A DNA stretch of 64,000 bases, from assembly GCA_020442915.1 (NCBI GenBank), contig JAGRJD010000001.1:1-64000 (forward strand), given 5' to 3'. A program made the translations under genes and the position numbers. Source of the DNA: Thiothrix sp. (lineage in GTDB: Bacteria > Pseudomonadota > Gammaproteobacteria > Thiotrichales > Thiotrichaceae). This document shows, piece by piece, positions 1 to 64,000 of this stretch (its first letter is position 1; the number at the start of each line of letters is the position of its first letter). Under the pieces are notes generated by a model. That model had not been told where the DNA came from and searched no databases. It saw only the letters and a list, made by a program, of their open reading frames with translations.

Positions 1-3000
1 TTACTGCTTCAGTGGTTACTGCTTCTACCACCACAGCTGACGGTAACTGCTCCACTGGCAAAGCAGTATCCCCCGCTTCTGCGGCAGCCTGCCGGTGGTG
101 CCCGCCACTCCGTTCAGGCCGGGAAGAACGATCACGCCGTCCCTGCCGCCGGGAGCGATGACGGGCACTGCGGCCACTCACATTGCCGGAAGCCGCTTCC
201 AGCATGGCCTCGGAAGGCTGCCCCTCATCTGCCGCGGTTTCCATGCCCTCAGCGTCATCGGTGACTGCGGCAGTGACACCATCATCCGCATCCTTTGCCC
301 CGGAACGATGATAATCTGCCACACCGGCAGCCTCACCCGTCACGCCAGCAACTGTCGGAGCCGGTGTAACGCCGGCCTGCTGTTGCGCAGCGGATGATAC
401 CTCCTCATTCCCTCCTTGCGGGCTGCTGTCCCGGCCTGCCGATCTGGCGGCTGCATGGCGCTGGGAGCGACGCGGACCAATGTCAATCACAACCGGCTCC
501 AGTCCGGCTTCATCGGGGCGGGACTCACGCTGGCGCGCTGCACGGCGTTCCCGACCCACTTCCGGCTGCTGCCCATCACCGCCAGCAGTGGCCCCAGTAC
601 CATCATTTTTAGGTTCAGGAACTGCGGGCGACTCTTCATGATAACGGCCACGATTGCGGCTGCGGGCACTGCGGGTTCTGCTCCGCCCGCTATCCCGGTT
701 ACGGCGGCCCTGCGTCGCATCCGGAGCCGGCAGCTCGATTTCCAGCGGTCCGGTGTCGGCTGTCTCCATGTCCTCCACCCCCGGATTGTCGGCCACAGCC
801 GCTTCCTGCTGGGTGGCTTCATCGCGGCTGCGCCCCCGCCGCCGCCGTCCCCGCCGACTGTCATCCTGGGCAGCGGCACGCGGATTGTGGCCTTCGCCCG
901 CAGACGCATCCGGCCCGGATTGTTGTACAACCGATTCCACCACCGCATCTGCAGCAGTCGTCGCACGGGTCCCGGCTTCATCCGGCACGGTGGCCAGCGC
1001 GGCTTCATCGTCCTGGCGACGCCCGGCACGCTGCTGACGCCCGGCATTGCGGTCACGGCGGCTGCCGCGCCCCTGCCGCTCCTGCTGCAGTTCAGCACCG
1101 CCAGCGGTATCGGCTTCCTGATCATCCCGTACCGCCTGCGTATCGCGGGCGCTGCTGCGTTCGGAGCGGCTGCTCCCGCGTCCGTTGCGCTCATTGCGGC
1201 TGTTGCGCTCGCGACCGCCCCGTTCTCGCTGGGCGGAACGGCGTTTTCCGCTTCCGGCTTCGGTCTGCGCTTCAGCTTCGGCAGCCTTGCGGGCCGCCAC
1301 AGACTCACGCACGGCATTGACCGGTTCATCCACCCGTGCATTCAGGCCGAACAAGCTGTTCAGAATACGCCGGATCAGGCCGGGATTCTTTTCCATGTCC
1401 AGCGCTTCGGCTTCCAGTTCCAGCGTCTCATCCTCCTCGATACCTGCCGCAGACTTGCGCGGAAGATTCGGGGCAGGCTGGCTCGGAACCACATTGCCGA
1501 CAATCGGTGCCACCGGTGTGACATGGACCTTCTTCTCCTCCACCTGCTCCTGCTCAGGTCTGGGCGCATCCGCAATGTGCTGGTGGCTGGGGCCGTAACC
1601 TTCCATTTCATCGGTGCGCACCCGGATGATCTCGAAATGCGGGGTATCCATATGCGGATTGGGAATCACGGTGATCTGGATATTGCGCCGGCGCTGGACA
1701 TCGGCAAGCACATCCCGCTTCTCGTTCAGAAGGTAGGTCGCCACCGGCACCGGCAACTGGGTGATCACCCGCCCGGTCATCTCCTTCATGGCCTCCTCCT
1801 CCATCAGGCGCAGGATCGACAGGGCCAGTGAATCCGTATTGCGGATGGTCCCCTGCCCCTCGCAGCGCGGGCACATGATCTGGCTGGATTCGCCCAGTGA
1901 AGGCCGCAGACGCTGGCGTGACATTTCCAGCAGGCCAAAGCGTGAAATGCGTCCGACCTGGACCCGGGCCCGATCCACCTTGAGGGCATCCTTGAGCCGG
2001 CGCTCCACCTCGCGCTGGTGCTTGTTGGGCAGCATGTCGATGAAGTCGATCACGATCAGGCCACCCAGGTCACGCAGGCGCAGCTGGCGGGCAATCTCGT
2101 CCGCCGCCTCCAGGTTGGTATTGAGGGCGGTTTCCTCAATTCCCTGCCCCTTGGTGGAGCGGGCCGAGTTGATGTCGATCGAAATCATGGCCTCGGTATG
2201 GTCGATCACGATCGCTCCGCCTGAAGGCAGGGTCACGGTACGCTGGTAAGCGGTTTCAATCTGGTGTTCGACCTGATAACGGCTGAACAGCGGCGTGCTG
2301 TCCTTGTACTGCTTCAGGCGCCGGATATTGTGCGGCATCACCGCCATCATGAAATCATGGGCCTGGCTGTAGACCCTGGGATCGTCAATCACGATCTCGC
2401 CGATGTCACGCCGGAAATAGTCGCGCAGGGCGCGGATGATGACATTGCTTTCCTGATACAGCAGTACCGGGGCCTTGTGCTGCCCGGAAGCCGACTGGAT
2501 CGCATTCCACAGGGTCATGAGGTAATCCAGGTCCCAGGACAGCTCCTCCAGTTCGCGGTCCACACCCGCCGTCCGGACAATGGCCCCCATACCGTCCGGG
2601 ATGGCCAGATCAGAGAGGATGCGCTTGATTTCCTGCCGGTCCTCGCCTTCAATGCGGCGTGAAACCCCGCCGGCCCGTGGATTGTTGGGCATCAGCACCA
2701 AATAGCGTCCGGCCAGACTGATGTAGGTCGTCAGGGCCGCGCCCTTGTTGCCGCGCTCCTCCTTGTCCACCTGCACCAGAATTTCCTGCCCCTCGCGCAC
2801 CACATCCTTGACGGTGGCACGGTTGCCGGAGCCGGTTCTGGCATCCGGGTGATAGCACTCCCGGGCAATTTCACGAAACGACAGAAACCCGTGCCGCTGG
2901 GCGCCATAATTGACGAACACGGCATCCAGACTCGGCTCTATACGGGTAATGACGCCCTTGTAGATGTTTGCTTTTTTCTGGGCCCGAAATGGATGCTCAA

Positions 3001-3085
3001 TATCCAGATCGTACAAACGCTGCCCGTCCACCATGGCGACGCGGATTTCCTCTGCCTGCGTCGCATTAATCAGTATTCTCTTCAT
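1..3085 (-). CDS. rne: Ribonuclease E, C-terminus beyond window edge
   Basis: Essential endoribonuclease for mRNA decay and rRNA/tRNA processing, and scaffold of the RNA degradosome at the inner membrane. The reading frame opens at 3085 with [10 protein letters not shown] and stays open to base 1, so at least 1028 codons are present and the 3' end is missing. Visible in order: an S1 domain (about residues 35-120); the DNase I-like catalytic core with the metal-binding aspartates in SIDINSAR and IVIDFIDM; the Zn-link motif CPRCEGQG; an amphipathic stretch, [15 protein letters not shown], near residue 567, where E. coli RNase E has its membrane anchor; then a long disordered tail with Arg-rich blocks ([11 protein letters not shown]). 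The length approaches the 1061 residues of E. coli. The gene is divergent from rluC across a 710-bp gap, as in many gammaproteobacteria. In E. coli the rne leader mediates autoregulation; I infer the same possibility here. Confidence 0.97.
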
Positions 3086-3795
3086 GTACCACACCTAAAA
3101 AAGTGCAGCACCCACTTGATCCGTCTGTTTCAGGAAGTACACACAGGCCCACCTGATCCGTTTTCAGGCCGGGATAAACCGCTCTACTCGAAAAAACCGG
3201 GAACCGTTATTTTTCATCGCAAGTCTGATGGATATCCAAAAAAGCTGAAAATTGATCATTTTACAGTGGCGGTTACTTCTTCATTGCTCCGTCTTGTCGG
3301 CAGTCCCGGGCAAACACATTCCCGAATGCAGTCAGGCAACCAGCCGGTTGGACGGCATGCATTCCCCATCGGGTGAACTGCTCCAAAATAACATGCAGAA
3401 TCCTGTCTGCACGGGATAATTCTTTTTTCTTTCTGAAAAACAGGTTAAAACTCAGCAGGTAGCTGCTATCACATTATCTGGCCACGCTTGTTGCAGCCAG
3501 GACACAGACAGGCGCGTTCAAGTGGTTCTTTTAGACACCTGCCCCGTTAAAATTCCTGCCGGAAAAGGTCATGGAATTTCATTGAATCATGCATTCCCGA
3601 GTCCTATCATGGGCTTCTGAGCAGCCATGCCGGTACTGACCGACGCCATCTGTCAGAAATACCATCCGTCTGACTCAGCGGTCGGACAGATGTTACCATC
3701 CGTCAACAACCCACGTCGAAATATAGCAACTTGCCTGATCGCATTCAATCTCATTCAGGATAATTCAGGCAGTTTGTTGAACCAAAGGCTTTTAT
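3086..3795. other. rne-rluC divergent intergenic region
   Basis: This 710-bp AT-richer stretch lies between the divergent starts of rne and rluC. Short frames in it show no protein-like features. It must hold the rne leader and the promoters of both genes, but I could not pick convincing -35/-10 pairs. A long rne leader is expected, because E. coli rne is autoregulated through a structured 5' UTR of about 360 nt. No strong hairpin could be assigned by eye. Confidence 0.6.
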
Positions 3796-4764
3796 ATGTC
3801 AGTTTCTTACCACACGGTTGCCGAGCACGAGGCGGGTCAGCGCATTGACAACTTCCTGTTCCGCCAGTTTCGCAAGGTGCCCAAAAGTGTGATTTACCGG
3901 GTATTGCGCAAGGGAGAAGTCCGAATCGACAGGAAAAGGGTCGGGCCGGAACACCGCCTGCTGACCGGCGAAAGTATCCGGATCCCCCCCCTGGCACGGG
4001 AAACCGGTGCCGAAAATGCTGCCGGCCCGGTGGAAACGCTATCCGCCAGCCTGCGGACCCGACTGGAACAGGCCATCCTGCTGGAAGATGAACAGCTGAT
4101 CGTGCTCAACAAGCCGGCAGGTCTGCCGGTACATGGTGGCAGTGGCATCAGCACCGGCCTGATTGAGGCCTTCCGGCAGCTGCGCCCCAACCTGCCGTTT
4201 GTGGAACTGGCCCACCGGCTGGACCGGGATACCAGCGGCCTGATCCTGCTGGCCAAATCACGCCCGGCACTGACGGAACTGCATCGCCTGCTGCGCGAGG
4301 GCGGCATGAACAAGCACTACCTGGCCCTGAGCGCCGGCCAGTGGCAGGGGGAAGCAAGGCAGATCAGCCTGGACCTCAAACGGGTGGGCAACCAGGCGCG
4401 CAAGGTGCAGGTGGCCGATGCCACCGAGGATGGCAGGACCGCAGAAAGCATCTTCACCCCCCTGCAACGCGGACCGGACTGCACCCTGCTGGATGTGCAG
4501 ATACTGACCGGACGCATGCACCAGATCCGGGTCCAGTTGGCCCATCTGGGGCATCCGGTGCTGGGTGACGAGCGCTACGGCGATTTCGGCCTCAACCGCG
4601 TGTGGCGCAGACAGGGCCTTAAACGCCTGTTCCTGCATGCTGCCAGTCTGGTATTCATGTTTGAACCCACCGGCCAGCGTTACCGGCTGGAAGCGCCCCT
4701 GCCCCCGGAACTGGAGCGGGTGCTGCAGCCACTGAAATCCGCCACCCGCGGGCGGCAGGAATGA
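3796..4764 (+). CDS. rluC: 23S rRNA pseudouridine synthase RluC-type
   Basis: Modifies uridines of 23S rRNA in the peptidyl transferase region (positions 955/2504/2580 in E. coli). At 322 residues it has the usual length. An N-terminal S4 RNA-binding domain (about 12-70: GQRIDNFLFRQFRKVPKSVIYR) is followed by the RsuA/RluA catalytic domain with the signature HRLDRDTSGL, whose Asp after Arg is the catalytic residue, and by GRMHQIRVQLAHLGHPVLGDERYG. AAAGG at 3784-3788 is well placed for the ATG at 3796. Its position divergent from rne is the conserved gammaproteobacterial arrangement and favours RluC over RluD or RluA. Confidence 0.95.
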   Translation: MSVSYHTVAEHEAGQRIDNFLFRQFRKVPKSVIYRVLRKGEVRIDRKRVGPEHRLLTGESIRIPPLARETGAENAAGPVETLSASLRTRLEQAILLEDEQLIVLNKPAGLPVHGGSGISTGLIEAFRQLRPNLPFVELAHRLDRDTSGLILLAKSRPALTELHRLLREGGMNKHYLALSAGQWQGEARQISLDLKRVGNQARKVQVADATEDGRTAESIFTPLQRGPDCTLLDVQILTGRMHQIRVQLAHLGHPVLGDERYGDFGLNRVWRRQGLKRLFLHAASLVFMFEPTGQRYRLEAPLPPELERVLQPLKSATRGRQE

Positions 4765-4908
4765 AACACCCCCCTGCGACCCGAAAGGCCGGCCTGCAGT
4801 GGACATGGCTTGCCGTCAGTCACGGCAGGCATGACAGAAACCGTCTCATGGCGCACAATCCGCTGGCCTGTCCTGAAAGCACAGGCAAACCGACCGACTG
4901 GTTACACA

Positions 4909-4930
4909 GGCAAAGGCAAAGGCAAAGGCA
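4909..4930 (+). repeat. GGCAAA hexanucleotide tandem repeat at the sppA start
   Basis: The unit GGCAAA occurs three full times plus GGCA, ending on the A of the sppA start codon. Each copy contributes an AAAGG Shine-Dalgarno-like sequence, so gain or loss of a unit should leave the ribosome-binding spacing intact. Confidence 0.8.
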
Positions 4931-5880
4931 TGAATGAGGAATCAAAAGCCATCGAGGCGCTCAAGGAAATCGCCCTCGAAGGCATCAGGGAACAGCGGCG
5001 GGCTCGGCGCTGGGGCATTTTTTTCAAGCTGATGCTGGCAGCCTATCTGCTGTTCAGCCTGATCATGGTGTCCGGGCTGCTGAACCGGTCCGGCCTCGAC
5101 AGCACCGGCAGCAGCTCCAGTACTCATACCGCCGTGATCGACATCAACGGCGTGATCATGGAGGGTGCGCCGGCCAGTGCAGACCTGCTGGTACCCAGCC
5201 TGCGGCGTGCCTTCGCGGACAAACATACCAAGGGCATCATCCTGCGCATCAACAGCCCCGGCGGCAGCCCGGTACAGGCCGGCTACGTCAATGATGAAAT
5301 CCGGCGGCTGAAAAAGGAACACAGCGATATTCCGGTGTATGCCGTGGTCGCCGACCTGTGTGCCTCGGGCGGGTATTACATCGCCGTTGCCGCCGACAGG
5401 ATCTATGCCGACAAAGCCAGTATTGTCGGCTCCATCGGGGTGCGCATGGACAACTTCGGTTTTGTCGGGGCGCTGCAGAAACTGGGAGTGGAGCGGCGGC
5501 TCTACACTGCCGGAACCAACAAGGGCATGCTGGACCCGTTCCTGCCCGAAAATCCGGAGCAGGTCGACCATGTCAGACACATGCTGGAAGTCACCCACCA
5601 GCAATTCATCCAGGTGGTGCGTGAAGGACGCGGGGATCGGCTGAAGGAAACCCCGGACATGTTCAGCGGTCTGTTCTGGACCGGAGAAACGGCTGTCAGC
5701 CTCGGGCTGGTCGATGGTCTGGGCAGTGCCGGCTATGTGGCCCGTGAACTGATCGGGGAGGAAAACCTGGTCAACTTCACCACGGAGAAGGATTTCTGGC
5801 AGCGCCTCAGCGACCGGATCGGCACCCGGGTCCAGAGCCTGATGCTGCAGCAATCCGACCCCCGGCCCCTGCTGTTCTGA
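4930..5880 (+). CDS. sppA: S49 family signal peptide peptidase (SppA-like)
   Basis: Membrane-bound serine protease that degrades cleaved signal peptides or membrane protein fragments on the periplasmic side. The 316-residue protein is the short, single-domain SppA form, half the length of E. coli SppA. It has an N-terminal anchor at about residues 28-50 (IFFKLMLAAYLLFSLIMVSG) and then the ClpP-like fold. The Ser/Lys dyad is visible in CASGGYYIAVAADRIYADKASIVGSIGV. The start at 4930 is preferred over an in-frame start at 4810 because the extra 40 residues look like untranslated leader and AAAGG at 4918-4922 fits the 4930 start. The leader contains a GGCAAA tandem repeat that runs into the start codon. 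It lies 165 bp after rluC on the same strand. Confidence 0.92.
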   Translation: MNEESKAIEALKEIALEGIREQRRARRWGIFFKLMLAAYLLFSLIMVSGLLNRSGLDSTGSSSSTHTAVIDINGVIMEGAPASADLLVPSLRRAFADKHTKGIILRINSPGGSPVQAGYVNDEIRRLKKEHSDIPVYAVVADLCASGGYYIAVAADRIYADKASIVGSIGVRMDNFGFVGALQKLGVERRLYTAGTNKGMLDPFLPENPEQVDHVRHMLEVTHQQFIQVVREGRGDRLKETPDMFSGLFWTGETAVSLGLVDGLGSAGYVARELIGEENLVNFTTEKDFWQRLSDRIGTRVQSLMLQQSDPRPLLF

Positions 5881-5925
5881 TTTTACAGCTGCGCAGTCGG
5901 GGCTGTCCCGGATACAGCCCCGGCC

Positions 5926-6669
5926 TCAGTCCGTCGGCTCCCAGCGCGACAGGTCCACCCCCTCCCGGAAGACCCAGTCGGTACCCGGTGGGGTGGCGGC
6001 ATGCTGATCCAGCAGCGCCCGGAAAGCAGTCCGGGGAATGGTTTCCACCCCCAGACTCCTCAGGTGCGAATTGGGCAGCTGGCAATCGATCAGCACAAAG
6101 CCCCAGTGCTGCAGGTGCCAGGCCAGCGCCACAAATGCGGTTTTGGAACTGTCCACCGCCTGGCTGAACATGGACTCACCACAGAATACCCCGCCCACGG
6201 CCAGCCCATAGAGGCCACCGACCAGCACGTCCGCACCATCATAGACCTCGACCGAGTGTGCCACCCCTGCAGCATGCAGTTGCTGATAGGCCGCCTGCAT
6301 GGCCGGCGTGATCCAGGTACCCGGACCGCCACTGCGCGGGGCGGCACAGGCATGCACCACACCGGAAAAATTGCGGTCAAAGCAGACCCGGTAGCCGCGG
6401 TTGCGCATCGACTTGCGCAGGCTGCGGCTGATACGCAATCGGCCCGGATACAATACGGCACGCGGGTCGGGACTCCACCAGTAAATGGGGTCACGCACAT
6501 CGAACCAGGGAAAAATTCCGCTGCGATAGGCCCTCAGCAGGCGCGGAACACTTAAATCCCCCCCCACGGCCAGCAGGCCATTGGGTGCATCCCAGGCCTG
6601 CTCCAGCGGGGGGAAATCCTGATCCGGTTGTGCCGGATCAAACATGAACAGGCTCAGTGAATCCGGCAT
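5926..6669 (-). CDS. aat: Leucyl/phenylalanyl-tRNA--protein transferase
   Basis: Adds Leu or Phe from aminoacyl-tRNA to proteins with N-terminal Arg or Lys, marking them for ClpAP degradation through the N-end rule. The 247-residue product carries the family hallmarks FPPLEQAWDAPNGLLAVGGDL, YRSGIFPWF, WWSPDPRAVL, the GVAHSVEVYDGADVLVGGLYGLAVGGVFCGESMFS block and DCQLPNSHLRSLG. The ATG at 6669 starts MPDSLSLFMFDP; a longer frame to 6741 would overlap trxB and has no family resemblance. The gap to the trxB stop is only 11 nt, so trxB-aat is probably an operon; the two genes are also neighbours in E. coli. Confidence 0.96.
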   Translation of the reverse strand: MPDSLSLFMFDPAQPDQDFPPLEQAWDAPNGLLAVGGDLSVPRLLRAYRSGIFPWFDVRDPIYWWSPDPRAVLYPGRLRISRSLRKSMRNRGYRVCFDRNFSGVVHACAAPRSGGPGTWITPAMQAAYQQLHAAGVAHSVEVYDGADVLVGGLYGLAVGGVFCGESMFSQAVDSSKTAFVALAWHLQHWGFVLIDCQLPNSHLRSLGVETIPRTAFRALLDQHAATPPGTDWVFREGVDLSRWEPTD

Positions 6670-6680
6670 GGAATAACGCC

Positions 6681-7779
<1,099 letters not shown>

Positions 7780-7848
7780 CAGGCAGACTTCATGGAAACC
7801 CAGCCCTCGGGTTTCCAACGTTGTGGCAACTTCGAAAGGAAACAAGAC

Positions 7849-10383
7849 TTGGCAACTACGGACATTAAGTTGAACCAGCGTAAACGCGCCAGCCTGCAAC
7901 AGGCGACTTTCATCCTGTCCCTCGGGATTGCAATCGTTTTCATGCTTGCGCTCCTGACCTTCAACCCCGATGATCCGGGCTGGTTCCATCCCAACAGCAG
8001 CCACCAGGGTCCCTGCGCCAACATGGCCGGTTGCAAGGGGGCCTGGGTTGCCGACCTGCTGTATGGCCTGCTGGGCTATTTCGCGCTGGCCATTCCGGTC
8101 ATTTTCGTGCTGCTGGGACTGACCGCGTTCCGCAACCCGGCCCGGAACCCGCCTGCAGCTGCCATGGGCGGTATCAATACCCTCATCACCATGGCCGGTG
8201 CCCTGCTCACCCTGCTGGCCGGCAGCGGACTGGCTCACATGCTGTTTGTGCCCTACCCCCAGGGTATCGGGGGCGGCGTGATCGGTGCCATGGTGGCCCT
8301 CCTGTTTACCGGCACGGTACTGGGATTTTATGGCAGCCTGATCGTGCTGCTGTCCCTGTTTCTGGGCGGAATCACCCTGGTGGCCGACATTTCCTGGGTC
8401 GACCTGACCGAAAAAACCGGCGACCTGATCCTGAGGCTGGTGGACAAGCTTGCCCGCAGCGATGCCCGCAAGGGCACGTCCCCGCCCGGCCTGAGCCTGA
8501 ACCGCGACCTGCTGGGTTACAGCCGCAAGTCCGTGAGCAGGATTACCGAACTGCTGCAGAAGGCCCGCGATCTGGCCGCCAACTCCCCCCTCAGTCGCCG
8601 TGGTGTCAGCCTTGGGGATGATGATCTCTACCGCCAGCGTGACCCGCTGTTTGAAACGGTGCGCCTTCCTCCCGAAGCCCGCCATCCGGAGCCGGCCCAG
8701 CCGGATGAACCGGCCCCGCACAGGGCACAGGCATCCCCCGCCGCTGTCACCGTCAGCGAAGCAGCACCCGCCCCTGCCAGAAACCGTCAGCCCCTGCCGC
8801 GTGCGCGTGCCACCAGCAGCCTGGTGGAGGACTTCATCCTGGACGAAAAACCGGGGAACGGCAACCATGCCGGCATGTTCATCCTGCCACGCCTGTCGCT
8901 GCTCAACCCGCCCCCGCCCCCGCGTGAGCGCGTGACCCAGACCAAGGCCGCGCTGGACCAGCTCTCAAGCACCCTGATCGAATCCCTGGGCCACTACGGC
9001 ATCAAGGGGGCAGAGGTGGTGGCCCGCGACCCCGGCCCGGTCATTACCCGTTTTGAACTGCAGCTGCCGGATGGCACCAAAGCCAGCAAGGTTTCGGGGC
9101 TGGCCAATGACCTCGCACGCAACATGTGTGTTTCCAGCGTGCGGGTGGTGGAAGTCATCCCCGGTCGTCCCACCATCGGGATTGAAATCCCGAACGAAAA
9201 ACGGGATGTGGTCACCATCAGTGAAATGCTGGAATCCCAGGTCTTCAAAAAATCCCACTCTCCGCTCACACTGGCCCTGGGCAAGGACATTCAGGGTAAT
9301 CCGGTGGTGGCGGATCTGGCACGCATGCCGCATCTGCTGGTGGCCGGCACCACCGGTTCCGGCAAGTCGGTCGCAGTCAATGCCATGCTGCTGAGCCTGC
9401 TGTACAAGGCCACGCCGGAAGAAGTGCGCATGATCCTGATTGATCCCAAGATGCTGGAACTGAGCAGCTACGAGCACATTCCGCACCTGCTGTCACCCGT
9501 GGTGACGGACATGAAGGAAGCTGCCAGTGCCCTGCGCTGGTGTGTGGCGGAAATGGAACGCCGCTACCTGCTGATGTCCAAACTCAAGGTACGCAATGTC
9601 GCCGGCTTCAACCTGAAAATTCAGGATGCCCAGGATCGGGGTGAGGAAATTCCGGATCCGCTGTTCGACCCCTCCACGTCCGTGGACATGCAGCCCAAAG
9701 CGCTGGAGCCGATGCCCTACATCGTGATCGTGATTGACGAGTTTGCCGACATGATGATGATTGTGGGCAAAAAGGTGGAAGAACTGATCGCCCGTCTGGC
9801 CCAGAAGGCACGGGCAGCCGGCATTCACCTGATCCTTGCCACCCAGCGCCCGTCGGTCGATGTCATCACCGGCCTGATCAAGGCCAACATTCCGACCCGG
9901 ATCGCCTTCCAGGTGTCCACCCGGATCGACTCGCGCACCATCCTGGATCAGGGGGGAGCCGAACAGCTGCTGGGTTACGGCGACATGCTCTACCTGCCGC
10001 CCGGCACGTCCATGCCCCAGCGTGTGCATGGGGCGCTGGTCACGGATCAGGAGGTCGAGGATGTTGCTACCTACCTGAAACAGCAGCGGGAACCAGAATA
10101 CATCGAGGCTGTCCTAGCAGATACGGAAGGAGCATCCGATGCCGCCATTCCCGGCCTGGAGCCGCTGGACGGTGGTGAGGAAGCAGACCCGCTTTATGAT
10201 GAGGCGGTTTATGTGGTCACTGAATCACGCCGGGCCTCCATTTCCTATCTGCAGCGTCGCCTGAAAGTGGGTTACAATCGCGCCGCCCGCATGATTGAAG
10301 ACATGGAAATTGCCGGCGTAGTCAGTCCGGTCCAGGCCAACGGGACACGGGACGTGCTGGCTGCTCCACCGGTAGCTGATTGA
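7849..10383 (+). CDS. ftsK: DNA translocase FtsK
   Basis: Septal DNA pump that couples chromosome dimer resolution and segregation to division. The product is about 844 residues from a TTG at 7849. I prefer this start because AAAGGA at 7835-7840 sits 8 nt upstream and a sigma-70 promoter with its -10 at 7774-7779 would place transcription initiation only a few bases before the alternative ATG at 7792 (863 residues). It has four or so N-terminal membrane segments (residues 20-185), a fairly short Pro-rich linker, the alpha/beta motor with Walker A GTTGSGKS near residue 500 and Walker [13 protein letters not shown] near 625, and a C-terminal winged-helix gamma domain ([37 protein letters not shown]) that reads KOPS. 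lolA and rarA follow, as in E. coli. Confidence 0.96.
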
Positions 10384-10403
10384 TACAACAAGGATTTTAG
10401 AAC

Positions 10404-11030
10404 ATGAAAAAAATACTGACAGGTTTGATCCTGGCGCTGGGACTGGTTCAGGTGGCTGCGGCAGAAACAGCACGTGACCGGCTCAACGCGTTTTTCACCA
10501 ATGTGAACACCATGCAGTCTTCCTTTATCCAGGAAGTGTTCGATGAGCAGGGGAACCTCAAGCAGAGCTCGCGCGGTACCGTCTTTCTGGTCCGTCCGGG
10601 CCGGTTCCGCTGGGAATATGCCCAGCCGGAGGCCCATAAAATCATCTCCGACGGCAAAGATGTCTATGTGTATGATGTGGAGCTGGAGCAGGTGACCATC
10701 AAACCCATGCGCCAGTCCCTGTCTTCCGCTCCGGTTGCCATGCTGCTGAACAAGCAGCCGGTTGACAGTCAGTTCCAGGTCCAGGCGATGCAGACCGAGG
10801 ACAGCAGCCTGAGCTGGTTCCATCTGGTCCCCCACCGGCGTGACTCCGACTTCACCAGCATGGACCTCGGCATCAGTGAGCGCGGTATCCAGGAAATGGT
10901 ATTGAACGACAAGTTCGGACAACAGACCTACGTCCACTTCCACGGCATGCAGCTGGATGTCAACATCGACCCCAACCGTTTCCGGTTCACTCCTCCCCAG
11001 GGTGTGGATGTAATCGGCAGACCCTCCTGA
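10404..11030 (+). CDS. lolA: Outer-membrane lipoprotein carrier protein LolA
   Basis: Periplasmic chaperone that shuttles lipoproteins from LolCDE to LolB. The 208-residue precursor has a signal peptide (MKKILTGLILALGLVQVAAA) cleaved before ETARD, and the LolA core LNAFFTNVNTMQSSFIQEVFDEQGNLKQSSRGTVFLVRPGRFRWEY, in which the family's conserved Arg is present. It starts 20 nt after ftsK, so cotranscription is likely. ACAACAAGGA around the ribosome-binding site serves as Shine-Dalgarno. Confidence 0.96.
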   Translation: MKKILTGLILALGLVQVAAAETARDRLNAFFTNVNTMQSSFIQEVFDEQGNLKQSSRGTVFLVRPGRFRWEYAQPEAHKIISDGKDVYVYDVELEQVTIKPMRQSLSSAPVAMLLNKQPVDSQFQVQAMQTEDSSLSWFHLVPHRRDSDFTSMDLGISERGIQEMVLNDKFGQQTYVHFHGMQLDVNIDPNRFRFTPPQGVDVIGRPS

Positions 11031-11180
11031 AAACGGCCTTGCCCTGCCACATCCTGCCAACCCGGCACCTGTGCCCGCCGCCCCCTCAGGGGTGGGTGGG
11101 CCGGTCGCACCCTGCCGGCGTTCACGCTCCGACGCCGACCCTTTCACCTTCCTGAACCCCGCCACCAGACCGGGACCACC

Positions 11181-12533
11181 ATGGCAGACCTGTTCGCAAC
11201 CACCCCCACACCACCACTGGCAGAAGCGTTGCGTCCACGCACCCTGGACGAAGTGATCGGGCAGTCACACCTGCTGGGTGAAGGCCGGCCCCTGCGTCTG
11301 GCCTTTCAGTCCGGCACCCCCCACTCCATGATTTTATGGGGGCCGCCGGGGGTAGGTAAAACCACGCTGGCACGGTTGACGGCAACGGCGTTTGATTGTG
11401 AATTCATTGCCCTGTCAGCAGTATTTTCCGGCGTCCGGGATATCCGCGCCGCCATGGAGCAGGCACAGCACAGCCTGAGCCAGGGGCGACAGACCATCCT
11501 GTTCGTGGACGAGATCCACCGCTTCAACAAATCCCAGCAGGATGCCCTACTGCCCTATGCGGAAAGCGGGCTGGTCACCTTCATCGGGGCCACGACCGAA
11601 AACCCCTCCTTTGAAGTCAATGCCGCCTTGCTGTCACGGGCTCAGGTTTATGTGCTGAAACCCCTGACAGAAGCTGAGCTTGAGCAACTGCTGGAGCGGG
11701 TCCAAACACAGTTACCGGACGGATTCACACTGGATCAGGACGCAGTGCCTACCCTGACCGGTCATGCCGACGGCGATGCCAGGCGCCTGCTGAACCTGCT
11801 GGAGCAGTGCCGAACGGCGGCCCGGTCAGCCGGTGTGACCCGGATCGACAACGATTTTCTCCGGAATGCCCTGACCCTGAATACCCGGCGCTTTGACAAG
11901 GGGGGAGACAATTTCTATGACCAGATTTCCGCCCTGCACAAATCCGTGCGTGGCTCCAGCCCGGATGCCGCCCTGTACTGGTTGTGCCGGATGCTGGATG
12001 GTGGTGCCGACCCCCGCTATCTGGCACGCCGCATCATACGCATGGCCTGGGAAGACATCGGACTGGCCGACCCCAGGGCCCTGCAGATCGCCAATGATGC
12101 CGCAGGCACCTATGAACGGCTGGGCAGCCCTGAAGGCGAGCTGGCACTCGGACAGGCCGTTATCTATCTGGCCGTTGCCGCCAAAAGCAATGCCGGCTAC
12201 AACGCCTACAATCAGGCGCGTGCCTGCATCAAGCAGGACAAGAGCCGCGAGGTGCCCGTACACCTCAGAAATGCCCCGACCCGGCTGATGAAGGAACAGG
12301 GATATGGCCACGCCTACCGCTATGCGCATGATGAACCCCATGCCTACGCAGCCGGTGAAACCTACCTGCCTGACGGTATGGCCGAGCCCGGCTGGTATCA
12401 GCCCGTGCCCCGAGGTCTGGAAATCAAGATCGGTGAAAAAATGGCCTTTCTGCGCCAGCTGGATGCCACCGCCACCGTACCGGATAAACACGGGGACAGC
12501 AGCGGCAGCCACAAGGGCAAGGCCTGCAAATAG
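11181..12533 (+). CDS. rarA: Replication-associated recombination protein RarA (MgsA)
   Basis: AAA+ ATPase related to clamp loaders and RuvB, acting at stalled forks with SSB. 450 residues, the family length. Features: PLAEALRPRTLDEVIGQSHLLG at the N-terminus, Walker A GPPGVGKTT near residue 54, Walker B LFVDEIHRFNKSQQDALLP near 107, sensor 1 FIGATTENPSF, then the tetramerization and C-terminal region with ARRIIRMAWEDIGLADP and YLAVAAKSNAGYNAYNQA. It lies 150 bp after lolA; in E. coli rarA also follows lolA. It is convergent with the exopolysaccharide operon. Confidence 0.95.
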   Translation: MADLFATTPTPPLAEALRPRTLDEVIGQSHLLGEGRPLRLAFQSGTPHSMILWGPPGVGKTTLARLTATAFDCEFIALSAVFSGVRDIRAAMEQAQHSLSQGRQTILFVDEIHRFNKSQQDALLPYAESGLVTFIGATTENPSFEVNAALLSRAQVYVLKPLTEAELEQLLERVQTQLPDGFTLDQDAVPTLTGHADGDARRLLNLLEQCRTAARSAGVTRIDNDFLRNALTLNTRRFDKGGDNFYDQISALHKSVRGSSPDAALYWLCRMLDGGADPRYLARRIIRMAWEDIGLADPRALQIANDAAGTYERLGSPEGELALGQAVIYLAVAAKSNAGYNAYNQARACIKQDKSREVPVHLRNAPTRLMKEQGYGHAYRYAHDEPHAYAAGETYLPDGMAEPGWYQPVPRGLEIKIGEKMAFLRQLDATATVPDKHGDSSGSHKGKACK

Positions 12534-12546
12534 CTGCCCAAACCCG

Positions 12547-14838
12547 TCAGGCACCCGTGGCAAAGCCCTCCCGCTTATCACGCCGCCGGTAGCTGTCATA
12601 ATAGGCCTGTCCGGCCAGCGCATCACTTTTCCGGACCTTGGTGCGCAGGATTCCCGCCAGATGGCCACCGGCACGCTCAATCTGCTGCACGGCAGCAAGC
12701 AGCTGGTGGCTGCGGCGGCTGCCCGGACCCAACGCCAGCACGGTGGCATCTGTCATCGCCGCCAGTACCAGCGGGTCGGCAAAACCCTTGAGTGGCGGCG
12801 CATCAATGATAATGTAGTGATAACGTTTGGCAGCAATCTGCATCAGGGCCTGCATGTGCTTTGAGGACAGCAGCGCCACCGGATCACGCATGGCACTGCC
12901 GGCGGTCAGGATATGCAGGTTGTTGTCCGGTCCGACCGCATGAATGTTCGGCACATTGCTGGAATTGTCCAGATAATCACTCAGACCGACACGATTTTCC
13001 AGCTCCAGCCTGCGATGCAGGGAAGGACGGCGCATATCGGCATCAACCAGCAATACACTGTAACGCATCGCAGCACAGAGCTGGGCAAAATGAATGGCAC
13101 TGGTGCTTTTGCCCTCATCCGGGACCAGGCTCGTCAGCAGCAGGGTATTGCCCCGGTTTTTGCCCAGACGGGCCTTCAGGTTGGCAAAACTGATGCGATA
13201 GGCTTCGGCCAGCTGCGAGTCTGGTTGCGACAGGGCCGCCATCCCGGCTCCAGACCCGGAAAACAGTCCGCTTCGGGGAATCACCCCCAGTACCGGTACC
13301 CCGCTGGCCTGCTCCAGGCTGTCATTATCCCGTAAGCCGTCATCGGTCCCCTGTCGCAGCCAGGCCCAGATCAGGCCGGCAAACAGGCCACCCAGCAGGC
13401 CGATGAGCAGATTCAGGGGGAGTTTGGGGCTGAACGGCTCCAGTGGCGGTACTGCCGGATCAATCACGCGCACCACCCCCGGATTGGCCCCGGACGCAAC
13501 ACTGACTTCCTGCTGACGCTGCAGCAGGCTTTCATAAAGTTTGCGGTTGGTATCCACTTCACGCTGAATGGTATTGTATTCCACACTGCGGTCCTGAGTC
13601 GCCAGCATGTCCTGGTTAAGCTTTTCCAGCCGCCCCCGCAGGGTCTGCTCCTCGCCCTGTGCAGATGCCAGCTCGGCCTGCAGGGCCTTGCCGACATTCG
13701 CGGATTCCCGGCCCAGCGTCCGCCGCATGTCATCAATCTGGCTGCGCAACAGCTGCATATCCGGATAGGCCGGCTTGAACAGGGCCAGCTTCTGCTGATA
13801 GTCTGCTTCCATGGTCGCCAGTGAGGTTTTCATGGCCTGCAGGGTCGGGTTGTTGATCAACTCCTGGGCACTGCCACTGGCCTGCAACTGTTGATAGCGG
13901 TTTTCCGCCTGTACCCGGCGACGCTCGGCATCCACCAGCGCCTGATTCAGGTCATTCAGCTTCTGGATGTTGACCGTCTGTTTGTCATCCAGATTCAGGA
14001 TGTTGCGTTCACGGGCATAATTCACCAGCCGCTGCTCCGCATCCGTCAGGGCCTGGCGTGCCTTGTCCAGTTCCTGCTGCAGGTAATCCTTCGCATAGCC
14101 ACCGGCCTCGGAGAAGTTCATCCCGCGCATGCCGATATAGGTCTGCACCAGGGTATTCGTGATATCTGCCGCCAGTTCCGGTGTCGGCGCCTCGAAAAAG
14201 ACCTTGACCAGACGCGACTGCTCAATCGGCTGTATGTAAAGGTGCCGGCCAAAAGCCTCAAGCACCCTGAGTTCCCGGCTCCCGGCAACAGCCGCACCTG
14301 TTTGCACCGGACCGACGGACAACAGCCCCTTGTCCTGCAGGTATTGTTCCCCCTGCTGCAACAGGACACCGGTATCCGGCAGGTAATCACCGGGACTCCA
14401 GCGCCCTTGGGGTGGATTCAGCAGCATGTCCTCAAGCTGCATCTGCGCCACCACCTGCCGTGCCAGTGCACGACTCTTCAGCAGCTCATACTCGGTCTGT
14501 AGCAGGTCAAGCGCCTCCGGAGGCTCATTACCGCCCAGACGTCCGAACTCCACCACCCGGGTCGGCTCCAGCTCCAGCCTCAGGGTGGACTCCGCCTGAT
14601 AGCTGGCAGCCCTGGACAGCGTGAAGGCATATGCCAGCAGGATTCCCAGCAGGCCAGACAGCAGAAGTGGCCATTTATAACGCCACAACAGACGCCCCAG
14701 TCCACCCTGCCGGGGCTGGGTTCCCGACGTATCGGCAGTACCCGGCGCAGCGGTGGCCGTGATAATGAGCGGATCACGGGAGGAGAAATCGCCAGACCGG
14801 GAGGCGGTCCGGATGGTGATCGGGTTGCCTGATCTCAT
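12547..14838 (-). CDS. Wzc-type polysaccharide co-polymerase / tyrosine autokinase
   Basis: Inner-membrane protein that controls chain length and export of exopolysaccharide (PCP-2a type). The 763-residue product starts at 14838, overlapping the deacetylase stop by 4 nt (ATGA); longer frames to 15024 lie inside that gene. Order: N-terminal membrane segment near residues 53-72, Wzz-like periplasmic domain with a long coiled coil (EQRLVNYARERNILNLDD...), a Pro-rich second membrane region (PAVPPLEPFSPKLPLNLLIGLLGGLFAGLIWAW), then a BY-kinase domain with Walker A VPDEGKSTSA near residue 573, Walker A' LLVDADMRRPS near 598 and Walker B YIIIDAPP near 676. The C-terminus carries a small tyrosine cluster (AYYDSY), the usual autophosphorylation tail. 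It is the last gene of the operon. Confidence 0.9.
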   Translation of the reverse strand: MRSGNPITIRTASRSGDFSSRDPLIITATAAPGTADTSGTQPRQGGLGRLLWRYKWPLLLSGLLGILLAYAFTLSRAASYQAESTLRLELEPTRVVEFGRLGGNEPPEALDLLQTEYELLKSRALARQVVAQMQLEDMLLNPPQGRWSPGDYLPDTGVLLQQGEQYLQDKGLLSVGPVQTGAAVAGSRELRVLEAFGRHLYIQPIEQSRLVKVFFEAPTPELAADITNTLVQTYIGMRGMNFSEAGGYAKDYLQQELDKARQALTDAEQRLVNYARERNILNLDDKQTVNIQKLNDLNQALVDAERRRVQAENRYQQLQASGSAQELINNPTLQAMKTSLATMEADYQQKLALFKPAYPDMQLLRSQIDDMRRTLGRESANVGKALQAELASAQGEEQTLRGRLEKLNQDMLATQDRSVEYNTIQREVDTNRKLYESLLQRQQEVSVASGANPGVVRVIDPAVPPLEPFSPKLPLNLLIGLLGGLFAGLIWAWLRQGTDDGLRDNDSLEQASGVPVLGVIPRSGLFSGSGAGMAALSQPDSQLAEAYRISFANLKARLGKNRGNTLLLTSLVPDEGKSTSAIHFAQLCAAMRYSVLLVDADMRRPSLHRRLELENRVGLSDYLDNSSNVPNIHAVGPDNNLHILTAGSAMRDPVALLSSKHMQALMQIAAKRYHYIIIDAPPLKGFADPLVLAAMTDATVLALGPGSRRSHQLLAAVQQIERAGGHLAGILRTKVRKSDALAGQAYYDSYRRRDKREGFATGA

Positions 14839-15866
14839 GTTGCAGAGAACTCCTGTGGGGTTCTGAACGGTACTGACGCATGGCGGTGGCAGCGACTGGC
14901 AATCTCCCCCATGTTCAGTGATGACATGCCATAACGCTGGCGCAGGTCCTGGTAGTGCAGCAGCACCTGCTCCAGGCGCTGCAGGTTCTGCTCCAGCTGT
15001 ACCCCGAAGTTGTGTGGATGCCACCAGAGATGAAAAATCCGGTTACTGCGGGCAGCCTGGGTCATCCCGCACAAGACACGCTGCAGACGCAGCCGGTTCA
15101 GGGTTTCGGATGAGGTCCCTGCATGAAGGAAACGGCTGCCGGCCACATTCACCAGCCCGGCAGCCGATGGCTGTGGCCAGTCCACGGTATGATGCCCGGA
15201 CAGGTTGATCAGCGCATCGGCAAAGCGCAATCCGCGCTTGAGCAGAAAATAGCAGTCACGGCGCTCAGGAAAACGGTGGATAAAAGCCGGTGTACTGCCC
15301 CGGAATGCCCTGAAACCCAGTTCGGACAGAATGCCGAGCTCCCCGGTACCATATTGCTGGCGCGGGAACACATGACTTCTGAGTGTGATGCCCCGGCTCC
15401 GGGCTACCGCCAGCATGGCCTCCATATCCGCCCGGAAACTGGCCCCTTCCGTTCCCGGCTCACAGGCGTAATAATGTGAAAAGGAATGTGAGGCAATTTC
15501 CTGCCCATGCCGCGCATGGGCCTGAATGCGGCTCACCAGCTCCGGGGCATAATACAGTGGAATCAGCTCCGGATGGCGCTCGGTATCGGGCAGTGCGGCA
15601 TAGGGGTCCAGACGTGCTTCCCGGTAGGCCGGACGCAGCGCTGGCAGATGTGCAAGCAATTCAGTGGAGTCACGGAAAAACAGGAATCCCACCGTCGCCC
15701 AAGTGACATGAACACCGGCAGATGAAAAATACTGCAGCAGGGCGGGAACCGCACGATGCACGCCCTCCAGCTGGGCACGATACTGTTCCAGCGCAATCAG
15801 GTCACGCAGGCCCCAATAGAGCTCAAAATCCAGCGAAACGGTAAATATGCCTCCCGCGCTCGACAT
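14835..15866 (-). CDS. Polysaccharide deacetylase family protein
   Basis: NodB-type carbohydrate esterase (CE4-like), 343 residues, probably removing acetyl groups from the exopolysaccharide or a precursor. The catalytic Asp region is FTVSLDFELYWG (residues 8-19) and the metal-binding motif is EIASHSFSHYY near residue 127. A late HxxxxFxxH-like segment (FHLWWHPHNFG) resembles deacetylases found in exosortase-associated polysaccharide loci. There is no signal peptide, so action is cytoplasmic or at the membrane. The stop overlaps the start of the Wzc-type kinase gene, which indicates translational coupling. Confidence 0.85.
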   Translation of the reverse strand: MSSAGGIFTVSLDFELYWGLRDLIALEQYRAQLEGVHRAVPALLQYFSSAGVHVTWATVGFLFFRDSTELLAHLPALRPAYREARLDPYAALPDTERHPELIPLYYAPELVSRIQAHARHGQEIASHSFSHYYACEPGTEGASFRADMEAMLAVARSRGITLRSHVFPRQQYGTGELGILSELGFRAFRGSTPAFIHRFPERRDCYFLLKRGLRFADALINLSGHHTVDWPQPSAAGLVNVAGSRFLHAGTSSETLNRLRLQRVLCGMTQAARSNRIFHLWWHPHNFGVQLEQNLQRLEQVLLHYQDLRQRYGMSSLNMGEIASRCHRHASVPFRTPQEFSAT

Positions 15867-15987
15867 AACAGCAGCCTAACCTTTGCAACAACAGATACAA
15901 CAACAGATCAATGGGATCGGGCAGAATACTTATCCAGTATCAGCCGATAGTGCTCAGGCTGGCCAATGTAGCTTTCCCGAGCTGCCA

Positions 15988-17421
15988 TTATCGACTGATA
16001 AAAGGCAGAGTGGAAAGCGGATATCCGCTCCAGCCCCAGGACCGGCCACTCACCAGCAGCAAGACCACTCCATAGACAGCAGCCCCGCCCAGCACCTGCA
16101 GCAGCAGCCAGCCTGCACCTCTGGTGTCATACAGCGGCACTAACACCGCCACCATCACACCGACAGCCAGCATCATGCGTCCCAGGTCCGCCAGTGGAAA
16201 TACCAGCGGAAAATGCCGCCGTCCCCGCACGGCACTGAGCAGCAGGGCCACACCAAAGGTTATCAGGGTTGCCAGTGCCGCCCCCTGCATGCCCTGGCGG
16301 GGAATCAGCACCCCGTTCAGCATCAGGTTGAGTCCCGCAGCCAGCACCAGAATCTGCAACTGCCCGCGCGGATGCTCCCCGAGCTGGAAAGCCAGGTCAA
16401 AGTAATAGGCCTTCAGCCCCGACAGCAGCACCGCCACCGCAATGACCGGCAGCAGCCGCCGCACCGCCGGGCGGAACTCCGCCCCGATCATGAGTTCAAC
16501 CAGATTGGGGGCCACCAGTATCAGGCCGACCGTCGCCGGCAGGGCCACGGCAAACAGCAGACGAAAATGCTGCAACCGGCAATCCCGCACCTGACGGCTG
16601 TCACCCCGCTCAAGCGCTTGCACCAGGGCCGGGTAGGCTGCCAGATTGATCCCCATCATCAGCATGTTGAGGGTGAAGGCCGGCAGGTCGTAGGCCACGG
16701 CATACTGCCCGGCACTGCCCTTCCCCGCCAGCCAGGCCAGCAGCAGGCGGTCCGAACTGTAAATCACCTCACTCATCAGCACCGAAGCACTCAGGGGCAG
16801 GCCATAACGCCACAGGTGGCCGAGGATTTCGCGCTCCACCAGTCGCCGGTCAAACTGCCGCAACTGATGGCGACTGAACAGCCACAAGGGCAGCAGGTTG
16901 CCCAGCACCAGTCCGCCCAGAATACCGGCTGCGCCGAATCCGAGCCATACCAGTCCGCCCCCCCCGGCCAGGGCGGTCAGGGCCTTGAGGACACTCATGA
17001 AGCTGTAGCTGCCGGGCTGGAAACGGGAGTTCTGCAGCTGCAGACCCAGCTCGAAAGCAGACCAGGCCAGCAGTAACCAGGCAGCCAGACTGACCAGTAT
17101 GGCTGCCGGATACACCAGAGCCACCAGCGCAGCTACCAGCGCCACCAGCAGGGCCACGGCACCGATACCGCCATAAACCGCCATGACCGTGGACAGAAAG
17201 GCCGCTTCCCGGTCGGCAAAACGTGGTAGATAGCGCAGCAGAGACTGGCTGATCCAGCCAAACAGCAGCAGTTGCAGAAAACCGGTTGCCGCCATGACCA
17301 GGGTATAACTGCCATACTGCTCCGGGGTCAGCAGGCGCGTATACAGTGCCAGCGCCACGAAGTTCAGCAATCCCGGTACCAGACGTGCCAACAGGTAAAC
17401 CAGACTGTGTTTCCAGATCAT
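15988..17421 (-). CDS. Wzx-type polysaccharide flippase
   Basis: 477-residue MOP-superfamily membrane protein with 12-14 hydrophobic segments and no soluble domain, starting MIWKHSLVYLLARLVPGLLNFVALALYTRLLTPEQYG, the classic entry sequence of lipid-linked oligosaccharide flippases (Wzx/RfbX). It is expected to flip undecaprenyl-PP-linked repeat units to the periplasm for the Wzy-type polymerase encoded in the same operon. Its start overlaps the upstream glycosyltransferase stop by 4 nt (ATGA). The 120-bp gap downstream, before the deacetylase, is the longest inside the operon; I saw no terminator there. Confidence 0.88.
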   Translation of the reverse strand: MIWKHSLVYLLARLVPGLLNFVALALYTRLLTPEQYGSYTLVMAATGFLQLLLFGWISQSLLRYLPRFADREAAFLSTVMAVYGGIGAVALLVALVAALVALVYPAAILVSLAAWLLLAWSAFELGLQLQNSRFQPGSYSFMSVLKALTALAGGGGLVWLGFGAAGILGGLVLGNLLPLWLFSRHQLRQFDRRLVEREILGHLWRYGLPLSASVLMSEVIYSSDRLLLAWLAGKGSAGQYAVAYDLPAFTLNMLMMGINLAAYPALVQALERGDSRQVRDCRLQHFRLLFAVALPATVGLILVAPNLVELMIGAEFRPAVRRLLPVIAVAVLLSGLKAYYFDLAFQLGEHPRGQLQILVLAAGLNLMLNGVLIPRQGMQGAALATLITFGVALLLSAVRGRRHFPLVFPLADLGRMMLAVGVMVAVLVPLYDTRGAGWLLLQVLGGAAVYGVVLLLVSGRSWGWSGYPLSTLPFISR

Positions 17422-18551
17422 GACATCAACAGCTGCCGGTAAATGGTCAGCGTCCGGTCCACCACCTGCTCCACGCTGAACTCCCGCTCCACCAGCCGAC
17501 GCCCGGCCTGGCCCATACGCATACGCTGCTCCGGGTCTGCCAGCAGCGCCATAATCCCGGCAGCCAGGGACACGGCATCACGGGGCCGGACCAGCAGACC
17601 GTTTTCCCCGTCCCGGACGGCTTCACGGTTTCCCGGAATATCACTGGCCACCAGCGCCCGCCCGCAGGCGGCAGCCTCCAGCAAGACCTTGGGCACCCCT
17701 TCCCGGTAATGGGCCGGAAGGCAGACTACACTCGCCCGGACCAGTACCGCAGGCATATTGCTGCAATGCCCCCACCACTCCAGCCGCCCCTGCCGCACCC
17801 ACGCGTGCACCCGTGCTTCCGGTATGGCATCGTGGTTATCGGGGCAGTCACCCACCAGCACAAACCGTGCGCTGACACCACTGGCCGCGACCAGGGCCGC
17901 TGCCCCGGCAAATTCATCCACGCCTTTGGTGCGTAGCAGACGCGAGGCCAGCATCACTACCGGAATGCCATCCGGTTCGGGCAGCGGTCGATAATCCTGC
18001 AGGTTCACCCCCGAGCCCCGGATCAGGAAGGCACGTTCCCGGCTGGCAATACCGCTGTCCAGAAACAGGTTCAGGTCATCCGGATTCTGGAACAGCGCCC
18101 AGGTCCGGGCAGGCAGGAAAATCAGCCGGTAACAGGGTTCAAGCAGATGACGCAGCAGGCGGGTACCCCGATCCTCATGAGTGAACAGGGTGCCCAGACC
18201 GGTAAAAGCAAACAGGGATTGCCCGGAACGCTGGAACAGTGCCGCCAGCCCACCATACAGGATGGCCTTTATGGCAATATGGTGAATCAGGTCAGGGCGC
18301 TCAGTACGATACAGGCGGTACAGGCTGAACACGGCAGCCAGCTCATGAAACGGATTGCGCCCCATGCGCCGGAGGGCCACCGGGTGATAGCTGATGCCCA
18401 GCTCGCGCAGCCGGTGGACGAGTGGATGGTCAGGGGGCTCCGGCATGGCTATATGGACCTGATACCCGGCCTGCAGTGCCTGTTGTGCCAGCGGCAGACG
18501 GTGTGAAAAGAAAAATGCGATGTCATTCCCGACAAACAGTATTTTACACAT
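17418..18551 (-). CDS. Glycosyltransferase, GT4 family
   Basis: 377-residue GT-B fold enzyme. The N-terminal half (MCKILFVGNDIAFFFSHRLPLAQQALQAGYQVHIAMP) is a GT4 acceptor domain; the C-terminal nucleotide-sugar domain has HYREGVPKVLLEAAACGRALVASDIPGNREAV, which is the E-x7-E motif. The GNDxxFFxSHR start resembles PglA/WbpX-like enzymes that act on undecaprenyl-linked sugars. The ATG at 18551 is preferred over the 18590 frame start because it has AGGGA about 9 nt upstream and is where homology begins. Donor and acceptor sugars cannot be read from sequence. Confidence 0.88.
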   Translation of the reverse strand: MCKILFVGNDIAFFFSHRLPLAQQALQAGYQVHIAMPEPPDHPLVHRLRELGISYHPVALRRMGRNPFHELAAVFSLYRLYRTERPDLIHHIAIKAILYGGLAALFQRSGQSLFAFTGLGTLFTHEDRGTRLLRHLLEPCYRLIFLPARTWALFQNPDDLNLFLDSGIASRERAFLIRGSGVNLQDYRPLPEPDGIPVVMLASRLLRTKGVDEFAGAAALVAASGVSARFVLVGDCPDNHDAIPEARVHAWVRQGRLEWWGHCSNMPAVLVRASVVCLPAHYREGVPKVLLEAAACGRALVASDIPGNREAVRDGENGLLVRPRDAVSLAAGIMALLADPEQRMRMGQAGRRLVEREFSVEQVVDRTLTIYRQLLMS

Positions 18552-18608
18552 GGCGATTCCCTGCCGATTCTTCATCAATACCTCAATCATTACGGGTAAT
18601 CCCCATGA

Positions 18609-20603
18609 TCAGGCAGCCAGCGCGCTCTTTTTCATGGCAGCCTGCTGCTCCAGCCAGGCCTGAAACACCAGTACATCCCAGAGGTGATACTGCCAGTCAT
18701 GAATGCCCTGCACATGCTCCCGCCATTTCTGCAATACCGGTGCCGGTTCAAAAAAACCCTCGGCAGCCAGCCGCGCCGGCTGCAGCAGTGCTTCGGCCCA
18801 GTCACGCAGGCTGCCGCGCAGCCATTGGCCCATCGGTACGCCAAACCCCTTTTTGGGGCGTTCGATCAGCGCGCGCGGGACATGACGGTACAGAATCTGG
18901 CGCAGAATCCACTTGCCCTGCCCATCCCGGATTTTCAGGTCCAGCGGCAGGCTCCAGGCCTGCTCCACCACCCGGTGATTGAGGTAGGGTGCACGGGTTT
19001 CCAGGCTGCTGGCCATGGCTGTGCGATCCACCTTGGCCAGAATGTCACCCGGCAGATAACTCATGCTGTCCAGAAACATCATGTGTTCCATCAGGTTCAG
19101 CCCCTCTGGAACCGGTGTCTGGGGTGCATGCAGCTCCGGCAGATCGGCAAGGCCGCGCACCAGCTGCTCCGGGTCCGCCCAGTGAGCTGTCAGCAGCTGG
19201 TACATGACCGCAGCAGAATCCACCTGCAGGATATCGGCCACCTTGTACATTTTCTGGCCCGGTTCATTGAAACGCAGCCGGAATGGTGTCACGGGTTTCA
19301 GCATGCCGAAAACCCGGTCCCACTGACCGGGCCGTGCACAACGGATCAGGCCGGCCATGCTGCGACGCAGGGGAGCCGGCACGGCATTCATGCGCGCCCA
19401 CAGGCTGTGGGCATAAAAATAGCGGTTGTATCCCCCAAACAGCTCATCCGCCCCGTCACCGGACAGACTCACCGTGACCTGTGAACGTGCCAGCCGGGCC
19501 ACCAGAAAGGTCGGCAGCTGCGACATGTCCGAAAACGGCTCGTCAAACAGCTGCGGCAACTGCGGTATGATCTCCAGGGCATCGGACGGGCGGGCGGTGA
19601 GTTCGGTATGCCGGGTGCCCAGATGTTGCGCCACGGCCCGTGCAAAGGGCGCCTCATCAAAGTCCTGCTCATCAAAACCGATGGTGAAAGTGCGGATGGG
19701 CGTGCCGGACTGCTGCTGCATCAGGGCCACAATCAGGGAAGAATCCACGCCACCGGACAGGAATGCCCCCAGCGGCACATCCGCCAGCATCTGTGCCCCC
19801 ACCACCTCACCCAGCAGGCTTTCCATGGCATTGACAACAGCCACCGGATCCGCCACTGCGGCCTGACGTGCCGCTGTCCGGGACTGGATTTGCCCGGACA
19901 GCGACCACCAGCGCCGGCTTTCAAGCCGGCTGCCGGGCGCTGTTCCAGCCGGCACCTGCAGCAGACACCCCTGCTCCAGTTTGTGTGTCCCCTGATAGAT
20001 GCACAGGGGTTCCGGGATATAGCTGAAGCTCATCTGGGCCGCCAGCGCCACCCGGTTGATCTCGCCCTGCCAGTGACGGTGCCGGCACAGGGCCTTGAGT
20101 TCGGAACCGAACAGCAGAGCCGGACCACTCCAGCCGTAATACAGCGGTTTTTCTCCCATGCGGTCACGTGCCAGACTCAGGCACCGTGCATGCCGGTCCC
20201 AGAGCGCCAGCGCAAACATGCCCTCACACGCAGTCAACGCCTGTTCCAGCCCCCAGGCCTCAATGGCAGCCAGCAGGGTTTCGGTATCGGAATGCCCGCG
20301 CCAGCCGGATACCCCGGCCTGCTCCAGACGCTGGCGGATTTTGTGGTGATTGTAGATTTCGCCATTGAATACCAGCACCCGACGCCCGGTGGCGGAAACC
20401 ATGGGCTGGCTGCCCTGGGGGGACAGGTCCTGCACGGCCAGCCGCCGGTGCCCCAAAGCAATGCCGCCCTCCTGATCAAGCCAGGTACCGGCGGCATCCG
20501 GCCCCCGGTGCTGCAGGCTGGCGGTCATGGCGTTCAGGTCAGCCTGCATCGGGGCCAGCAGCGCCTTACGTGTCGGGTAATAAAAACCGGTCAGGCCGCA
20601 CAT
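18609..20603 (-). CDS. asnB: Asparagine synthase (glutamine-hydrolysing) / amidotransferase
   Basis: 664-residue two-domain AsnB homologue. Residues 1 to about 215 form a class II glutamine amidotransferase with the catalytic Cys2 (MCGLTGFY) and RGPDAAGTW; the synthase domain has the PP-loop FLSGGVDSSLIVAL near residue 283 and SGDGADELFGGYNRY. Enzymes of this class in polysaccharide loci, including those of exosortase (XrtA) systems, are thought to amidate sugar carboxylates or a bound amino acid rather than to make free asparagine; this is inference. The gene overlaps the upstream glycosyltransferase by 38 nt, placing it firmly in the operon. Confidence 0.88.
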   Translation of the reverse strand: MCGLTGFYYPTRKALLAPMQADLNAMTASLQHRGPDAAGTWLDQEGGIALGHRRLAVQDLSPQGSQPMVSATGRRVLVFNGEIYNHHKIRQRLEQAGVSGWRGHSDTETLLAAIEAWGLEQALTACEGMFALALWDRHARCLSLARDRMGEKPLYYGWSGPALLFGSELKALCRHRHWQGEINRVALAAQMSFSYIPEPLCIYQGTHKLEQGCLLQVPAGTAPGSRLESRRWWSLSGQIQSRTAARQAAVADPVAVVNAMESLLGEVVGAQMLADVPLGAFLSGGVDSSLIVALMQQQSGTPIRTFTIGFDEQDFDEAPFARAVAQHLGTRHTELTARPSDALEIIPQLPQLFDEPFSDMSQLPTFLVARLARSQVTVSLSGDGADELFGGYNRYFYAHSLWARMNAVPAPLRRSMAGLIRCARPGQWDRVFGMLKPVTPFRLRFNEPGQKMYKVADILQVDSAAVMYQLLTAHWADPEQLVRGLADLPELHAPQTPVPEGLNLMEHMMFLDSMSYLPGDILAKVDRTAMASSLETRAPYLNHRVVEQAWSLPLDLKIRDGQGKWILRQILYRHVPRALIERPKKGFGVPMGQWLRGSLRDWAEALLQPARLAAEGFFEPAPVLQKWREHVQGIHDWQYHLWDVLVFQAWLEQQAAMKKSALAA

Positions 20604-21756
20604 GTGCTACCAACTCCTTGTATAATTCCTGGTATTGTTCCGTTACCGCCTCAATGGTGTAGTGGTCCAGCACCCTGGTGCGGGCCTGTCGCCCCTGTTC
20701 CTGCAGCCATGCCGGGCCTTCTGCAATCCAGCAGGCCCAGGACCGGGCCAGCGTATCCGGATCATGATCCGGCAGCACCAGCCCTGTATCGTCCAGCAGG
20801 CGGGCCGCATCGCCAACATCCGTGCTCATGCAGGGCACGCCACAGGCCATGGCTTCACCCAGCACATTCGGAAATCCCTCACCCCAGGCTGAGGTCAGTG
20901 TAAAAATGTCCATGGCATTCATGACTGCCGCCACATCGGTACGCTCATCCAGCAGATGCACCCGTCCGACCAGCTGTGGGCAATCATGCAGCAACGTAGC
21001 CAGTACCGGATTGGTCGGTGCCACATTGTGTCCGGCCAGAATGAAATGGGTCTCCGGGTGTGATTGCAGCAGACGGGCAGCAGCCTGCAGAAACAGGGCA
21101 TGATTTTTCATCGGGTGATAACGCGCCAGCATGCCGATCACCACGGCATCGGCAGCAATGCCGAGTTCAAGGCGTACCCGCTCACGGGCGGACGGATCGG
21201 GCCTGAAAATCCGGGTATCAAAACCATTCGGGATGATACGGGTATCATGACAGCTGAAACCGATGGCCTGATGCTGCCGGACACTGAGGCAGGCATTGTA
21301 AAGCATGACCCTGACCCCGGCTGAAACCCTGGCGGAGCAACGGATGGTCCAGCGTGTCAGGCACGGCTCACGCTCAATGTCGTACAGGGTCTGGCGGATG
21401 TTCCAGACCAGCAGGACACGTCTGAACCACAGGCGGCTGGCCATATAGGCCATCAGGTTGCCATGATACATCCAGCCCTGGATCACATCCGGCCTGAAAT
21501 CTGCCAGCAGACGCAGCAGCAGCAGCAGACGCCACAGCGAGGACGGATGGCTGCGCATGTTCAGGAACCGGACCGTGATACCGTGACTGCGGATCCGGTC
21601 TGCAAGTCCGGGCTGGTCATCCAGAACAATCACCATGGACTCAAAAGCCTTCCGGTCCATGGCCGTGACCAGCTTGAAAAGCATCATCTCGGCCCCACCC
21701 GTGCTCAGACAGGTGATCACATGGGCAACACGAATGGGGACGGGTTTTTGCTGCAT
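20566..21756 (-). CDS. Glycosyltransferase, GT4 family
   Basis: 396-residue GT-B enzyme with the N-terminal signature RVAHVITCLSTGGAEMMLFKLV and the C-terminal donor-binding motif WGEGFPNVLGEAMACGVPCMSTDVGD (E-x7-E). Probably adds one residue to the lipid-linked repeat unit on the cytoplasmic face. AAGGA precedes the ATG. Its 3' end overlaps the amidotransferase gene. Sugar specificity is not predictable. Confidence 0.9.
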   Translation of the reverse strand: MQQKPVPIRVAHVITCLSTGGAEMMLFKLVTAMDRKAFESMVIVLDDQPGLADRIRSHGITVRFLNMRSHPSSLWRLLLLLRLLADFRPDVIQGWMYHGNLMAYMASRLWFRRVLLVWNIRQTLYDIEREPCLTRWTIRCSARVSAGVRVMLYNACLSVRQHQAIGFSCHDTRIIPNGFDTRIFRPDPSARERVRLELGIAADAVVIGMLARYHPMKNHALFLQAAARLLQSHPETHFILAGHNVAPTNPVLATLLHDCPQLVGRVHLLDERTDVAAVMNAMDIFTLTSAWGEGFPNVLGEAMACGVPCMSTDVGDAARLLDDTGLVLPDHDPDTLARSWACWIAEGPAWLQEQGRQARTRVLDHYTIEAVTEQYQELYKELVAHVRPDRFLLPDT

Positions 21757-21779
21757 GGAGTCCTTCCTTCAAAACACAT

Positions 21780-22880
21780 TCAGGCCCCGAGCCTTATCCA
21801 TTGCTCACCGACCTGCTCCAGGGTCAGGTGTCGGACCGCTGTTTTTGCAGCAGCTCGCAGGCGCTCCCGTTCGACCCCGTCCGCAATCAGGCTTTCCATA
21901 CCCTGTGCCAGTGCCACTGGATTTCCAGACTCTACCAATACCCCGTAACCGCCTCCCTGAAGAATCTCATACGGGCCGGTCGGGCAGTTTGTGGCGATAA
22001 CCGGACATCCACAGGCCAGTGCCTCGATCAGAACATTGGGATACCCCTCAAAACGGCTGGACAAAACAAAAAAGGTGGCATGCTGCATCCAGACAAACGG
22101 ATTCCCGGTCTGTCCCGGCAGCTGCACACGTCCATTCAGCCCCAGGGCCGTAATCTGCTGTTCCAGTGCGGCCCGTTCCATGCCCTCACCCAGAATCACC
22201 AGATCGGTACCCTGCAGGCCCCGGCAGCGGGCATAGGCGGCAATCAGTACATCAAATCCCTTGTCATGATGCAGGCGGCCGGCGGCCAGAATGTAGGGAC
22301 GAACCGGACGCGCCGGGACGGTAAAAGGCTGGGCCCCCTGGGCATGGATGCGCTCAAAATCCAGCGGATTGGGAATATGGGCCAGATTGGCAAGCCCCAT
22401 ATCCTCAGCCAGCATGTCCCGGATTCCCCGTGACACCGCCACCACCTGACGGGCATGTGGATAGAGTCTGCGCATCAGAAAACGGGTAAACCCGCTCTGA
22501 ACCTCGGGTGTTATCCGTACCGATGCGACCACCTGACCCGGGGCCGCCAGAATGGCCGCAAAATTGGCACTTTCCATGAACGCATAGATACCGGCATAGG
22601 TTTTGTGCCGGAACTGCCGCCGCAGACGCAGGCTGCGCCTGAGCAGGTTGAATGCTTTGGCCATGCCCCCCTGCCCCCGCGTCGGGCAATCCAGATTGAT
22701 CAGGTTGCCCTGATACGCGTAGGCGGGTGCGGAGGCATCAAACACAATAATGTCGACCTGATGACTGCGGGCAAGATAGCCCGAGAGCACGGAGACCACG
22801 CGCTCGGCCCCGCCGCCATACAGGCTGTAAATCACCAGCGCCAGTGCGGGCCGGGAACCGGCGTCATGCTCAGGCAGCAT
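21780..22880 (-). CDS. Glycosyltransferase, GT4 family
   Basis: 366-residue GT-B enzyme: ALALVIYSLYGGGAERVVSVLSGYLARS at the N-terminus and SRFEGYPNVLIEALACGCPVIATNCPTGPYEIL at the C-terminus (E-x7-E donor site). The latter resembles GalNAc- and GlcNAc-type GT4 enzymes such as PglJ/PglH, which is only a hint. The ATG at 22880 with AAGGA about 10 nt upstream is chosen over a TTG at 22898. It overlaps the end of the polymerase gene by 11 nt. Confidence 0.9.
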   Translation of the reverse strand: MLPEHDAGSRPALALVIYSLYGGGAERVVSVLSGYLARSHQVDIIVFDASAPAYAYQGNLINLDCPTRGQGGMAKAFNLLRRSLRLRRQFRHKTYAGIYAFMESANFAAILAAPGQVVASVRITPEVQSGFTRFLMRRLYPHARQVVAVSRGIRDMLAEDMGLANLAHIPNPLDFERIHAQGAQPFTVPARPVRPYILAAGRLHHDKGFDVLIAAYARCRGLQGTDLVILGEGMERAALEQQITALGLNGRVQLPGQTGNPFVWMQHATFFVLSSRFEGYPNVLIEALACGCPVIATNCPTGPYEILQGGGYGVLVESGNPVALAQGMESLIADGVERERLRAAAKTAVRHLTLEQVGEQWIRLGA

Positions 22881-24063
22881 GGCCTGCCTGTCCTTCAAGC
22901 TCAGGTATCACCGGTGCCGGCTGGCTCACGGGCTGGTCGACCCAGGTGTTGACAATCAGCAGGCTGTAGAAAATCCAGGCGATTTTCTCCGCCGACCACT
23001 CGACGGCCATCTGACTGACAATCAGCAGCATCAGCAGGGTCAGCTGCAGCATGAACTCCTGCCGGGGTACAAAGCGCAGGTAATGAAACAGGTACAGAAA
23101 AAACAGCAGAAACAGCAGCAGACCGACAACCCCGGTTTCCACCAGCACGGAAATAAAGCTGTTGTGGGCGGTATAGTTGACGGAAAACGGGGTCACGACC
23201 TTGTAGTAACTGCCGAACCCGTAACCCAGCAGGGGTTCCCGCATCCAGGCCTCCAGTCCGAAATGCCAGATGGTGGTGCGCCCGGTCATGGTACCGGATG
23301 ACAGCTCGCGCCCGATGGTCGACAGGCGGCTGACCGATTCCGGCGGGACCAGCGAGATCAGGGTCACGACGGCCACACCACCCGCCAGCGCCAGCACAAC
23401 CCGCCAATGCCCTGGAAGACGGAAAAACAGCACCGGCAGGTAGGCCAGCCCCAGCACGGCCAGCAGAAAACCGGAGCGTGATGCTGACAGGGAAATGGCA
23501 AAAAATGCTGCCGGTACATAAGCCACGGCCAGCAGCCTGACCAGCAGATAACGGCTGGCATGGATCAGGTACAGTGCCAGTGGCACCGCCAGCCCCAGCG
23601 ACGTGGCCAGCTCGTTGCCATTGACGCCGGGAGCCGAGTAGCGGTCGGCATAGGCCTGCTGCCCGGCCATCCAGGTCTGGATGGTGAAAAAGATCAGGAC
23701 ATAGCCCCCCAGCAGGATGGCCAGAAAGGCATGCTGCAGCTCCAGCCTGCGGGGCAGAAACTGCCACATCAGCATGGACAGCAGGGCCAGCTGCAGCAGG
23801 CTGAAAGCCCCTTTGCGGGTTTCCTCCGGCCACACGGTCCAGAAAAAACTCAGCCAGACCCACAGTACAAACAGGCAGATAATCAGGTAGATTTCCGGCA
23901 GGGGCCGGAAACGCCGCTCCAGCAGCAGGGTCAGAAGGCCGACACCGAACGCCAGAACCCCGAACAGGCGTGACAGGGTGCCGAAACTGCCCAGTACCAC
24001 CATGTCGTTCCAGATTGATGAAAATATAAATAGCAACAATAACAGCAGGCTCAGTTTGCGCAT
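22870..24063 (-). CDS. Wzy-type polysaccharide polymerase / O-antigen ligase family
   Basis: 397-residue protein with about ten hydrophobic segments and a large periplasmic loop, typical of the Wzy_C (O-antigen ligase/polymerase) family. The loop contains YSAPGVNGNELATSLGLAVPLALYLI and SSGTMTGRTTIWHFGLEAWMREPLLGYGFGSYY, the family's conserved arginine/glycine-rich region, followed by VNYTAHNSFISVLVETGVVG, where the conserved His sits. It is the first gene of the leftward operon, so the promoter should lie in the 195-bp gap shared with the divergent acyltransferase gene. Confidence 0.87.
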   Translation of the reverse strand: MRKLSLLLLLLFIFSSIWNDMVVLGSFGTLSRLFGVLAFGVGLLTLLLERRFRPLPEIYLIICLFVLWVWLSFFWTVWPEETRKGAFSLLQLALLSMLMWQFLPRRLELQHAFLAILLGGYVLIFFTIQTWMAGQQAYADRYSAPGVNGNELATSLGLAVPLALYLIHASRYLLVRLLAVAYVPAAFFAISLSASRSGFLLAVLGLAYLPVLFFRLPGHWRVVLALAGGVAVVTLISLVPPESVSRLSTIGRELSSGTMTGRTTIWHFGLEAWMREPLLGYGFGSYYKVVTPFSVNYTAHNSFISVLVETGVVGLLLFLLFFLYLFHYLRFVPRQEFMLQLTLLMLLIVSQMAVEWSAEKIAWIFYSLLIVNTWVDQPVSQPAPVIPELEGQAGHAA

Positions 24064-24258
24064 GTCGGGCCACTAACAGTTCAATCTCCCCAGACTAGGC
24101 AGCACCATAAAAGGTCGCCAGATTCAGGAGGACCGGTGGAACCGGGCAGGCGATGAGTGCACGCTGATCCGGTATTTACTCCCGCTGACGGGAAAAAGCC
24201 TCCTGCTACCGGACAGCCTGATTAAGCTTCCCGGAAAAATAACCATCCTGACAGCCCA

Positions 24259-25083
24259 ATGAAGAACCTGTACGCCTACATCCCTGCCGCTTTCAACCAG
24301 CCGACCGAGATTGTTCTGCCCGGTCATCCGGTCCCGGACGACCGGCTGTGTACCGACCTCCCCTACATGCCGGCCCCTTTTCTGGAGCTGCCTGACTCAC
24401 TGGCCGCACTGGAGGCCCGTTTCCGTGGCAGCAAACATATCCAGGGCCTGCGCAAGGCACGCCGGCAGCTGGAGCGGTCCGGCCACACACTGGAATTCCG
24501 GCTGGCACGCACCCCGGAAGCCATGGCGAAATGGCTGCCGGTGGCACGCATGATCTTTCTGGAACGCTGGCAGAACCGCTACAGCTCCTTTGCCTGGGGC
24601 AATGAACAGGGGTTTTCAGAATACCTGCAGAGCCTGAGCATACTGGCCGGCCAGGGACAGGCGGAACTGAGCATCGGATTGCTGGATGGACAACCGGTCA
24701 CTTACGCCCTGGGGCTGATTCACCAGGACACCTTCTATTTTTTCCACCACGCGACCATTATTGATGCCCGGACCCACCGATACTCGATTGGTCGGCACAG
24801 CTATTACCATACCCTGTGCCGGGCGGTGGAACTGAAGCTGAAATACTTCGACTTCATGACCGGCGAGGGTAAACACAAAGCCTTCTGGACCACAAGCAGC
24901 CGCATGACCTGCCGCCGTGTCTGTTCACCGCGCACCCTGTACGGACGCCTGACCCACCCATTCCGGGTCATGTTTCAGCGCGGAAAAATCCGGATCCAGA
25001 ACAACCAGGCATTAAAGAAAAAGCTCCAGAGCCTTATCGCCCTGTTCTATAAGCAGCAAGGTCAGCTGCATACGACAATCTGA
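24259..25083 (+). CDS. GNAT-superfamily acyltransferase, BcsL/CelD type (short N-terminus)
   Basis: 274 residues. The middle matches the BcsL/CelD (Acetyltransf_6) domain: FLELPDSLAALEARFRGSKHIQGLRKARRQLERSGHTLEFRL, later LLDGQPVTYALGLIHQDTFYFFHHATIIDARTHRYSIG and YFDFMTGEGKHKAFW. Such proteins acylate polysaccharide or lipid-linked sugars and are common in exopolysaccharide loci. Family members usually carry roughly 80-100 more residues before the FLELP segment, so this copy looks N-terminally shortened. Upstream, an open frame without a start codon ends with a TGA that overlaps the ATG (24259-24262). A frameshifted gene is possible. It is divergent from the polymerase gene. Confidence 0.72.
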   Translation: MKNLYAYIPAAFNQPTEIVLPGHPVPDDRLCTDLPYMPAPFLELPDSLAALEARFRGSKHIQGLRKARRQLERSGHTLEFRLARTPEAMAKWLPVARMIFLERWQNRYSSFAWGNEQGFSEYLQSLSILAGQGQAELSIGLLDGQPVTYALGLIHQDTFYFFHHATIIDARTHRYSIGRHSYYHTLCRAVELKLKYFDFMTGEGKHKAFWTTSSRMTCRRVCSPRTLYGRLTHPFRVMFQRGKIRIQNNQALKKKLQSLIALFYKQQGQLHTTI

Positions 25084-25120
25084 TAGCGGCCTGGGGCAAG
25101 CACCCGACCCGATTTATGCA

Positions 25121-26530
25121 CTACCGGCCATAAAGCCAGCGCTCCAGCAGGGTATAACCCTGGACATCCGTTTTCCGGTAGGCATCCGCTACTGCCGGGT
25201 CCAGCCCCAGAGCCCGCTCGGCAGCATCCGGTACCCCGTCACGGTCGCGATCGGGAGCCGGTGTGCCAGCAGCATAATGGGGCCATCCACCGGCATTGTT
25301 GGTGCATCCATGCTCCCAGCCCTTGTCCGCCGGACTCACGCAGTTGGGAATGCGTCCACGCCGGTTCAGCACATCGGCAACCACCCTGCGGTCCACCTGG
25401 TCGCGCCGGGGCAGGCTCGCCCCCACGTGCGGCAACAGCAGACGGGGTAACTGCCCGGCATCGACCGTACTGATGGCCGGAGCCCTGAAGCGGGCCTGCT
25501 GCTGCCAGTGGCGCACGGCCCGGCCTTCAAACTGGGGCCGGATCGGCAGCCGCTCGGGCCTCAAAGCATCCTGTACCCGGCGGTTGCCGGACAGGTACAG
25601 CCGATACCCCCGGCGGTTATAGCGTGCGATGATTTCCGAGTTGCTGTGGTTCGAATCCCGTCCCCCCAGATACAGGTTGGCCACCAGATTGACATTCACT
25701 TCACCGTACTCCCCCATGATCTCGGCCCCATTGAACCCCCAGTTGTAGAACAGGTTGTTGACCACATCCACAACGCCGTCTTCCCCGGTCTCGATCGCCG
25801 GATTACGCTCACGGCTGTGCGCCACCAGATTGTGATGAAAGCTGATCGAATGCGAACCCCGGGAGCCGAACAGCACCCCCCGGCTGCCGGGGCCACCCTG
25901 ATTGGAGCCATTGAACAGGCTGGGGCCGATAATGCTGTTGCTGATGGTGACATCATGCACGTCATACCAGGTTGACAGGATTTCATCCGTCCCCCAGGAG
26001 AACGAACAGTGGTCCAGGACCACATTGTAGGTACGCCTGCCGCTGATATTCCAGGGGGGCTGCTCGGACTCGGTACCGAGAATGGTCAGGGCATCACGGC
26101 AGCAGCTGGGCACATCCGCTGCACCGGCCCGGAAACGCACATACTGAATCAGCACGTCGTGGGTGGCAATGGTAAAGGGCTCATCCGTCAGGCTGGGCCC
26201 CCCCGTGATCATGATGCCATCACCCGGAGCGCTCTGGCCGTAGATGGAAATGTAGGGGCTGGCGATGGTCAGGTTTTTTTCCAGCCGGATGGTACCGCCG
26301 GTGGTGAAAACCACCATCCGTGGCCCCTGCTGTTCAACACAGGCCCGCAGGCTGCCGGGACCATGATCATGGAGGTTGCTCACCTGACAGACCGGACCGC
26401 CGCGCCCGGCCCGGGTCTGGGTGCCAAAACCCTGCGCGCCCGGAAAAACCGGCAACGCCTGCAGGCCGGCTGCCGGCAGCCACGCCAGCATGATCACAAG
26501 TCCCACCCGTTTTCCGATTCCGTCCGTCAT
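25121..26530 (-). CDS. Secreted pectate-lyase-like right-handed beta-helix protein
   Basis: 469 residues with a probable signal peptide (about 1-25, ending AAGLQA). The start LPVFPGAQGFGTQTRAGRGG and the following SLRACVEQQGPRMVVFTTGGTIRL are typical of PL1-related pectate lyase-like proteins, followed by parallel beta-helix rungs with YNVVLDHCSFSWGTDEI and ISFHHNLVAHSRERNP. Near the C-terminus, DRDRDGVPDAAERALGLDP is a thrombospondin-type-3/EF-hand-like calcium loop. Such lyases in exopolysaccharide loci are thought to trim or release the locus's own polymer; a true pectinase role is less likely here. It is encoded beside the exopolysaccharide operon. The start codon is uncertain because no strong Shine-Dalgarno precedes it. 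Confidence 0.8.
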   Translation of the reverse strand: MTDGIGKRVGLVIMLAWLPAAGLQALPVFPGAQGFGTQTRAGRGGPVCQVSNLHDHGPGSLRACVEQQGPRMVVFTTGGTIRLEKNLTIASPYISIYGQSAPGDGIMITGGPSLTDEPFTIATHDVLIQYVRFRAGAADVPSCCRDALTILGTESEQPPWNISGRRTYNVVLDHCSFSWGTDEILSTWYDVHDVTISNSIIGPSLFNGSNQGGPGSRGVLFGSRGSHSISFHHNLVAHSRERNPAIETGEDGVVDVVNNLFYNWGFNGAEIMGEYGEVNVNLVANLYLGGRDSNHSNSEIIARYNRRGYRLYLSGNRRVQDALRPERLPIRPQFEGRAVRHWQQQARFRAPAISTVDAGQLPRLLLPHVGASLPRRDQVDRRVVADVLNRRGRIPNCVSPADKGWEHGCTNNAGGWPHYAAGTPAPDRDRDGVPDAAERALGLDPAVADAYRKTDVQGYTLLERWLYGR

Positions 26531-26773
26531 GCTGTCTCACCTGCGTCCTGATGCCTGCCTGCACCGTTTCTGTCCGGAACATAGCCTCACCCGGCCCGAT
26601 ACAGGGAGGCACGCCGGGTCAGCGCAGCAGGCTGCCGGACAGACGGAAGGCATCGACCGGATAAAGCCCCGATAAAGCTACCATCCGTATACTCCCGGAT
26701 GGGGTATGTCTCCACCGGCTGCCGGTCGGTAGGATGAGAAAAATCCTTCAGCCTGCACCAGGGAGCCACAATC

Positions 26774-27220
26774 ATGAGCCACGAAATGACTGCCACGGAC
26801 ATGGACTTTGCCAGCGGCATGGCCGCTTTTGAAGCCAAGCACTTTGCACGCGCCATGCAGCTGCTGTCTCCCTTTGCCGAACAGGGCGATGCACAGGCCC
26901 GGCATCTGGTCGCCATCATGTACCAGAACGGTCTGGGCGTGGCCCGGAGCGACATTGCCGCCTATACCTGGATGAAAGCCGCCGCCGAACAGGGGTACGG
27001 GCTGGCCCAGCACGGACTGGGGTTCATGTATCTGGAAGGTGAATGTGTCGCCCGGGATGCGGCCCAGGCGGCGGAATGGTTCAGAAAGGCAGCGGATCAG
27101 GGCCTGCAGGGGTCCATGACCACACTGGCCATGATGTATGAACAGGGCAACGGCGTGGAGCAGGACCCGGAAGCGGCCAGACGGCTTTACCGGCTGGCAG
27201 GATTTGACGAAATGGGATAA
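26774..27220 (+). CDS. Sel1-repeat (SLR/TPR-like) protein
   Basis: 148 residues, made of about three Sel1 repeats: LVAIMYQNGLGVARSDIAAYTWMKAAAEQGYGLAQHGLGFMYLEGECVARDAAQAAEWFRKAADQG and a further AMMYEQGNGVEQDPEAARRLYRLA. These alpha-alpha hairpin repeats mediate protein-protein contacts. There is no signal peptide, so the protein is cytoplasmic. GGGAG 8 nt before the ATG fixes the start. It is separated by 3 nt from the next gene, which is probably cotranscribed. A long open frame on the opposite strand is a shadow. Confidence 0.85.
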   Translation: MSHEMTATDMDFASGMAAFEAKHFARAMQLLSPFAEQGDAQARHLVAIMYQNGLGVARSDIAAYTWMKAAAEQGYGLAQHGLGFMYLEGECVARDAAQAAEWFRKAADQGLQGSMTTLAMMYEQGNGVEQDPEAARRLYRLAGFDEMG

Positions 27221-27223
27221 CAC

Positions 27224-27664
27224 GTGAAAAACAAAAACAGGGCAAATACAGCCAGACTGCACATACTGGTCAACACCCTTCCGGTTCTGGTCTACGATCC
27301 CGGCATTCCGGTGCCGCCGGAGCAGGAAAACTGGCTGATACGCATGGACCACGACATGGATCAGGGCATCACGACCGACTCCGGTTTTATCAGCACCCCT
27401 TCCGCCCTGGAACGTGCCCGACTGGTGGCCAATACCCTGATCAGTGCCCTGCTGGAGGACAACCACAAACTGGCCATGGCCATGTGCACCTGGCTTGGCA
27501 GCCGCATCCCGGAACTGCAGCAGGTCAGGGCCAGAGGGCAGCGTGGTGGCCGGATTGACCTGGAGCTGGTATTCGACCGCAGTTTTGAACAAAGCCGGCG
27601 TGAACAGCCACTCCGGATGAAAACCCGGAAAGCCCGACAGAATCAGGATCATACCGCTATGTAG
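27224..27664 (+). CDS. Hypothetical protein downstream of the Sel1 protein
   Basis: 146 residues from a GTG start 3 nt after the Sel1 gene stop. Not recognised. The product is soluble and lacks a signal peptide or membrane segment; the middle (PSALERARLVANTLISALLEDNHKLAMAMCTWLGSRIPELQQVRA) is predicted helical, and the tail is basic (RMKTRKARQNQDH). The tight spacing suggests it works with, or is regulated with, the Sel1 protein. Base composition matches its neighbours. Confidence 0.6.
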   Translation: MKNKNRANTARLHILVNTLPVLVYDPGIPVPPEQENWLIRMDHDMDQGITTDSGFISTPSALERARLVANTLISALLEDNHKLAMAMCTWLGSRIPELQQVRARGQRGGRIDLELVFDRSFEQSRREQPLRMKTRKARQNQDHTAM

Positions 27665-27812
27665 TAATTCAGACTTGATCTGACAAATACCGATTTTGCC
27701 GAAGGCGTCGTCAGGTCAGACTCAGTTCACGAACTTTTCCTTCATATCTGTTTGCCATCAAGCAGCGTTTCCATTGGCGTTATGCCGCAGCACTGTGTTG
27801 TGGTCAATAATT

Positions 27813-27828
27813 TGTAAAAATTTTTACA
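27813..27828. promoter_or_regulatory. Perfect palindrome TGTAAAAATTTTTACA
   Basis: A 16-bp perfect dyad without spacer in an AT-rich promoter region, about 135 bp before the start codon of the small secreted protein gene. The TGTAAA/TTTACA ends are the shape of a dimeric repressor site. The cognate regulator is unknown. Confidence 0.5.
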
Positions 27829-27892
27829 GAAAACCGTAAAAAATTACTTACGTCATTTTTATATTCAGCTAATATTAAGGATGTTCAGGGAT

Positions 27893-27912
27893 TGATGAAT
27901 CCTTATTCATCA
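27893..27912. promoter_or_regulatory. Inverted repeat in the leader of the secreted-protein gene
   Basis: TGATGAAT and ATTCATCA, perfect 8-bp arms around a CCTT loop, lie about 50 bp upstream of the start codon at 27964. It could be an operator or a small hairpin in the mRNA leader. Confidence 0.45.
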
Positions 27913-27963
27913 GGCCTGAATTTTGTATGCCAATCAACAAGCATGTTGCAAGGAGGCTATATT

Positions 27964-28302
27964 ATGTTGACGCACAAAGAAAACTGGAAACGACTGCTGA
28001 TTCACGGCCTGTTGACGGGATTGCTGGTGGTCAATCCACTGTTTGCGGCTGAAAACCTCAGCGTAAACCTGATTGCGACCCTTGAGAACAGTCCGGCCAT
28101 GGAAAGTGTAACCTGGAAGGTTTACCGGCTGGACAACAAGCACGAGGTAACCAGTGCCAGAAACCACAGCACACAGGTACAGGTTCCGCCGGGCAGTTAT
28201 CGGGTGGTCGCGACCCTGAAGACTGATGACAAAACGGTCATCCGTGAACGCAGTTTCCATGTTCGCACCAACAGCAGCAATGTTGTTGTCCCCATGGACT
28301 GA
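27964..28302 (+). CDS. Small secreted protein of unknown function
   Basis: 112 residues. AGGAGG at 27951-27956, 7 nt before the ATG, is among the strongest Shine-Dalgarno sequences in the window and decides this start over a TTG at 27892. The N-terminus (WKRLLIHGLLTGLLVVNPLFA-AENL) is a signal peptide. The mature part (about 80 residues) reads like one small beta-sandwich: VTWKVYRLDNKHEVTSARNHSTQVQVPPGSYRVVATLKTDDKTVIRERSFHV, a pattern shared with carboxypeptidase-regulatory/PEGA-like folds. No family name could be assigned. It is convergent with the signal peptidase gene. The strong ribosome-binding site and AT-rich promoter suggest high or regulated expression. Confidence 0.7.
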   Translation: MLTHKENWKRLLIHGLLTGLLVVNPLFAAENLSVNLIATLENSPAMESVTWKVYRLDNKHEVTSARNHSTQVQVPPGSYRVVATLKTDDKTVIRERSFHVRTNSSNVVVPMD

Positions 28303-28359
28303 GCCGGATTCCGGCATCAGGAATCCTCTTCCGCCTGCACACGGTGCGGGCGGGGAGCT

Positions 28360-29298
28360 TCAGGGCAGTACCTGTCCGCTGCGCTGCAGCTGCAGGCCGC
28401 CGAGGCTGCGGTTGTAGGACAGGACGATTTCCATGGCACGGCCCCGGATGGTGTTCAGGCTGATCGGGCCGAAAACACGCGAGTCACTGCTGAAAGCACG
28501 GTTATCGCCCATGACAAAGGCCTGTCCGGACGGTACGGTCAGGTCGAAATCCAGTGGACGGTTTCCGTCCGGTTTCCAGATTGCCACCCAGCTTTTTTCA
28601 CCCTGCTGCTCCAGCACGGTCTGCAGTCCGCCTGCATCCTGCCGGTTCTGCTGTCGGGTCAGGGCATTTCCGTTAAGGTAAAGGCGTCCAGCGCGCATGC
28701 GTACCCGGTCGCCGGGCAGGCCGATCACGCGCTTGATGTAATTCATGCCGGGGTCATTCGGGTAGGCGAAGATCACGATGTCACCATAACCGACCTTTTC
28801 TCCGCAGCCGGGGCAGTTGTAGCTTTTGTCCACCACAATGATGTCCCCCGCCACCAGTTGCGGCTCCATGCTGGCGGAGGGAATGCGCATGAGCTCAAAC
28901 TGGTGCTGGCGGATGTGTGCCGACCAGGCCGGCAGTACCCCTTCACCCAGCAGCAGCACCGTCAGCAGGTAGGTACCGGCTCCCTGCCAGTGGCGCGGCA
29001 TGAAATCCGGTTTGCGCCCGGCATCGCGCCAGGCATCAATGAGGCCATACAGCCACACTGCGGCGGCCAGCAGCAGAAACAGCAGGTAAACCTGCAGGTT
29101 GTCCGGGGCCGGAAACACTTCCAGCACCAGGGCAAATCCCGGCAGTACCGGCAGCACGCAGCCCATGAATACCCAGGCAGCCCGGTTGGGCTCACCATTG
29201 TAAAGCTGGCCCAGACCGGGAAAAACCAGACTCAGCAATGCAGCCAGCCAGGGAAGCCGGGGCCTGATGGTGTCGGTAGCAGTTTTTTGAGCAGACAT
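28360..29298 (-). CDS. lepB: Signal peptidase I with N-terminal membrane extension
   Basis: 312-residue type I leader peptidase. The catalytic Ser is in IPSASMEPQLVAGD (near residue 142), the general-base Lys in MNYIKRVIGLPGD (near 187), and the C-terminal box is VMGDNRAFSSDSRVFGPI. Unusual points: about 110 residues of extra N-terminal membrane region opening with LAALLSLVFPGLGQLYNG, and a CxxC pair (YNCPGCGEKVGYGD) between box B and the Lys. It stands alone, not in the usual lepA-lepB-rnc setting, so it may be a second signal peptidase; the main lepB is not in view. Its neighbour is a small secreted protein gene. Confidence 0.88.
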   Translation of the reverse strand: MSAQKTATDTIRPRLPWLAALLSLVFPGLGQLYNGEPNRAAWVFMGCVLPVLPGFALVLEVFPAPDNLQVYLLFLLLAAAVWLYGLIDAWRDAGRKPDFMPRHWQGAGTYLLTVLLLGEGVLPAWSAHIRQHQFELMRIPSASMEPQLVAGDIIVVDKSYNCPGCGEKVGYGDIVIFAYPNDPGMNYIKRVIGLPGDRVRMRAGRLYLNGNALTRQQNRQDAGGLQTVLEQQGEKSWVAIWKPDGNRPLDFDLTVPSGQAFVMGDNRAFSSDSRVFGPISLNTIRGRAMEIVLSYNRSLGGLQLQRSGQVLP

Positions 29299-29372
29299 TA
29301 TCTATTTATGGGAATAAAACCGGTCTATGAAACGTGGCAGTATTTATCCGCTTCAACCAAGGAGAGGGTAGC

Positions 29373-31349
29373 ATGCCACCAATGTCGCGTTCCACAGTCA
29401 AGAAAAGCATTGCCGCAGTGGTTTTTATCCTGCTTGCCTTATATTTTGCCAGCATTGTGCCATCCATCGGCATGGCCTGGGCCATGGCTTTTCTGCTCCT
29501 CACCGTTTATCTGTTTGCTTTCGAGGTGGTCGGCGTGGATGTGGCTGCCATCACCGTGATGGTGCTGCTGGGCCTGACCACCCTGTTTGCTCCCTTGATG
29601 GGGCTGGAGTCGGGGGCTGAGCTGACCGATCCGCAGCACCTGTTTGCGGGGTTCTCCAGTAATGCCGTCATTTCCATCATCGCGGTCATGATCATCGGGG
29701 CCGGGCTGGACAAGACCGGATTGATGTCACGGGTGGCCGCCTTTATCCTGAGCGTCGGTGGCCGCAGCGAAAAAAGCATCATTCCGATCATTGCCGGGAC
29801 GGTCGGTTTCATCTCCTCCTTCATGCAGAACGTGGGCGCTGCGGCCCTGTTCCTGCCGGTGGTCAGCCGCATTTCCAGCCGTACCGGCATCGCCATGTCA
29901 CAGCTGCTGATGCCGATGGGTTTCTGTGCCATTCTGGGTGGCACCGTGACCATGATTGGCTCCAGCCCGCTGATCCTGCTCAACGACCTGATCCTGACCG
30001 CCAACAAGAGCCTGCCGGCGGAGCACCACATGCACACCTGGGCGCTGTTTTCGGTCACGCCGATCGGCCTGTGCCTGCTGGCCACCGGCATCCTGTATTT
30101 CATTCTGGCCGGAAAGTATGTATTGCCGGCGGTAGCGGAGCGCCCGGACCGCCGGGAAAACACGCTGCAGTACCTCAAGCGTACCTATGGTATCGAATTC
30201 GACCTGCGGGAGGTGGAAGTGACCCGTGACAGCCCCCTGCTGGGACGCCGGCTGCTGGAAGTGGAGACACGCGACAATATCCGCGTGATCGCCATGAAGG
30301 ATGGCAGCCAGATTCGCGCCGGGGTGGATTCGCTGGACCGGGACCTGGTGTTCCGGGAGGGACAGGTGCTGGGCATTGTCGGTCTGCCGGGCCGTGAAAG
30401 TGATTTCATCGAGCAGGCCCGGCTGCACAGCCACAAGGGGATGCCGATATTCGGCGACCTTCTGTCAGACAAACAGTCCGGCATTGCCGAAATCGTGATT
30501 CCGGCCCGTTCGGGGCTGGTCGGCAAATCGGCCATTGATGTCTGGATGCGCAAGCGTTACGGCATTTCACTGATGGGCATTCTGCGCAATGGCAAGGTGT
30601 TGTATGCCGAGGACGAGGAGGTCAGCGAAATCCGTGCCGTTCCGTTCCAGGCCGGGGACCTGATTCTGGTCTATACCACCTGGCATGCTCTGGAGCGGCT
30701 GGAACAGGACCGGGATTTCCTCATTGTCACTACCGAATACCCGCGTCAGGAAGCAGTCCGGACCCACAAGCTCTACTGGGCCCTGGGTTTTTTTGCTTTC
30801 GCGCTCTGTCTGGTGCTGTTCACCGACATCCGGCTTTCGATTGCCCTGCTGGCCGGTGCCATCGGCATGGTGCTGACCGGTGTACTGAGCATGGAGGAGG
30901 CCTATGAAGCCGTTTCCTGGAAAACCGTGTTTCTGCTGGCCAGCCTGATTCCGCTGGGCTATGCCGTCCAGCATACCGGTACTGCACGCTGGATTGCCGA
31001 TGGTGTGCTGTCGGTGGTGGGGCATTTCCCGCTCTGGGGCATTGAGGCCGCCCTGGCCCTGCTGGCGACGGCTTTCACGCTGGTCATGTCCAATGTCGGG
31101 GCCACGGTGCTGCTGGTGCCGCTGGCGGTCAACATCGCCATCGGCATCGGTGCCAGTCCGTCCCTGTTTGCCCTGATCGTGGCGCTGTCAACCTCCAACT
31201 CCTTCATTCTCCCTACTCACCAGGTCAATGCCCTGATCATGGGACCGGCGGGCTACCGGGTACCGGATTTCATGCGTGCCGGTGGTATCATGAGCCTGCT
31301 GTTCATTGCAGTACTGATTCTGGTGCTGAACCTGCTGGGGTATCAGTAA
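29373..31349 (+). CDS. SLC13-family permease with RCK_C domains
   Basis: 658-residue inner-membrane transporter of the DASS/CitT-like (SLC13) class. AAGGAG 8 nt before the ATG at 29373 sets the start; the frame extends 13 codons further without support. About six membrane segments come first, with FMQNVGAAALFLPVVSRIS and MIGSSPLILLNDLIL as the first substrate-binding half. A cytoplasmic insertion (about residues 250-450) with two TrkA-C-like regulatory domains follows (EFDLREVEVTRDSPLLGRRLLEVE, FREGQVLGIVGLP and AEIVIPARSGLVGKS). The second membrane half has MSNVGATVLLVPLAVNIA and LSTSNSFILPTHQVNALIMGP. The substrate may be a dicarboxylate, sulfate or another anion; it is not predictable. Confidence 0.87.
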   Translation: MPPMSRSTVKKSIAAVVFILLALYFASIVPSIGMAWAMAFLLLTVYLFAFEVVGVDVAAITVMVLLGLTTLFAPLMGLESGAELTDPQHLFAGFSSNAVISIIAVMIIGAGLDKTGLMSRVAAFILSVGGRSEKSIIPIIAGTVGFISSFMQNVGAAALFLPVVSRISSRTGIAMSQLLMPMGFCAILGGTVTMIGSSPLILLNDLILTANKSLPAEHHMHTWALFSVTPIGLCLLATGILYFILAGKYVLPAVAERPDRRENTLQYLKRTYGIEFDLREVEVTRDSPLLGRRLLEVETRDNIRVIAMKDGSQIRAGVDSLDRDLVFREGQVLGIVGLPGRESDFIEQARLHSHKGMPIFGDLLSDKQSGIAEIVIPARSGLVGKSAIDVWMRKRYGISLMGILRNGKVLYAEDEEVSEIRAVPFQAGDLILVYTTWHALERLEQDRDFLIVTTEYPRQEAVRTHKLYWALGFFAFALCLVLFTDIRLSIALLAGAIGMVLTGVLSMEEAYEAVSWKTVFLLASLIPLGYAVQHTGTARWIADGVLSVVGHFPLWGIEAALALLATAFTLVMSNVGATVLLVPLAVNIAIGIGASPSLFALIVALSTSNSFILPTHQVNALIMGPAGYRVPDFMRAGGIMSLLFIAVLILVLNLLGYQ

Positions 31350-31470
31350 GCCCGAGGGGCCGGCAGGGGGGCATGCTGTTGCCGGATTCCGTGATCGGGT
31401 CAGCGAAAGTGATTGATCGGGTGGCCGGGTGCTGAAGGCAGACCGGGCACCGGGAAAGGCCATTTCCTGC

Positions 31471-31499
31471 TTGTAGGGCAGGCCGGTTTTGGCCATAAT
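31471..31499 (+). promoter_or_regulatory. Probable promoter of the 4.5S RNA gene
   Basis: TTGTAG at 31471-31476 and CATAAT at 31494-31499 are separated by 17 bp, followed by a GC-rich discriminator. The predicted start near 31506 gives a short leader before the mature RNA, as expected for an RNase P-processed precursor. Confidence 0.55.
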
Positions 31500-31518
31500 G
31501 CCGGTCTTCGGTTTCAAT

Positions 31519-31634
31519 GGTGGTCTGTACCGGTGCTCCCGCAACACTATGTGGTGAACCCCGTCAGGTCCGGAAGGAAGCAGCGGTAGCGGCAGATGTG
31601 TGTGCCGGGATGTCGCTGGTGCAGACTGCCACCC
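31519..31634 (+). ncRNA. ffs: Signal recognition particle 4.5S RNA
   Basis: The apical domain is unmistakable: CAGGTCCGGAAGGAAGCAGC at 31565-31584, the Ffh-binding GGAA tetraloop and symmetric/asymmetric loops. CTCCCGCAAC lies upstream and TGTGCCGGGATGTCGCTGG downstream. The ends GGTGGTCTG and CAGACTGCCACC pair to close the long hairpin, which gives the approximate boundaries and a length near 115 nt, similar to E. coli 4.5S RNA (114 nt). The RNA targets nascent membrane proteins with Ffh and FtsY. It ends only 28 nt before the dnaX start codon and no terminator separates them. Confidence 0.95.
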
Positions 31635-31662
31635 ATCGCATCAAGGACAGTACCGGGATTTT

Positions 31663-33480
31663 ATGGCTTATCAGGTTCTGGCAAGAAAATGGCGGCCACA
31701 GAATTTCGGACAGATGGTTGGCCAGCAGCATGTGCTGCGTGCCCTGCTGACCGCCCTGCAGGAAAACCGCCTGCATCACGCCTACCTGTTCACCGGCACC
31801 CGCGGGGTCGGGAAAACCACCATCGCCCGCATCTTCGCCCGCTGCCTCAACTGTGAAACCGGGGTGACACCGGAACCCTGCGGGGTTTGTCGCAGCTGTA
31901 CCGAGATTGCCGAAGGCCGGCACCTGGACCTGATCGAGGTCGATGCCGCCTCGCGCACCAGGGTCGAGGATACCCGTGACCTGCTGGACAATGTGCAGTA
32001 TGCCCCGACGCGCGGACGCTACAAGATTTACCTGATTGACGAAGTGCACATGCTCTCCGGGCACAGTTTCAATGCACTGCTGAAGACCCTGGAGGAGCCG
32101 CCACCGCACGTCAAGTTCCTGTTTGCCACCACCGATCCGCAGAAACTCCCGGTCACCATCCTGTCACGCTGCCTGCAGTTCAATCTCAAAAGCATGCCGG
32201 TGGACATGATCAGGGCGCATCTGGCCCATATCCTGACGGCGGAATCGATTGAGCATGAGGCAGGGGCTCTGCGCATTATCGCCCGGGCGGCGGACGGCTC
32301 CATGCGTGACGCCCTGAGCCTGACGGATCAGGCCATCATCACCGGCGCTGGCCAGGTGACGGATGCGGCGGTACAGGACATGCTGGGCATGTTGCCGGAC
32401 GGTTATCTGATGACGCTGCTGCAGGCACTGCTGGCCGCTGATGCTCCCCGCCTGCTGGCCGTGATCGGGCAGATGGCCGAGCTGGCTGCCGACTTTGCCG
32501 TGGCCGTGGAATCCCTGATTGCCCTGCTGCACCGGATCATGGTGCTGCAGGTGCTGGGAGCGGCAGACGACGGGCAGGACCTGCAGCAGCTGGCAGCAGC
32601 GATCACACCGGCAGACCTGCAGCTTTATTACCAGCTGGCCTTGCACGGGCGGCGTGATTTTGCCCTGCATCCCGATCCACGCACCGGTTTTGAAATGCTG
32701 ATGCTGCGCATGCTGGCATTTCAGGTCCAGTCACCAGGTCCGGCCACATTCCCGAAAAAAAAAACACTGACCCCGCCACTGGCAGCACCAACTGATTCGG
32801 TTGCCGGGGCGGCCATCCCGACCGTAGCGCTGCCGCCGGAGCGGGAATCATCGTCACCCGCCGACCAGCCGGCCACAGTAGCCGTTGTGCAGACAGTGGA
32901 GTCCCTTGATCTTGATGTGACCGCAGCACCCGAGGTGCCGGAGCCAGTACCTGCCCAGGAATTCCCTCCACCTTCGCGGGCGGTCGGGCCGGCCCCGGTT
33001 GAGACCGCTCCCGGCCCGGCAGAACGGGCAGCTGCGGTACCGGTTTCGCCAGCGCTGCCGGTCCCGGTGATGCCGGTATCCGGAGCACAGCCGGCGGATA
33101 ATGCCTGGCATGCGCTGCTGCCGGCGCTGGGGCTCGGCGGGATGGCATTGCAGCTGGCCGGGCACTGCCTGCTGAAGCAGCACACGGAAAGTGAAATCCT
33201 GCTGTGGCTGGATCGCAGCGGTGAAAACCTGCAGTCGGGCAATGCCCTGGCACAGTTGCAGGCGGCACTGGAGCGGCATTTCGGCCAGGCTGTCAGCCTG
33301 ACGCTGGAGCTGACGGACCTGACTGAGGAGACGCCGGAACAGCGCCGTCTGCGCCTGCAGCGGGAGCGCCAGCTGCAGGCCGAGGCTGCGATTCAGGCGG
33401 ATGATTTTGTGCGCCAGCTACAAAACACACTGGGGGCCAGTATTGTACCGGGCTCCATCCGGCCCCGGAACAGCGATTAG
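31663..33480 (+). CDS. dnaX: DNA polymerase III subunit tau (and gamma by frameshift)
   Basis: 605-residue clamp-loader ATPase starting MAYQVLARKWRPQNFGQMVGQ. Walker A is GTRGVGKTTIARI (near residue 45), zinc cysteines are in CLNCETGVTPEPCGVCRSC, Walker B is IYLIDEVHMLS and the arginine-finger region is ILSRCLQF. Residue 365 begins an unbroken run of ten A (32755-32764); a -1 slip leads through CAC to TGA at 32768-32770, giving a gamma form of about 368 residues, just before the Pro/Ala-rich linker and the tau-specific C-terminus. The linker AAPTDSVAG...PVMPVSGAQ is low-complexity, as usual. The gene is followed by ybaB-recR, the standard order. Confidence 0.96.
   Translation: MAYQVLARKWRPQNFGQMVGQQHVLRALLTALQENRLHHAYLFTGTRGVGKTTIARIFARCLNCETGVTPEPCGVCRSCTEIAEGRHLDLIEVDAASRTRVEDTRDLLDNVQYAPTRGRYKIYLIDEVHMLSGHSFNALLKTLEEPPPHVKFLFATTDPQKLPVTILSRCLQFNLKSMPVDMIRAHLAHILTAESIEHEAGALRIIARAADGSMRDALSLTDQAIITGAGQVTDAAVQDMLGMLPDGYLMTLLQALLAADAPRLLAVIGQMAELAADFAVAVESLIALLHRIMVLQVLGAADDGQDLQQLAAAITPADLQLYYQLALHGRRDFALHPDPRTGFEMLMLRMLAFQVQSPGPATFPKKKTLTPPLAAPTDSVAGAAIPTVALPPERESSSPADQPATVAVVQTVESLDLDVTAAPEVPEPVPAQEFPPPSRAVGPAPVETAPGPAERAAAVPVSPALPVPVMPVSGAQPADNAWHALLPALGLGGMALQLAGHCLLKQHTESEILLWLDRSGENLQSGNALAQLQAALERHFGQAVSLTLELTDLTEETPEQRRLRLQRERQLQAEAAIQADDFVRQLQNTLGASIVPGSIRPRNSD
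32755..32770 (+). other. dnaX slippery A10 run and -1 frame stop
   Basis: Ten consecutive A follow CCG in frame. The -1 frame reads AAA-CAC-TGA and stops at 32768-32770. Thermus dnaX uses an A9 run for transcriptional slippage and E. coli dnaX uses A-AAA-AAG for ribosomal frameshifting; either route would yield gamma here. A modest stem (CAAC/GTTG) lies downstream but is not strong. Confidence 0.75.
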
Positions 33481-33491
33481 CCGGGTTTTTT
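33464..33491 (+). terminator. Weak intrinsic terminator after dnaX
   Basis: CCCGG (33464-33468) and CCGGG (33481-33485) flank the dnaX stop codon and are followed by six T. The stem is only 5 bp with a 12-nt loop, so it would at most attenuate transcription into ybaB-recR. Confidence 0.35.
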
Positions 33492-33574
33492 CCTGATGAC
33501 AGAACTTTTGCGCTAGACTGGGAACCGTTCGGGTTTGTTCCGGGCAGTTATTTCTATAACAACGAGGTGTGATT

Positions 33575-33901
33575 ATGATGAAAGGCGGGTTGGGCAACAT
33601 GATGAAGCAGGCACAGAAAATGCAGGAAGACCTGCAGCGTGCACAACAGGAAATTGCCGCCATGGAAGTCAGCGGCCAGTCCGGTGGCGGGCTGGTGACG
33701 GTGGTCATCAATGGCCGGCATGAATGCCGCCGGGTTTCGATTGATCCCTCGATTCTGGAAGATGACCGCGACATGGTTGAGGATCTGGTGGCGGCAGCCT
33801 TCAATGATGCGGTCCAGCGACTGGATGTGACCACGCGTGAACGCATGTCATCCGTGACTTCCGGCATGCAGCTTCCCGCCGGGTTCAAGCTGCCGTTCTG
33901 A
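33575..33901 (+). CDS. YbaB/EbfC family nucleoid-associated protein
   Basis: 108 residues, [61 protein letters not shown], the typical YbaB sequence. The dimeric tweezer-shaped protein binds DNA and is almost always encoded between dnaX and recR. GAGG at 33564-33567 supports the ATG at 33575, or the adjacent one at 33578. AACAAC sits at the ribosome-binding site. recR follows after 10 nt. Confidence 0.94.
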
Positions 33902-33911
33902 GCCGTTGCCC

Positions 33912-34514
33912 ATGAATGCCGGCGAATCCTCGCTGTTGCGCAGTCTGGTCGATGCCTTGCGCTGCCTGCCCGGTGTCGGTGCACGCACGGCCCAGCGCAT
34001 GGCCTTTCACCTGCTGGAGCATGACCGCCAGGGCGGGGTACATCTGGCTGCGGTACTGCAGGCAGCGATGCAGAACATCCGCCACTGCCAGCAGTGCCGT
34101 ACCCTGACCGAGCAGCCCCTGTGCCGCATCTGTGCCGATCCGAAGCGGGAGCCGGGGTTGCTGTGTGTGGTGGAGCACCCTTCGGATGTGGTGGCCATTG
34201 AGCAGGCTACCGCCTATCGGGGTTATTATTTCGTGCTCGGAGGGCGACTGTCGCCGCTGGACGGGATCGGGCCGGAGGATATCGGACTGGACCTGCTGGA
34301 GCAGCGCCTGCAGCAGGGCCGGATCAGGGAGCTGATTCTGGCTACCAATCCGACCGTGGAAGGCGAAGTCACGGCCCATTACATCAGCGAAATGGCCACA
34401 CGGGCCGGGGTCGGCAGCAGCCGTATCGCCCACGGCGTGCCGGTGGGCAGTGAACTGGAATACGTGGACAGCGGCACCCTGTCCCATGCATTTGAAGGAA
34501 GGAGAAAATACTGA
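33912..34514 (+). CDS. recR: Recombination protein RecR
   Basis: 200 residues. RecR with RecF/RecO loads RecA at gaps. It has the N-terminal helix-hairpin-helix ([27 protein letters not shown]), the C4 zinc finger ([16 protein letters not shown]) and the Toprim domain with [43 protein letters not shown] and [18 protein letters not shown]. The ATG at 33912 is used; a TTG two codons earlier is unlikely. The stop codon overlaps the hinT start (TGATG). Confidence 0.96.
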
Positions 34515-34876
34515 TGAGTCATGAAACCGGCGACTGCCTGTTCTGCCGCATCCGGGATGGCGAGGTTCCATCCACCAAGGTTTACGAGGATGAGCAGGTC
34601 ATTGCCTTCAAGGATATCAATCCCAAGGCACCACTGCATGTGCTGATCGTACCGCGCAAGCACATTGCTACCATCAACGACATCACCGAAGCGGATGCCG
34701 GGCTGGCCGGCCACTTGTTTCTGGTGGCCAAGCAGGTGGCCGCTGATGCCGGTTATGGTGACATCGGCTATCAGGTACAGATGAACTGCCTCAAGGGCGG
34801 CGGGCAGGTCATTTTTCATATTCACCTGCACCTGCTGGCCGGGGGGCGCTCCGGCCCGCTTTTGCCAGCCGGCTGA
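34514..34876 (+). CDS. hinT: HIT-family purine nucleoside phosphoramidase (HinT-like)
   Basis: 120 residues. Histidine-triad hydrolase of the HinT branch, cleaving adenosine phosphoramidates. The N-terminal CLFCRIRDGEVPSTKVYEDEQVIAFKDINPKAPLHVLIVPRKHI and the triad FHIHLHLLAGG near the C-terminus are clear. It overlaps recR by one base, indicating translational coupling. Its stop precedes a good promoter for the next gene. Confidence 0.93.
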   Translation: MSHETGDCLFCRIRDGEVPSTKVYEDEQVIAFKDINPKAPLHVLIVPRKHIATINDITEADAGLAGHLFLVAKQVAADAGYGDIGYQVQMNCLKGGGQVIFHIHLHLLAGGRSGPLLPAG

Positions 34877-34891
34877 AAAAACGTCTATAAT
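34862..34891 (+). promoter_or_regulatory. Sigma-70 promoter upstream of the TPR/membrane protein gene
   Basis: TTGCCA at 34862-34867 and a perfect TATAAT at 34886-34891 with an 18-bp spacer. The -35 lies in the last codons of hinT. The -10 is 27 bp before the likely start codon at 34918. Confidence 0.6.
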
Positions 34892-34917
34892 CCATGGCTT
34901 GAGTGTCACAACCGTGG

Positions 34918-36348
34918 ATGGTCATCATGTCAGAAGGACTGGCGGGGAGCCAGATCAGGTCGATCTTTTTCCCCAGACGCAAACAACATGTCTTTCATCG
35001 CCTCAACCTGGAGTACCTGATACCCCTGAAGTCCATGCGTCGGGGCAGTGTGCACCTGCTGCTGGAAACCGGCCTGCGCACCAACCTGCGTACCGTCGGG
35101 GGCAGTGATGAGGTTATTTACAGCCTGCGTCCACAGATTGACGGCATGGCCGGGCAGCTGCTGCAGCAGGGCAGCCGGCTGGTGCGGGAGCTGGAGCAGC
35201 TGCGCCGGCAGCTGCTGGCCGGCAGCCGGGAAAGCTTTGCCACCTACCGGGCCGGGGTGGAGGCGGGGCTGGCCAGTCGCAAGCTGGCGGATGCGCTGGA
35301 TGCCGCTACCCATCAGCACTTTTTTCACCATCTCCTGAGCGCCGAACACATGCTCAAGGATGTGCTGCAGGTCAATCACCGTGACTACCGTGCCCATTTC
35401 GAGCTGGGCTGGATCTACCTCAATCTGCTGGAAAACCTGCCATTGGCTGAATTCCATCTGGAGCAGTCGGCCCGTTATGCCCGCCTGGAAGACAACCTGG
35501 TTTTCGCCCGTTTTGCATTACGTCATCTGGGGGACGCCTGCTACTGCCAGCAGAAGTTCGGCAAGGCCACTGAAACCGCCCTGCAGGTATTGCATGGTCA
35601 GGAGCAGCCGGAGCTGGAACACCGTTATGAGTGCGCCCGCTACATGGCGGTGGGGGGGGAGCTGGCATCGGCCACCCGGCGGCTGGCCGGTATTGTCACA
35701 AAAGCCCCGCTTTATTACATGCAGGCCCAGGTGGAGCGTGATTTCACCCGCCATGACGCGATCCGCCAGATGCTGCAGGATCTGCGTCAGGCCCGCGTGA
35801 CCCGTATTCGCCATACCGTGCATACCAGCTGGCAGAATCACCGCCTCGCCGGCCTGATCCTGCCGGACCGGATTGATCCGCATGCCCTGTTCCGGCGCAC
35901 CATGGAAAAGCACCTGCGGGTCATGTCCCATCTGCCCTATGTCACCCTGGCCCAGCGTGAACAGCAGATTGCCAGCCTGATGCTGGAGGATTCGCGCAAG
36001 CTGATCATGCAGGAGGTGAGTGCCCGTTCACGCGCCTATGAATACCGTTCTGAACGCCGGCACCGGCGCTGGGTCTGGGTCAACAAGACCGGCGCGGTAC
36101 TGCTGCACGGTGCGGCCATCCTGTTGCTGTCCTGTGCCATGTTTTTCGCTGCCCGTTATGTGGCTGATCTGGCGGGCATGGGCAACTGGCTGGGCGGGAA
36201 CGGGCTGGTCAGCCAGCTGCTGGCCCTGACACTGGCTTCGGGGCTGGCCGGCATGCTGCTGGTGCGCTTTGTGCCACCGGGTACCCGGCGGCTGTTGCGC
36301 AAGCAGGCCGAACTGGATGATTCGCTGAAACGGCTGGAGTTACCCTGA
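34918..36348 (+). CDS. TPR-like protein with C-terminal membrane anchor, unknown
   Basis: About 476 residues; candidate starts are ATG at 34918 or 34927, and I cannot decide between them. Not recognised. Residues around 130-250 look like degenerate tetratricopeptide helices (YRAHFELGWIYLNLLENLPLAEFHLEQSARYARLEDNLVFARFALRHLGDACYCQQKFGKATETALQVL). The end has two predicted membrane segments (GAVLLHGAAILLLSCAMFFAARYVADL and LVSQLLALTLASGLAGMLLVRFV), leaving a short basic tail. The N-terminal MSEGLAGSQIRSIFFPRRKQHVFHRLNL is Arg-rich. A tail-anchored cytoplasmic scaffold is a reasonable guess. It has its own promoter. Confidence 0.65.
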   Translation: MVIMSEGLAGSQIRSIFFPRRKQHVFHRLNLEYLIPLKSMRRGSVHLLLETGLRTNLRTVGGSDEVIYSLRPQIDGMAGQLLQQGSRLVRELEQLRRQLLAGSRESFATYRAGVEAGLASRKLADALDAATHQHFFHHLLSAEHMLKDVLQVNHRDYRAHFELGWIYLNLLENLPLAEFHLEQSARYARLEDNLVFARFALRHLGDACYCQQKFGKATETALQVLHGQEQPELEHRYECARYMAVGGELASATRRLAGIVTKAPLYYMQAQVERDFTRHDAIRQMLQDLRQARVTRIRHTVHTSWQNHRLAGLILPDRIDPHALFRRTMEKHLRVMSHLPYVTLAQREQQIASLMLEDSRKLIMQEVSARSRAYEYRSERRHRRWVWVNKTGAVLLHGAAILLLSCAMFFAARYVADLAGMGNWLGGNGLVSQLLALTLASGLAGMLLVRFVPPGTRRLLRKQAELDDSLKRLELP

Positions 36349-36361
36349 GGGCTGTGTGACG

Positions 36362-36379
36362 GGTCATGCACACATGACC
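36362..36379. promoter_or_regulatory. Inverted repeat upstream of the exonuclease gene
   Basis: GGTCATG-CACA-CATGACC, perfect 7-bp arms, 13 nt after the preceding stop codon and directly upstream of where the -35 of a promoter with TATAAT at 36403-36408 would be. There is no T-tract, so it is more operator-like than terminator-like. The promoter has no good -35, which would suit an activator site. Confidence 0.45.
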
Positions 36380-36437
36380 TATCCCCCTTCCGGTCAAGGC
36401 GCTATAATTCCCGGCTGTTTCAGCTTCAGGTTCCGAC

Positions 36438-37217
36438 ATGAATACCCTGGTTTTTGATATTGAAACCATCCCCGATATTGAGGGTGGGCGCAGGCTTTAC
36501 GACCTTGGTGATCTGGATGCCGACGGAGTGGCCAAGGCCATGTTCCACCTGCGCCAGCAGGCAGTCGGCAATACCTTCCTGCCACATCACCTGCAGCGGG
36601 TGGTGGCTATTTCCGTGACTTTTCGCGGGCGGGGTGACGAGTTCCGGGTCTGGTCACTCGGCAATGAGGAGGCGGACGAGAAGGAAATCCTGCAGCGTTT
36701 TTTTGATGGTATCGAACGCTTCACCCCCACTCTGGTTTCCTGGAATGGCGGCGGTTTCGACCTGCCGGTGATCCATTACCGTGCCATGCTGCACAAACTC
36801 ACCGCAGCCCGTTACTGGGACATGGGCGGGGAGGACCAGAGTTTCAAGTGGAACAATTACATCAGCCGTTATCATACCCGCCACACCGACCTCATGGACC
36901 TGCTGGCGCTGTACAGCGGGCGTGCCAATGCCCCCCTGGACCAGCTGGCCACCCTGTTCGGCTTTCCGGGCAAAATGGGCATGGACGGCTCCAGGGTCTG
37001 GGAGGCCTATCAGGAAGGCCGGATCGCCGACATCCGCAATTACTGCGAAACCGACGTGCTTAATACCTGGCTGGTTTATCTGCGCTTTGAACTGATGCGC
37101 GGGCACATCGACCCGTCACGTTATGACAATGAATGTGCACTGGTGCGCAGACACCTGCAGCAGTCCGGGCGTGAACACCTGCTCGCGTTTGAACAGGCCT
37201 GGGAGCCGGCGGCATGA
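36438..37217 (+). CDS. PolB-like predicted 3'-5' exonuclease
   Basis: 259 residues of the DnaQ-like superfamily, the group related to the proofreading domain of PolB. Exo I is LVFDIETIPD (metal-binding Asp/Glu), Exo II lies in TLVSWNGGGFDLPVIHYRAM, and Exo III is near IADIRNYCETDVLNTWLVYLRFEL. It probably trims or repairs DNA or RNA ends; the exact substrate is unknown. The start of rlmD overlaps its stop by 4 nt (ATGA). Confidence 0.87.
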   Translation: MNTLVFDIETIPDIEGGRRLYDLGDLDADGVAKAMFHLRQQAVGNTFLPHHLQRVVAISVTFRGRGDEFRVWSLGNEEADEKEILQRFFDGIERFTPTLVSWNGGGFDLPVIHYRAMLHKLTAARYWDMGGEDQSFKWNNYISRYHTRHTDLMDLLALYSGRANAPLDQLATLFGFPGKMGMDGSRVWEAYQEGRIADIRNYCETDVLNTWLVYLRFELMRGHIDPSRYDNECALVRRHLQQSGREHLLAFEQAWEPAA

Positions 37218-38557
37218 GCCGACGCCGGAAATACCGCAAACCCCGACCGGTGAACCTGCCACCGGCTGAAGCCCGGATTGAAACCCTGACCCTGGAAGGC
37301 CGGGGGGTGGCGCATGTGGATGGCAAGACCGTATTCATCGAAGGCGGAATTCCGGGTGAACGGGTGCGCTTCAGTTATCAGGCCCGCAAGCCGAATTTCG
37401 ATGAAGCCCAGGTACTGGAGGTGCTGGAGGCATCCCCGGAACGTGTCGAGCCCGAATGCCCCCATTATGCCCTGTGCGGGGCCTGCAGCTGGCAACACAT
37501 TGCACTGGAAGCCCAGATTCATTACAAGCAGCGGGTATTGCTGGATAATCTGGCCCACATCGGCAGGGTCGAGCCGGAAACCGTTTTTGCCCCCCTGACG
37601 GCTGATGGCTGGGGCTACCGGCGCAAGGCCCGGCTGGGGGTGCGCTGGGTGGCGAAAAAGGCACGGGCTCTGGTCGGCTTCCGCGAGCGCAGCGGGCAGT
37701 TCCTTGCGGATCTTGCGCGCTGCGAAGTTCTGCACCCGTCTGTGGGGGAGAAACTGGAAACCCTGCAGGCGCTGATCAGCTCACTGGAGGCCCGCCAGAC
37801 CATTCCCCAGATCGAGGTGGCAGTCGGCGACAACGCCACGGCACTGGTGGTGCGCCACATGGAACCGCTGTCGGAGGCCGATACCCGGAAACTGCTGGCT
37901 TTTGCCGAAACCGACGGCTTCCAGCTTTACCTGCAGCCACAGGGACCGGATTCGGTACACCGGCTCTGGCCACCGGTGGCGGAGCTGTATTATGAGCATC
38001 CGGCGTTCGGGGTTCGGGTCGGGTTTGACCCGCTGGATTTCTTTCAGGTCAACCAGTCCCTGAACCTGAAAATGGTGCAGCGGGCACTGGAGCTGCTGGA
38101 AGTCGGACCGCAGGACCGGGTGCTGGACCTGTTCTGCGGGCTGGGTAATTTCACCCTGCCCCTGGCACGCAGGGCCGCCGGCGTGACCGGAGTTGAGGGT
38201 GATGCCGCCATGGTGACGCGGGCACGGGCTGTCGCCCTGGCCAATGGCATTCATAATACCGGTTACTTTGCCTGCAACCTGATGGATGAGACCGAGCTGG
38301 CACACCAGCCCTGGTTTCGGCAGTCTTTTGACAAAATCCTGCTGGACCCGCCCCGTGCCGGGGCACGGGAGGTGATCAGCCGGCTGGCGCGTACCGGTGC
38401 CCGGCGTATTGTGTATGTTTCCTGCCATCCCGGCACCTTGGCGCGTGATGCGGAAATGCTGGTGCACACTCAAGGCTACCGGCTGCTTGGCGCCGGTGTC
38501 ATTGACATGTTTCCACACACTTCCCATGTGGAGTCCATTGCGGTTTTCGGACACTGA
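37214..38557 (+). CDS. rlmD: 23S rRNA (uracil-1939-C5)-methyltransferase RlmD
   Basis: 447 residues. N-terminal TRAM domain (IETLTLEGRGVAHVDGKTVFIEGGIPGERVRFSY); iron-sulfur cysteines in CPHYALCGACSWQHI; the SAM-binding motif VLDLFCGLGNFTLPLA; DPPRAG; the catalytic Cys in RIVYVSCHPGTLARD; and a C-terminal DMFPHTSHVESIAVF with the conserved Glu. Motifs and length match E. coli RlmD (433). Translationally coupled to the exonuclease gene. Convergent with bioC. Confidence 0.95.
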   Translation: MSRRRKYRKPRPVNLPPAEARIETLTLEGRGVAHVDGKTVFIEGGIPGERVRFSYQARKPNFDEAQVLEVLEASPERVEPECPHYALCGACSWQHIALEAQIHYKQRVLLDNLAHIGRVEPETVFAPLTADGWGYRRKARLGVRWVAKKARALVGFRERSGQFLADLARCEVLHPSVGEKLETLQALISSLEARQTIPQIEVAVGDNATALVVRHMEPLSEADTRKLLAFAETDGFQLYLQPQGPDSVHRLWPPVAELYYEHPAFGVRVGFDPLDFFQVNQSLNLKMVQRALELLEVGPQDRVLDLFCGLGNFTLPLARRAAGVTGVEGDAAMVTRARAVALANGIHNTGYFACNLMDETELAHQPWFRQSFDKILLDPPRAGAREVISRLARTGARRIVYVSCHPGTLARDAEMLVHTQGYRLLGAGVIDMFPHTSHVESIAVFGH

Positions 38558-38589
38558 TGCACCCTGTGAATCAATGATCGCCTATATTT

Positions 38590-39480
38590 TCAGCGACTGC
38601 CCTGGCTCCGTACCGGATGCACCGGAACAAACCGTTCCGGTCGCCCCTGCGTGCGGATTTCCGGTGCCCAGGCATGCCCGTAAATCACTTCATACGTGGC
38701 CGGGTAACGCCCGTCCGGCTGCCGGAACTGCTCATAAGCCTGATAAAACGCCTGCAGACGCTGTCTGCCGGTCAGTCCCCGGTTACGTCCGGCCGTGGCA
38801 TTATTGGCTCCGATGCCTTTGAGGTCCTGCAGCAGCTCCCGCACCTGCGTATAGGTCAGGGTCATCATCTCCATGTCCACCACCGGATCACGGAACCCGG
38901 CAGCCAGCAGGGCATCCCCGACATCATGCAGGTCGGTAAAACGGCTCACGTGGGTGAACCCGTCCACCTGCGACCAGCTGGTGCGCAATTCCTTAAGGGT
39001 ATCCGGCCCGAAGGTGCTGAACAGGATCAACCCGCCCGGTCGCAGGGCCTGCACACATTCGTGCAGTGCTGCCGGCAGGTCATTGACCCACTGCAGCATC
39101 AGGTTGGAGAGCATCAGGTCCATGCAGGCCGGCTGAAACGGCAGCTGCATCACATCCGCACACACCCCCAGCGGATGGCGTAACCAGCGGCCACGGGTAC
39201 GGGTGCGCGCCACCATGGCCGGGGCCAGGTCCAGCCCGATCACTTCCGCCTGTTTATAACGGGCCAGCAGCCGTTCAGTCACAAAACCGGTCCCGCAGCC
39301 CAGGTCCAGGATGCGTTGCGGTGCCAGACGCATGTAATCCAGCCGCTCCAGCAGACGGCTGCCGACCTCGCGCTGCAGCACGGCAGCGGCATCATAAGTT
39401 CCCGCCGCCCGCTCAAATCCCCGGCGCGTGCGGGCCTTTTCCAGCGTATGCAATGGCTGTTCCGGCGTTCTGTCGTTCAT
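38590..39480 (-). CDS. bioC: Malonyl-ACP O-methyltransferase BioC
   Basis: 296 residues. Methylates malonyl-ACP to start pimelate synthesis for biotin. The N-terminus (LEKARTRRGFERAAGTYDAAAVLQREVGSRLLERLDYM) and SAM motif ILDLGCGTGFVTERL are typical of BioC, as are LMLSNLMLQWVNDLPAALHECVQALRPGGLILFSTFGPDTLKELR and HVSRFTDLHDVGDALLAAGFRDPVVDME. The ATG at 39480 overlaps the bioH stop by 4 nt; longer frames lie within bioH. At 296 residues it is slightly longer than E. coli BioC (251), with a C-terminal extension ending RFVPVHPVRSQGSR. The rest of the biotin pathway is not in view. Confidence 0.93.
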   Translation of the reverse strand: MNDRTPEQPLHTLEKARTRRGFERAAGTYDAAAVLQREVGSRLLERLDYMRLAPQRILDLGCGTGFVTERLLARYKQAEVIGLDLAPAMVARTRTRGRWLRHPLGVCADVMQLPFQPACMDLMLSNLMLQWVNDLPAALHECVQALRPGGLILFSTFGPDTLKELRTSWSQVDGFTHVSRFTDLHDVGDALLAAGFRDPVVDMEMMTLTYTQVRELLQDLKGIGANNATAGRNRGLTGRQRLQAFYQAYEQFRQPDGRYPATYEVIYGHAWAPEIRTQGRPERFVPVHPVRSQGSR

Positions 39481-40289
39481 AAATCCTGCTGGTCCAGAAA
39501 GGTGAGCACCTGTTGCAGAAATGCTTCCGTGTGGGTGACAAACGGGACATGAGCCGCATGCGCCATGACCTGTATCCGTGCAGGCGGGACATCCAGTGCC
39601 AACAGCCCCTGTGCCAGTGCCACCGGAATCAGGCGGTCCAGCTGCCCCAGCAGCCACAAGGCCGGTTGGCGCGGCCTGTACCGACGCAGGTCACTGTGAC
39701 GCAGGATATCCAGCCCGTCCACCAGCGCCTGCGGGCTCGCCGGACGGGCCAGCACCCGATCCCGCAGGGCATTCAATTCCCGCAGGCCGGTTTTGAGGCC
39801 CATGAACTGGAGCGCGAAAAAGCGTTTCAGGGCCGCCGTCTGGTCCAGCTGCAGATTGGCGGCAAAACCATCCAGTACCTGCAGTGCCAGCCCGTACTCC
39901 CAGCCATCCCCGTTCATGAACCGGGGCGTGCTGCCCACCAGAATCAGGGCACGCACCCGCTCCGGATGCTGCCAGGCCAGCTGCTGGGCCAGTATACCGC
40001 CCATGGACCAGCCCAGCACGACCGCGCCCGCCGGTATCAGGGGCAGCAGGCTCGCCACCGCCTGCTCCAGTGTTCCCAGTGGCTCCGCCTGACGCTGCCC
40101 GTGTCCCGGCAGGTCCGGTGCCGTCACGGCAAAACGCTGCCCCAGTCCCGGCAGCAGCGGTTCCCAGATGCAGCGGTTCATGCCCCAGCCATGCAGCAGC
40201 ACCAGCGGGATTTTATCCTGCACCTGCCGCGCCACACCGCCAAAAACCGGCGACAAGTCCGCATGCTTCACGCTATCATGTGTGGTCAT
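39477..40289 (-). CDS. bioH: Pimeloyl-ACP methyl ester carboxylesterase BioH
   Basis: 270 residues, alpha/beta hydrolase. It removes the methyl group added by BioC once pimeloyl-ACP is built. LVLLHGWGMNRCIWEPLLP carries the oxyanion HG, the nucleophile Ser is in VVLGWSMGGILAQQLA, and the C-terminal His is in AHAAHVPFVTHTEAF. The ALILVGSTPRFMNGDGWEYGL block is typical of BioH. It is coupled to bioC and divergent from plsY with only 39 bp between start codons. Confidence 0.93.
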   Translation of the reverse strand: MTTHDSVKHADLSPVFGGVARQVQDKIPLVLLHGWGMNRCIWEPLLPGLGQRFAVTAPDLPGHGQRQAEPLGTLEQAVASLLPLIPAGAVVLGWSMGGILAQQLAWQHPERVRALILVGSTPRFMNGDGWEYGLALQVLDGFAANLQLDQTAALKRFFALQFMGLKTGLRELNALRDRVLARPASPQALVDGLDILRHSDLRRYRPRQPALWLLGQLDRLIPVALAQGLLALDVPPARIQVMAHAAHVPFVTHTEAFLQQVLTFLDQQDL

Positions 40290-40328
40290 AATTCCAATCT
40301 GTTACAAAACCGGGTTGCCGACAAGCCT

Positions 40329-40922
40329 ATGCCATACATCCTGATTCTGGTTGCCTACCTGCTGGGTTCCATTTCCAGCGCCATGATCACCTGCCGCGCC
40401 ATGGGTCTGCCCGACCCACGCACCACCGGTTCCCACAATCCGGGAGCCACCAATGTGCTGCGCATCGGCGGTAAAAAGCCCGCCATCATTACACTCCTGG
40501 GCGACATGCTCAAGGGACTGCTCCCGGTTTTGCTGGGCAAGCTCTGGGGATTGGGTGATTTCTGGCTGTTCCTGATCGGCTTTGCCGCCCTGATCGGGCA
40601 CATGTACCCGGTATTCTACCAGTTCAAGGGCGGCAAAGGGGTAGCCACCGCCATCGGGGTCTATCTCGGCATCCACTTCTGGGCCGGGGTGCTGGTGTGC
40701 CTGACCTGGCTGTTTGTGGCCAAGGGCCTGAAAATATCATCGCTGTCGGCCCTGATCGCCACCCTGCTGGCCCCGCTGTATTTCCACCTCTTGACTCATG
40801 ACCTGTCCCTGAGCCTTGGCCTGCTGGTCATGACGGCGCTGATCTGGTGGCGGCACCGCAGCAACATCCGGCGCATGCTGGACGGCTCGGAATCCATCAT
40901 CAAAACCGACAGCCGCTCCTGA
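40329..40922 (+). CDS. plsY: Acyl-phosphate:glycerol-3-phosphate acyltransferase PlsY
   Basis: 197 residues, a multi-span inner-membrane enzyme making lysophosphatidic acid from acyl-phosphate. The three family motifs are present: SISSAMITCRAMGLPDPRTTGSHNPGATNVLR, the glycine-rich GHMYPVFYQFKGGKGVATAIG, and a C-terminal WWRHRSNIRRMLDGSE. The start at 40329 begins MPYILILVAYLLGS; the much longer frame beginning at 39513 is an antisense shadow of bioH fused to it. Confidence 0.95.
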   Translation: MPYILILVAYLLGSISSAMITCRAMGLPDPRTTGSHNPGATNVLRIGGKKPAIITLLGDMLKGLLPVLLGKLWGLGDFWLFLIGFAALIGHMYPVFYQFKGGKGVATAIGVYLGIHFWAGVLVCLTWLFVAKGLKISSLSALIATLLAPLYFHLLTHDLSLSLGLLVMTALIWWRHRSNIRRMLDGSESIIKTDSRS

Positions 40923-40949
40923 GAGCGGTCAGCCGGTTTCCACCTGTGC

Positions 40950-41642
40950 ATGGCCAATTTCAATACCCACGTTTCCTATGCGGCTGCCGGCTCGGGCCTG
41001 CTGGCGGTACTGTACCTGCAGGTCGGACTGGTCACGCAACCGGAAGCCCTGCTGCTGGCCCTGACCGGTACCCTGGGCGGCATCCTGCCCGATATTGACC
41101 TGCAGCACTCCTACCCCAGCCGCCTGCTGTTCTCGATGCTGGGGATATTCAGCGCCTTCATCCTGATTTTCTCGCTCGAAAACGACATGTCCATCGTCGA
41201 GCTGTGGCTGGTGGGTATCGGTACCTTTGTCATGGTACGGCTGGTGCTGTGGAAGCTGTTTCATCAGTACACCACCCACCGGGGTTCGGTGCATTCGCTG
41301 GTTGTTGCGGTACTGAGCCTGTTCAGCGTCAGCGCTGCCAGTTATCACCTGCTCAACAAGCCGCCCCTTGTCGCCTGGCTGCTGGGGCTTTTCATTTTCC
41401 TGAACTTCATCCTGCACCTGCTCCTGGATGAAATCTACAGCGTCGACTTCAGCAACCGGCGTATCAAGCGCTCCTTCGGCACGGCCCTGAAGCTGGTGGA
41501 CCAGCGTAAACCGCTCAAATCCACCCTGCTGATTTTCCTTACCCTGCTGGTCTGGTTTCTTACCCCCGAAATTACCACCTTTCTGGACACCCTGTTCAGT
41601 GCACAGGCTTGGGGCATCATTCGCGCCCGTCTGCTGCCCTGA
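40950..41642 (+). CDS. YdjM-like membrane-bound predicted metal-dependent hydrolase
   Basis: 230 residues with about five membrane segments. The conserved metal-ligand-like residues of the YdjM/LexA-binding (DUF457) family can be seen: the His in NTHVSYAAAGSG, the Asp pair in GGILPDIDLQHSYPSR, HRGSVHS and the His/Asp in FILHLLLDEIYSVDF. In E. coli ydjM is an SOS gene; here no LexA box was seen. The physiological substrate is unknown. It begins 28 nt after plsY, so cotranscription is possible. Confidence 0.82.
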   Translation: MANFNTHVSYAAAGSGLLAVLYLQVGLVTQPEALLLALTGTLGGILPDIDLQHSYPSRLLFSMLGIFSAFILIFSLENDMSIVELWLVGIGTFVMVRLVLWKLFHQYTTHRGSVHSLVVAVLSLFSVSAASYHLLNKPPLVAWLLGLFIFLNFILHLLLDEIYSVDFSNRRIKRSFGTALKLVDQRKPLKSTLLIFLTLLVWFLTPEITTFLDTLFSAQAWGIIRARLLP

Positions 41643-41817
41643 CCCGCCTGCGGTTAGCGGCAGGTAACTGAGCGTTAGATATTACCGGTACCCATCACCG
41701 CCTATCCGCCCATCAATTGATTTAATCTGGTTTGTCTTTTACTATCATTCCTGTCTTCCGTGCATCAGTGCCGGGACCATCCTTGAAATGAACGAAAAAT
41801 AACCACAGGGTTTGAAC

Positions 41818-42342
41818 ATGCTTCCGAGAATTCATCTGTTCAAGAAGCGCGATTACGCGTATCTGATGCTGGCTGCATCCATCGTTGCCGGCGGTTTTGC
41901 CATTGCCAACTCACAGACCAGGGCGGCACCGCTGCAGAACACCCTGCAGGCCTATCTGGTATCTGCTGACCAGCAAGGCCGGGAAATCCTGCAGCCCACC
42001 CGCGAGGTTGAACCCGGCCAGCTGATTGAATACCAGCTGACCTATGCCAACACCGGCAACAGCGCCCTGCGCGATGTCGTGGTGACCGGCCCCATTCCCG
42101 CCGCTACCGCTTACATGCCCCAGAGCGCCCGTACCCAGGCCAAAGCCCAGCTGCAGGTCAGCATTGACAACGGCAGAACCTTTGAGTCCGAACCGGTCCG
42201 GCGCATGATTACCGACAAGAACGGCAGAAAGGTGGAAGTCATCATCCCCCCCAGTGAATACAGCCATGTGCGCTGGATCATGAAAGAACCGCTGCAGGCC
42301 GGCATGACCCGACAGTTTGCCTATCGCTCCATGGTTGAATAA
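41818..42342 (+). CDS. Secreted single DUF11-like domain protein (surface locus gene 1)
   Basis: 174 residues. The N-terminal hydrophobic segment (YAYLMLAASIVAGGFAIANSQTRA) is a signal peptide or anchor. The rest is one DUF11/TIGR01451-type beta-sandwich: VEPGQLIEYQLTYANTGNSALRDVVVTGPIPAATAYMPQSA. It ends in RQFAYRSMVE, echoing the charged ends RFRTQVE and TFGIQIE of the two other DUF11-repeat proteins of the locus. AGGG 7 nt before the ATG at 41818 sets the start. It is the first of four co-directional genes and probably heads the operon; ATCAATTGAT and AT-rich sequence lie in the 175-bp upstream gap. Confidence 0.8.
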   Translation: MLPRIHLFKKRDYAYLMLAASIVAGGFAIANSQTRAAPLQNTLQAYLVSADQQGREILQPTREVEPGQLIEYQLTYANTGNSALRDVVVTGPIPAATAYMPQSARTQAKAQLQVSIDNGRTFESEPVRRMITDKNGRKVEVIIPPSEYSHVRWIMKEPLQAGMTRQFAYRSMVE

Positions 42343-42374
42343 CAGCTCACACAAGAACAAGACGAGAGTAACGA

Positions 42375-45300
42375 ATGAAATCCCTGCAAAAACGCAAGCT
42401 CAGTGAAATCTGTGCCAAGGCCCTGATTGCCGGTGGCGTGGCTGCGGCCATGATTCCACTGGCTTATGCTGCCGGTACGGCTGCCGGCACCCTGATCCGC
42501 AACCTGGCCACCGTCACCTATGAGGATACCAGCGGCAATACCTACAGCGCCCAGTCCAACGAAGCCATCATTACCGTCAAACAGGTCTACTCGGCTGAAA
42601 TCGCCAGTGACAACACCAAAACCGCCGCTGCCGGCCAGACGGTCTACAGCGCCCATACCCTGACCAATAGCGGTAACGGCGAAGATACCTACACGCTGAC
42701 GGTTGCCAATGCCGACTCGCTGGAAGCCAGCGGTATTAATCCGGACAGCATCGCCATCTACCGCGACCTGAACGGCAACGGTATCGTCGATGCCGGTGAG
42801 CCGCTGGTCGGCAACGGCACCACCGGCACCCTGACCCTGACTGCCGGTGAAACCGCAGAACTGGTGGTAGCCGTGGCCGTACCCAATACCGCCGTGCCCG
42901 GCAACCAGATCGGGATCCAGCTGCTGGCCACTTCCACCAACAGCACTGTTACCGATGCCACCAATGGCTCCGGCGGCATGGACTCCACGGACGGCACCAA
43001 CAACACCCTGATCACGGTTTCCAACAACGCGGTCCTGAATGCCAACAAGACCGCTGTCGCCGGCCCTGGTGCCAACCAGATCACCTATACCATTACCGTC
43101 ACCAATACCGGCAACAAAGCTGCCACAGACGTTCACATCTTTGACGGCCTGCCCAAAGACACCACGCTGGTCAGCGCCACCGCCTCCGGCCTGCTGACAT
43201 CCAATGGCGATACCCTGCCTGACCCCAGCACTGCCGTTGCACTGGACGAAACGGCTTCTGCCCTTGACGCTGACCTGAATGCTGACGGAGACAATGGCGA
43301 CAATACCGAAACCGGATTCGGCATGGACCTCAACAGTGATGGTACTATTGATGGAACCAGCGTCAGTGGTGTCCATGCCATCGACGCCTTGCTGGACATT
43401 GGCGGAACCGTCAGCCTGAGTTTTGTGGTCCAGTATGATCCGGCCACCTACAACAACAACTCGACCCCCGGTTCTGCCGGCGATGTCATCAAGAACACCG
43501 GCCATGTCACCGGCATTACCGACCCCAGCGGCCCGACCGTCACCACCACCCCGACCAATCCCACCGGTACCACCATTCCGGTGTCTTACGGCGTGGATAC
43601 GGATGACACCGGTGGTGGCACCGGCTCTGGCACAGATACTGCCAATGACGGCAATGATGACACCGATGACACTGATGACATCCAGGTAGTCGACATCGCA
43701 CCCTCCGGCTCCGAAGTGCTGTTCTACGTGGACATCAGCAACCTCGGTAATGCCTCCGACACCATGGACCTGTCCATCGTCAACACCGACTTCCCGGCAG
43801 GGACTTCCTTCACCTTCTGGAACGCAGACGGCACGGTCCAGCTGGTGGATACCAACGGCAAGGCCGGCCCGGATACCGGCGTGCTGGCCCCGGCTGACCC
43901 GGTGCTGACCAACGATACCCGCCGCATTCTGGTCAAGGCCAAACTGCCGGCAGGCAGCAGCGGTACCAACATGACCGCGACCCTGACCGCCACCTCCACC
44001 AATGCACCGACAGGTGCCTCGGGCTCCACCGACAGCACCGTACTGGAACTGCTGAGTATCAGTGCACCGGGTGCCGACCTGACCGACAACAAGGATGGTT
44101 CCACACTTGGGGTTGACGGAGATGCACTTGCCTCACCCTATGCCCTGAACAACGGAGCCACCCTCGGAGCAACTGCTACGTCAGGTACCCGTGACACCAC
44201 TAATGCCACCGTCGGCTCACAGGTCATCCTGCCGTTCTACATCGACAATGACTCCGGTGCCTCCGACTCCTTCCAGCTCAGTGCCGGCAGCACCTGGGAC
44301 GGCAGCAGTCTGGGCGGCCTCCCGACCGGGTGGACGGTGCAGTTCTACAAGGGCGATGGTAGCGGCAATCCGACCGGCATCCCGCTGACCTCCACGGCCC
44401 TGATGCCCGGTGGTACGGCTGATGCCGAATACGTGGCCGTGATCACCATTCCGTCTGATCCGGCTTATGCGGTTGCTGATTACACTGCTGCCGGGGCTCT
44501 GGATGCCAATAGTGACGGTGACGGTGACCAACCGGTCTTCATCCGCATTGTCTCCGCCAACAGCGGTTCCAGCGACATCATGCTGGATGCCATTGACGTG
44601 ACCGACCTGCGCAGCATCGTCATCACCCCGCCGGGCAGCAACCAGATCCAGCCGGGCGGCTCCGTGGATTACACCCACACCCTGTCCAACACCGGCAACA
44701 CGGAAGAAACCGTGGAGCTGAGTGCCGGCAACTCGGCCTCAGGCTGGAACAATACCGTCATGGTGGATACCACCGGTGATGGCATACCGGATACCACGCT
44801 GGCCAACCTGAACCCGGGTGATACGGTCTATGGCGTTGACGGTACCGGAGCCTCGGTCCCGATGACAGTCACTGACGGTGATGGCGACGACATTCCCGAA
44901 ATTGCGGTTCCGCCGGGTGTCAATGTCGATCTGGTTCCGACCGTGTTTGCACCCAGCAACGCCGCACCGGGTGCCACCGACGTGCTGACCATCACGGCTG
45001 AGAACGTGGACCCTAACGGTCCTGACGCAGTCCTGGAAGACGTGACCTCGGTGATTCTGGGCCAGGTGCGCCTGACCAAGACCGTGGCTTATGATGCGGG
45101 ATGTGACGGTACACCGGATGGCGCCTTCCAGGCCAACCTGAGCACCGAAGTGGCACCGGGCGAATGTGCCATCTGGCAGATTGTGGCCGAGAACCAGGGG
45201 GATGCCAATGCCATGAACGTGGTGATCCGCGACGAGGTTACGGCCTATACCACCTTCGACACTACGGCAGCCGGTGGTGTTGATGGCAACCTGCAATATG

Positions 45301-45485
45301 CCCTGGGTACCGTGACTGTGGCTAATCCATTGGCGTATCAGACTGAAGCTGTGGATTCTGATATTGCAGATCATACCAATGATACCGTCACCTTCCACGT
45401 CGGTACCGGTGCGACTGCCACTGCCGGCGGTACCCTGGAACCGGGTCAGATCGCAACGGTCCGCTTCCGTACCCAGGTTGAGTAA
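42375..45485 (+). CDS. Large secreted DUF11-repeat surface protein (gene 2)
   Basis: 1036 residues. Signal peptide about 1-33 (ALIAGGVAAAMIPLAYA), then AGTLIRNLATVTYEDTSGNTYSAQSNEAIITV, the same opening module found in genes 3 and 4. Repeated immunoglobulin-like DUF11 units follow (ANQITYTITVTNTGNKAATDVHIFDGLPKDTTLVSATASG), each separated by Asp-rich loops such as DLNGNGIVDAGEPLV and DGDGDDIPEIAVP that look like calcium sites. An acidic stretch (DTDDTGGGTGSGTDTANDGNDDTDDTDD) lies in the middle. Ends GQIATVRFRTQVE. No membrane anchor, sortase or autotransporter domain was found, so it must be held at the surface by other proteins. It starts 32 nt after gene 1. Confidence 0.85.
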   Translation: MKSLQKRKLSEICAKALIAGGVAAAMIPLAYAAGTAAGTLIRNLATVTYEDTSGNTYSAQSNEAIITVKQVYSAEIASDNTKTAAAGQTVYSAHTLTNSGNGEDTYTLTVANADSLEASGINPDSIAIYRDLNGNGIVDAGEPLVGNGTTGTLTLTAGETAELVVAVAVPNTAVPGNQIGIQLLATSTNSTVTDATNGSGGMDSTDGTNNTLITVSNNAVLNANKTAVAGPGANQITYTITVTNTGNKAATDVHIFDGLPKDTTLVSATASGLLTSNGDTLPDPSTAVALDETASALDADLNADGDNGDNTETGFGMDLNSDGTIDGTSVSGVHAIDALLDIGGTVSLSFVVQYDPATYNNNSTPGSAGDVIKNTGHVTGITDPSGPTVTTTPTNPTGTTIPVSYGVDTDDTGGGTGSGTDTANDGNDDTDDTDDIQVVDIAPSGSEVLFYVDISNLGNASDTMDLSIVNTDFPAGTSFTFWNADGTVQLVDTNGKAGPDTGVLAPADPVLTNDTRRILVKAKLPAGSSGTNMTATLTATSTNAPTGASGSTDSTVLELLSISAPGADLTDNKDGSTLGVDGDALASPYALNNGATLGATATSGTRDTTNATVGSQVILPFYIDNDSGASDSFQLSAGSTWDGSSLGGLPTGWTVQFYKGDGSGNPTGIPLTSTALMPGGTADAEYVAVITIPSDPAYAVADYTAAGALDANSDGDGDQPVFIRIVSANSGSSDIMLDAIDVTDLRSIVITPPGSNQIQPGGSVDYTHTLSNTGNTEETVELSAGNSASGWNNTVMVDTTGDGIPDTTLANLNPGDTVYGVDGTGASVPMTVTDGDGDDIPEIAVPPGVNVDLVPTVFAPSNAAPGATDVLTITAENVDPNGPDAVLEDVTSVILGQVRLTKTVAYDAGCDGTPDGAFQANLSTEVAPGECAIWQIVAENQGDANAMNVVIRDEVTAYTTFDTTAAGGVDGNLQYALGTVTVANPLAYQTEAVDSDIADHTNDTVTFHVGTGATATAGGTLEPGQIATVRFRTQVE

Positions 45486-45514
45486 TACGCACACCTGACC
45501 ATCAACAACCAGAC

Positions 45515-45539
45515 GCCCTCCTCCCTCGTGGCGGGGGGC
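45515..45539 (+). other. Hairpin between surface genes 2 and 3
   Basis: GCCCTCC (45515-45521) and GGGGGGC (45533-45539) form a 7-bp stem with one wobble pair around an 11-nt loop, 30 nt after the gene 2 stop. There is no T-tract. It may cause partial termination or protect the 3' end, letting gene 2 outexpress gene 3. Confidence 0.4.
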
Positions 45540-45656
45540 TTGAAGCTGCCATAACAACAATCATCAGGCGACCAGCAGCCCTGCCAGTCAACCGTAAGAA
45601 CAACAAATCAACCGGCCCCTTGTGGAACGGGACAACAGAACAGCGGAGAAGCTTGC

Positions 45657-48600
45657 ATGTTACGCAACCTCATGGCATTGATGATCCTGCTTTTCATCAG
45701 TGCATTTTTCAGCATGGGTTATTCAGCCACCAAGGCCGGAACCCGTATTGTCAATCAGGCAGAAGCAAGCTACTTTGACCCCGAAAGCGGCACCATCATC
45801 CGCATTCTGTCCAATTACGCCACCCTCGTGGTTGCCCCCCAGCTGGCGGTACAGCAGGATCAGGACCAGAGCCAGCTGGTAGCGCCCGGCCAACCCATTT
45901 ACTTCCCCCACACCATCATCAACACCGGCAATCAGGCCGACAGCTACCGGCTGACGGTTGAAAACCTGCTGGGTGACAATGGCGAGCTGGAAAACATCCG
46001 CATCTATCTGGATGAAAACGGGGATGGTCAGGTCAATCCGGGCGAGCCGGAAATCACCGAAACCACCCTGATGCAGCCCAATGACCGCATTCAGGTAATC
46101 GTGGCCGCCACCATGCCGGTCAATGCAACCGCCGGCAGCCAGTATGGCATCCGCCTGATCACGACTTCGGTCAATGATCCCGGGGTCACCGACTCCGACA
46201 TTGACACCGCCAGCGTTACGGACGGTGCCATCATCCGCATTTCCCGGGTCAGTGATGTTGACTGCAGTATCATGCTCAACCTCAATGACAAAAGCTATCA
46301 TGAAATCAGCTACACCAATGTCGGCAACAGACTGCCGCCCGAGCGCACCCTCAACGTCGATGGTACACCCCTGAGCGGTATCCTGATTGCCGATACGATT
46401 CCCGACCCCTTCCAGCTGGTGAAGGAACCGGCCTTTTTTGCCGAACCCGTACAGGCACTGCGCCTTGTCGCCAATCCGCTCGGAGAATGGAGCCGTTATG
46501 AGCAGTGGGATGGCATTGCACCCGTGACCCGGGTGGGTGTCCTGCTGCCGGCTGACAAAATCAAGCCCGCGCAAAGCGGCAAGTTCGGCTATACCCTGCA
46601 GGTCACATCCCAGAGCAAGACCCCGGAAGTCTCCAACCTGCAGTCCCTGATCGACCTGACCGGTGACGGGACCAGTGACTTCCAGAGCAATATCGCCTGC
46701 AACACGGTCAAACCCCAGGAGCCGGATATCATCAAGGGCCGCCCGGAGCTGGTCCTGTCCGGCACGGTTTTTGACTCCGCCGACCTGCAGGGCGTACCGG
46801 GTGCCACCGTCAACCTGATGAGTGCCGACGGCAATATGGTCGCCAGCGTGGTGTCGAATGCAGAGGGTTATTATGAATTCATCAACATCCCCAAGGGCAG
46901 CTATTATCTGGTGATTGTGGCACCGCTGACCCATGATGCCCCCTCCCTGCAGGCACCCGCCAAGTTCACCACCTATCAGGTCTCGGACCCGTCCTACGGC
47001 CTGCCGGGCTATCAGGCCACCCCCGATCCCGCCAGCACCAGCAAGGCCGGCCTGTTCGAGCTCGACCCGGCCAAGGCATCCAGTGTCCTTGACATTCCGC
47101 TGGACAAGAAGGGCATCCGCGGCCAGATTGCCATCGACAAGAGCGCCTCCACAGAAACGGTCAGCATCGGTGAACTGGTATCCTACACCATCAAAATCCG
47201 CAACCTGACCGAAGCGGACCTTTATGCAGCCTACATCAAGGACCAGCTGCCAGTCGGCTTCAAGTACATCAGCGGCACCGCCAGACTGGACGGCAAGTTC
47301 ATCAGTGATCCGGCCCTGACAGCCGGCCCGGATGGCGCACACCTCAACTTCCGTGTCGGTGACTTCCTCAAGGGCATCGAACGGACCCTGACCTACGTGG
47401 TCCAGGTGACGGCCCTGGCGGCCTCCAGCAAGGAAGGCATCAATACCGCCTATGCCCACGGCGACACCATCACCGACCTGCTGGTACAGTCCCCGCCGGC
47501 CAGCGCCAGCGTCAGGATTGTGCAGGATGGCGTTCTCTCCGACCGTGCCATCCTGTTCGGGCGGCTGGCGGTCGCCAAAGACTGCGCCATCGGGAATGAT
47601 GCCAGTCTCAATGCCCGGGGCTTCCCGCTGGCCGGCGTCCGGCTCTACCTCGAAGACGGCTCCTATGTGATCACCGATCCCAATGGCCAGTACAGCCTGT
47701 ATGGCCTGACACCCGGCATTCATGTCCTGAAAGTGGATGAGCACACCCTGCCGGAAGGTGTGGAACTGACCCTGACGGATCAGGCCCAGGCCGGCGACCC
47801 GGACAGCCGCTTTGTCGACCTCACACCGGGTGATTTTCACCGGGCCGACTTTGTGGCAGCCTGCCCGCAGCCCATCGAACGGACCGTCACCCGCTGTCCG
47901 GAACCCAGACCGGCCCCCCCCAAAACCCGTACCCAGGTGCTCGAACCCGAACGTGAAGTGCGCCAGTGCGAGGATCGTCCGGTCCGGAAAACCCGCACCA
48001 CCACCGTCACCCGGAGCATCGACAATGCGGTGGCACCGATCCACTTCGATTCCGGCAAGGCTGACATTCCGCCGGACTATGCCGCCAAGCTCAACCAGCT
48101 TATTCACCTGACCCGGGACAAGCAGAATGTGCGCTTCAAGTTTGTTGGTCATACCGACAACCAGCGCCTGAAACCGGAAACCAAAGCCCGTTTCGGCACC
48201 AATCAGGGCCTGTCCGAGGCCCGTGCCAGCGAAGTGGCTCAGTACGTCCTGAGCAAACTGCATATCCAGAGCAAGGTCCAGGTGGCAGGCAAGGGTGAAA
48301 CCCAGCCAGTGGCCGGCAATGACACCCCGCAAGGCATGGCCCGGAACCGGCGGGTCGAGCTGGTCATGCTTTATGATGAACCCCGGCAGGAAAGCTACAC
48401 CGAGATGCAGCAATCCTGCACCACCCAGACCATTCCGGCCAAAACCGTGATCACGGTTGACGACAGTGGTTCGGATGACCTGCGCCAGCCCTGTGAAATC
48501 CGCAAAATCACCGACACCAGCCCGGTCGGTGAGCGCATTCTGGCACGCCACCTGCGCCAGACCCAGGGCTGGGGCAGCGAAGTGGAGCGCATTGACCCGG

Positions 48601-51600
48601 CCAATACCGGCAATCTGAAAAATCTGGCCCGGCTGGCCGACAAGAACGGCGACATTTCCAATGGCCTGCTGGAAGCCTATACCAATCAGGTCAGGGAGCA
48701 TCAGGAAAACTTTGCCCGGGAACAGGCTCAGACCGAGCAGGAAAAGGCACCACAGGCTCCCGATCCCAAGGAAGCGGTCAAGACCCTGACCAAAGAACAG
48801 GGCAAGGCCGGTACCTGGCTGTGGCCGCTGGATGACACCAGTCTGGACGGGCGTTTCATGGTCGTGGTCCGGGCCGGCATGTCACCCTCACTGTCGGTCA
48901 ACGGCAAAACGGTTTCCGCCAGCCAGCTGGGTGAACAGATCGAAAACAAGTCAGCCGGCTCCCAGATTCTGGCCTGGTACGGGGTGGAACTGGAAGAAGG
49001 TGAAAACACCGTGAAAGTCACGGCCAAGGATACCTTCGGCAATGAGCGCGTGCTGGCCGAAAAGGCCTTCAAGCGTCCCTCCAGCGGGGTCGCCATCGAG
49101 ATGAAAGTGGATGGCACCCTGCAGGCTGACCGCGGGCAGTCCACCGTGCCGGTACATATCCGGGTGCTGGACCGCAACGGCTATCCGGCACGGGGCGCTT
49201 ACTATCTCACCCTGGAAGCCAGCGACGGCACCTGGGCCGAGCCCGACATTCAGGACAAGGTGCCGGGGCATCAGGTCAAAGTGACCAACGGTGAACGTAC
49301 CGTGCACCTGAGAAGTTCGGCCCAGAGCGGTCTGGTCAAGCTGCGCGCCAGCACCGGCGAACTGGTGGCGGATGCCGATGTGTCCCAGGTAGCGGAAATG
49401 CGCCCGCTGGTGGCGGTCGGTCTGCTTGATCTGCGCGCCCACCAGGGGTATCGCACCGGTTACGAAAACCTGGGCCTGATCATGCTGGACAAGGATGAGC
49501 AGGATATTGAAGTCAACGGACGGGCGGCCATCTTCATGAAAGGCCGCATCCGGGGCGACATGCACCTGACCATGGCCTATGACAGCGAAAAGGACAAGGA
49601 AACCGAGCTGCTGCGTGACATTGATCCGGAACAGTACTATCCGGTTTACGGGGACGCCTCCGTGCGCGGCTTCGAGGCCCAGAGCCGCAGCCCGCTGTAC
49701 CTGAAGCTGGAAAGGGAGCGCCACAGCCTGATGTGGGGGGATTACGTGACCGACAACGAGGCACCGGCTGCCGACATTGCCAGATCGTCCCGTACCCTGA
49801 CCGGCCTCAGCGGCATCTACGACAACGGCACCACCCGGGTGCAGCTGTTCGGTGCGGAAACCGACAACCCGCGTGCCTATGTGGAGCTGCGCGGCAATGG
49901 CACCGCGATGCAGTACCAGCTGCAGGATGTGCCGCTCGTGCGCAACTCGGAAGTCATCGAAATCATCACCCGCGACCGCAATAATCCGGGTCTGGTGGTC
50001 GACCGGGTACGGCTGCAGCGTTTCCGCGACTACTCGCTGGATGACCTGAGCGGCTACCTGAGTTTCCATCGCGTGATTCCGACCCTGGATGACAACCTCA
50101 ATCCGGTCTATGTCGGCATTTCCTATGACCGTGATGAAACGGTGGACAACTACCTGGTCGCCGGCGTACGGGTACTGCACCGCTTCACCGACCGGCTGCA
50201 GGCGGGCGCGAGCTACACCCGGGACAACCATGATACGGAAGGTTATGACCTCACGGGGGCCTTTGCTGAATACAAGGATGAAAACACCCGGATTCAGGCC
50301 GGTGTTGCCAGAATGAATCATGCCAACGGCGATGAGTCCGGGCAGGCGGTCCGGCTCCAGGCATCACACCAGTGGAATGACAAGGCCCGTACCGAGGCCA
50401 CCATTGCCCAGGCGGATGCCGGTTTCACCAACAGCAGCAGCGGTGTTACTGCTGACCGGCGGGAAATCAAGCTGAATCACCAGCAGAAACTCACGCCGGA
50501 CCTTGAGGGTAAGGTCGAACTGACCCAGAGCGAATCGCTGAGCACGGATGACAAGCGCCAGACCCTGGAGCTGAGCGCCACCACCCGGCTGGATGACTGG
50601 AAGATCAAGGCCGGTGTGCGCCAGATCCGCCAGACGGACGACACCACCGATGAAACCGTGAATACCGCCCTGCTCGGCCTGGAGCGCCAGTTCGATGTCC
50701 TGGACCGCAAGGTCACGGCCAAGGGGGAATACGAACGTGAAGTCGGCGGTTCCGGGCGCGAGCGCATCAGCGTGGGCGCGGATGTGCAGCTCACCGACAA
50801 GACCAAGGCCTACCTGCGCTACGAACAGGCCGACCGCCTCGGTTCCGGCACCCTGTCCAGTACGGTTGACACCCGCAACAGCCTGGTGGCCGGGGTCAAG
50901 TCACAGGTGCTGCCCTCCACCGAGATGTACTCCGAATACCGCATTGAAGGCGATATCAGCGGTGAGGACATGGTTGCCGTCAACGGGGGCAAGGCGACCC
51001 TGAACCTGGAAGACAATCTGGTGGTGACGCCCAGTATCGAATTTCTTAACTACGTCGAGGGTGACGGAGGCAAGGACTCCATTGCCGCGTCGGTCGGTGT
51101 CCGTGACACCCGCGACCCGAACAGCAAGAAACTGCTGCGGGCCGAAACCCGGCACAGCGAGGATGAAGACTTCTATGGCCTCAAGGGAACCTATGTCGCC
51201 AAAGTCACGGACAGCACCTCGGTCATGGTACAGGATGAACTGCGTTACCAGCAGTATGGTGATGAACGTGATGACGCCATCAGGAATACCCTCACACTGG
51301 CTGCCGCCCATCGCCCGTCGGGAGACGGTGATTACAATGCCCTGTATGCCTACAAGTGGGACAAGGACGACGCCAACAACGTGGACACCCATGTCCTGTC
51401 CACCCACCAGAATTACCGCATCAATGAAAGCATGGATATTTCCGGGCGTCTGGGAGCCAAGCAGCAGATTCTGCAGGCTGACGGCCTGAGTCAGAAGTCC
51501 AATGCCATGATGGCGGATGCCCGCTTCGGCATGGATATCAATGAACGCCTGAGCATGGACCTGCACGGTGGCGTACTGGCAACCGACGGTGGCTCCGAAC

Positions 51601-51956
51601 ACCGCTATTCGGTGGGTGCCGGCCTCAGCTACACCCTCATGGACAATGTCCAGATCGGAGCCGGTTACAACTTCAGCGGTTTCAGGGACAGGGAGCTGGA
51701 TTCGGAAGGTTTCAACGCCAAAGGGGCCTATGTCGGTCTGCAGATGAAGGTGGATGAAGACCTGTTCACCTGGCTCAGCGGTGACGAGAAGCAGCTGATC
51801 AATGCACAGTGTGAGCCGCTGCACCCGGTTGAACGGCTGGATGCCGAGCAGCAGAAAATGCTGGAGAAACAGCGCACCCGCTGCCGGCAGGCGTTGGGGA
51901 TGACGGATGACAATCCGCCATCCCTCGGCTTCCGGCCACAAACACTGGAAAAATAA
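45657..51956 (+). CDS. Giant DUF11/SdrD-B/OmpA/beta-barrel outer-membrane protein (gene 3)
   Basis: 2099 residues. Order: signal peptide 1-23; a DUF11-type module with the EF-hand-like DENGDGQVNPGEPE near 125; an SdrD-B-like domain near 365-440 (SGTVFDSADLQGVPGATVNLMSADG); another DUF11 unit about 490-610; a second SdrD-B-like domain about 640-710 (GVRLYLEDGSYVITDPNGQYSLYG); a Cys/Pro linker; an OmpA-like peptidoglycan-binding domain about 793-905 (HFDSGKADIPPDYAAKLNQL, FVGHTDNQ, LSEARASEVAQYVL, RNRRVELVML); Ig-like segments to about 1250; then about 780 residues of alternating, aromatic-rich strands, read as a large beta-barrel, ending in a short Cys-containing tail. It probably anchors the other three proteins between peptidoglycan and the surface. 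GGAG 9 nt before the ATG. Confidence 0.85.
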   Translation: MLRNLMALMILLFISAFFSMGYSATKAGTRIVNQAEASYFDPESGTIIRILSNYATLVVAPQLAVQQDQDQSQLVAPGQPIYFPHTIINTGNQADSYRLTVENLLGDNGELENIRIYLDENGDGQVNPGEPEITETTLMQPNDRIQVIVAATMPVNATAGSQYGIRLITTSVNDPGVTDSDIDTASVTDGAIIRISRVSDVDCSIMLNLNDKSYHEISYTNVGNRLPPERTLNVDGTPLSGILIADTIPDPFQLVKEPAFFAEPVQALRLVANPLGEWSRYEQWDGIAPVTRVGVLLPADKIKPAQSGKFGYTLQVTSQSKTPEVSNLQSLIDLTGDGTSDFQSNIACNTVKPQEPDIIKGRPELVLSGTVFDSADLQGVPGATVNLMSADGNMVASVVSNAEGYYEFINIPKGSYYLVIVAPLTHDAPSLQAPAKFTTYQVSDPSYGLPGYQATPDPASTSKAGLFELDPAKASSVLDIPLDKKGIRGQIAIDKSASTETVSIGELVSYTIKIRNLTEADLYAAYIKDQLPVGFKYISGTARLDGKFISDPALTAGPDGAHLNFRVGDFLKGIERTLTYVVQVTALAASSKEGINTAYAHGDTITDLLVQSPPASASVRIVQDGVLSDRAILFGRLAVAKDCAIGNDASLNARGFPLAGVRLYLEDGSYVITDPNGQYSLYGLTPGIHVLKVDEHTLPEGVELTLTDQAQAGDPDSRFVDLTPGDFHRADFVAACPQPIERTVTRCPEPRPAPPKTRTQVLEPEREVRQCEDRPVRKTRTTTVTRSIDNAVAPIHFDSGKADIPPDYAAKLNQLIHLTRDKQNVRFKFVGHTDNQRLKPETKARFGTNQGLSEARASEVAQYVLSKLHIQSKVQVAGKGETQPVAGNDTPQGMARNRRVELVMLYDEPRQESYTEMQQSCTTQTIPAKTVITVDDSGSDDLRQPCEIRKITDTSPVGERILARHLRQTQGWGSEVERIDPANTGNLKNLARLADKNGDISNGLLEAYTNQVREHQENFAREQAQTEQEKAPQAPDPKEAVKTLTKEQGKAGTWLWPLDDTSLDGRFMVVVRAGMSPSLSVNGKTVSASQLGEQIENKSAGSQILAWYGVELEEGENTVKVTAKDTFGNERVLAEKAFKRPSSGVAIEMKVDGTLQADRGQSTVPVHIRVLDRNGYPARGAYYLTLEASDGTWAEPDIQDKVPGHQVKVTNGERTVHLRSSAQSGLVKLRASTGELVADADVSQVAEMRPLVAVGLLDLRAHQGYRTGYENLGLIMLDKDEQDIEVNGRAAIFMKGRIRGDMHLTMAYDSEKDKETELLRDIDPEQYYPVYGDASVRGFEAQSRSPLYLKLERERHSLMWGDYVTDNEAPAADIARSSRTLTGLSGIYDNGTTRVQLFGAETDNPRAYVELRGNGTAMQYQLQDVPLVRNSEVIEIITRDRNNPGLVVDRVRLQRFRDYSLDDLSGYLSFHRVIPTLDDNLNPVYVGISYDRDETVDNYLVAGVRVLHRFTDRLQAGASYTRDNHDTEGYDLTGAFAEYKDENTRIQAGVARMNHANGDESGQAVRLQASHQWNDKARTEATIAQADAGFTNSSSGVTADRREIKLNHQQKLTPDLEGKVELTQSESLSTDDKRQTLELSATTRLDDWKIKAGVRQIRQTDDTTDETVNTALLGLERQFDVLDRKVTAKGEYEREVGGSGRERISVGADVQLTDKTKAYLRYEQADRLGSGTLSSTVDTRNSLVAGVKSQVLPSTEMYSEYRIEGDISGEDMVAVNGGKATLNLEDNLVVTPSIEFLNYVEGDGGKDSIAASVGVRDTRDPNSKKLLRAETRHSEDEDFYGLKGTYVAKVTDSTSVMVQDELRYQQYGDERDDAIRNTLTLAAAHRPSGDGDYNALYAYKWDKDDANNVDTHVLSTHQNYRINESMDISGRLGAKQQILQADGLSQKSNAMMADARFGMDINERLSMDLHGGVLATDGGSEHRYSVGAGLSYTLMDNVQIGAGYNFSGFRDRELDSEGFNAKGAYVGLQMKVDEDLFTWLSGDEKQLINAQCEPLHPVERLDAEQQKMLEKQRTRCRQALGMTDDNPPSLGFRPQTLEK

Positions 51957-51988
51957 ACAACAAGAACTGGCAAAGGGCAGTGACCACC

Positions 51989-54649
51989 ATGCAACAAGGA
52001 ATCCTCTCTTTTGACCGCAGGGCCTGGCTTGGCAGGCTGATGCGTATCAGCCTGCTGCTGCTCCTGTCGGCAGGCACGGGCTGGGCGGCGGGTACAGCCG
52101 CCAATACCCTGATCCGCAATCAGGCCAGCGCCACCTTCAAGGATGACGCCGGACAGGTCTTCAGCGTCACCTCCAACATGGTGGAAACCCTGGTCCAGCA
52201 GGCCGCGGGCATCGATCTGGTGCAGGATCAGAGCAAGCGCGTCAGTATCGGTGGCGAAGTCCATTTCCCGCATGTGCTGACCAACGTCGGCAACGGGCCG
52301 GATACCTTCGACCTGACTGCCACCAATGTCGTCGGCAGTGACAGCTTCGACTTCAGCAGCATCACCCTCTATGCCGACCTCAACCAGGATGGCCAGCCGG
52401 ATGATCTCACCAGCCCCATCGCGACCACCCCGCTGCTGGGTCCGGACCAGAGCTTTGCCTTTGTCGTGGTGGCCAGGCTGCCCGGTACCGAAACCAGTAC
52501 CCAGCAGGGAGCCATCAACGTAACCGGCAGCAGCCAGTTCACACCGACCCTCAGCGCCAGCAATGTGGACGTGGCCATCGTCACGGATCAGGCCGTGATC
52601 GATGTCACCAAAGCCCTCAGTGCCACCGCCGGTACTGCCGGCAGCGGCAATTATACGGTGACACTGACCTACGAAAACACCAGTACCCTGCCGGCAACCC
52701 GTGTCACCCTGCTTGATGCCCTCCCGGCAGGCATGCTTTATGTGGCCGGTTCCGGACGCTGGAGCCAGGCCGGTACCCTGGTACTCACCGACAGCAACCC
52801 GACTGATGCCCAGACCGGCACCACCCAGACCGTGACCTATTGCGCCTATGACAGCAGCTGTACCGGCCTGCCCGAAGCCACCCGGGACGCCGACACTGAT
52901 TCGACCAATCAGGTGACGGCCATCATCAGTCAGGTGCCCGCCGGTATCCGGGGCAGCATCAGTTTCGAGGTCACGATCGACCCCGCCCAGCTGGCCGGCT
53001 TGCTGCCGAATACCGGCGAGTTCCTCTACAACGATGGAAGTACCGATATTTCGACCACACTCACCAACAAGGTGGTGTTTGAAGTCATTGCCTCCAGCGG
53101 TGTGGTCACCAACGGTAGCAACAGCAGCAATGTGGACGGGACTGCCGAGCCGATCACCATCGCCTCCACCACCCAGGCCGGTATCATCCGCTTTACCGAT
53201 TACGTCTGGAACACCGGCAACGGCGATGACAGCTTCGACCTGACCCTCGGAGCCAGCACCTTCCCGCCCGGTACCAGCATCCAGCTGTTCCACCCGGACG
53301 GCAATACGCCACTGCTGGACACCAACGGCAACGGTATTCCGGATACCGGTACACTGGCTGCCGCTGAATTCAAGGCAGTGGTGATCAAGGTGCAGCTGCC
53401 CCCCAGTGCCAGCGGCGATAACGGCGGAACCGGCTATCAGGTCACACTCACCGCGACCTCGTTCACCGACAACACCCAGAGCAACCCGGCCATCAACAGC
53501 CTGCAGGACATCAGCACCAGCAGCGTGGACCTGACCAACAATGCCGATCTGGCCGGAGGCGGGACCGGAGCCGGAGCCGGACCGGAAGCGGCAGCCGTCA
53601 CCACCAATATCGCCGCACCGGGAACCACCACCCGTTTCAGCCTGTTTGTCAACAACACCAGCGCGGCACCGGATAACTACAACCTTGCCGCCAGTACCGA
53701 CAGCGGTTTTGCCGCCCTGACCCTGCCGGCTGACTGGAGCGTGATTTTCCGCAACCTGGCCGGCGCCGTGATCACCAATACCGGCAATATTGCCGCCGGT
53801 GCCAGCGTCGAGGTCTATGCCGACATCACGCTTCCGGCAGATGCTCCGGCAGCCACCAGCGACATCTACTTCCGTAGCCTGTCACCCAATACCGGTGCAG
53901 TCGACATCAAGCATGACGCCGTTACCGTCGGCCAGATCACCGACATTGTACTGACCCCCGACAACCAGGGTCAGGTACTGCCCGGCGGTGTGGTGATCTA
54001 CAGCCACTGGCTCTCCAATCAGGGCAACATGGATCAGGCCGACATCACCCTGACCCATGTCAACGACCAGCCCGGCTGGGCTTCCGACCTGTATGCCGAT
54101 ACCGATGGTGATGGTGTGCTGAGCGGTGGTGACACCCGCCTGACCACGGTGGCCAGTCTGCCCAGCGGAGCCAGCATGCTGATCTTTGACAAGGTGCTTG
54201 CACCGGCGTCGGCCCCGATGGGCACCGACAATCTCACGGTGATCACGGCAAGCTGGAATGGCGGTGCGGACAGCACCCAGGCCCAGGACCTGACCACCAC
54301 CAACCGTTCGGATGTCAAGATCGTCAAACTGCAGGCCCTGGATACGGACTGCAACGGTGGGGCGGATTTCGCCTTCAGTTATGACAACTTTGCCGCCGAA
54401 CCGGGGCAGTGCGTGATGTACCAGCTCACTGCCACCAATACCGGCGTGGAGCAGATGCAGAATGTGCAGATTCATGATGCCACCCCGGCCTATACCCACT
54501 TTTACACGGCAGGTGGCCTGCCCATCCTGAGTCAGGGCAGCCTGAGCACCCCCATCAGCAACGGTCTGAAGGGCGATATTTCCGGTGCCATGGGTGTGCT
54601 GAACCCCGGTAACAGTGCGGTCCTGACTTTCGGCATCCAGATCGAGTAA
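51989..54649 (+). CDS. Large secreted DUF11-repeat surface protein (gene 4)
   Basis: 886 residues, paralogous to gene 2. The ATG at 51989 is favoured because AAAGGG at 51972-51977 fits it; a GTG at 51980 is too close. Signal peptide (MRISLLLLLSAGTGWAAG), then TAANTLIRNQASATFKDDAGQVFSVTSNMVETLV, the opening module shared with genes 2 and 3. Several DUF11 units follow (NYTVTLTYENTSTLPATRVTLLDALPAGMLYVAGSG), with Asp-rich loops (DLNQDGQPDDL, DTDGDGVLSGGDTRL). Two Cys pairs are present (CAYDSSC; DTDCNG with GQCVMY). Ends SAVLTFGIQIE. It begins 32 nt after gene 3 and ends before a long inverted repeat. Confidence 0.85.
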   Translation: MQQGILSFDRRAWLGRLMRISLLLLLSAGTGWAAGTAANTLIRNQASATFKDDAGQVFSVTSNMVETLVQQAAGIDLVQDQSKRVSIGGEVHFPHVLTNVGNGPDTFDLTATNVVGSDSFDFSSITLYADLNQDGQPDDLTSPIATTPLLGPDQSFAFVVVARLPGTETSTQQGAINVTGSSQFTPTLSASNVDVAIVTDQAVIDVTKALSATAGTAGSGNYTVTLTYENTSTLPATRVTLLDALPAGMLYVAGSGRWSQAGTLVLTDSNPTDAQTGTTQTVTYCAYDSSCTGLPEATRDADTDSTNQVTAIISQVPAGIRGSISFEVTIDPAQLAGLLPNTGEFLYNDGSTDISTTLTNKVVFEVIASSGVVTNGSNSSNVDGTAEPITIASTTQAGIIRFTDYVWNTGNGDDSFDLTLGASTFPPGTSIQLFHPDGNTPLLDTNGNGIPDTGTLAAAEFKAVVIKVQLPPSASGDNGGTGYQVTLTATSFTDNTQSNPAINSLQDISTSSVDLTNNADLAGGGTGAGAGPEAAAVTTNIAAPGTTTRFSLFVNNTSAAPDNYNLAASTDSGFAALTLPADWSVIFRNLAGAVITNTGNIAAGASVEVYADITLPADAPAATSDIYFRSLSPNTGAVDIKHDAVTVGQITDIVLTPDNQGQVLPGGVVIYSHWLSNQGNMDQADITLTHVNDQPGWASDLYADTDGDGVLSGGDTRLTTVASLPSGASMLIFDKVLAPASAPMGTDNLTVITASWNGGADSTQAQDLTTTNRSDVKIVKLQALDTDCNGGADFAFSYDNFAAEPGQCVMYQLTATNTGVEQMQNVQIHDATPAYTHFYTAGGLPILSQGSLSTPISNGLKGDISGAMGVLNPGNSAVLTFGIQIE

Positions 54650-54666
54650 GCAGACAGAAGGGAAGA

Positions 54667-54711
54667 TGCCTCCCCGCCCATCCGAAAAATACAGGGACAG
54701 GCGGGGAGGCA
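54667..54711. terminator. Twelve-base-pair inverted repeat between convergent genes
   Basis: TGCCTCCCCGCC (54667-54678) and GGCGGGGAGGCA (54700-54711) are perfectly complementary around a 21-nt A-rich loop, between the end of the surface operon and the end of ydcH. It lacks a T-tract in either direction, so termination is inferred from position and stem strength only; 3'-end stabilization is an alternative. Confidence 0.5.
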
Positions 54712-54732
54712 CAGGGAGGGGAAAAGCGGGAA

Positions 54733-54969
54733 TTACGCCTGCAGCATCATAAACAGCTGATCCTTCAGGGACAGACGCTGCTTCTTGTACTCTTCCATCA
54801 CCTCATCCGAAGGGGTTTCAATCTCCATCTCAAAACGCTGTATCGCCTTGTCCACTTCGTGATATTCATCGTAAAGCCGGGCAAAGTGGGCATTGTGCAT
54901 CTTGAGTTCATGAATCCTGTCCCTGTACTCCGGCAGCTCCTGTACCAGTGAGTGGTTATCACCTAACAT
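54733..54969 (-). CDS. YdcH family (DUF465) small protein
   Basis: 78 residues: HELKMHNAHFARLYDEYHEVDKAIQRFEMEIETPSDEVMEEYKKQRLSLKDQLFMML. This is the DUF465 pattern, a short helical-hairpin protein with a conserved FxxLxxEYHxLxxxI motif, function unknown. GGAG precedes the ATG. Convergent with the surface-protein operon. Confidence 0.9.
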   Translation of the reverse strand: MLGDNHSLVQELPEYRDRIHELKMHNAHFARLYDEYHEVDKAIQRFEMEIETPSDEVMEEYKKQRLSLKDQLFMMLQA

Positions 54970-55159
54970 GTTGTTTGTCTCCTGATTCTTAATCCTTCAG
55001 ATCATCCGGCAGCACCCATCCCGGCCTGCCACTGCGCGCCAGTCTATCACAAGTGCACCGGAAGCCCAGCCCTGCCTGCTGCAGCCCCCCATATCCGGAC
55101 TGGCCCCGCAAGCGGACTGCCGCTAAAGTAGGCAGATCACCAAGGCAAGAGGAAACCAC

Positions 55160-55603
55160 ATGGCCGATATTGCAGATCAGATAGCCAGCGCACAGGCAGG
55201 CACACACCCCCGACTCGTGGGCCGGGTCCGCTCGGGCTGGGTGGTGATGGGAGAACACCAGTTCCTGCCCGGTTACTGCCTGCTGCTGGCCGACCCGGTG
55301 GTGCGCACCCTGAACGACCTCACACCGGAACAGCGCAGCCTGTTCCTGTGGGACCTCACCCTGGTGGGTGATGCCATTCTGGCCTGTACCCCGGCCCTGC
55401 GCCCCAATTACGAAATCCTCGGTAACGTGGTGCAGGAGTTGCATGCGCACGTATTCCCGCGCTTCGCCGATGAAGCTGCCGGGCTCGCGGGCAAATCCGC
55501 CTTCTTTTACGACTGGGAGCAGGCACCACGCTGGTCGGAAGCCGAACATGGCACCCTCCGCTCACAACTGCAGCGGGAACTGGCCCGGCTGCAGCACTCA
55601 TGA
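55160..55603 (+). CDS. HIT-like family protein
   Basis: 147 residues. The region NYEILGNVVQELHAHVFPRFADE matches the histidine-triad-like signature of Ap4A hydrolase/galactose-1-phosphate uridylyltransferase-type proteins (HxHxxPR), with the first His of the triad replaced or shifted compared with HinT. Upstream VRSGWVVMGEHQFLPGYCLLLADPVV aligns with the HIT N-terminal half. It may hydrolyse dinucleoside polyphosphates; activity is not certain. GAGG 7 nt before the ATG. Confidence 0.78.
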   Translation: MADIADQIASAQAGTHPRLVGRVRSGWVVMGEHQFLPGYCLLLADPVVRTLNDLTPEQRSLFLWDLTLVGDAILACTPALRPNYEILGNVVQELHAHVFPRFADEAAGLAGKSAFFYDWEQAPRWSEAEHGTLRSQLQRELARLQHS

Positions 55604-55637
55604 AACCGGGCCGGGGACCCGCAGGCCCTCATTCAGT

Positions 55638-58600
55638 TCATTGACCACCCGACGGTGATACCGGTGCCTGCGGCTGTGCAGGTGGCGGGTTTTGCGGCTG
55701 TACAGGCTGCCGGGGTACCGCAGTCCTGCTGATCCGCAACGGTAGGGACTTCCACAAGCCGCCCGCATTGATGGCCCGCCAGCCGTGCCGCAGCCAGCCC
55801 AGCACCGAAAATGCCAGCCACAAGGCCCAGGCCAGCATCAGCACCCGATAGATCCACAAGGGGGCACTGACCAGATCAGGCTGCGGCAGGACTGTCCCGG
55901 TACGATCCTGGTACCAGTTCAGGGCATAGGTACTGGAACCATTACCGGCAATCTGCATTTCCGGTCGCCCCAGCAGGCCATTGGCCACCGCCCCCATCAG
56001 GATCAGCAGCGCCACCAGCGTCAGCCCGGCCAGCAGGACCTGCATCAGGTTGAACTGCCACTCACGCAGCTGCAGCTGCTGTTTCTCACGCCAGCTGATG
56101 GCCATCAGCCACGCGGCCACCACGATCATCAAGGGGGTGGCGGTCTGGCTCAGCCCCACCGCCAGCAACAGCCACTGCCAGCCTTTCAGGGGCGTGAGCC
56201 CGGAACGCCCGAGCAGAAAGGCCAGAATGGCCAGTACCAGCAGCACACCCCAGAACAGCACCGCCGGCCCCATGGCCGGTCCACCGGTCCACAGAATCCA
56301 GCGCTCCTGTGACGGTTCAATACGGGCACGGGCATTGACGCTCGGCAGGCCGGTATCCACCGCCGGGAACCGGTACCGGAATCCGGCCGGTTCCGGATCG
56401 CGCCATTCCAGCACCACCTGCTGCTCACCCGGCTTCAGGCTCACGGTGATGCGGTTGTCCGTATTCTGCAGCTGCTGCTGCACGTCATCAACCCGCAGCT
56501 GCTGTACCCGGGCACCGACCGGCAGCTGGATATCATGACGCACGCCCCGGCTGCTCAGGATTGCCAGCGTCAGCTTCACGTCACTGGCACGCTTGCCGGC
56601 GCTGACCTCAAGCTGGCTGCTGCGGATGGTGACGGTCTGACCCGGCAGGCCTTTGGGACGACTCAGGTTCAGCACCAGCGTCTCACCCGGCCAGGGCAGC
56701 CACTCAGGCACGGTGAAACTGCCTTCCTCGACAAAACGGTTCACCGGAATGCCTTCTGGCTCCAGATGCCAGACCGGGCTGACCGCTACCGACCAGCGCT
56801 CCAGAAAATCGGCGGAATCCACCGCCTTCAATTCCAGTTGCTCCCCGAGTGGCAGGCGTGAAGACCAAGAAGCCTCATCCTGCCCTGCCCCCAGACTGAT
56901 GCGGATGTGCTGGTTACGGACCTCCTGCTGCTCGCTCATGGGCTGCTCGCCCGGCAACAGCGGAATGTTCAGGGTCAGGGGCAGGTCCGGTGGCGACAGG
57001 CGCGTGATGCGGGTTTCCACATACCACTCCAGCCCCAGATTCAGACGGCGCTCGATACGCACAAACACCGGCAGGATGCTCTGCTGCTCCGCCAGTCCCT
57101 GCCCGGTGCCGGACTGCACCCGGTTGAGCTGCAACTGTGACTCCGGCACACCGTCATCCTTGACCCCCTCGAGGGTCCAGTTCGGGTCCTGACTGCGCCA
57201 CACCACCTGATGCGGCTTCAAGGGCAGCAGCAGCGGCACCGAATTACGGGCCGGCAGCACCCCGCTCAGCTGCACCTGATGCAGGCCCTGCGGCACCTGC
57301 ATCCACAGGGTCTGACGCTCATCACGGCGCAGGGCTTGCACCCGCTCCCCGTCCATCAGCACCTGCTGCGGCATCCAGGTATCCTGCTGCCCGGACAGCG
57401 GAATGGCGGTATCGGTGGCAGCATGCACCCGCAGCATCAGGTTCAGACGGTTGTCGGTAACCAGAATCTGCATCTGTTCAATCTGGGCACAATCCGGCTG
57501 GCACTCGGGTGCACGGATCAGGCGCTGCTTCAGCTCCTGCAACAGCTCCGGCCCCGGCAGCGTTGCCGCCCGCCCGATGGCCGGCAGCAGCAGCGGCAGA
57601 ACCGCCAGCAGCCCCAGCACCGGCAGGTGTTTGCGCCAGGCCTTCCAGTCCGGCAGTGGCGGCAGCCATTTCAGCGGGCCACTCCCGTGTTTTACGGCAC
57701 CGGACGCCTCCCCGCCCAGGTCCGCCAGCCGCCAGCTCAGCCCCAGCAACAGCAGAATGCCCAGCAGTTTGATGAACAGATTGAGCCGTGGCCCGATCAG
57801 CCACAGACGGCTGGTTTCATCCGGACGTACCGGCCCGGACCAGTTCAGGCCCACGCTGCGCCACCCCCGCCAGTCCGGCAGTCCCGGTCCGGTCTGTACC
57901 ACACTGTTGGGGTCCATGGCACTGAGGTCCACCTGCTGGCGATAGGATTTTTTGGACAGCGATGCAGACGGTTTCATGACTGGTGCCGGTGGTGGTGCCG
58001 GCATCTGCCGGCCTGACGCATACTCATCCATGGCCTGTCCCTCCCTCTGCACCCTGTCCATGTTCATCTCCACCTCGGGTGCGATACCGGTCTGGGGCAC
58101 TGAAGCCTGCTGATAGGCATCGCCGCCGAAATCACTGTAACCGCCCTGCTCCAGCTGCGGGTACAGGCCGACACGTACGGTCTGGATCATGTAGGGCACC
58201 AGCACCAGTACGATCAGCAGCAGGCTGAACCAGCGGTAATAACCCAGCCACTGCTTCAGGTGCCCGGCAGGCAGCACGCGCCACAAGGCCAGCACCGCCA
58301 GCAGGTTGAGCCAGACAAAGCGCGGGGCACCGGCCTCCTGCCACACCAGCGCCAGCGCCAGCAGCGCAAACGTGCCCCAGGGCCAGCCATACAGATAGCC
58401 GACGGCCAGCGCGATGATCAGTACCAGAAACAGATCCAGTAGACTCCACGCCATCAGCCAGCTGGCCGGCACATTGTCGGTCCCGGAAGCAGCAAACAGC
58501 TGCCAGCCCGGCGGCAGGTACAGCGTGGTCTGCACCGACTTCAGGTCCTGCTGCCAGCCACTCACCGGCGGCTGCGAGCGGCTGCCCTCATAACGGCTTT

Positions 58601-59870
58601 CCGCCTCCAGATTGATCCGGGCCTTGCGGATTTCCACCCCGGCACTGTTGTCCTGCCCGCCTTCCGTGATGAACTGCGGCTGGCCATCAATGCGGACCCG
58701 GCCCAGCTTCAGTGCCGGCAGCACCCCCAGACGTGACTGCTGCTGCAGCTGCCCGCTCAGCCGGTCCTGCAGGGTATAACCGCCGCCATCAAAATCCAGC
58801 CACAGGTTGCGCACCAGATTCAGCTCGTTGCTGCCCTCAGGCACGGCCCCGCGCTGCACCACGTTCAGGCTCAGGCTGTCTCCGGCACTCAGGAGATAGG
58901 CCGGCAGGGATTTCCAGTCACCCGGCAGCAGGGTCTGGTTCGGATCAATACTGGGGGCACCGCTGACCTCGACCTGGCGCACCTGCGGATCGGCAGCCAA
59001 TACCCAGACCTCCTGTGTCGGCCAGGGTTCCTGACTTGCCGGCAGGGCGAAGCGGGTCTGATCGCCCACGGCGCGCCCGCTGATTTCCAGGGTCCATTCA
59101 CCGGGGCGCAACTGCACCTGCAGCCCCTGCCTGCCATCCAGCCGGGTCGGCAGGGAACTCTCAATCCGCAGCGGAATCATGCCATCCAGCAGTACCGGGG
59201 CCAGCACCGCATTGCGCTGCTTGCCGGACACGCGCAGGCGGATGGAGGTCAGCACCTCGACCGGGTGCGAATCCAGCACCTTGCGGAATACCTGCACATC
59301 CAGATCATCCTGTGCCACTTCGGTATTGTCCCCCGCCATCAGCCAGAGCTGGCCCTGGGCATTGAAATTGGGGTGGGCCACCGGCTGGCTGTTCACCTGC
59401 AGGCTGACCAGCCCGGATGCCGGTGTCACTGCCAGCGTGCGTGGCAGCTTGTCCCAGCTGAACTCCCCCTGGATCACATGCGGTCCCGCTGCCAGCCGGA
59501 CCTGCGGCACCCCGTCACGCGCCTGTACCAGCAGCGCCTGATTATCGTCATTGCGCACATTCTGCGGCCAGTGGGTACTGTCGCCGGGCAGCTGCACCAG
59601 CACCTCCCCGAACACCTGCCACTGCTGACGGAAAGTACCACCCTTCTCATTCAGGTGCAGCTCCAGGGTCGAGGGCCAGCTGCACTGGCGCACTTCAGCA
59701 TCAAACTGCCACGGACAGTCGAGGGTGGTTTCATCCTGCAGCACCCAGTCCACCCAGGGCTTGAGCGGCTCCGGCACCTGAGCGCGCTCCAGCGGGACCG
59801 CCCACAGCGACAGGGGGAGCATGAGGTACAGCAAACAAAACAGCAGACATGACAGGAAACGGATTTGCAT
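55638..59870 (-). CDS. Very large inner-membrane protein of unknown function
   Basis: 1410 residues; not recognised. Signal peptide 1-24 (FLSCLLFCLLYLMLPLSLWA). A first periplasmic beta-rich region to about residue 455 includes GPHVIQGEFSWDKLPRTLAVTPASGLVSL. Membrane cluster one follows at about 460-570 (LLDLFLVLIIALAVGYLYGW, LLIVLVLVPYMIQTV), then a Pro-rich cytoplasmic or periplasmic stretch (MPAPPPAPVMKPS), two more segments near 740 and 790, and a second large beta-rich region (LTLNIPLLPGEQPMSEQ). A final cluster of four segments (VLFWGVLLVLAILAFLLGRSG, LIVVAAWLMAISW...) ends with a Pro/Gln-rich tail. The alternation of large beta domains and membrane bundles suggests an envelope stress, sensing or transport role; this is inference. 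It appears to be a single-gene unit. Confidence 0.75.
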   Translation of the reverse strand: MQIRFLSCLLFCLLYLMLPLSLWAVPLERAQVPEPLKPWVDWVLQDETTLDCPWQFDAEVRQCSWPSTLELHLNEKGGTFRQQWQVFGEVLVQLPGDSTHWPQNVRNDDNQALLVQARDGVPQVRLAAGPHVIQGEFSWDKLPRTLAVTPASGLVSLQVNSQPVAHPNFNAQGQLWLMAGDNTEVAQDDLDVQVFRKVLDSHPVEVLTSIRLRVSGKQRNAVLAPVLLDGMIPLRIESSLPTRLDGRQGLQVQLRPGEWTLEISGRAVGDQTRFALPASQEPWPTQEVWVLAADPQVRQVEVSGAPSIDPNQTLLPGDWKSLPAYLLSAGDSLSLNVVQRGAVPEGSNELNLVRNLWLDFDGGGYTLQDRLSGQLQQQSRLGVLPALKLGRVRIDGQPQFITEGGQDNSAGVEIRKARINLEAESRYEGSRSQPPVSGWQQDLKSVQTTLYLPPGWQLFAASGTDNVPASWLMAWSLLDLFLVLIIALAVGYLYGWPWGTFALLALALVWQEAGAPRFVWLNLLAVLALWRVLPAGHLKQWLGYYRWFSLLLIVLVLVPYMIQTVRVGLYPQLEQGGYSDFGGDAYQQASVPQTGIAPEVEMNMDRVQREGQAMDEYASGRQMPAPPPAPVMKPSASLSKKSYRQQVDLSAMDPNSVVQTGPGLPDWRGWRSVGLNWSGPVRPDETSRLWLIGPRLNLFIKLLGILLLLGLSWRLADLGGEASGAVKHGSGPLKWLPPLPDWKAWRKHLPVLGLLAVLPLLLPAIGRAATLPGPELLQELKQRLIRAPECQPDCAQIEQMQILVTDNRLNLMLRVHAATDTAIPLSGQQDTWMPQQVLMDGERVQALRRDERQTLWMQVPQGLHQVQLSGVLPARNSVPLLLPLKPHQVVWRSQDPNWTLEGVKDDGVPESQLQLNRVQSGTGQGLAEQQSILPVFVRIERRLNLGLEWYVETRITRLSPPDLPLTLNIPLLPGEQPMSEQQEVRNQHIRISLGAGQDEASWSSRLPLGEQLELKAVDSADFLERWSVAVSPVWHLEPEGIPVNRFVEEGSFTVPEWLPWPGETLVLNLSRPKGLPGQTVTIRSSQLEVSAGKRASDVKLTLAILSSRGVRHDIQLPVGARVQQLRVDDVQQQLQNTDNRITVSLKPGEQQVVLEWRDPEPAGFRYRFPAVDTGLPSVNARARIEPSQERWILWTGGPAMGPAVLFWGVLLVLAILAFLLGRSGLTPLKGWQWLLLAVGLSQTATPLMIVVAAWLMAISWREKQQLQLREWQFNLMQVLLAGLTLVALLILMGAVANGLLGRPEMQIAGNGSSTYALNWYQDRTGTVLPQPDLVSAPLWIYRVLMLAWALWLAFSVLGWLRHGWRAINAGGLWKSLPLRISRTAVPRQPVQPQNPPPAQPQAPVSPSGGQ

Positions 59871-59992
59871 GGTGGTTCGGTCCGGTTATTGGTAATGGCC
59901 AGCAGCCCGACCCGGCGGAAAACGCGCAAGCCGCCCGCCGGATACCTGATTGCTATGACCCAAGCTTATGCCAGAAAGTTTATTCCCCCACC

Positions 59993-60544
59993 CTACCACA
60001 TCAGGTCGTCCGGTACCTGGAACGCGGCATACGGATCGTCCTCATCCGGGCTATCATCAGTGCGGGTGTTGAGTACCAGAATGGCACTGGTATCGCGCTG
60101 CATGATTTTTTCGGCCACGCCCTTGGGTACCAGCTCATACCCCCGGTCCAGCCGGGCAATCGCCAGCAGGCCCGCTGCCACCTGCTCACGCAGTCTGCCA
60201 GCCATGCGCAGCTCCTTGATCCGGCTGCCATCGGCGAACTGGTAAACGGCTTCATCACTGAGGCGCGCCACCCGGTTCATGGCCACCAGCTGACGGATCT
60301 GGGCCTGGATCGCACGCTGCCCAGCGGCTTCACGCTGCTGGCGGTTGAGTTCACGCGAGCGCTCGGCCTGTGCCTTGCGGGCCTGCTCGGCTGCAGCCTG
60401 TGCCCCGTCGGCAGGCTCCGGCTCCTGATCCTTCTTGCCCTTGGCGGTTTTCTGGTGCGCCTTCCTGCGCAGCTCACGCTCAGCCTGATCGGCTTTGGAT
60501 TTGTCCACCAGACCGGCCTTCAACAACTGATCCTTGAGTGACAT
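59993..60544 (-). CDS. DUF2058 family protein (YaiL-like)
   Basis: 183 residues: MSLKDQLLKAGLVDKSKADQAERELRRKAHQK at the N-terminus, a charged coiled coil (AEQARKAQAERSRELNRQQREAAGQR), and the conserved C-terminal half (QIRQLVAMNRVARLSDEAVYQFADGSRIKELRM). This is the YaiL/DUF2058 family, proposed to be nucleic-acid or ribosome associated; function is unproven. Confidence 0.9.
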   Translation of the reverse strand: MSLKDQLLKAGLVDKSKADQAERELRRKAHQKTAKGKKDQEPEPADGAQAAAEQARKAQAERSRELNRQQREAAGQRAIQAQIRQLVAMNRVARLSDEAVYQFADGSRIKELRMAGRLREQVAAGLLAIARLDRGYELVPKGVAEKIMQRDTSAILVLNTRTDDSPDEDDPYAAFQVPDDLMW

Positions 60545-60691
60545 GTCAATACCCCGCTGTGTCGGAATGCTTCAAATTTCCGGAAACTATAGCGCAACTC
60601 TGAAGCACCCGGTACTGGCCAGCACAGGCCGGTTTTGGCTATGCTGTGTAATGGGTCAGTCATCGACCCGGAAAATGGCTAGGGAGAAAGG

Positions 60692-61012
60692 ATGTACAAC
60701 CTCAAATGGACCGATGAGGAAAAACAGCTGGCACGCAGTCTGTTCGACAACTGTCATCAGGCCGAACTGGAACACATGATGGCGGAGCTCAAGCAGCGTG
60801 CCGCCAGCATCAACACCCCGGAAGACATGTGGGCACTGCTCAATGACCTGAATCAGAGGCAGCGCGAAATCCAGTACAAATACGGTGATTACCGCTATTC
60901 CCAGCTGATCCTGCTATTCGGCAGGCTGGTGCGTGAGGGGCATCTGAAAATGGAGCAGCTGGAAAACCTGTCGGAGGACAAGCTGGTTTATATCCGCCGT
61001 ATCGTGGAATAG
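60692..61012 (+). CDS. Fluorescence recovery protein (FRP)-like protein
   Basis: 106 residues, all helical. The whole length aligns by eye with cyanobacterial FRP as I recall the Synechocystis protein: ELEHMMAELKQRAASINTPEDMW against its ELDGLLATVQAQASQI...DDLW segment, then KYGDYRYSQLILLFGRLVREG against KYDDRQSVIIFVFAQLLQEG. FRP detaches orange carotenoid protein (OCP) from phycobilisomes. Here the tryptophan is kept (W47), but positions matching the OCP-contact residues H53, D54 and R60 are L50, N51 and Q57, and no OCP gene is present, so a different partner is expected. FRP-like proteins are known in non-photosynthetic bacteria. GGGAG precedes the ATG. It is convergent with the minus-strand RNA. 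Confidence 0.75.
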   Translation: MYNLKWTDEEKQLARSLFDNCHQAELEHMMAELKQRAASINTPEDMWALLNDLNQRQREIQYKYGDYRYSQLILLFGRLVREGHLKMEQLENLSEDKLVYIRRIVE

Positions 61013-61035
61013 GGCCAGCTTCCGGCAGCGTCAGA

Positions 61036-61306
61036 TGAAAAACCCCGCACAAGGCGGGGTTCAGGGGCTTCCAACATGAAGGCATGGGGAACCATCGCTT
61101 CCTCAAACGATTCAGGAGTCTTGCAGTTATCCCCCTGCGGACAGGGGGAATCACTGTGGGGATGCAGCATCTTGTTGTTATTGATGTTTCAGGCTGCCTT
61201 GTCCCCGGAGGGCTTGCTTGTCAAACTTGTTGTTATTGGTTTTTTCAGTCTTTGTTATTGTTGTTCTGGGGTTTGTTGTTGTTATTCTGTTTCTTGTTCT
61301 TCTTGC
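61036..61306 (-). ncRNA. Predicted CrcZ-like Hfq/Crc-sequestering small RNA
   Basis: About 270 nt, transcribed leftward from a predicted start at 61306. Five A-rich blocks follow each other on the minus strand, each containing AAnAAnAA motifs: at 61306-61290 (AAGAAGAACAAGAA), 61288-61272 (AATAACAACAACAAA), 61267-61251 (AACAACAATAACAAA), 61237-61226 and 61182-61171 (both AATAACAACAAG). Between the last block and the terminator is a perfect 7-bp hairpin with a tetraloop (61131-61148), and the RNA ends with the intrinsic terminator at 61037-61061. In Pseudomonas, CrcZ, CrcY and CrcX have this make-up: sigma-54 promoter plus five or six such motifs that bind Hfq with Crc and relieve catabolite repression. 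No protein-like frame explains the stretch on either strand. Those RNAs are 350-400 nt, so this one is shorter. Confidence 0.78.
61037..61061 (-). terminator. Intrinsic terminator of the CrcZ-like RNA
   Basis: On the minus strand AACCCCGC-CTTGT-GCGGGGTT is followed by TTTTTC-type sequence (the A-run at 61038-61042). This is a canonical 8-bp stem, 5-nt loop and T-tract. In the opposite direction it may also stop transcription of the convergent FRP-like gene, although the T-tract is poor there. Confidence 0.8.
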
Positions 61307-61316
61307 CAGTAACTGT

Positions 61317-61332
61317 TGCAACCCCCATGCCA
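61317..61332 (-). promoter_or_regulatory. Sigma-54 (-24/-12) promoter of the CrcZ-like RNA
   Basis: Read leftward, TGGCATGGGGGTTGCA matches the RpoN consensus TGGCAC-N5-TTGCW at 10 of 11 defined positions, with GG and GC separated by exactly 10 nt. The -12 C at 61318 predicts initiation at 61306, directly at the first A-rich block. Confidence 0.78.
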
Positions 61333-61413
61333 GCCTGGCCAGAAACGCACCAAGCCAATGAATTTATTGAATAAATCAAAAAAATCATCACCAGCAATGC
61401 AACTGCTGCCAGG

Positions 61414-61492
61414 TGACAGTTTGTCAGTTTCTGCCGTCACGGCAGCTGTCTGTGGCGGCATGTGACAGACTTGTGCCGTGTCGAGCGACACG
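61414..61492. promoter_or_regulatory. Cluster of three inverted repeats, possible enhancer sites
   Basis: TGACA-GTT-TGTCA (61414-61426), GTCTGT-N11-ACAGAC (61448-61470) and CGTGTCG-AG-CGACACG (61477-61492) lie 82-175 bp upstream of the -24/-12 promoter, the usual distance for bacterial enhancer-binding proteins such as CbrB or NtrC. They could instead serve the rightward DUF2889 gene that starts at 61548. Confidence 0.5.
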
Positions 61493-61547
61493 GGTAGACT
61501 GCGCCGTACCATGCACTCATGCTGCCACCTCATCAAGGAACAGGACC

Positions 61548-62165
61548 ATGCCATTATCGCCGCCACAAGCACGCCAGCTCATTCACACCCGCACCGTCAC
61601 CTGCCAGGGTTATGAACGGGAAGACGGACTCTGGGACATTGAAGGGCATATGGTGGATACCAAAAGTTACAGCTTTCCCAACCGGGACCGGGGCGGACGG
61701 ATCCAGGCCGGTGAACCCCTGCATGGCATGCGGATCCGCCTGACCATTGACACCGACCTGCTGATCCACGCTGCTGAACAAAGCACCGACTTCGCCCCTC
61801 ATGCCTACTGCCATGAGGTACCCCATTTTGTACACGGTCTGGTCGGCCAGCGTATCGGCCCCGGCTGGACCCAGCGCTGCAAGAACCTGATGGGCGGCAG
61901 CAGCGGCTGCACCCATATCACCGAGCTGCTCGGCCCCATGGCAACCACGGCTTATCAGACCCTGGTCAAGGTCCACTTCCGCAAAACCACGCAACCAGAA
62001 ACCGCGCCCGCGGCCACAACAGAAACAGACAGCAACCGGAAACCCCGTTTCATCGGCAGCTGCCATGCCCTGCAGGAAAGCAGCCCGGTCGTGCGTGATC
62101 ATTATCCGCACTGCTACCGTGCTCCGGCGCCGGAAACCGGTGCACAGACCCGCAGCGCTCCCTGA
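61548..62165 (+). CDS. DUF2889 domain-containing protein
   Basis: 205 residues. The start MPLSPPQARQLIHTRTVTCQGYEREDGLWDIEGHMVDTKSY and the block VPHFVHGLVGQRIGPGWTQRCKNLMGGSSGCTHITELLGPMATTAYQTL are the DUF2889 signature; conserved Cys and His residues (CKNLMGGSSGCTH) suggest a metal or cofactor site. Function is unknown. AAGGA upstream supports the ATG at 61548 rather than the frame opening at 61413, which would run through the inverted repeats. Confidence 0.85.
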   Translation: MPLSPPQARQLIHTRTVTCQGYEREDGLWDIEGHMVDTKSYSFPNRDRGGRIQAGEPLHGMRIRLTIDTDLLIHAAEQSTDFAPHAYCHEVPHFVHGLVGQRIGPGWTQRCKNLMGGSSGCTHITELLGPMATTAYQTLVKVHFRKTTQPETAPAATTETDSNRKPRFIGSCHALQESSPVVRDHYPHCYRAPAPETGAQTRSAP

Positions 62166-62239
62166 CTGCCCGCCGCCTGCCGACAGATGCTTTTTTCCGC
62201 CAATCGCCTAAAATGGCGCTTTCACCCAAGGAGACACGT

Positions 62240-63229
62240 ATGACAACCAGCCATACAGCCCTGTCGGTTGACATCGGCGGCACCAATATCCGCTTTGGAC
62301 TGCTGGAACAGGGCCAGCCCTGCCCGGCTCACATCCAGAGCTACCCGATTGATCACTTCCCTGATCTGGCCGCCGTCATGCGTCAATACCTGGACAGCAT
62401 TCCCGGCCATGCCGTCAGCGAGGCCTGCATTGATGTGGCCACCCCCGTGACCGGCGACCGGATCAAGCTCACCAATCATGGCTGGAATTTCAGCATCACC
62501 GAGACCCGCCGCCAGTTCGGCTTCCAGCGCCTGAAGGTCATCAACGATTTTACCGCCTTGGCCCTGTCACTCCCGCTGCTGGAGCCACGGGAACTGATCC
62601 GGATCGGTGGCGGGGAGCCGGACCCCGACGGCAATATCGCCCTGCTGGGTGCCGGGACCGGGTTGGGAGTTTCCGGGCTGGTGCGGACTTCAGACGGGGA
62701 TTACCCGGTCAGCGGTGAAGGTGGACACGTGACACTCGGCGCCCGCAATGCCCGCGAGCTGGCAATTTTTCAGGCGTTCTGGGATAAATATGGCCACATG
62801 TCTGCCGAACGCTTACTGTCCGGAACCGGGCTGGGTGAATTTTATCAGGCGATCTGTCACTTGGATGGACAACCGGTGGAGGCCCTTACACCGGCGGAAA
62901 TTTCGGTTCGTGCCCTGGATGGCAGCTGCCCGCGCTGTCTGGAAGTCATGAACCTGTTCTGCGAATGGCTGGGCATCATGGCCTCCAATCTGGTCCTGAC
63001 CCTGTGGGCCACCGGGGGGGTCTACATCGGCGGCGGCATCATCCCCAAGCTGGGTGACTTCTTTCTGAACTCCGGCTTTCGTTCAGCACTGGAGACCAAA
63101 GGCCGTTTCCGCAGCCAGCTCCGGTCCGTCCCGGCCTATGTGATCATGGCTGACCAGCCTGCACTGCGGGGTGCCGCGCGGGCGCTGCACCCGAACTACG
63201 AAAAGCTCGGATTGACCCGTCGGGCCTGA
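62240..63229 (+). CDS. glk: Glucokinase
   Basis: 329 residues of the Glk family (E. coli 321). Phosphorylates glucose with ATP. The phosphate-1 motif is LSVDIGGTNIRFGLL; the glucose-binding segment includes LKVINDFTALALSLP with the catalytic Asp; LLGAGTGLGVSGLV is the phosphate-2/adenosine region; and EGGHVTLGARNARELAIFQAFWDKYGHMSAERLLSGTGL carries the sugar-binding Glu and His. IGGGIIPKLGDFFLNSGF is the C-terminal adenosine motif. AAGGAG 6 nt before the ATG at 62240 sets the start. No sugar transporter or regulator gene is adjacent. Confidence 0.94.
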   Translation: MTTSHTALSVDIGGTNIRFGLLEQGQPCPAHIQSYPIDHFPDLAAVMRQYLDSIPGHAVSEACIDVATPVTGDRIKLTNHGWNFSITETRRQFGFQRLKVINDFTALALSLPLLEPRELIRIGGGEPDPDGNIALLGAGTGLGVSGLVRTSDGDYPVSGEGGHVTLGARNARELAIFQAFWDKYGHMSAERLLSGTGLGEFYQAICHLDGQPVEALTPAEISVRALDGSCPRCLEVMNLFCEWLGIMASNLVLTLWATGGVYIGGGIIPKLGDFFLNSGFRSALETKGRFRSQLRSVPAYVIMADQPALRGAARALHPNYEKLGLTRRA

Positions 63230-63240
63230 GGCCCGGCATG

Positions 63241-63573
63241 TCAGCACCCACCACTGCTCCAGTCGGCCACAACTTGGTAATCAAGACCGCCGGCAGGACC
63301 ATGCTCCCACTCCACAGCCAGTGTGCACTGTTCCCGACCGGGATTGCAGCCGGCAGCCGGCAGGCGTGAGATTCTGGCGCTGCCATAGCGGCGTTTGCTG
63401 AACTCCAGCCGGGCACTCCGAAACACCATGCAGCTGCCCGGTGCAGACAGGCTGACGGTATCGACACCCTTGCCACCGGAACTGTTGTTGTGCTGAAAGC
63501 TGGCTGTGGCAGCATGGGCAACCCCCAGATTCAATATCAGGGTACCCAGCAGTATGATGATCCCTTTTTTCAT
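63241..63573 (-). CDS. Small secreted protein with four cysteines
   Basis: 110 residues starting MKKGIIILLGTLILNLGVAHA, a clear signal peptide. The mature part, about 89 residues, has four Cys (GSCMVF, AAGCNPGREQCTL and a terminal SGGC), which could form two disulfides in the periplasm. Not recognised. It starts 10 nt after the stop of the histidine kinase gene, so it may be part of that operon. Confidence 0.6.
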   Translation of the reverse strand: MKKGIIILLGTLILNLGVAHAATASFQHNNSSGGKGVDTVSLSAPGSCMVFRSARLEFSKRRYGSARISRLPAAGCNPGREQCTLAVEWEHGPAGGLDYQVVADWSSGGC

Positions 63574-63583
63574 GATTTTATCC

Positions 63584-64000
63584 TCATTTTTTACGGGTTC
63601 CGGCCACACCGTTCAGGCGGCCTCCGGATTGTGCCAGGGTCATGGAATCCCCCTGGCCGGCAGCAACTGGCAGGTAAACGGTCACTGAGGTGCCCTGCCC
63701 ATCGGACGAAACGGCCAGTTCAGCCTGGATTTTTTTCGCCCGGTACTGCATGTTTTTCAGGCCGTTTCCACCCGGCCTTTCATCAACAAAACCTTTTCCA
63801 TTATCACGAATTTCTATCTTGATTCGATTACTCCTGCCGGGCTGGAGTTCCGTGCCAGCCGACAGACTGACCCGCTCACTGCCGGAATGCTTGACCGCAT
63901 TGGTGACCGCTTCCTGCAGGATGCGCAACAGGTTGAGCGCTCGCTCCGGTCCGAAATCAGCCACCTGTGGCAGTTCATCCACCGCCCATTCCAGCTCCAT
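63584..64000 (-). CDS. NarL-class sensor histidine kinase, C-terminal part
   Basis: The last 138 codons of a gene that enters from beyond the right edge. It is a GHKL ATPase domain: N box LLRILQEAVTNAVKHSG, G1 IEIRDNGKGF and G2 GGNGLKNMQYRAKKIQAELAVSSDGQGTSVTVYLPV. The short H-N spacing and this ATPase type belong to the NarX/NreB/DegS class that partners with LuxR-type response regulators. The dimerization domain, His and sensor region are outside the window. The ATG at the very edge is probably internal. Confidence 0.88.
   Translation of the reverse strand: MELEWAVDELPQVADFGPERALNLLRILQEAVTNAVKHSGSERVSLSAGTELQPGRSNRIKIEIRDNGKGFVDERPGGNGLKNMQYRAKKIQAELAVSSDGQGTSVTVYLPVAAGQGDSMTLAQSGGRLNGVAGTRKK

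Follow-up and report, generated by a model that had tools for sequence, protein, structure and literature searches.

A structured small-RNA family of the Thiotrichaceae with sigma-54 promoters and ARN-loop hairpins, proposed to act as an Hfq decoy

Results

The window, a 64 kb stretch of Thiothrix DNA, contains an interval without recognisable genes between an FRP-like gene, which ends at 61012, and a DUF2889 gene, which starts at 61548, both on the plus strand. The minus strand of this interval carries a predicted small RNA of about 271 nt (61306-61036), whose start is inferred from its promoter and whose end is inferred from its terminator. The FRP-like gene (PF18032) is convergent with the RNA, and the DUF2889 gene (PF11136), which is followed by a glucokinase gene, is divergent from it; the RNA is therefore read as a standalone unit and not as a leader. 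With the FRP-like gene (60692-61009; 61.9 bits with PF18032) this sulfur bacterium encodes a homologue of a cyanobacterial protein, the fluorescence recovery protein FRP. Elsewhere, the window encodes a putative membrane protein of 1410 residues with no Pfam match (55641-59870) and a bacterial small SRP RNA (31528-31624; RF00169, 72.8 bits).

On the minus strand the RNA gene opens with a sigma-54 promoter, separated by about 12 nt from the predicted start at about 61306. Four ARN runs come next, then a hairpin whose loop holds the fifth, and finally another hairpin and the terminator. The -24/-12 promoter, TGGCATGGGGGTTGC (61332-61318), has one mismatch to TGGCAC(G)-N4-TTGC(A/T). Strict TGGC-N7-TTGC sites occur seven times in the window, and A-rich blocks are found downstream of TGGCATGGGGGTTGC only. 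These AAnAAnAA blocks hold four to five ARN triplets each and comprise AAGAAGAACAAGAAA (61304-61290), AATAACAACAACAAA (61286-61272), AACAACAATAACAAA (61265-61251) and two occurrences of AATAACAACAAG (61237-61226 and 61182-61171). Five non-overlapping blocks compare with at most four when the 271-nt transcript was shuffled 5000 times with its dinucleotides preserved, and the region is the top 130-nt stretch of the window for ARN-block density when both strands are considered.

Blocks 1 to 4 form a leader, while block 5 forms the apical loop of a two-helix hairpin that is conserved. This hairpin belongs to a module (61219-61124, delimited by model R1, described below) made up of a AGCAAGCCC flank, stems P1 and P2 with the ARN apical loop, and a hairpin P3. 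Folding pairs GGGGA (61206-61202) with TCCCC (61162-61158) in P1 and GCAGC (61197-61193) with GCTGC (61168-61164) in P2, and P3 (TCCCCCTG/CAGGGGGA, 61149-61130) is supported by both the fold and model R1. P3 is followed by a T-rich tract in most relatives, and the P3 of the window lacks such a tract. Further downstream lies an intrinsic terminator, CCCCGCCTTGTGCGGGG-TTTTT (61059-61038), recognised by sequence and fold as CCCCGC-CTTGT-GCGGGG-TTTTT and missing from the output of a simple terminator scan. The original prediction had claimed a -24/-12 promoter, five A-rich blocks and a canonical terminator in a gene-free interval, and each of these was borne out. It had also described the blocks as consecutive and the hairpin as separate; blocks and hairpin are both real, but the fifth block sits inside the hairpin loop and only four lie in the leader.

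The interval itself is not conserved beside DUF2889 in the sister species, where no A-rich cluster is present, and searching relatives with its DNA sequence returned short A-rich matches only. A pattern combining a sigma-54 box with AAYAACAA, however, gave matches in 41 of 63 family genomes (some of them chance matches inside genes) and few matches when run backwards as a control. The candidate loci share a module composed of AGCAAGCCC, stem P1, stem P2 with a loop of about 23 nt (AATAAnAATAA), CCATGCCTCGACTCC and a terminator hairpin, and in some transcripts two or three modules follow one another. Where the original prediction had proposed to align this interval in related genomes, it is the module and its promoter, at other loci family-wide, that are conserved.

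Nine modules from other genomes served to train covariance model R1, the window being left out. The sole match of this model in the 64 kb is the module at 61219-61124, with 43.1 bits (E 1.4e-8), and in the family it finds 144 modules at 108 loci in 56 of the 63 genomes. The family was identified as the Thiotrichaceae by named records, and the module occurs in public records of Thiothrix, Thiofilum and Thiotrichaceae MAGs. Across the class, model R2 matched 3 of 369 genomes, all of them Thiotrichaceae, and none of the approximately 366 others, with only ten candidates per genome scored, so that weak matches may be missed. In 62 aligned modules, including that of the window, 91.7% of cells are paired (38-62% in slid controls), 16 of 17 base pairs show compensatory two-sided changes, and covariation is 0.508 compared with 0.06-0.12 for slid partners. 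The alignment behind these pairing counts was fitted to the structure; helix swaps are visible also in the raw sequences (GCAGGC/GCCTG, GTGGAC/GTCCGC, GCAAAC/GTTTGC and GTAGTT/AACTAC).

The ARN loop is the most conserved element of the 62 modules, with core adenines conserved at 97-100%. Unpaired CAAGCCC is conserved at 81-98% and CGACTCC at 58-75%, the latter being lost in several genera, and the ARN blocks of the leader are little conserved from one genus to another. An Rfam search of the window together with 12 related loci returned only the SRP RNA and a tRNA above threshold. Judged by these sequence comparisons, the RNA of the window is a member of a previously undescribed, structured and conserved small-RNA family of the Thiotrichaceae. 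Separately, three loci of one genus (L065, L067 and L068; genus g7) carry longer sigma-54/ARN RNA variants upstream of an ftsE-like gene, with only 14-16 bits against R2. Another pair of paralogous A-rich putative RNAs lies in genome G000 on contigs C5 (L004, ~1770-1510, minus) and C150 (L003, ~1770-1470, minus); they have no evident sigma-54 box, share an upstream palindrome, TTTACCGACTAACGGTAAACATTACTTTT, and are followed by terminator-like hairpins.

In Thiolinea and Thiofilum the core locus is yebC-ruvC-ruvA followed by the RNA (gene names are a reading of the translations), and the ruvA locus was read from upstream sequence in some Thiothrix. The genome of the window has three copies: one after ruvA on contig C55, and two extra copies on C33 (the window) and C145. 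The ruvA copy scores 69.2 bits compared with 43.1 for the window copy, and the C145 copy is weak at 24.7 bits. The new location that had been claimed for a CrcZ analogue is explained in that the window holds one copy specific to its lineage, and the core locus of the family comes after ruvA. As a side observation, about 5-20 kb separate hfq from an RNA locus in three genomes (G007 contig C33, G009 contig C34 and G014 contig C22).

A -24/-12 box lies upstream of the module at all 44 loci examined, including 27 found without use of the promoter pattern, and is strict at 42; in the window it is 113 nt upstream of the module. Of 41 distinct regions upstream of this box, 32 contain TGTC-N7-GACA, where 0.2 would be expected, the usual distance to the -24 element being 100-105 nt. 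A spacing of 10 occurs in one of the 41, and other spacings are rare. Across the genomes of the family, TGTC-N7-GACA is followed by a sigma-54 box 67 times, and in 59 of these cases a module lies close downstream; the activator thus seems to serve these RNAs almost exclusively. The window has a degenerate site, CGGCA-GAAAC-TGACA (61436-61422, minus), 104 nt upstream of -24, which agrees with the family consensus, TGTCA-N5-TGACA, at 8 of 10 positions; the chance of at least 8 within 98-108 nt is p = 0.0036. In the same genome, the ruvA copy has a perfect site, TGTCAAAAACTGACA, also at 104 nt, and the C145 copy has GGTCA-N5-TGACA at 106 nt.

Enhancer-binding proteins in the genome imply the presence of RpoN, but none of these proteins could be matched to the RNAs as their activator; the regions read around them contained no matching TGTC-N7-GACA site. 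GlrR/QseF was considered as the activator and is unsupported, since the spacing here is N7 and not the N10 of the QseF consensus site, TGTC-N10-GACA (PMC8745638).

Canonical Hfq is encoded on contig C79 of the window's genome (102 bits), with Y25 and K56 kept and the distal face intact. The distal face of Hfq is where CrcZ binds in Pseudomonas aeruginosa, and the Y25D change removes this binding (PMC4063720). Nearly all other family members tested also have canonical Hfq. The exception of note is G012 (~4.5 Mb, 100% complete), which has two modules and gave no Hfq match (PF17209) in a whole-genome search, nor within 80 kb near its modules; hfq may truly have been lost here, may have diverged, or may be hidden by masking or by a gap in the assembly. 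Besides the canonical protein, the window's genome encodes a second Hfq-like protein of divergent sequence; such a protein (G000 C57:2541-2735, L239) occurs in genomes of this genus and in none of the others tested.

Discussion

The Pseudomonas RNAs CrcZ, CrcY and CrcX are decoys that control catabolite repression, and crcZ adjoins cbrB. Like these RNAs of the Pseudomonadaceae (RF01675), the RNA described here is a standalone unit with a sigma-54 promoter and an upstream enhancer, has several ARN stretches that would fit the distal face of Hfq, and is present in more than one copy per genome. Unlike them, it belongs to another bacterial family, is unrelated in sequence and fold, and places ARN runs in covarying hairpin loops; its upstream site is TGTC-N7-GACA, and its locus is at ruvA or elsewhere and not at cbrB.

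We consider it somewhat probable that the RNA is a CrcZ-like but unrelated Hfq decoy, one of three copies, driven by sigma-54 with an enhancer-binding activator of its own. Sequence comparison establishes the family and its fold as well as the sigma-54 promoter and the common upstream site; transcription, Hfq binding, titration, and the identity and signal of the activator are inferred. In the proposed mechanism, some nutrient or stress signal would trigger an enhancer-binding protein on TGTC-N7-GACA, about 100 nt upstream, to drive sigma-54 transcription. The transcript would then display ARN runs, some in a single-stranded leader and one in the apical loop of the conserved hairpin, and these would bind the Hfq distal face. 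The RNA would thereby titrate Hfq from its mRNAs and small RNAs and relieve Hfq-dependent repression. This would be the working principle of CrcZ, achieved through an unrelated RNA with another upstream site and, it seems, with no need of Crc. Two observations speak against a pure decoy. The conserved unpaired AAGCCC and CGACTCC segments would not be needed by a pure decoy and hint at base pairing or another partner, and G012 has modules without an Hfq match. The low conservation of the leader blocks across genera also weighs against the proposed mechanism. The window copy is itself divergent, with a P3 lacking its T tract and a degenerate upstream site, and may be weakly expressed.

There are other possible explanations for these RNAs. 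The original prediction had read the locus as a CrcZ analogue that could extend the CbrAB-Crc system. Promoter class and ARN motif are indeed alike, and the Rfam CrcZ model (RF01675) gives a weak match over the A-rich part of the window; its 23.7 bits are, however, far below the cut-off of 95. Conversely, an authentic crcZ scores 306.8 bits with RF01675 and only 10.3 bits with R2. With neither model recognising the RNA of the other group, the two resemble each other in how they would work and not through common ancestry. The protein partners do not fit either. A CbrB search gave no ortholog above 44% identity, the matches at 38-44% being ordinary NtrC-type activators (NtrC, NtrX, an AtoC-like pair and two others), and no CbrA-like kinase was recognisable beside those matches with readable neighbours; several contigs are short, so that a CbrA encoded at a distance may have been missed. 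The sole Crc homologue has QET/GDWN/SDH where P. aeruginosa Crc has QDT/GSLY/SQH, that is, nuclease residues are kept, and its best solved relative is the Neisseria exodeoxyribonuclease 2jc5 (331 bits, compared with 231.8 for Crc). By sequence it looks like an active exonuclease III rather than Crc proper. The cbrA-cbrB-crcZ arrangement is, moreover, described only in Pseudomonas and Azotobacter (PMC8871633). True membership of CrcZ/CrcY/CrcX, with a role in CbrAB-Crc-Hfq catabolite repression, is therefore highly improbable. What stands of the earlier reading is a sigma-54-driven, ARN-rich RNA gene that plausibly works as CrcZ does, and its alternative suggestion of a separate Hfq sponge was the better half.

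The main rival to a decoy is an ordinary trans-acting base-pairing small RNA of class II type, in which ARN blocks and terminator serve Hfq and AGCAAGCCC and/or CGACUCCU would be the seed; CUCCU could mask Shine-Dalgarno sequences. Conservation of AAGCCC, and less so of CGACTCC, outside the helices favours this reading, as does the class II layout itself, ARN blocks with a Rho-independent terminator. We nevertheless regard it as rather unlikely, given that the ARN loop is the most conserved part, that CGACTCC is lost in several genera, and that modules are repeated within transcripts and copies multiplied within genomes, as titration predicts. It is improbable, to a greater degree, that the loops bind a protein other than canonical Hfq, for instance the second, divergent Hfq. 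The G012 modules and the second Hfq-like protein in the genus of the window would suit such a partner, but that protein was found in this genus only, canonical Hfq is present in nearly all other family members tested, and the spacing fits the ARN rule of the Hfq distal face. Another view accepts the family as real and takes the window copy to be a decaying duplicate, no longer transcribed or functional. Its low score beside the ruvA copy, its degenerate upstream site, the P3 without a T tract and its absence beside DUF2889 in the sister species are all consistent with decay. Against this, the promoter, the five ARN blocks and the further downstream terminator are intact, as are the helices, with compensating sequence in GGGGA/TCCCC and GCAGC/GCTGC, and we judge decay improbable as well.

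The proposed decoy can also be set beside other known RNAs. GlmY is a decoy for the RNA-binding protein RapZ. GlmY and GlmZ under QseF/GlrR share with the present RNAs the sigma-54 promoter and TGTC...GACA enhancer sites, and with GlmY there is the further likeness, proposed here, of acting as a decoy for an RNA-binding protein. The differences are a spacing of N7 instead of N10, a GlmY target that is RapZ and not Hfq, and the absence of ARN loops from GlmY and GlmZ; the Rfam models for both gave no match over the window and the 12 related loci. With class II Hfq-dependent small RNAs the family has in common an ARN-rich segment and a Rho-independent terminator, and it departs from them in its repeated ARN hairpin modules and its apparently dedicated sigma-54 enhancer.

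Hfq decoys under sigma-54 control have been described in Pseudomonas and Azotobacter, where they are tied to CbrAB and Crc, and a literature search returned nothing on such RNAs in Thiothrix. The broader proposal, which we hold to be evenly balanced, is that the Thiotrichaceae have independently evolved an Hfq-sequestration circuit, with an apparently dedicated TGTC-N7-GACA activator and multi-copy, modular ARN-loop RNAs, that switches Hfq without CbrAB or Crc. If true, filamentous sulfur bacteria would possess a family-wide, structurally conserved counterpart of the known decoys, and regulated Hfq titration would have arisen more than once. The compact design, one hairpin with one ARN loop, often repeated, would additionally offer a means to measure how ARN display relates to Hfq affinity. 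The common enhancer site points to a regulator in bacteria that are important for activated sludge and sulfur cycling.
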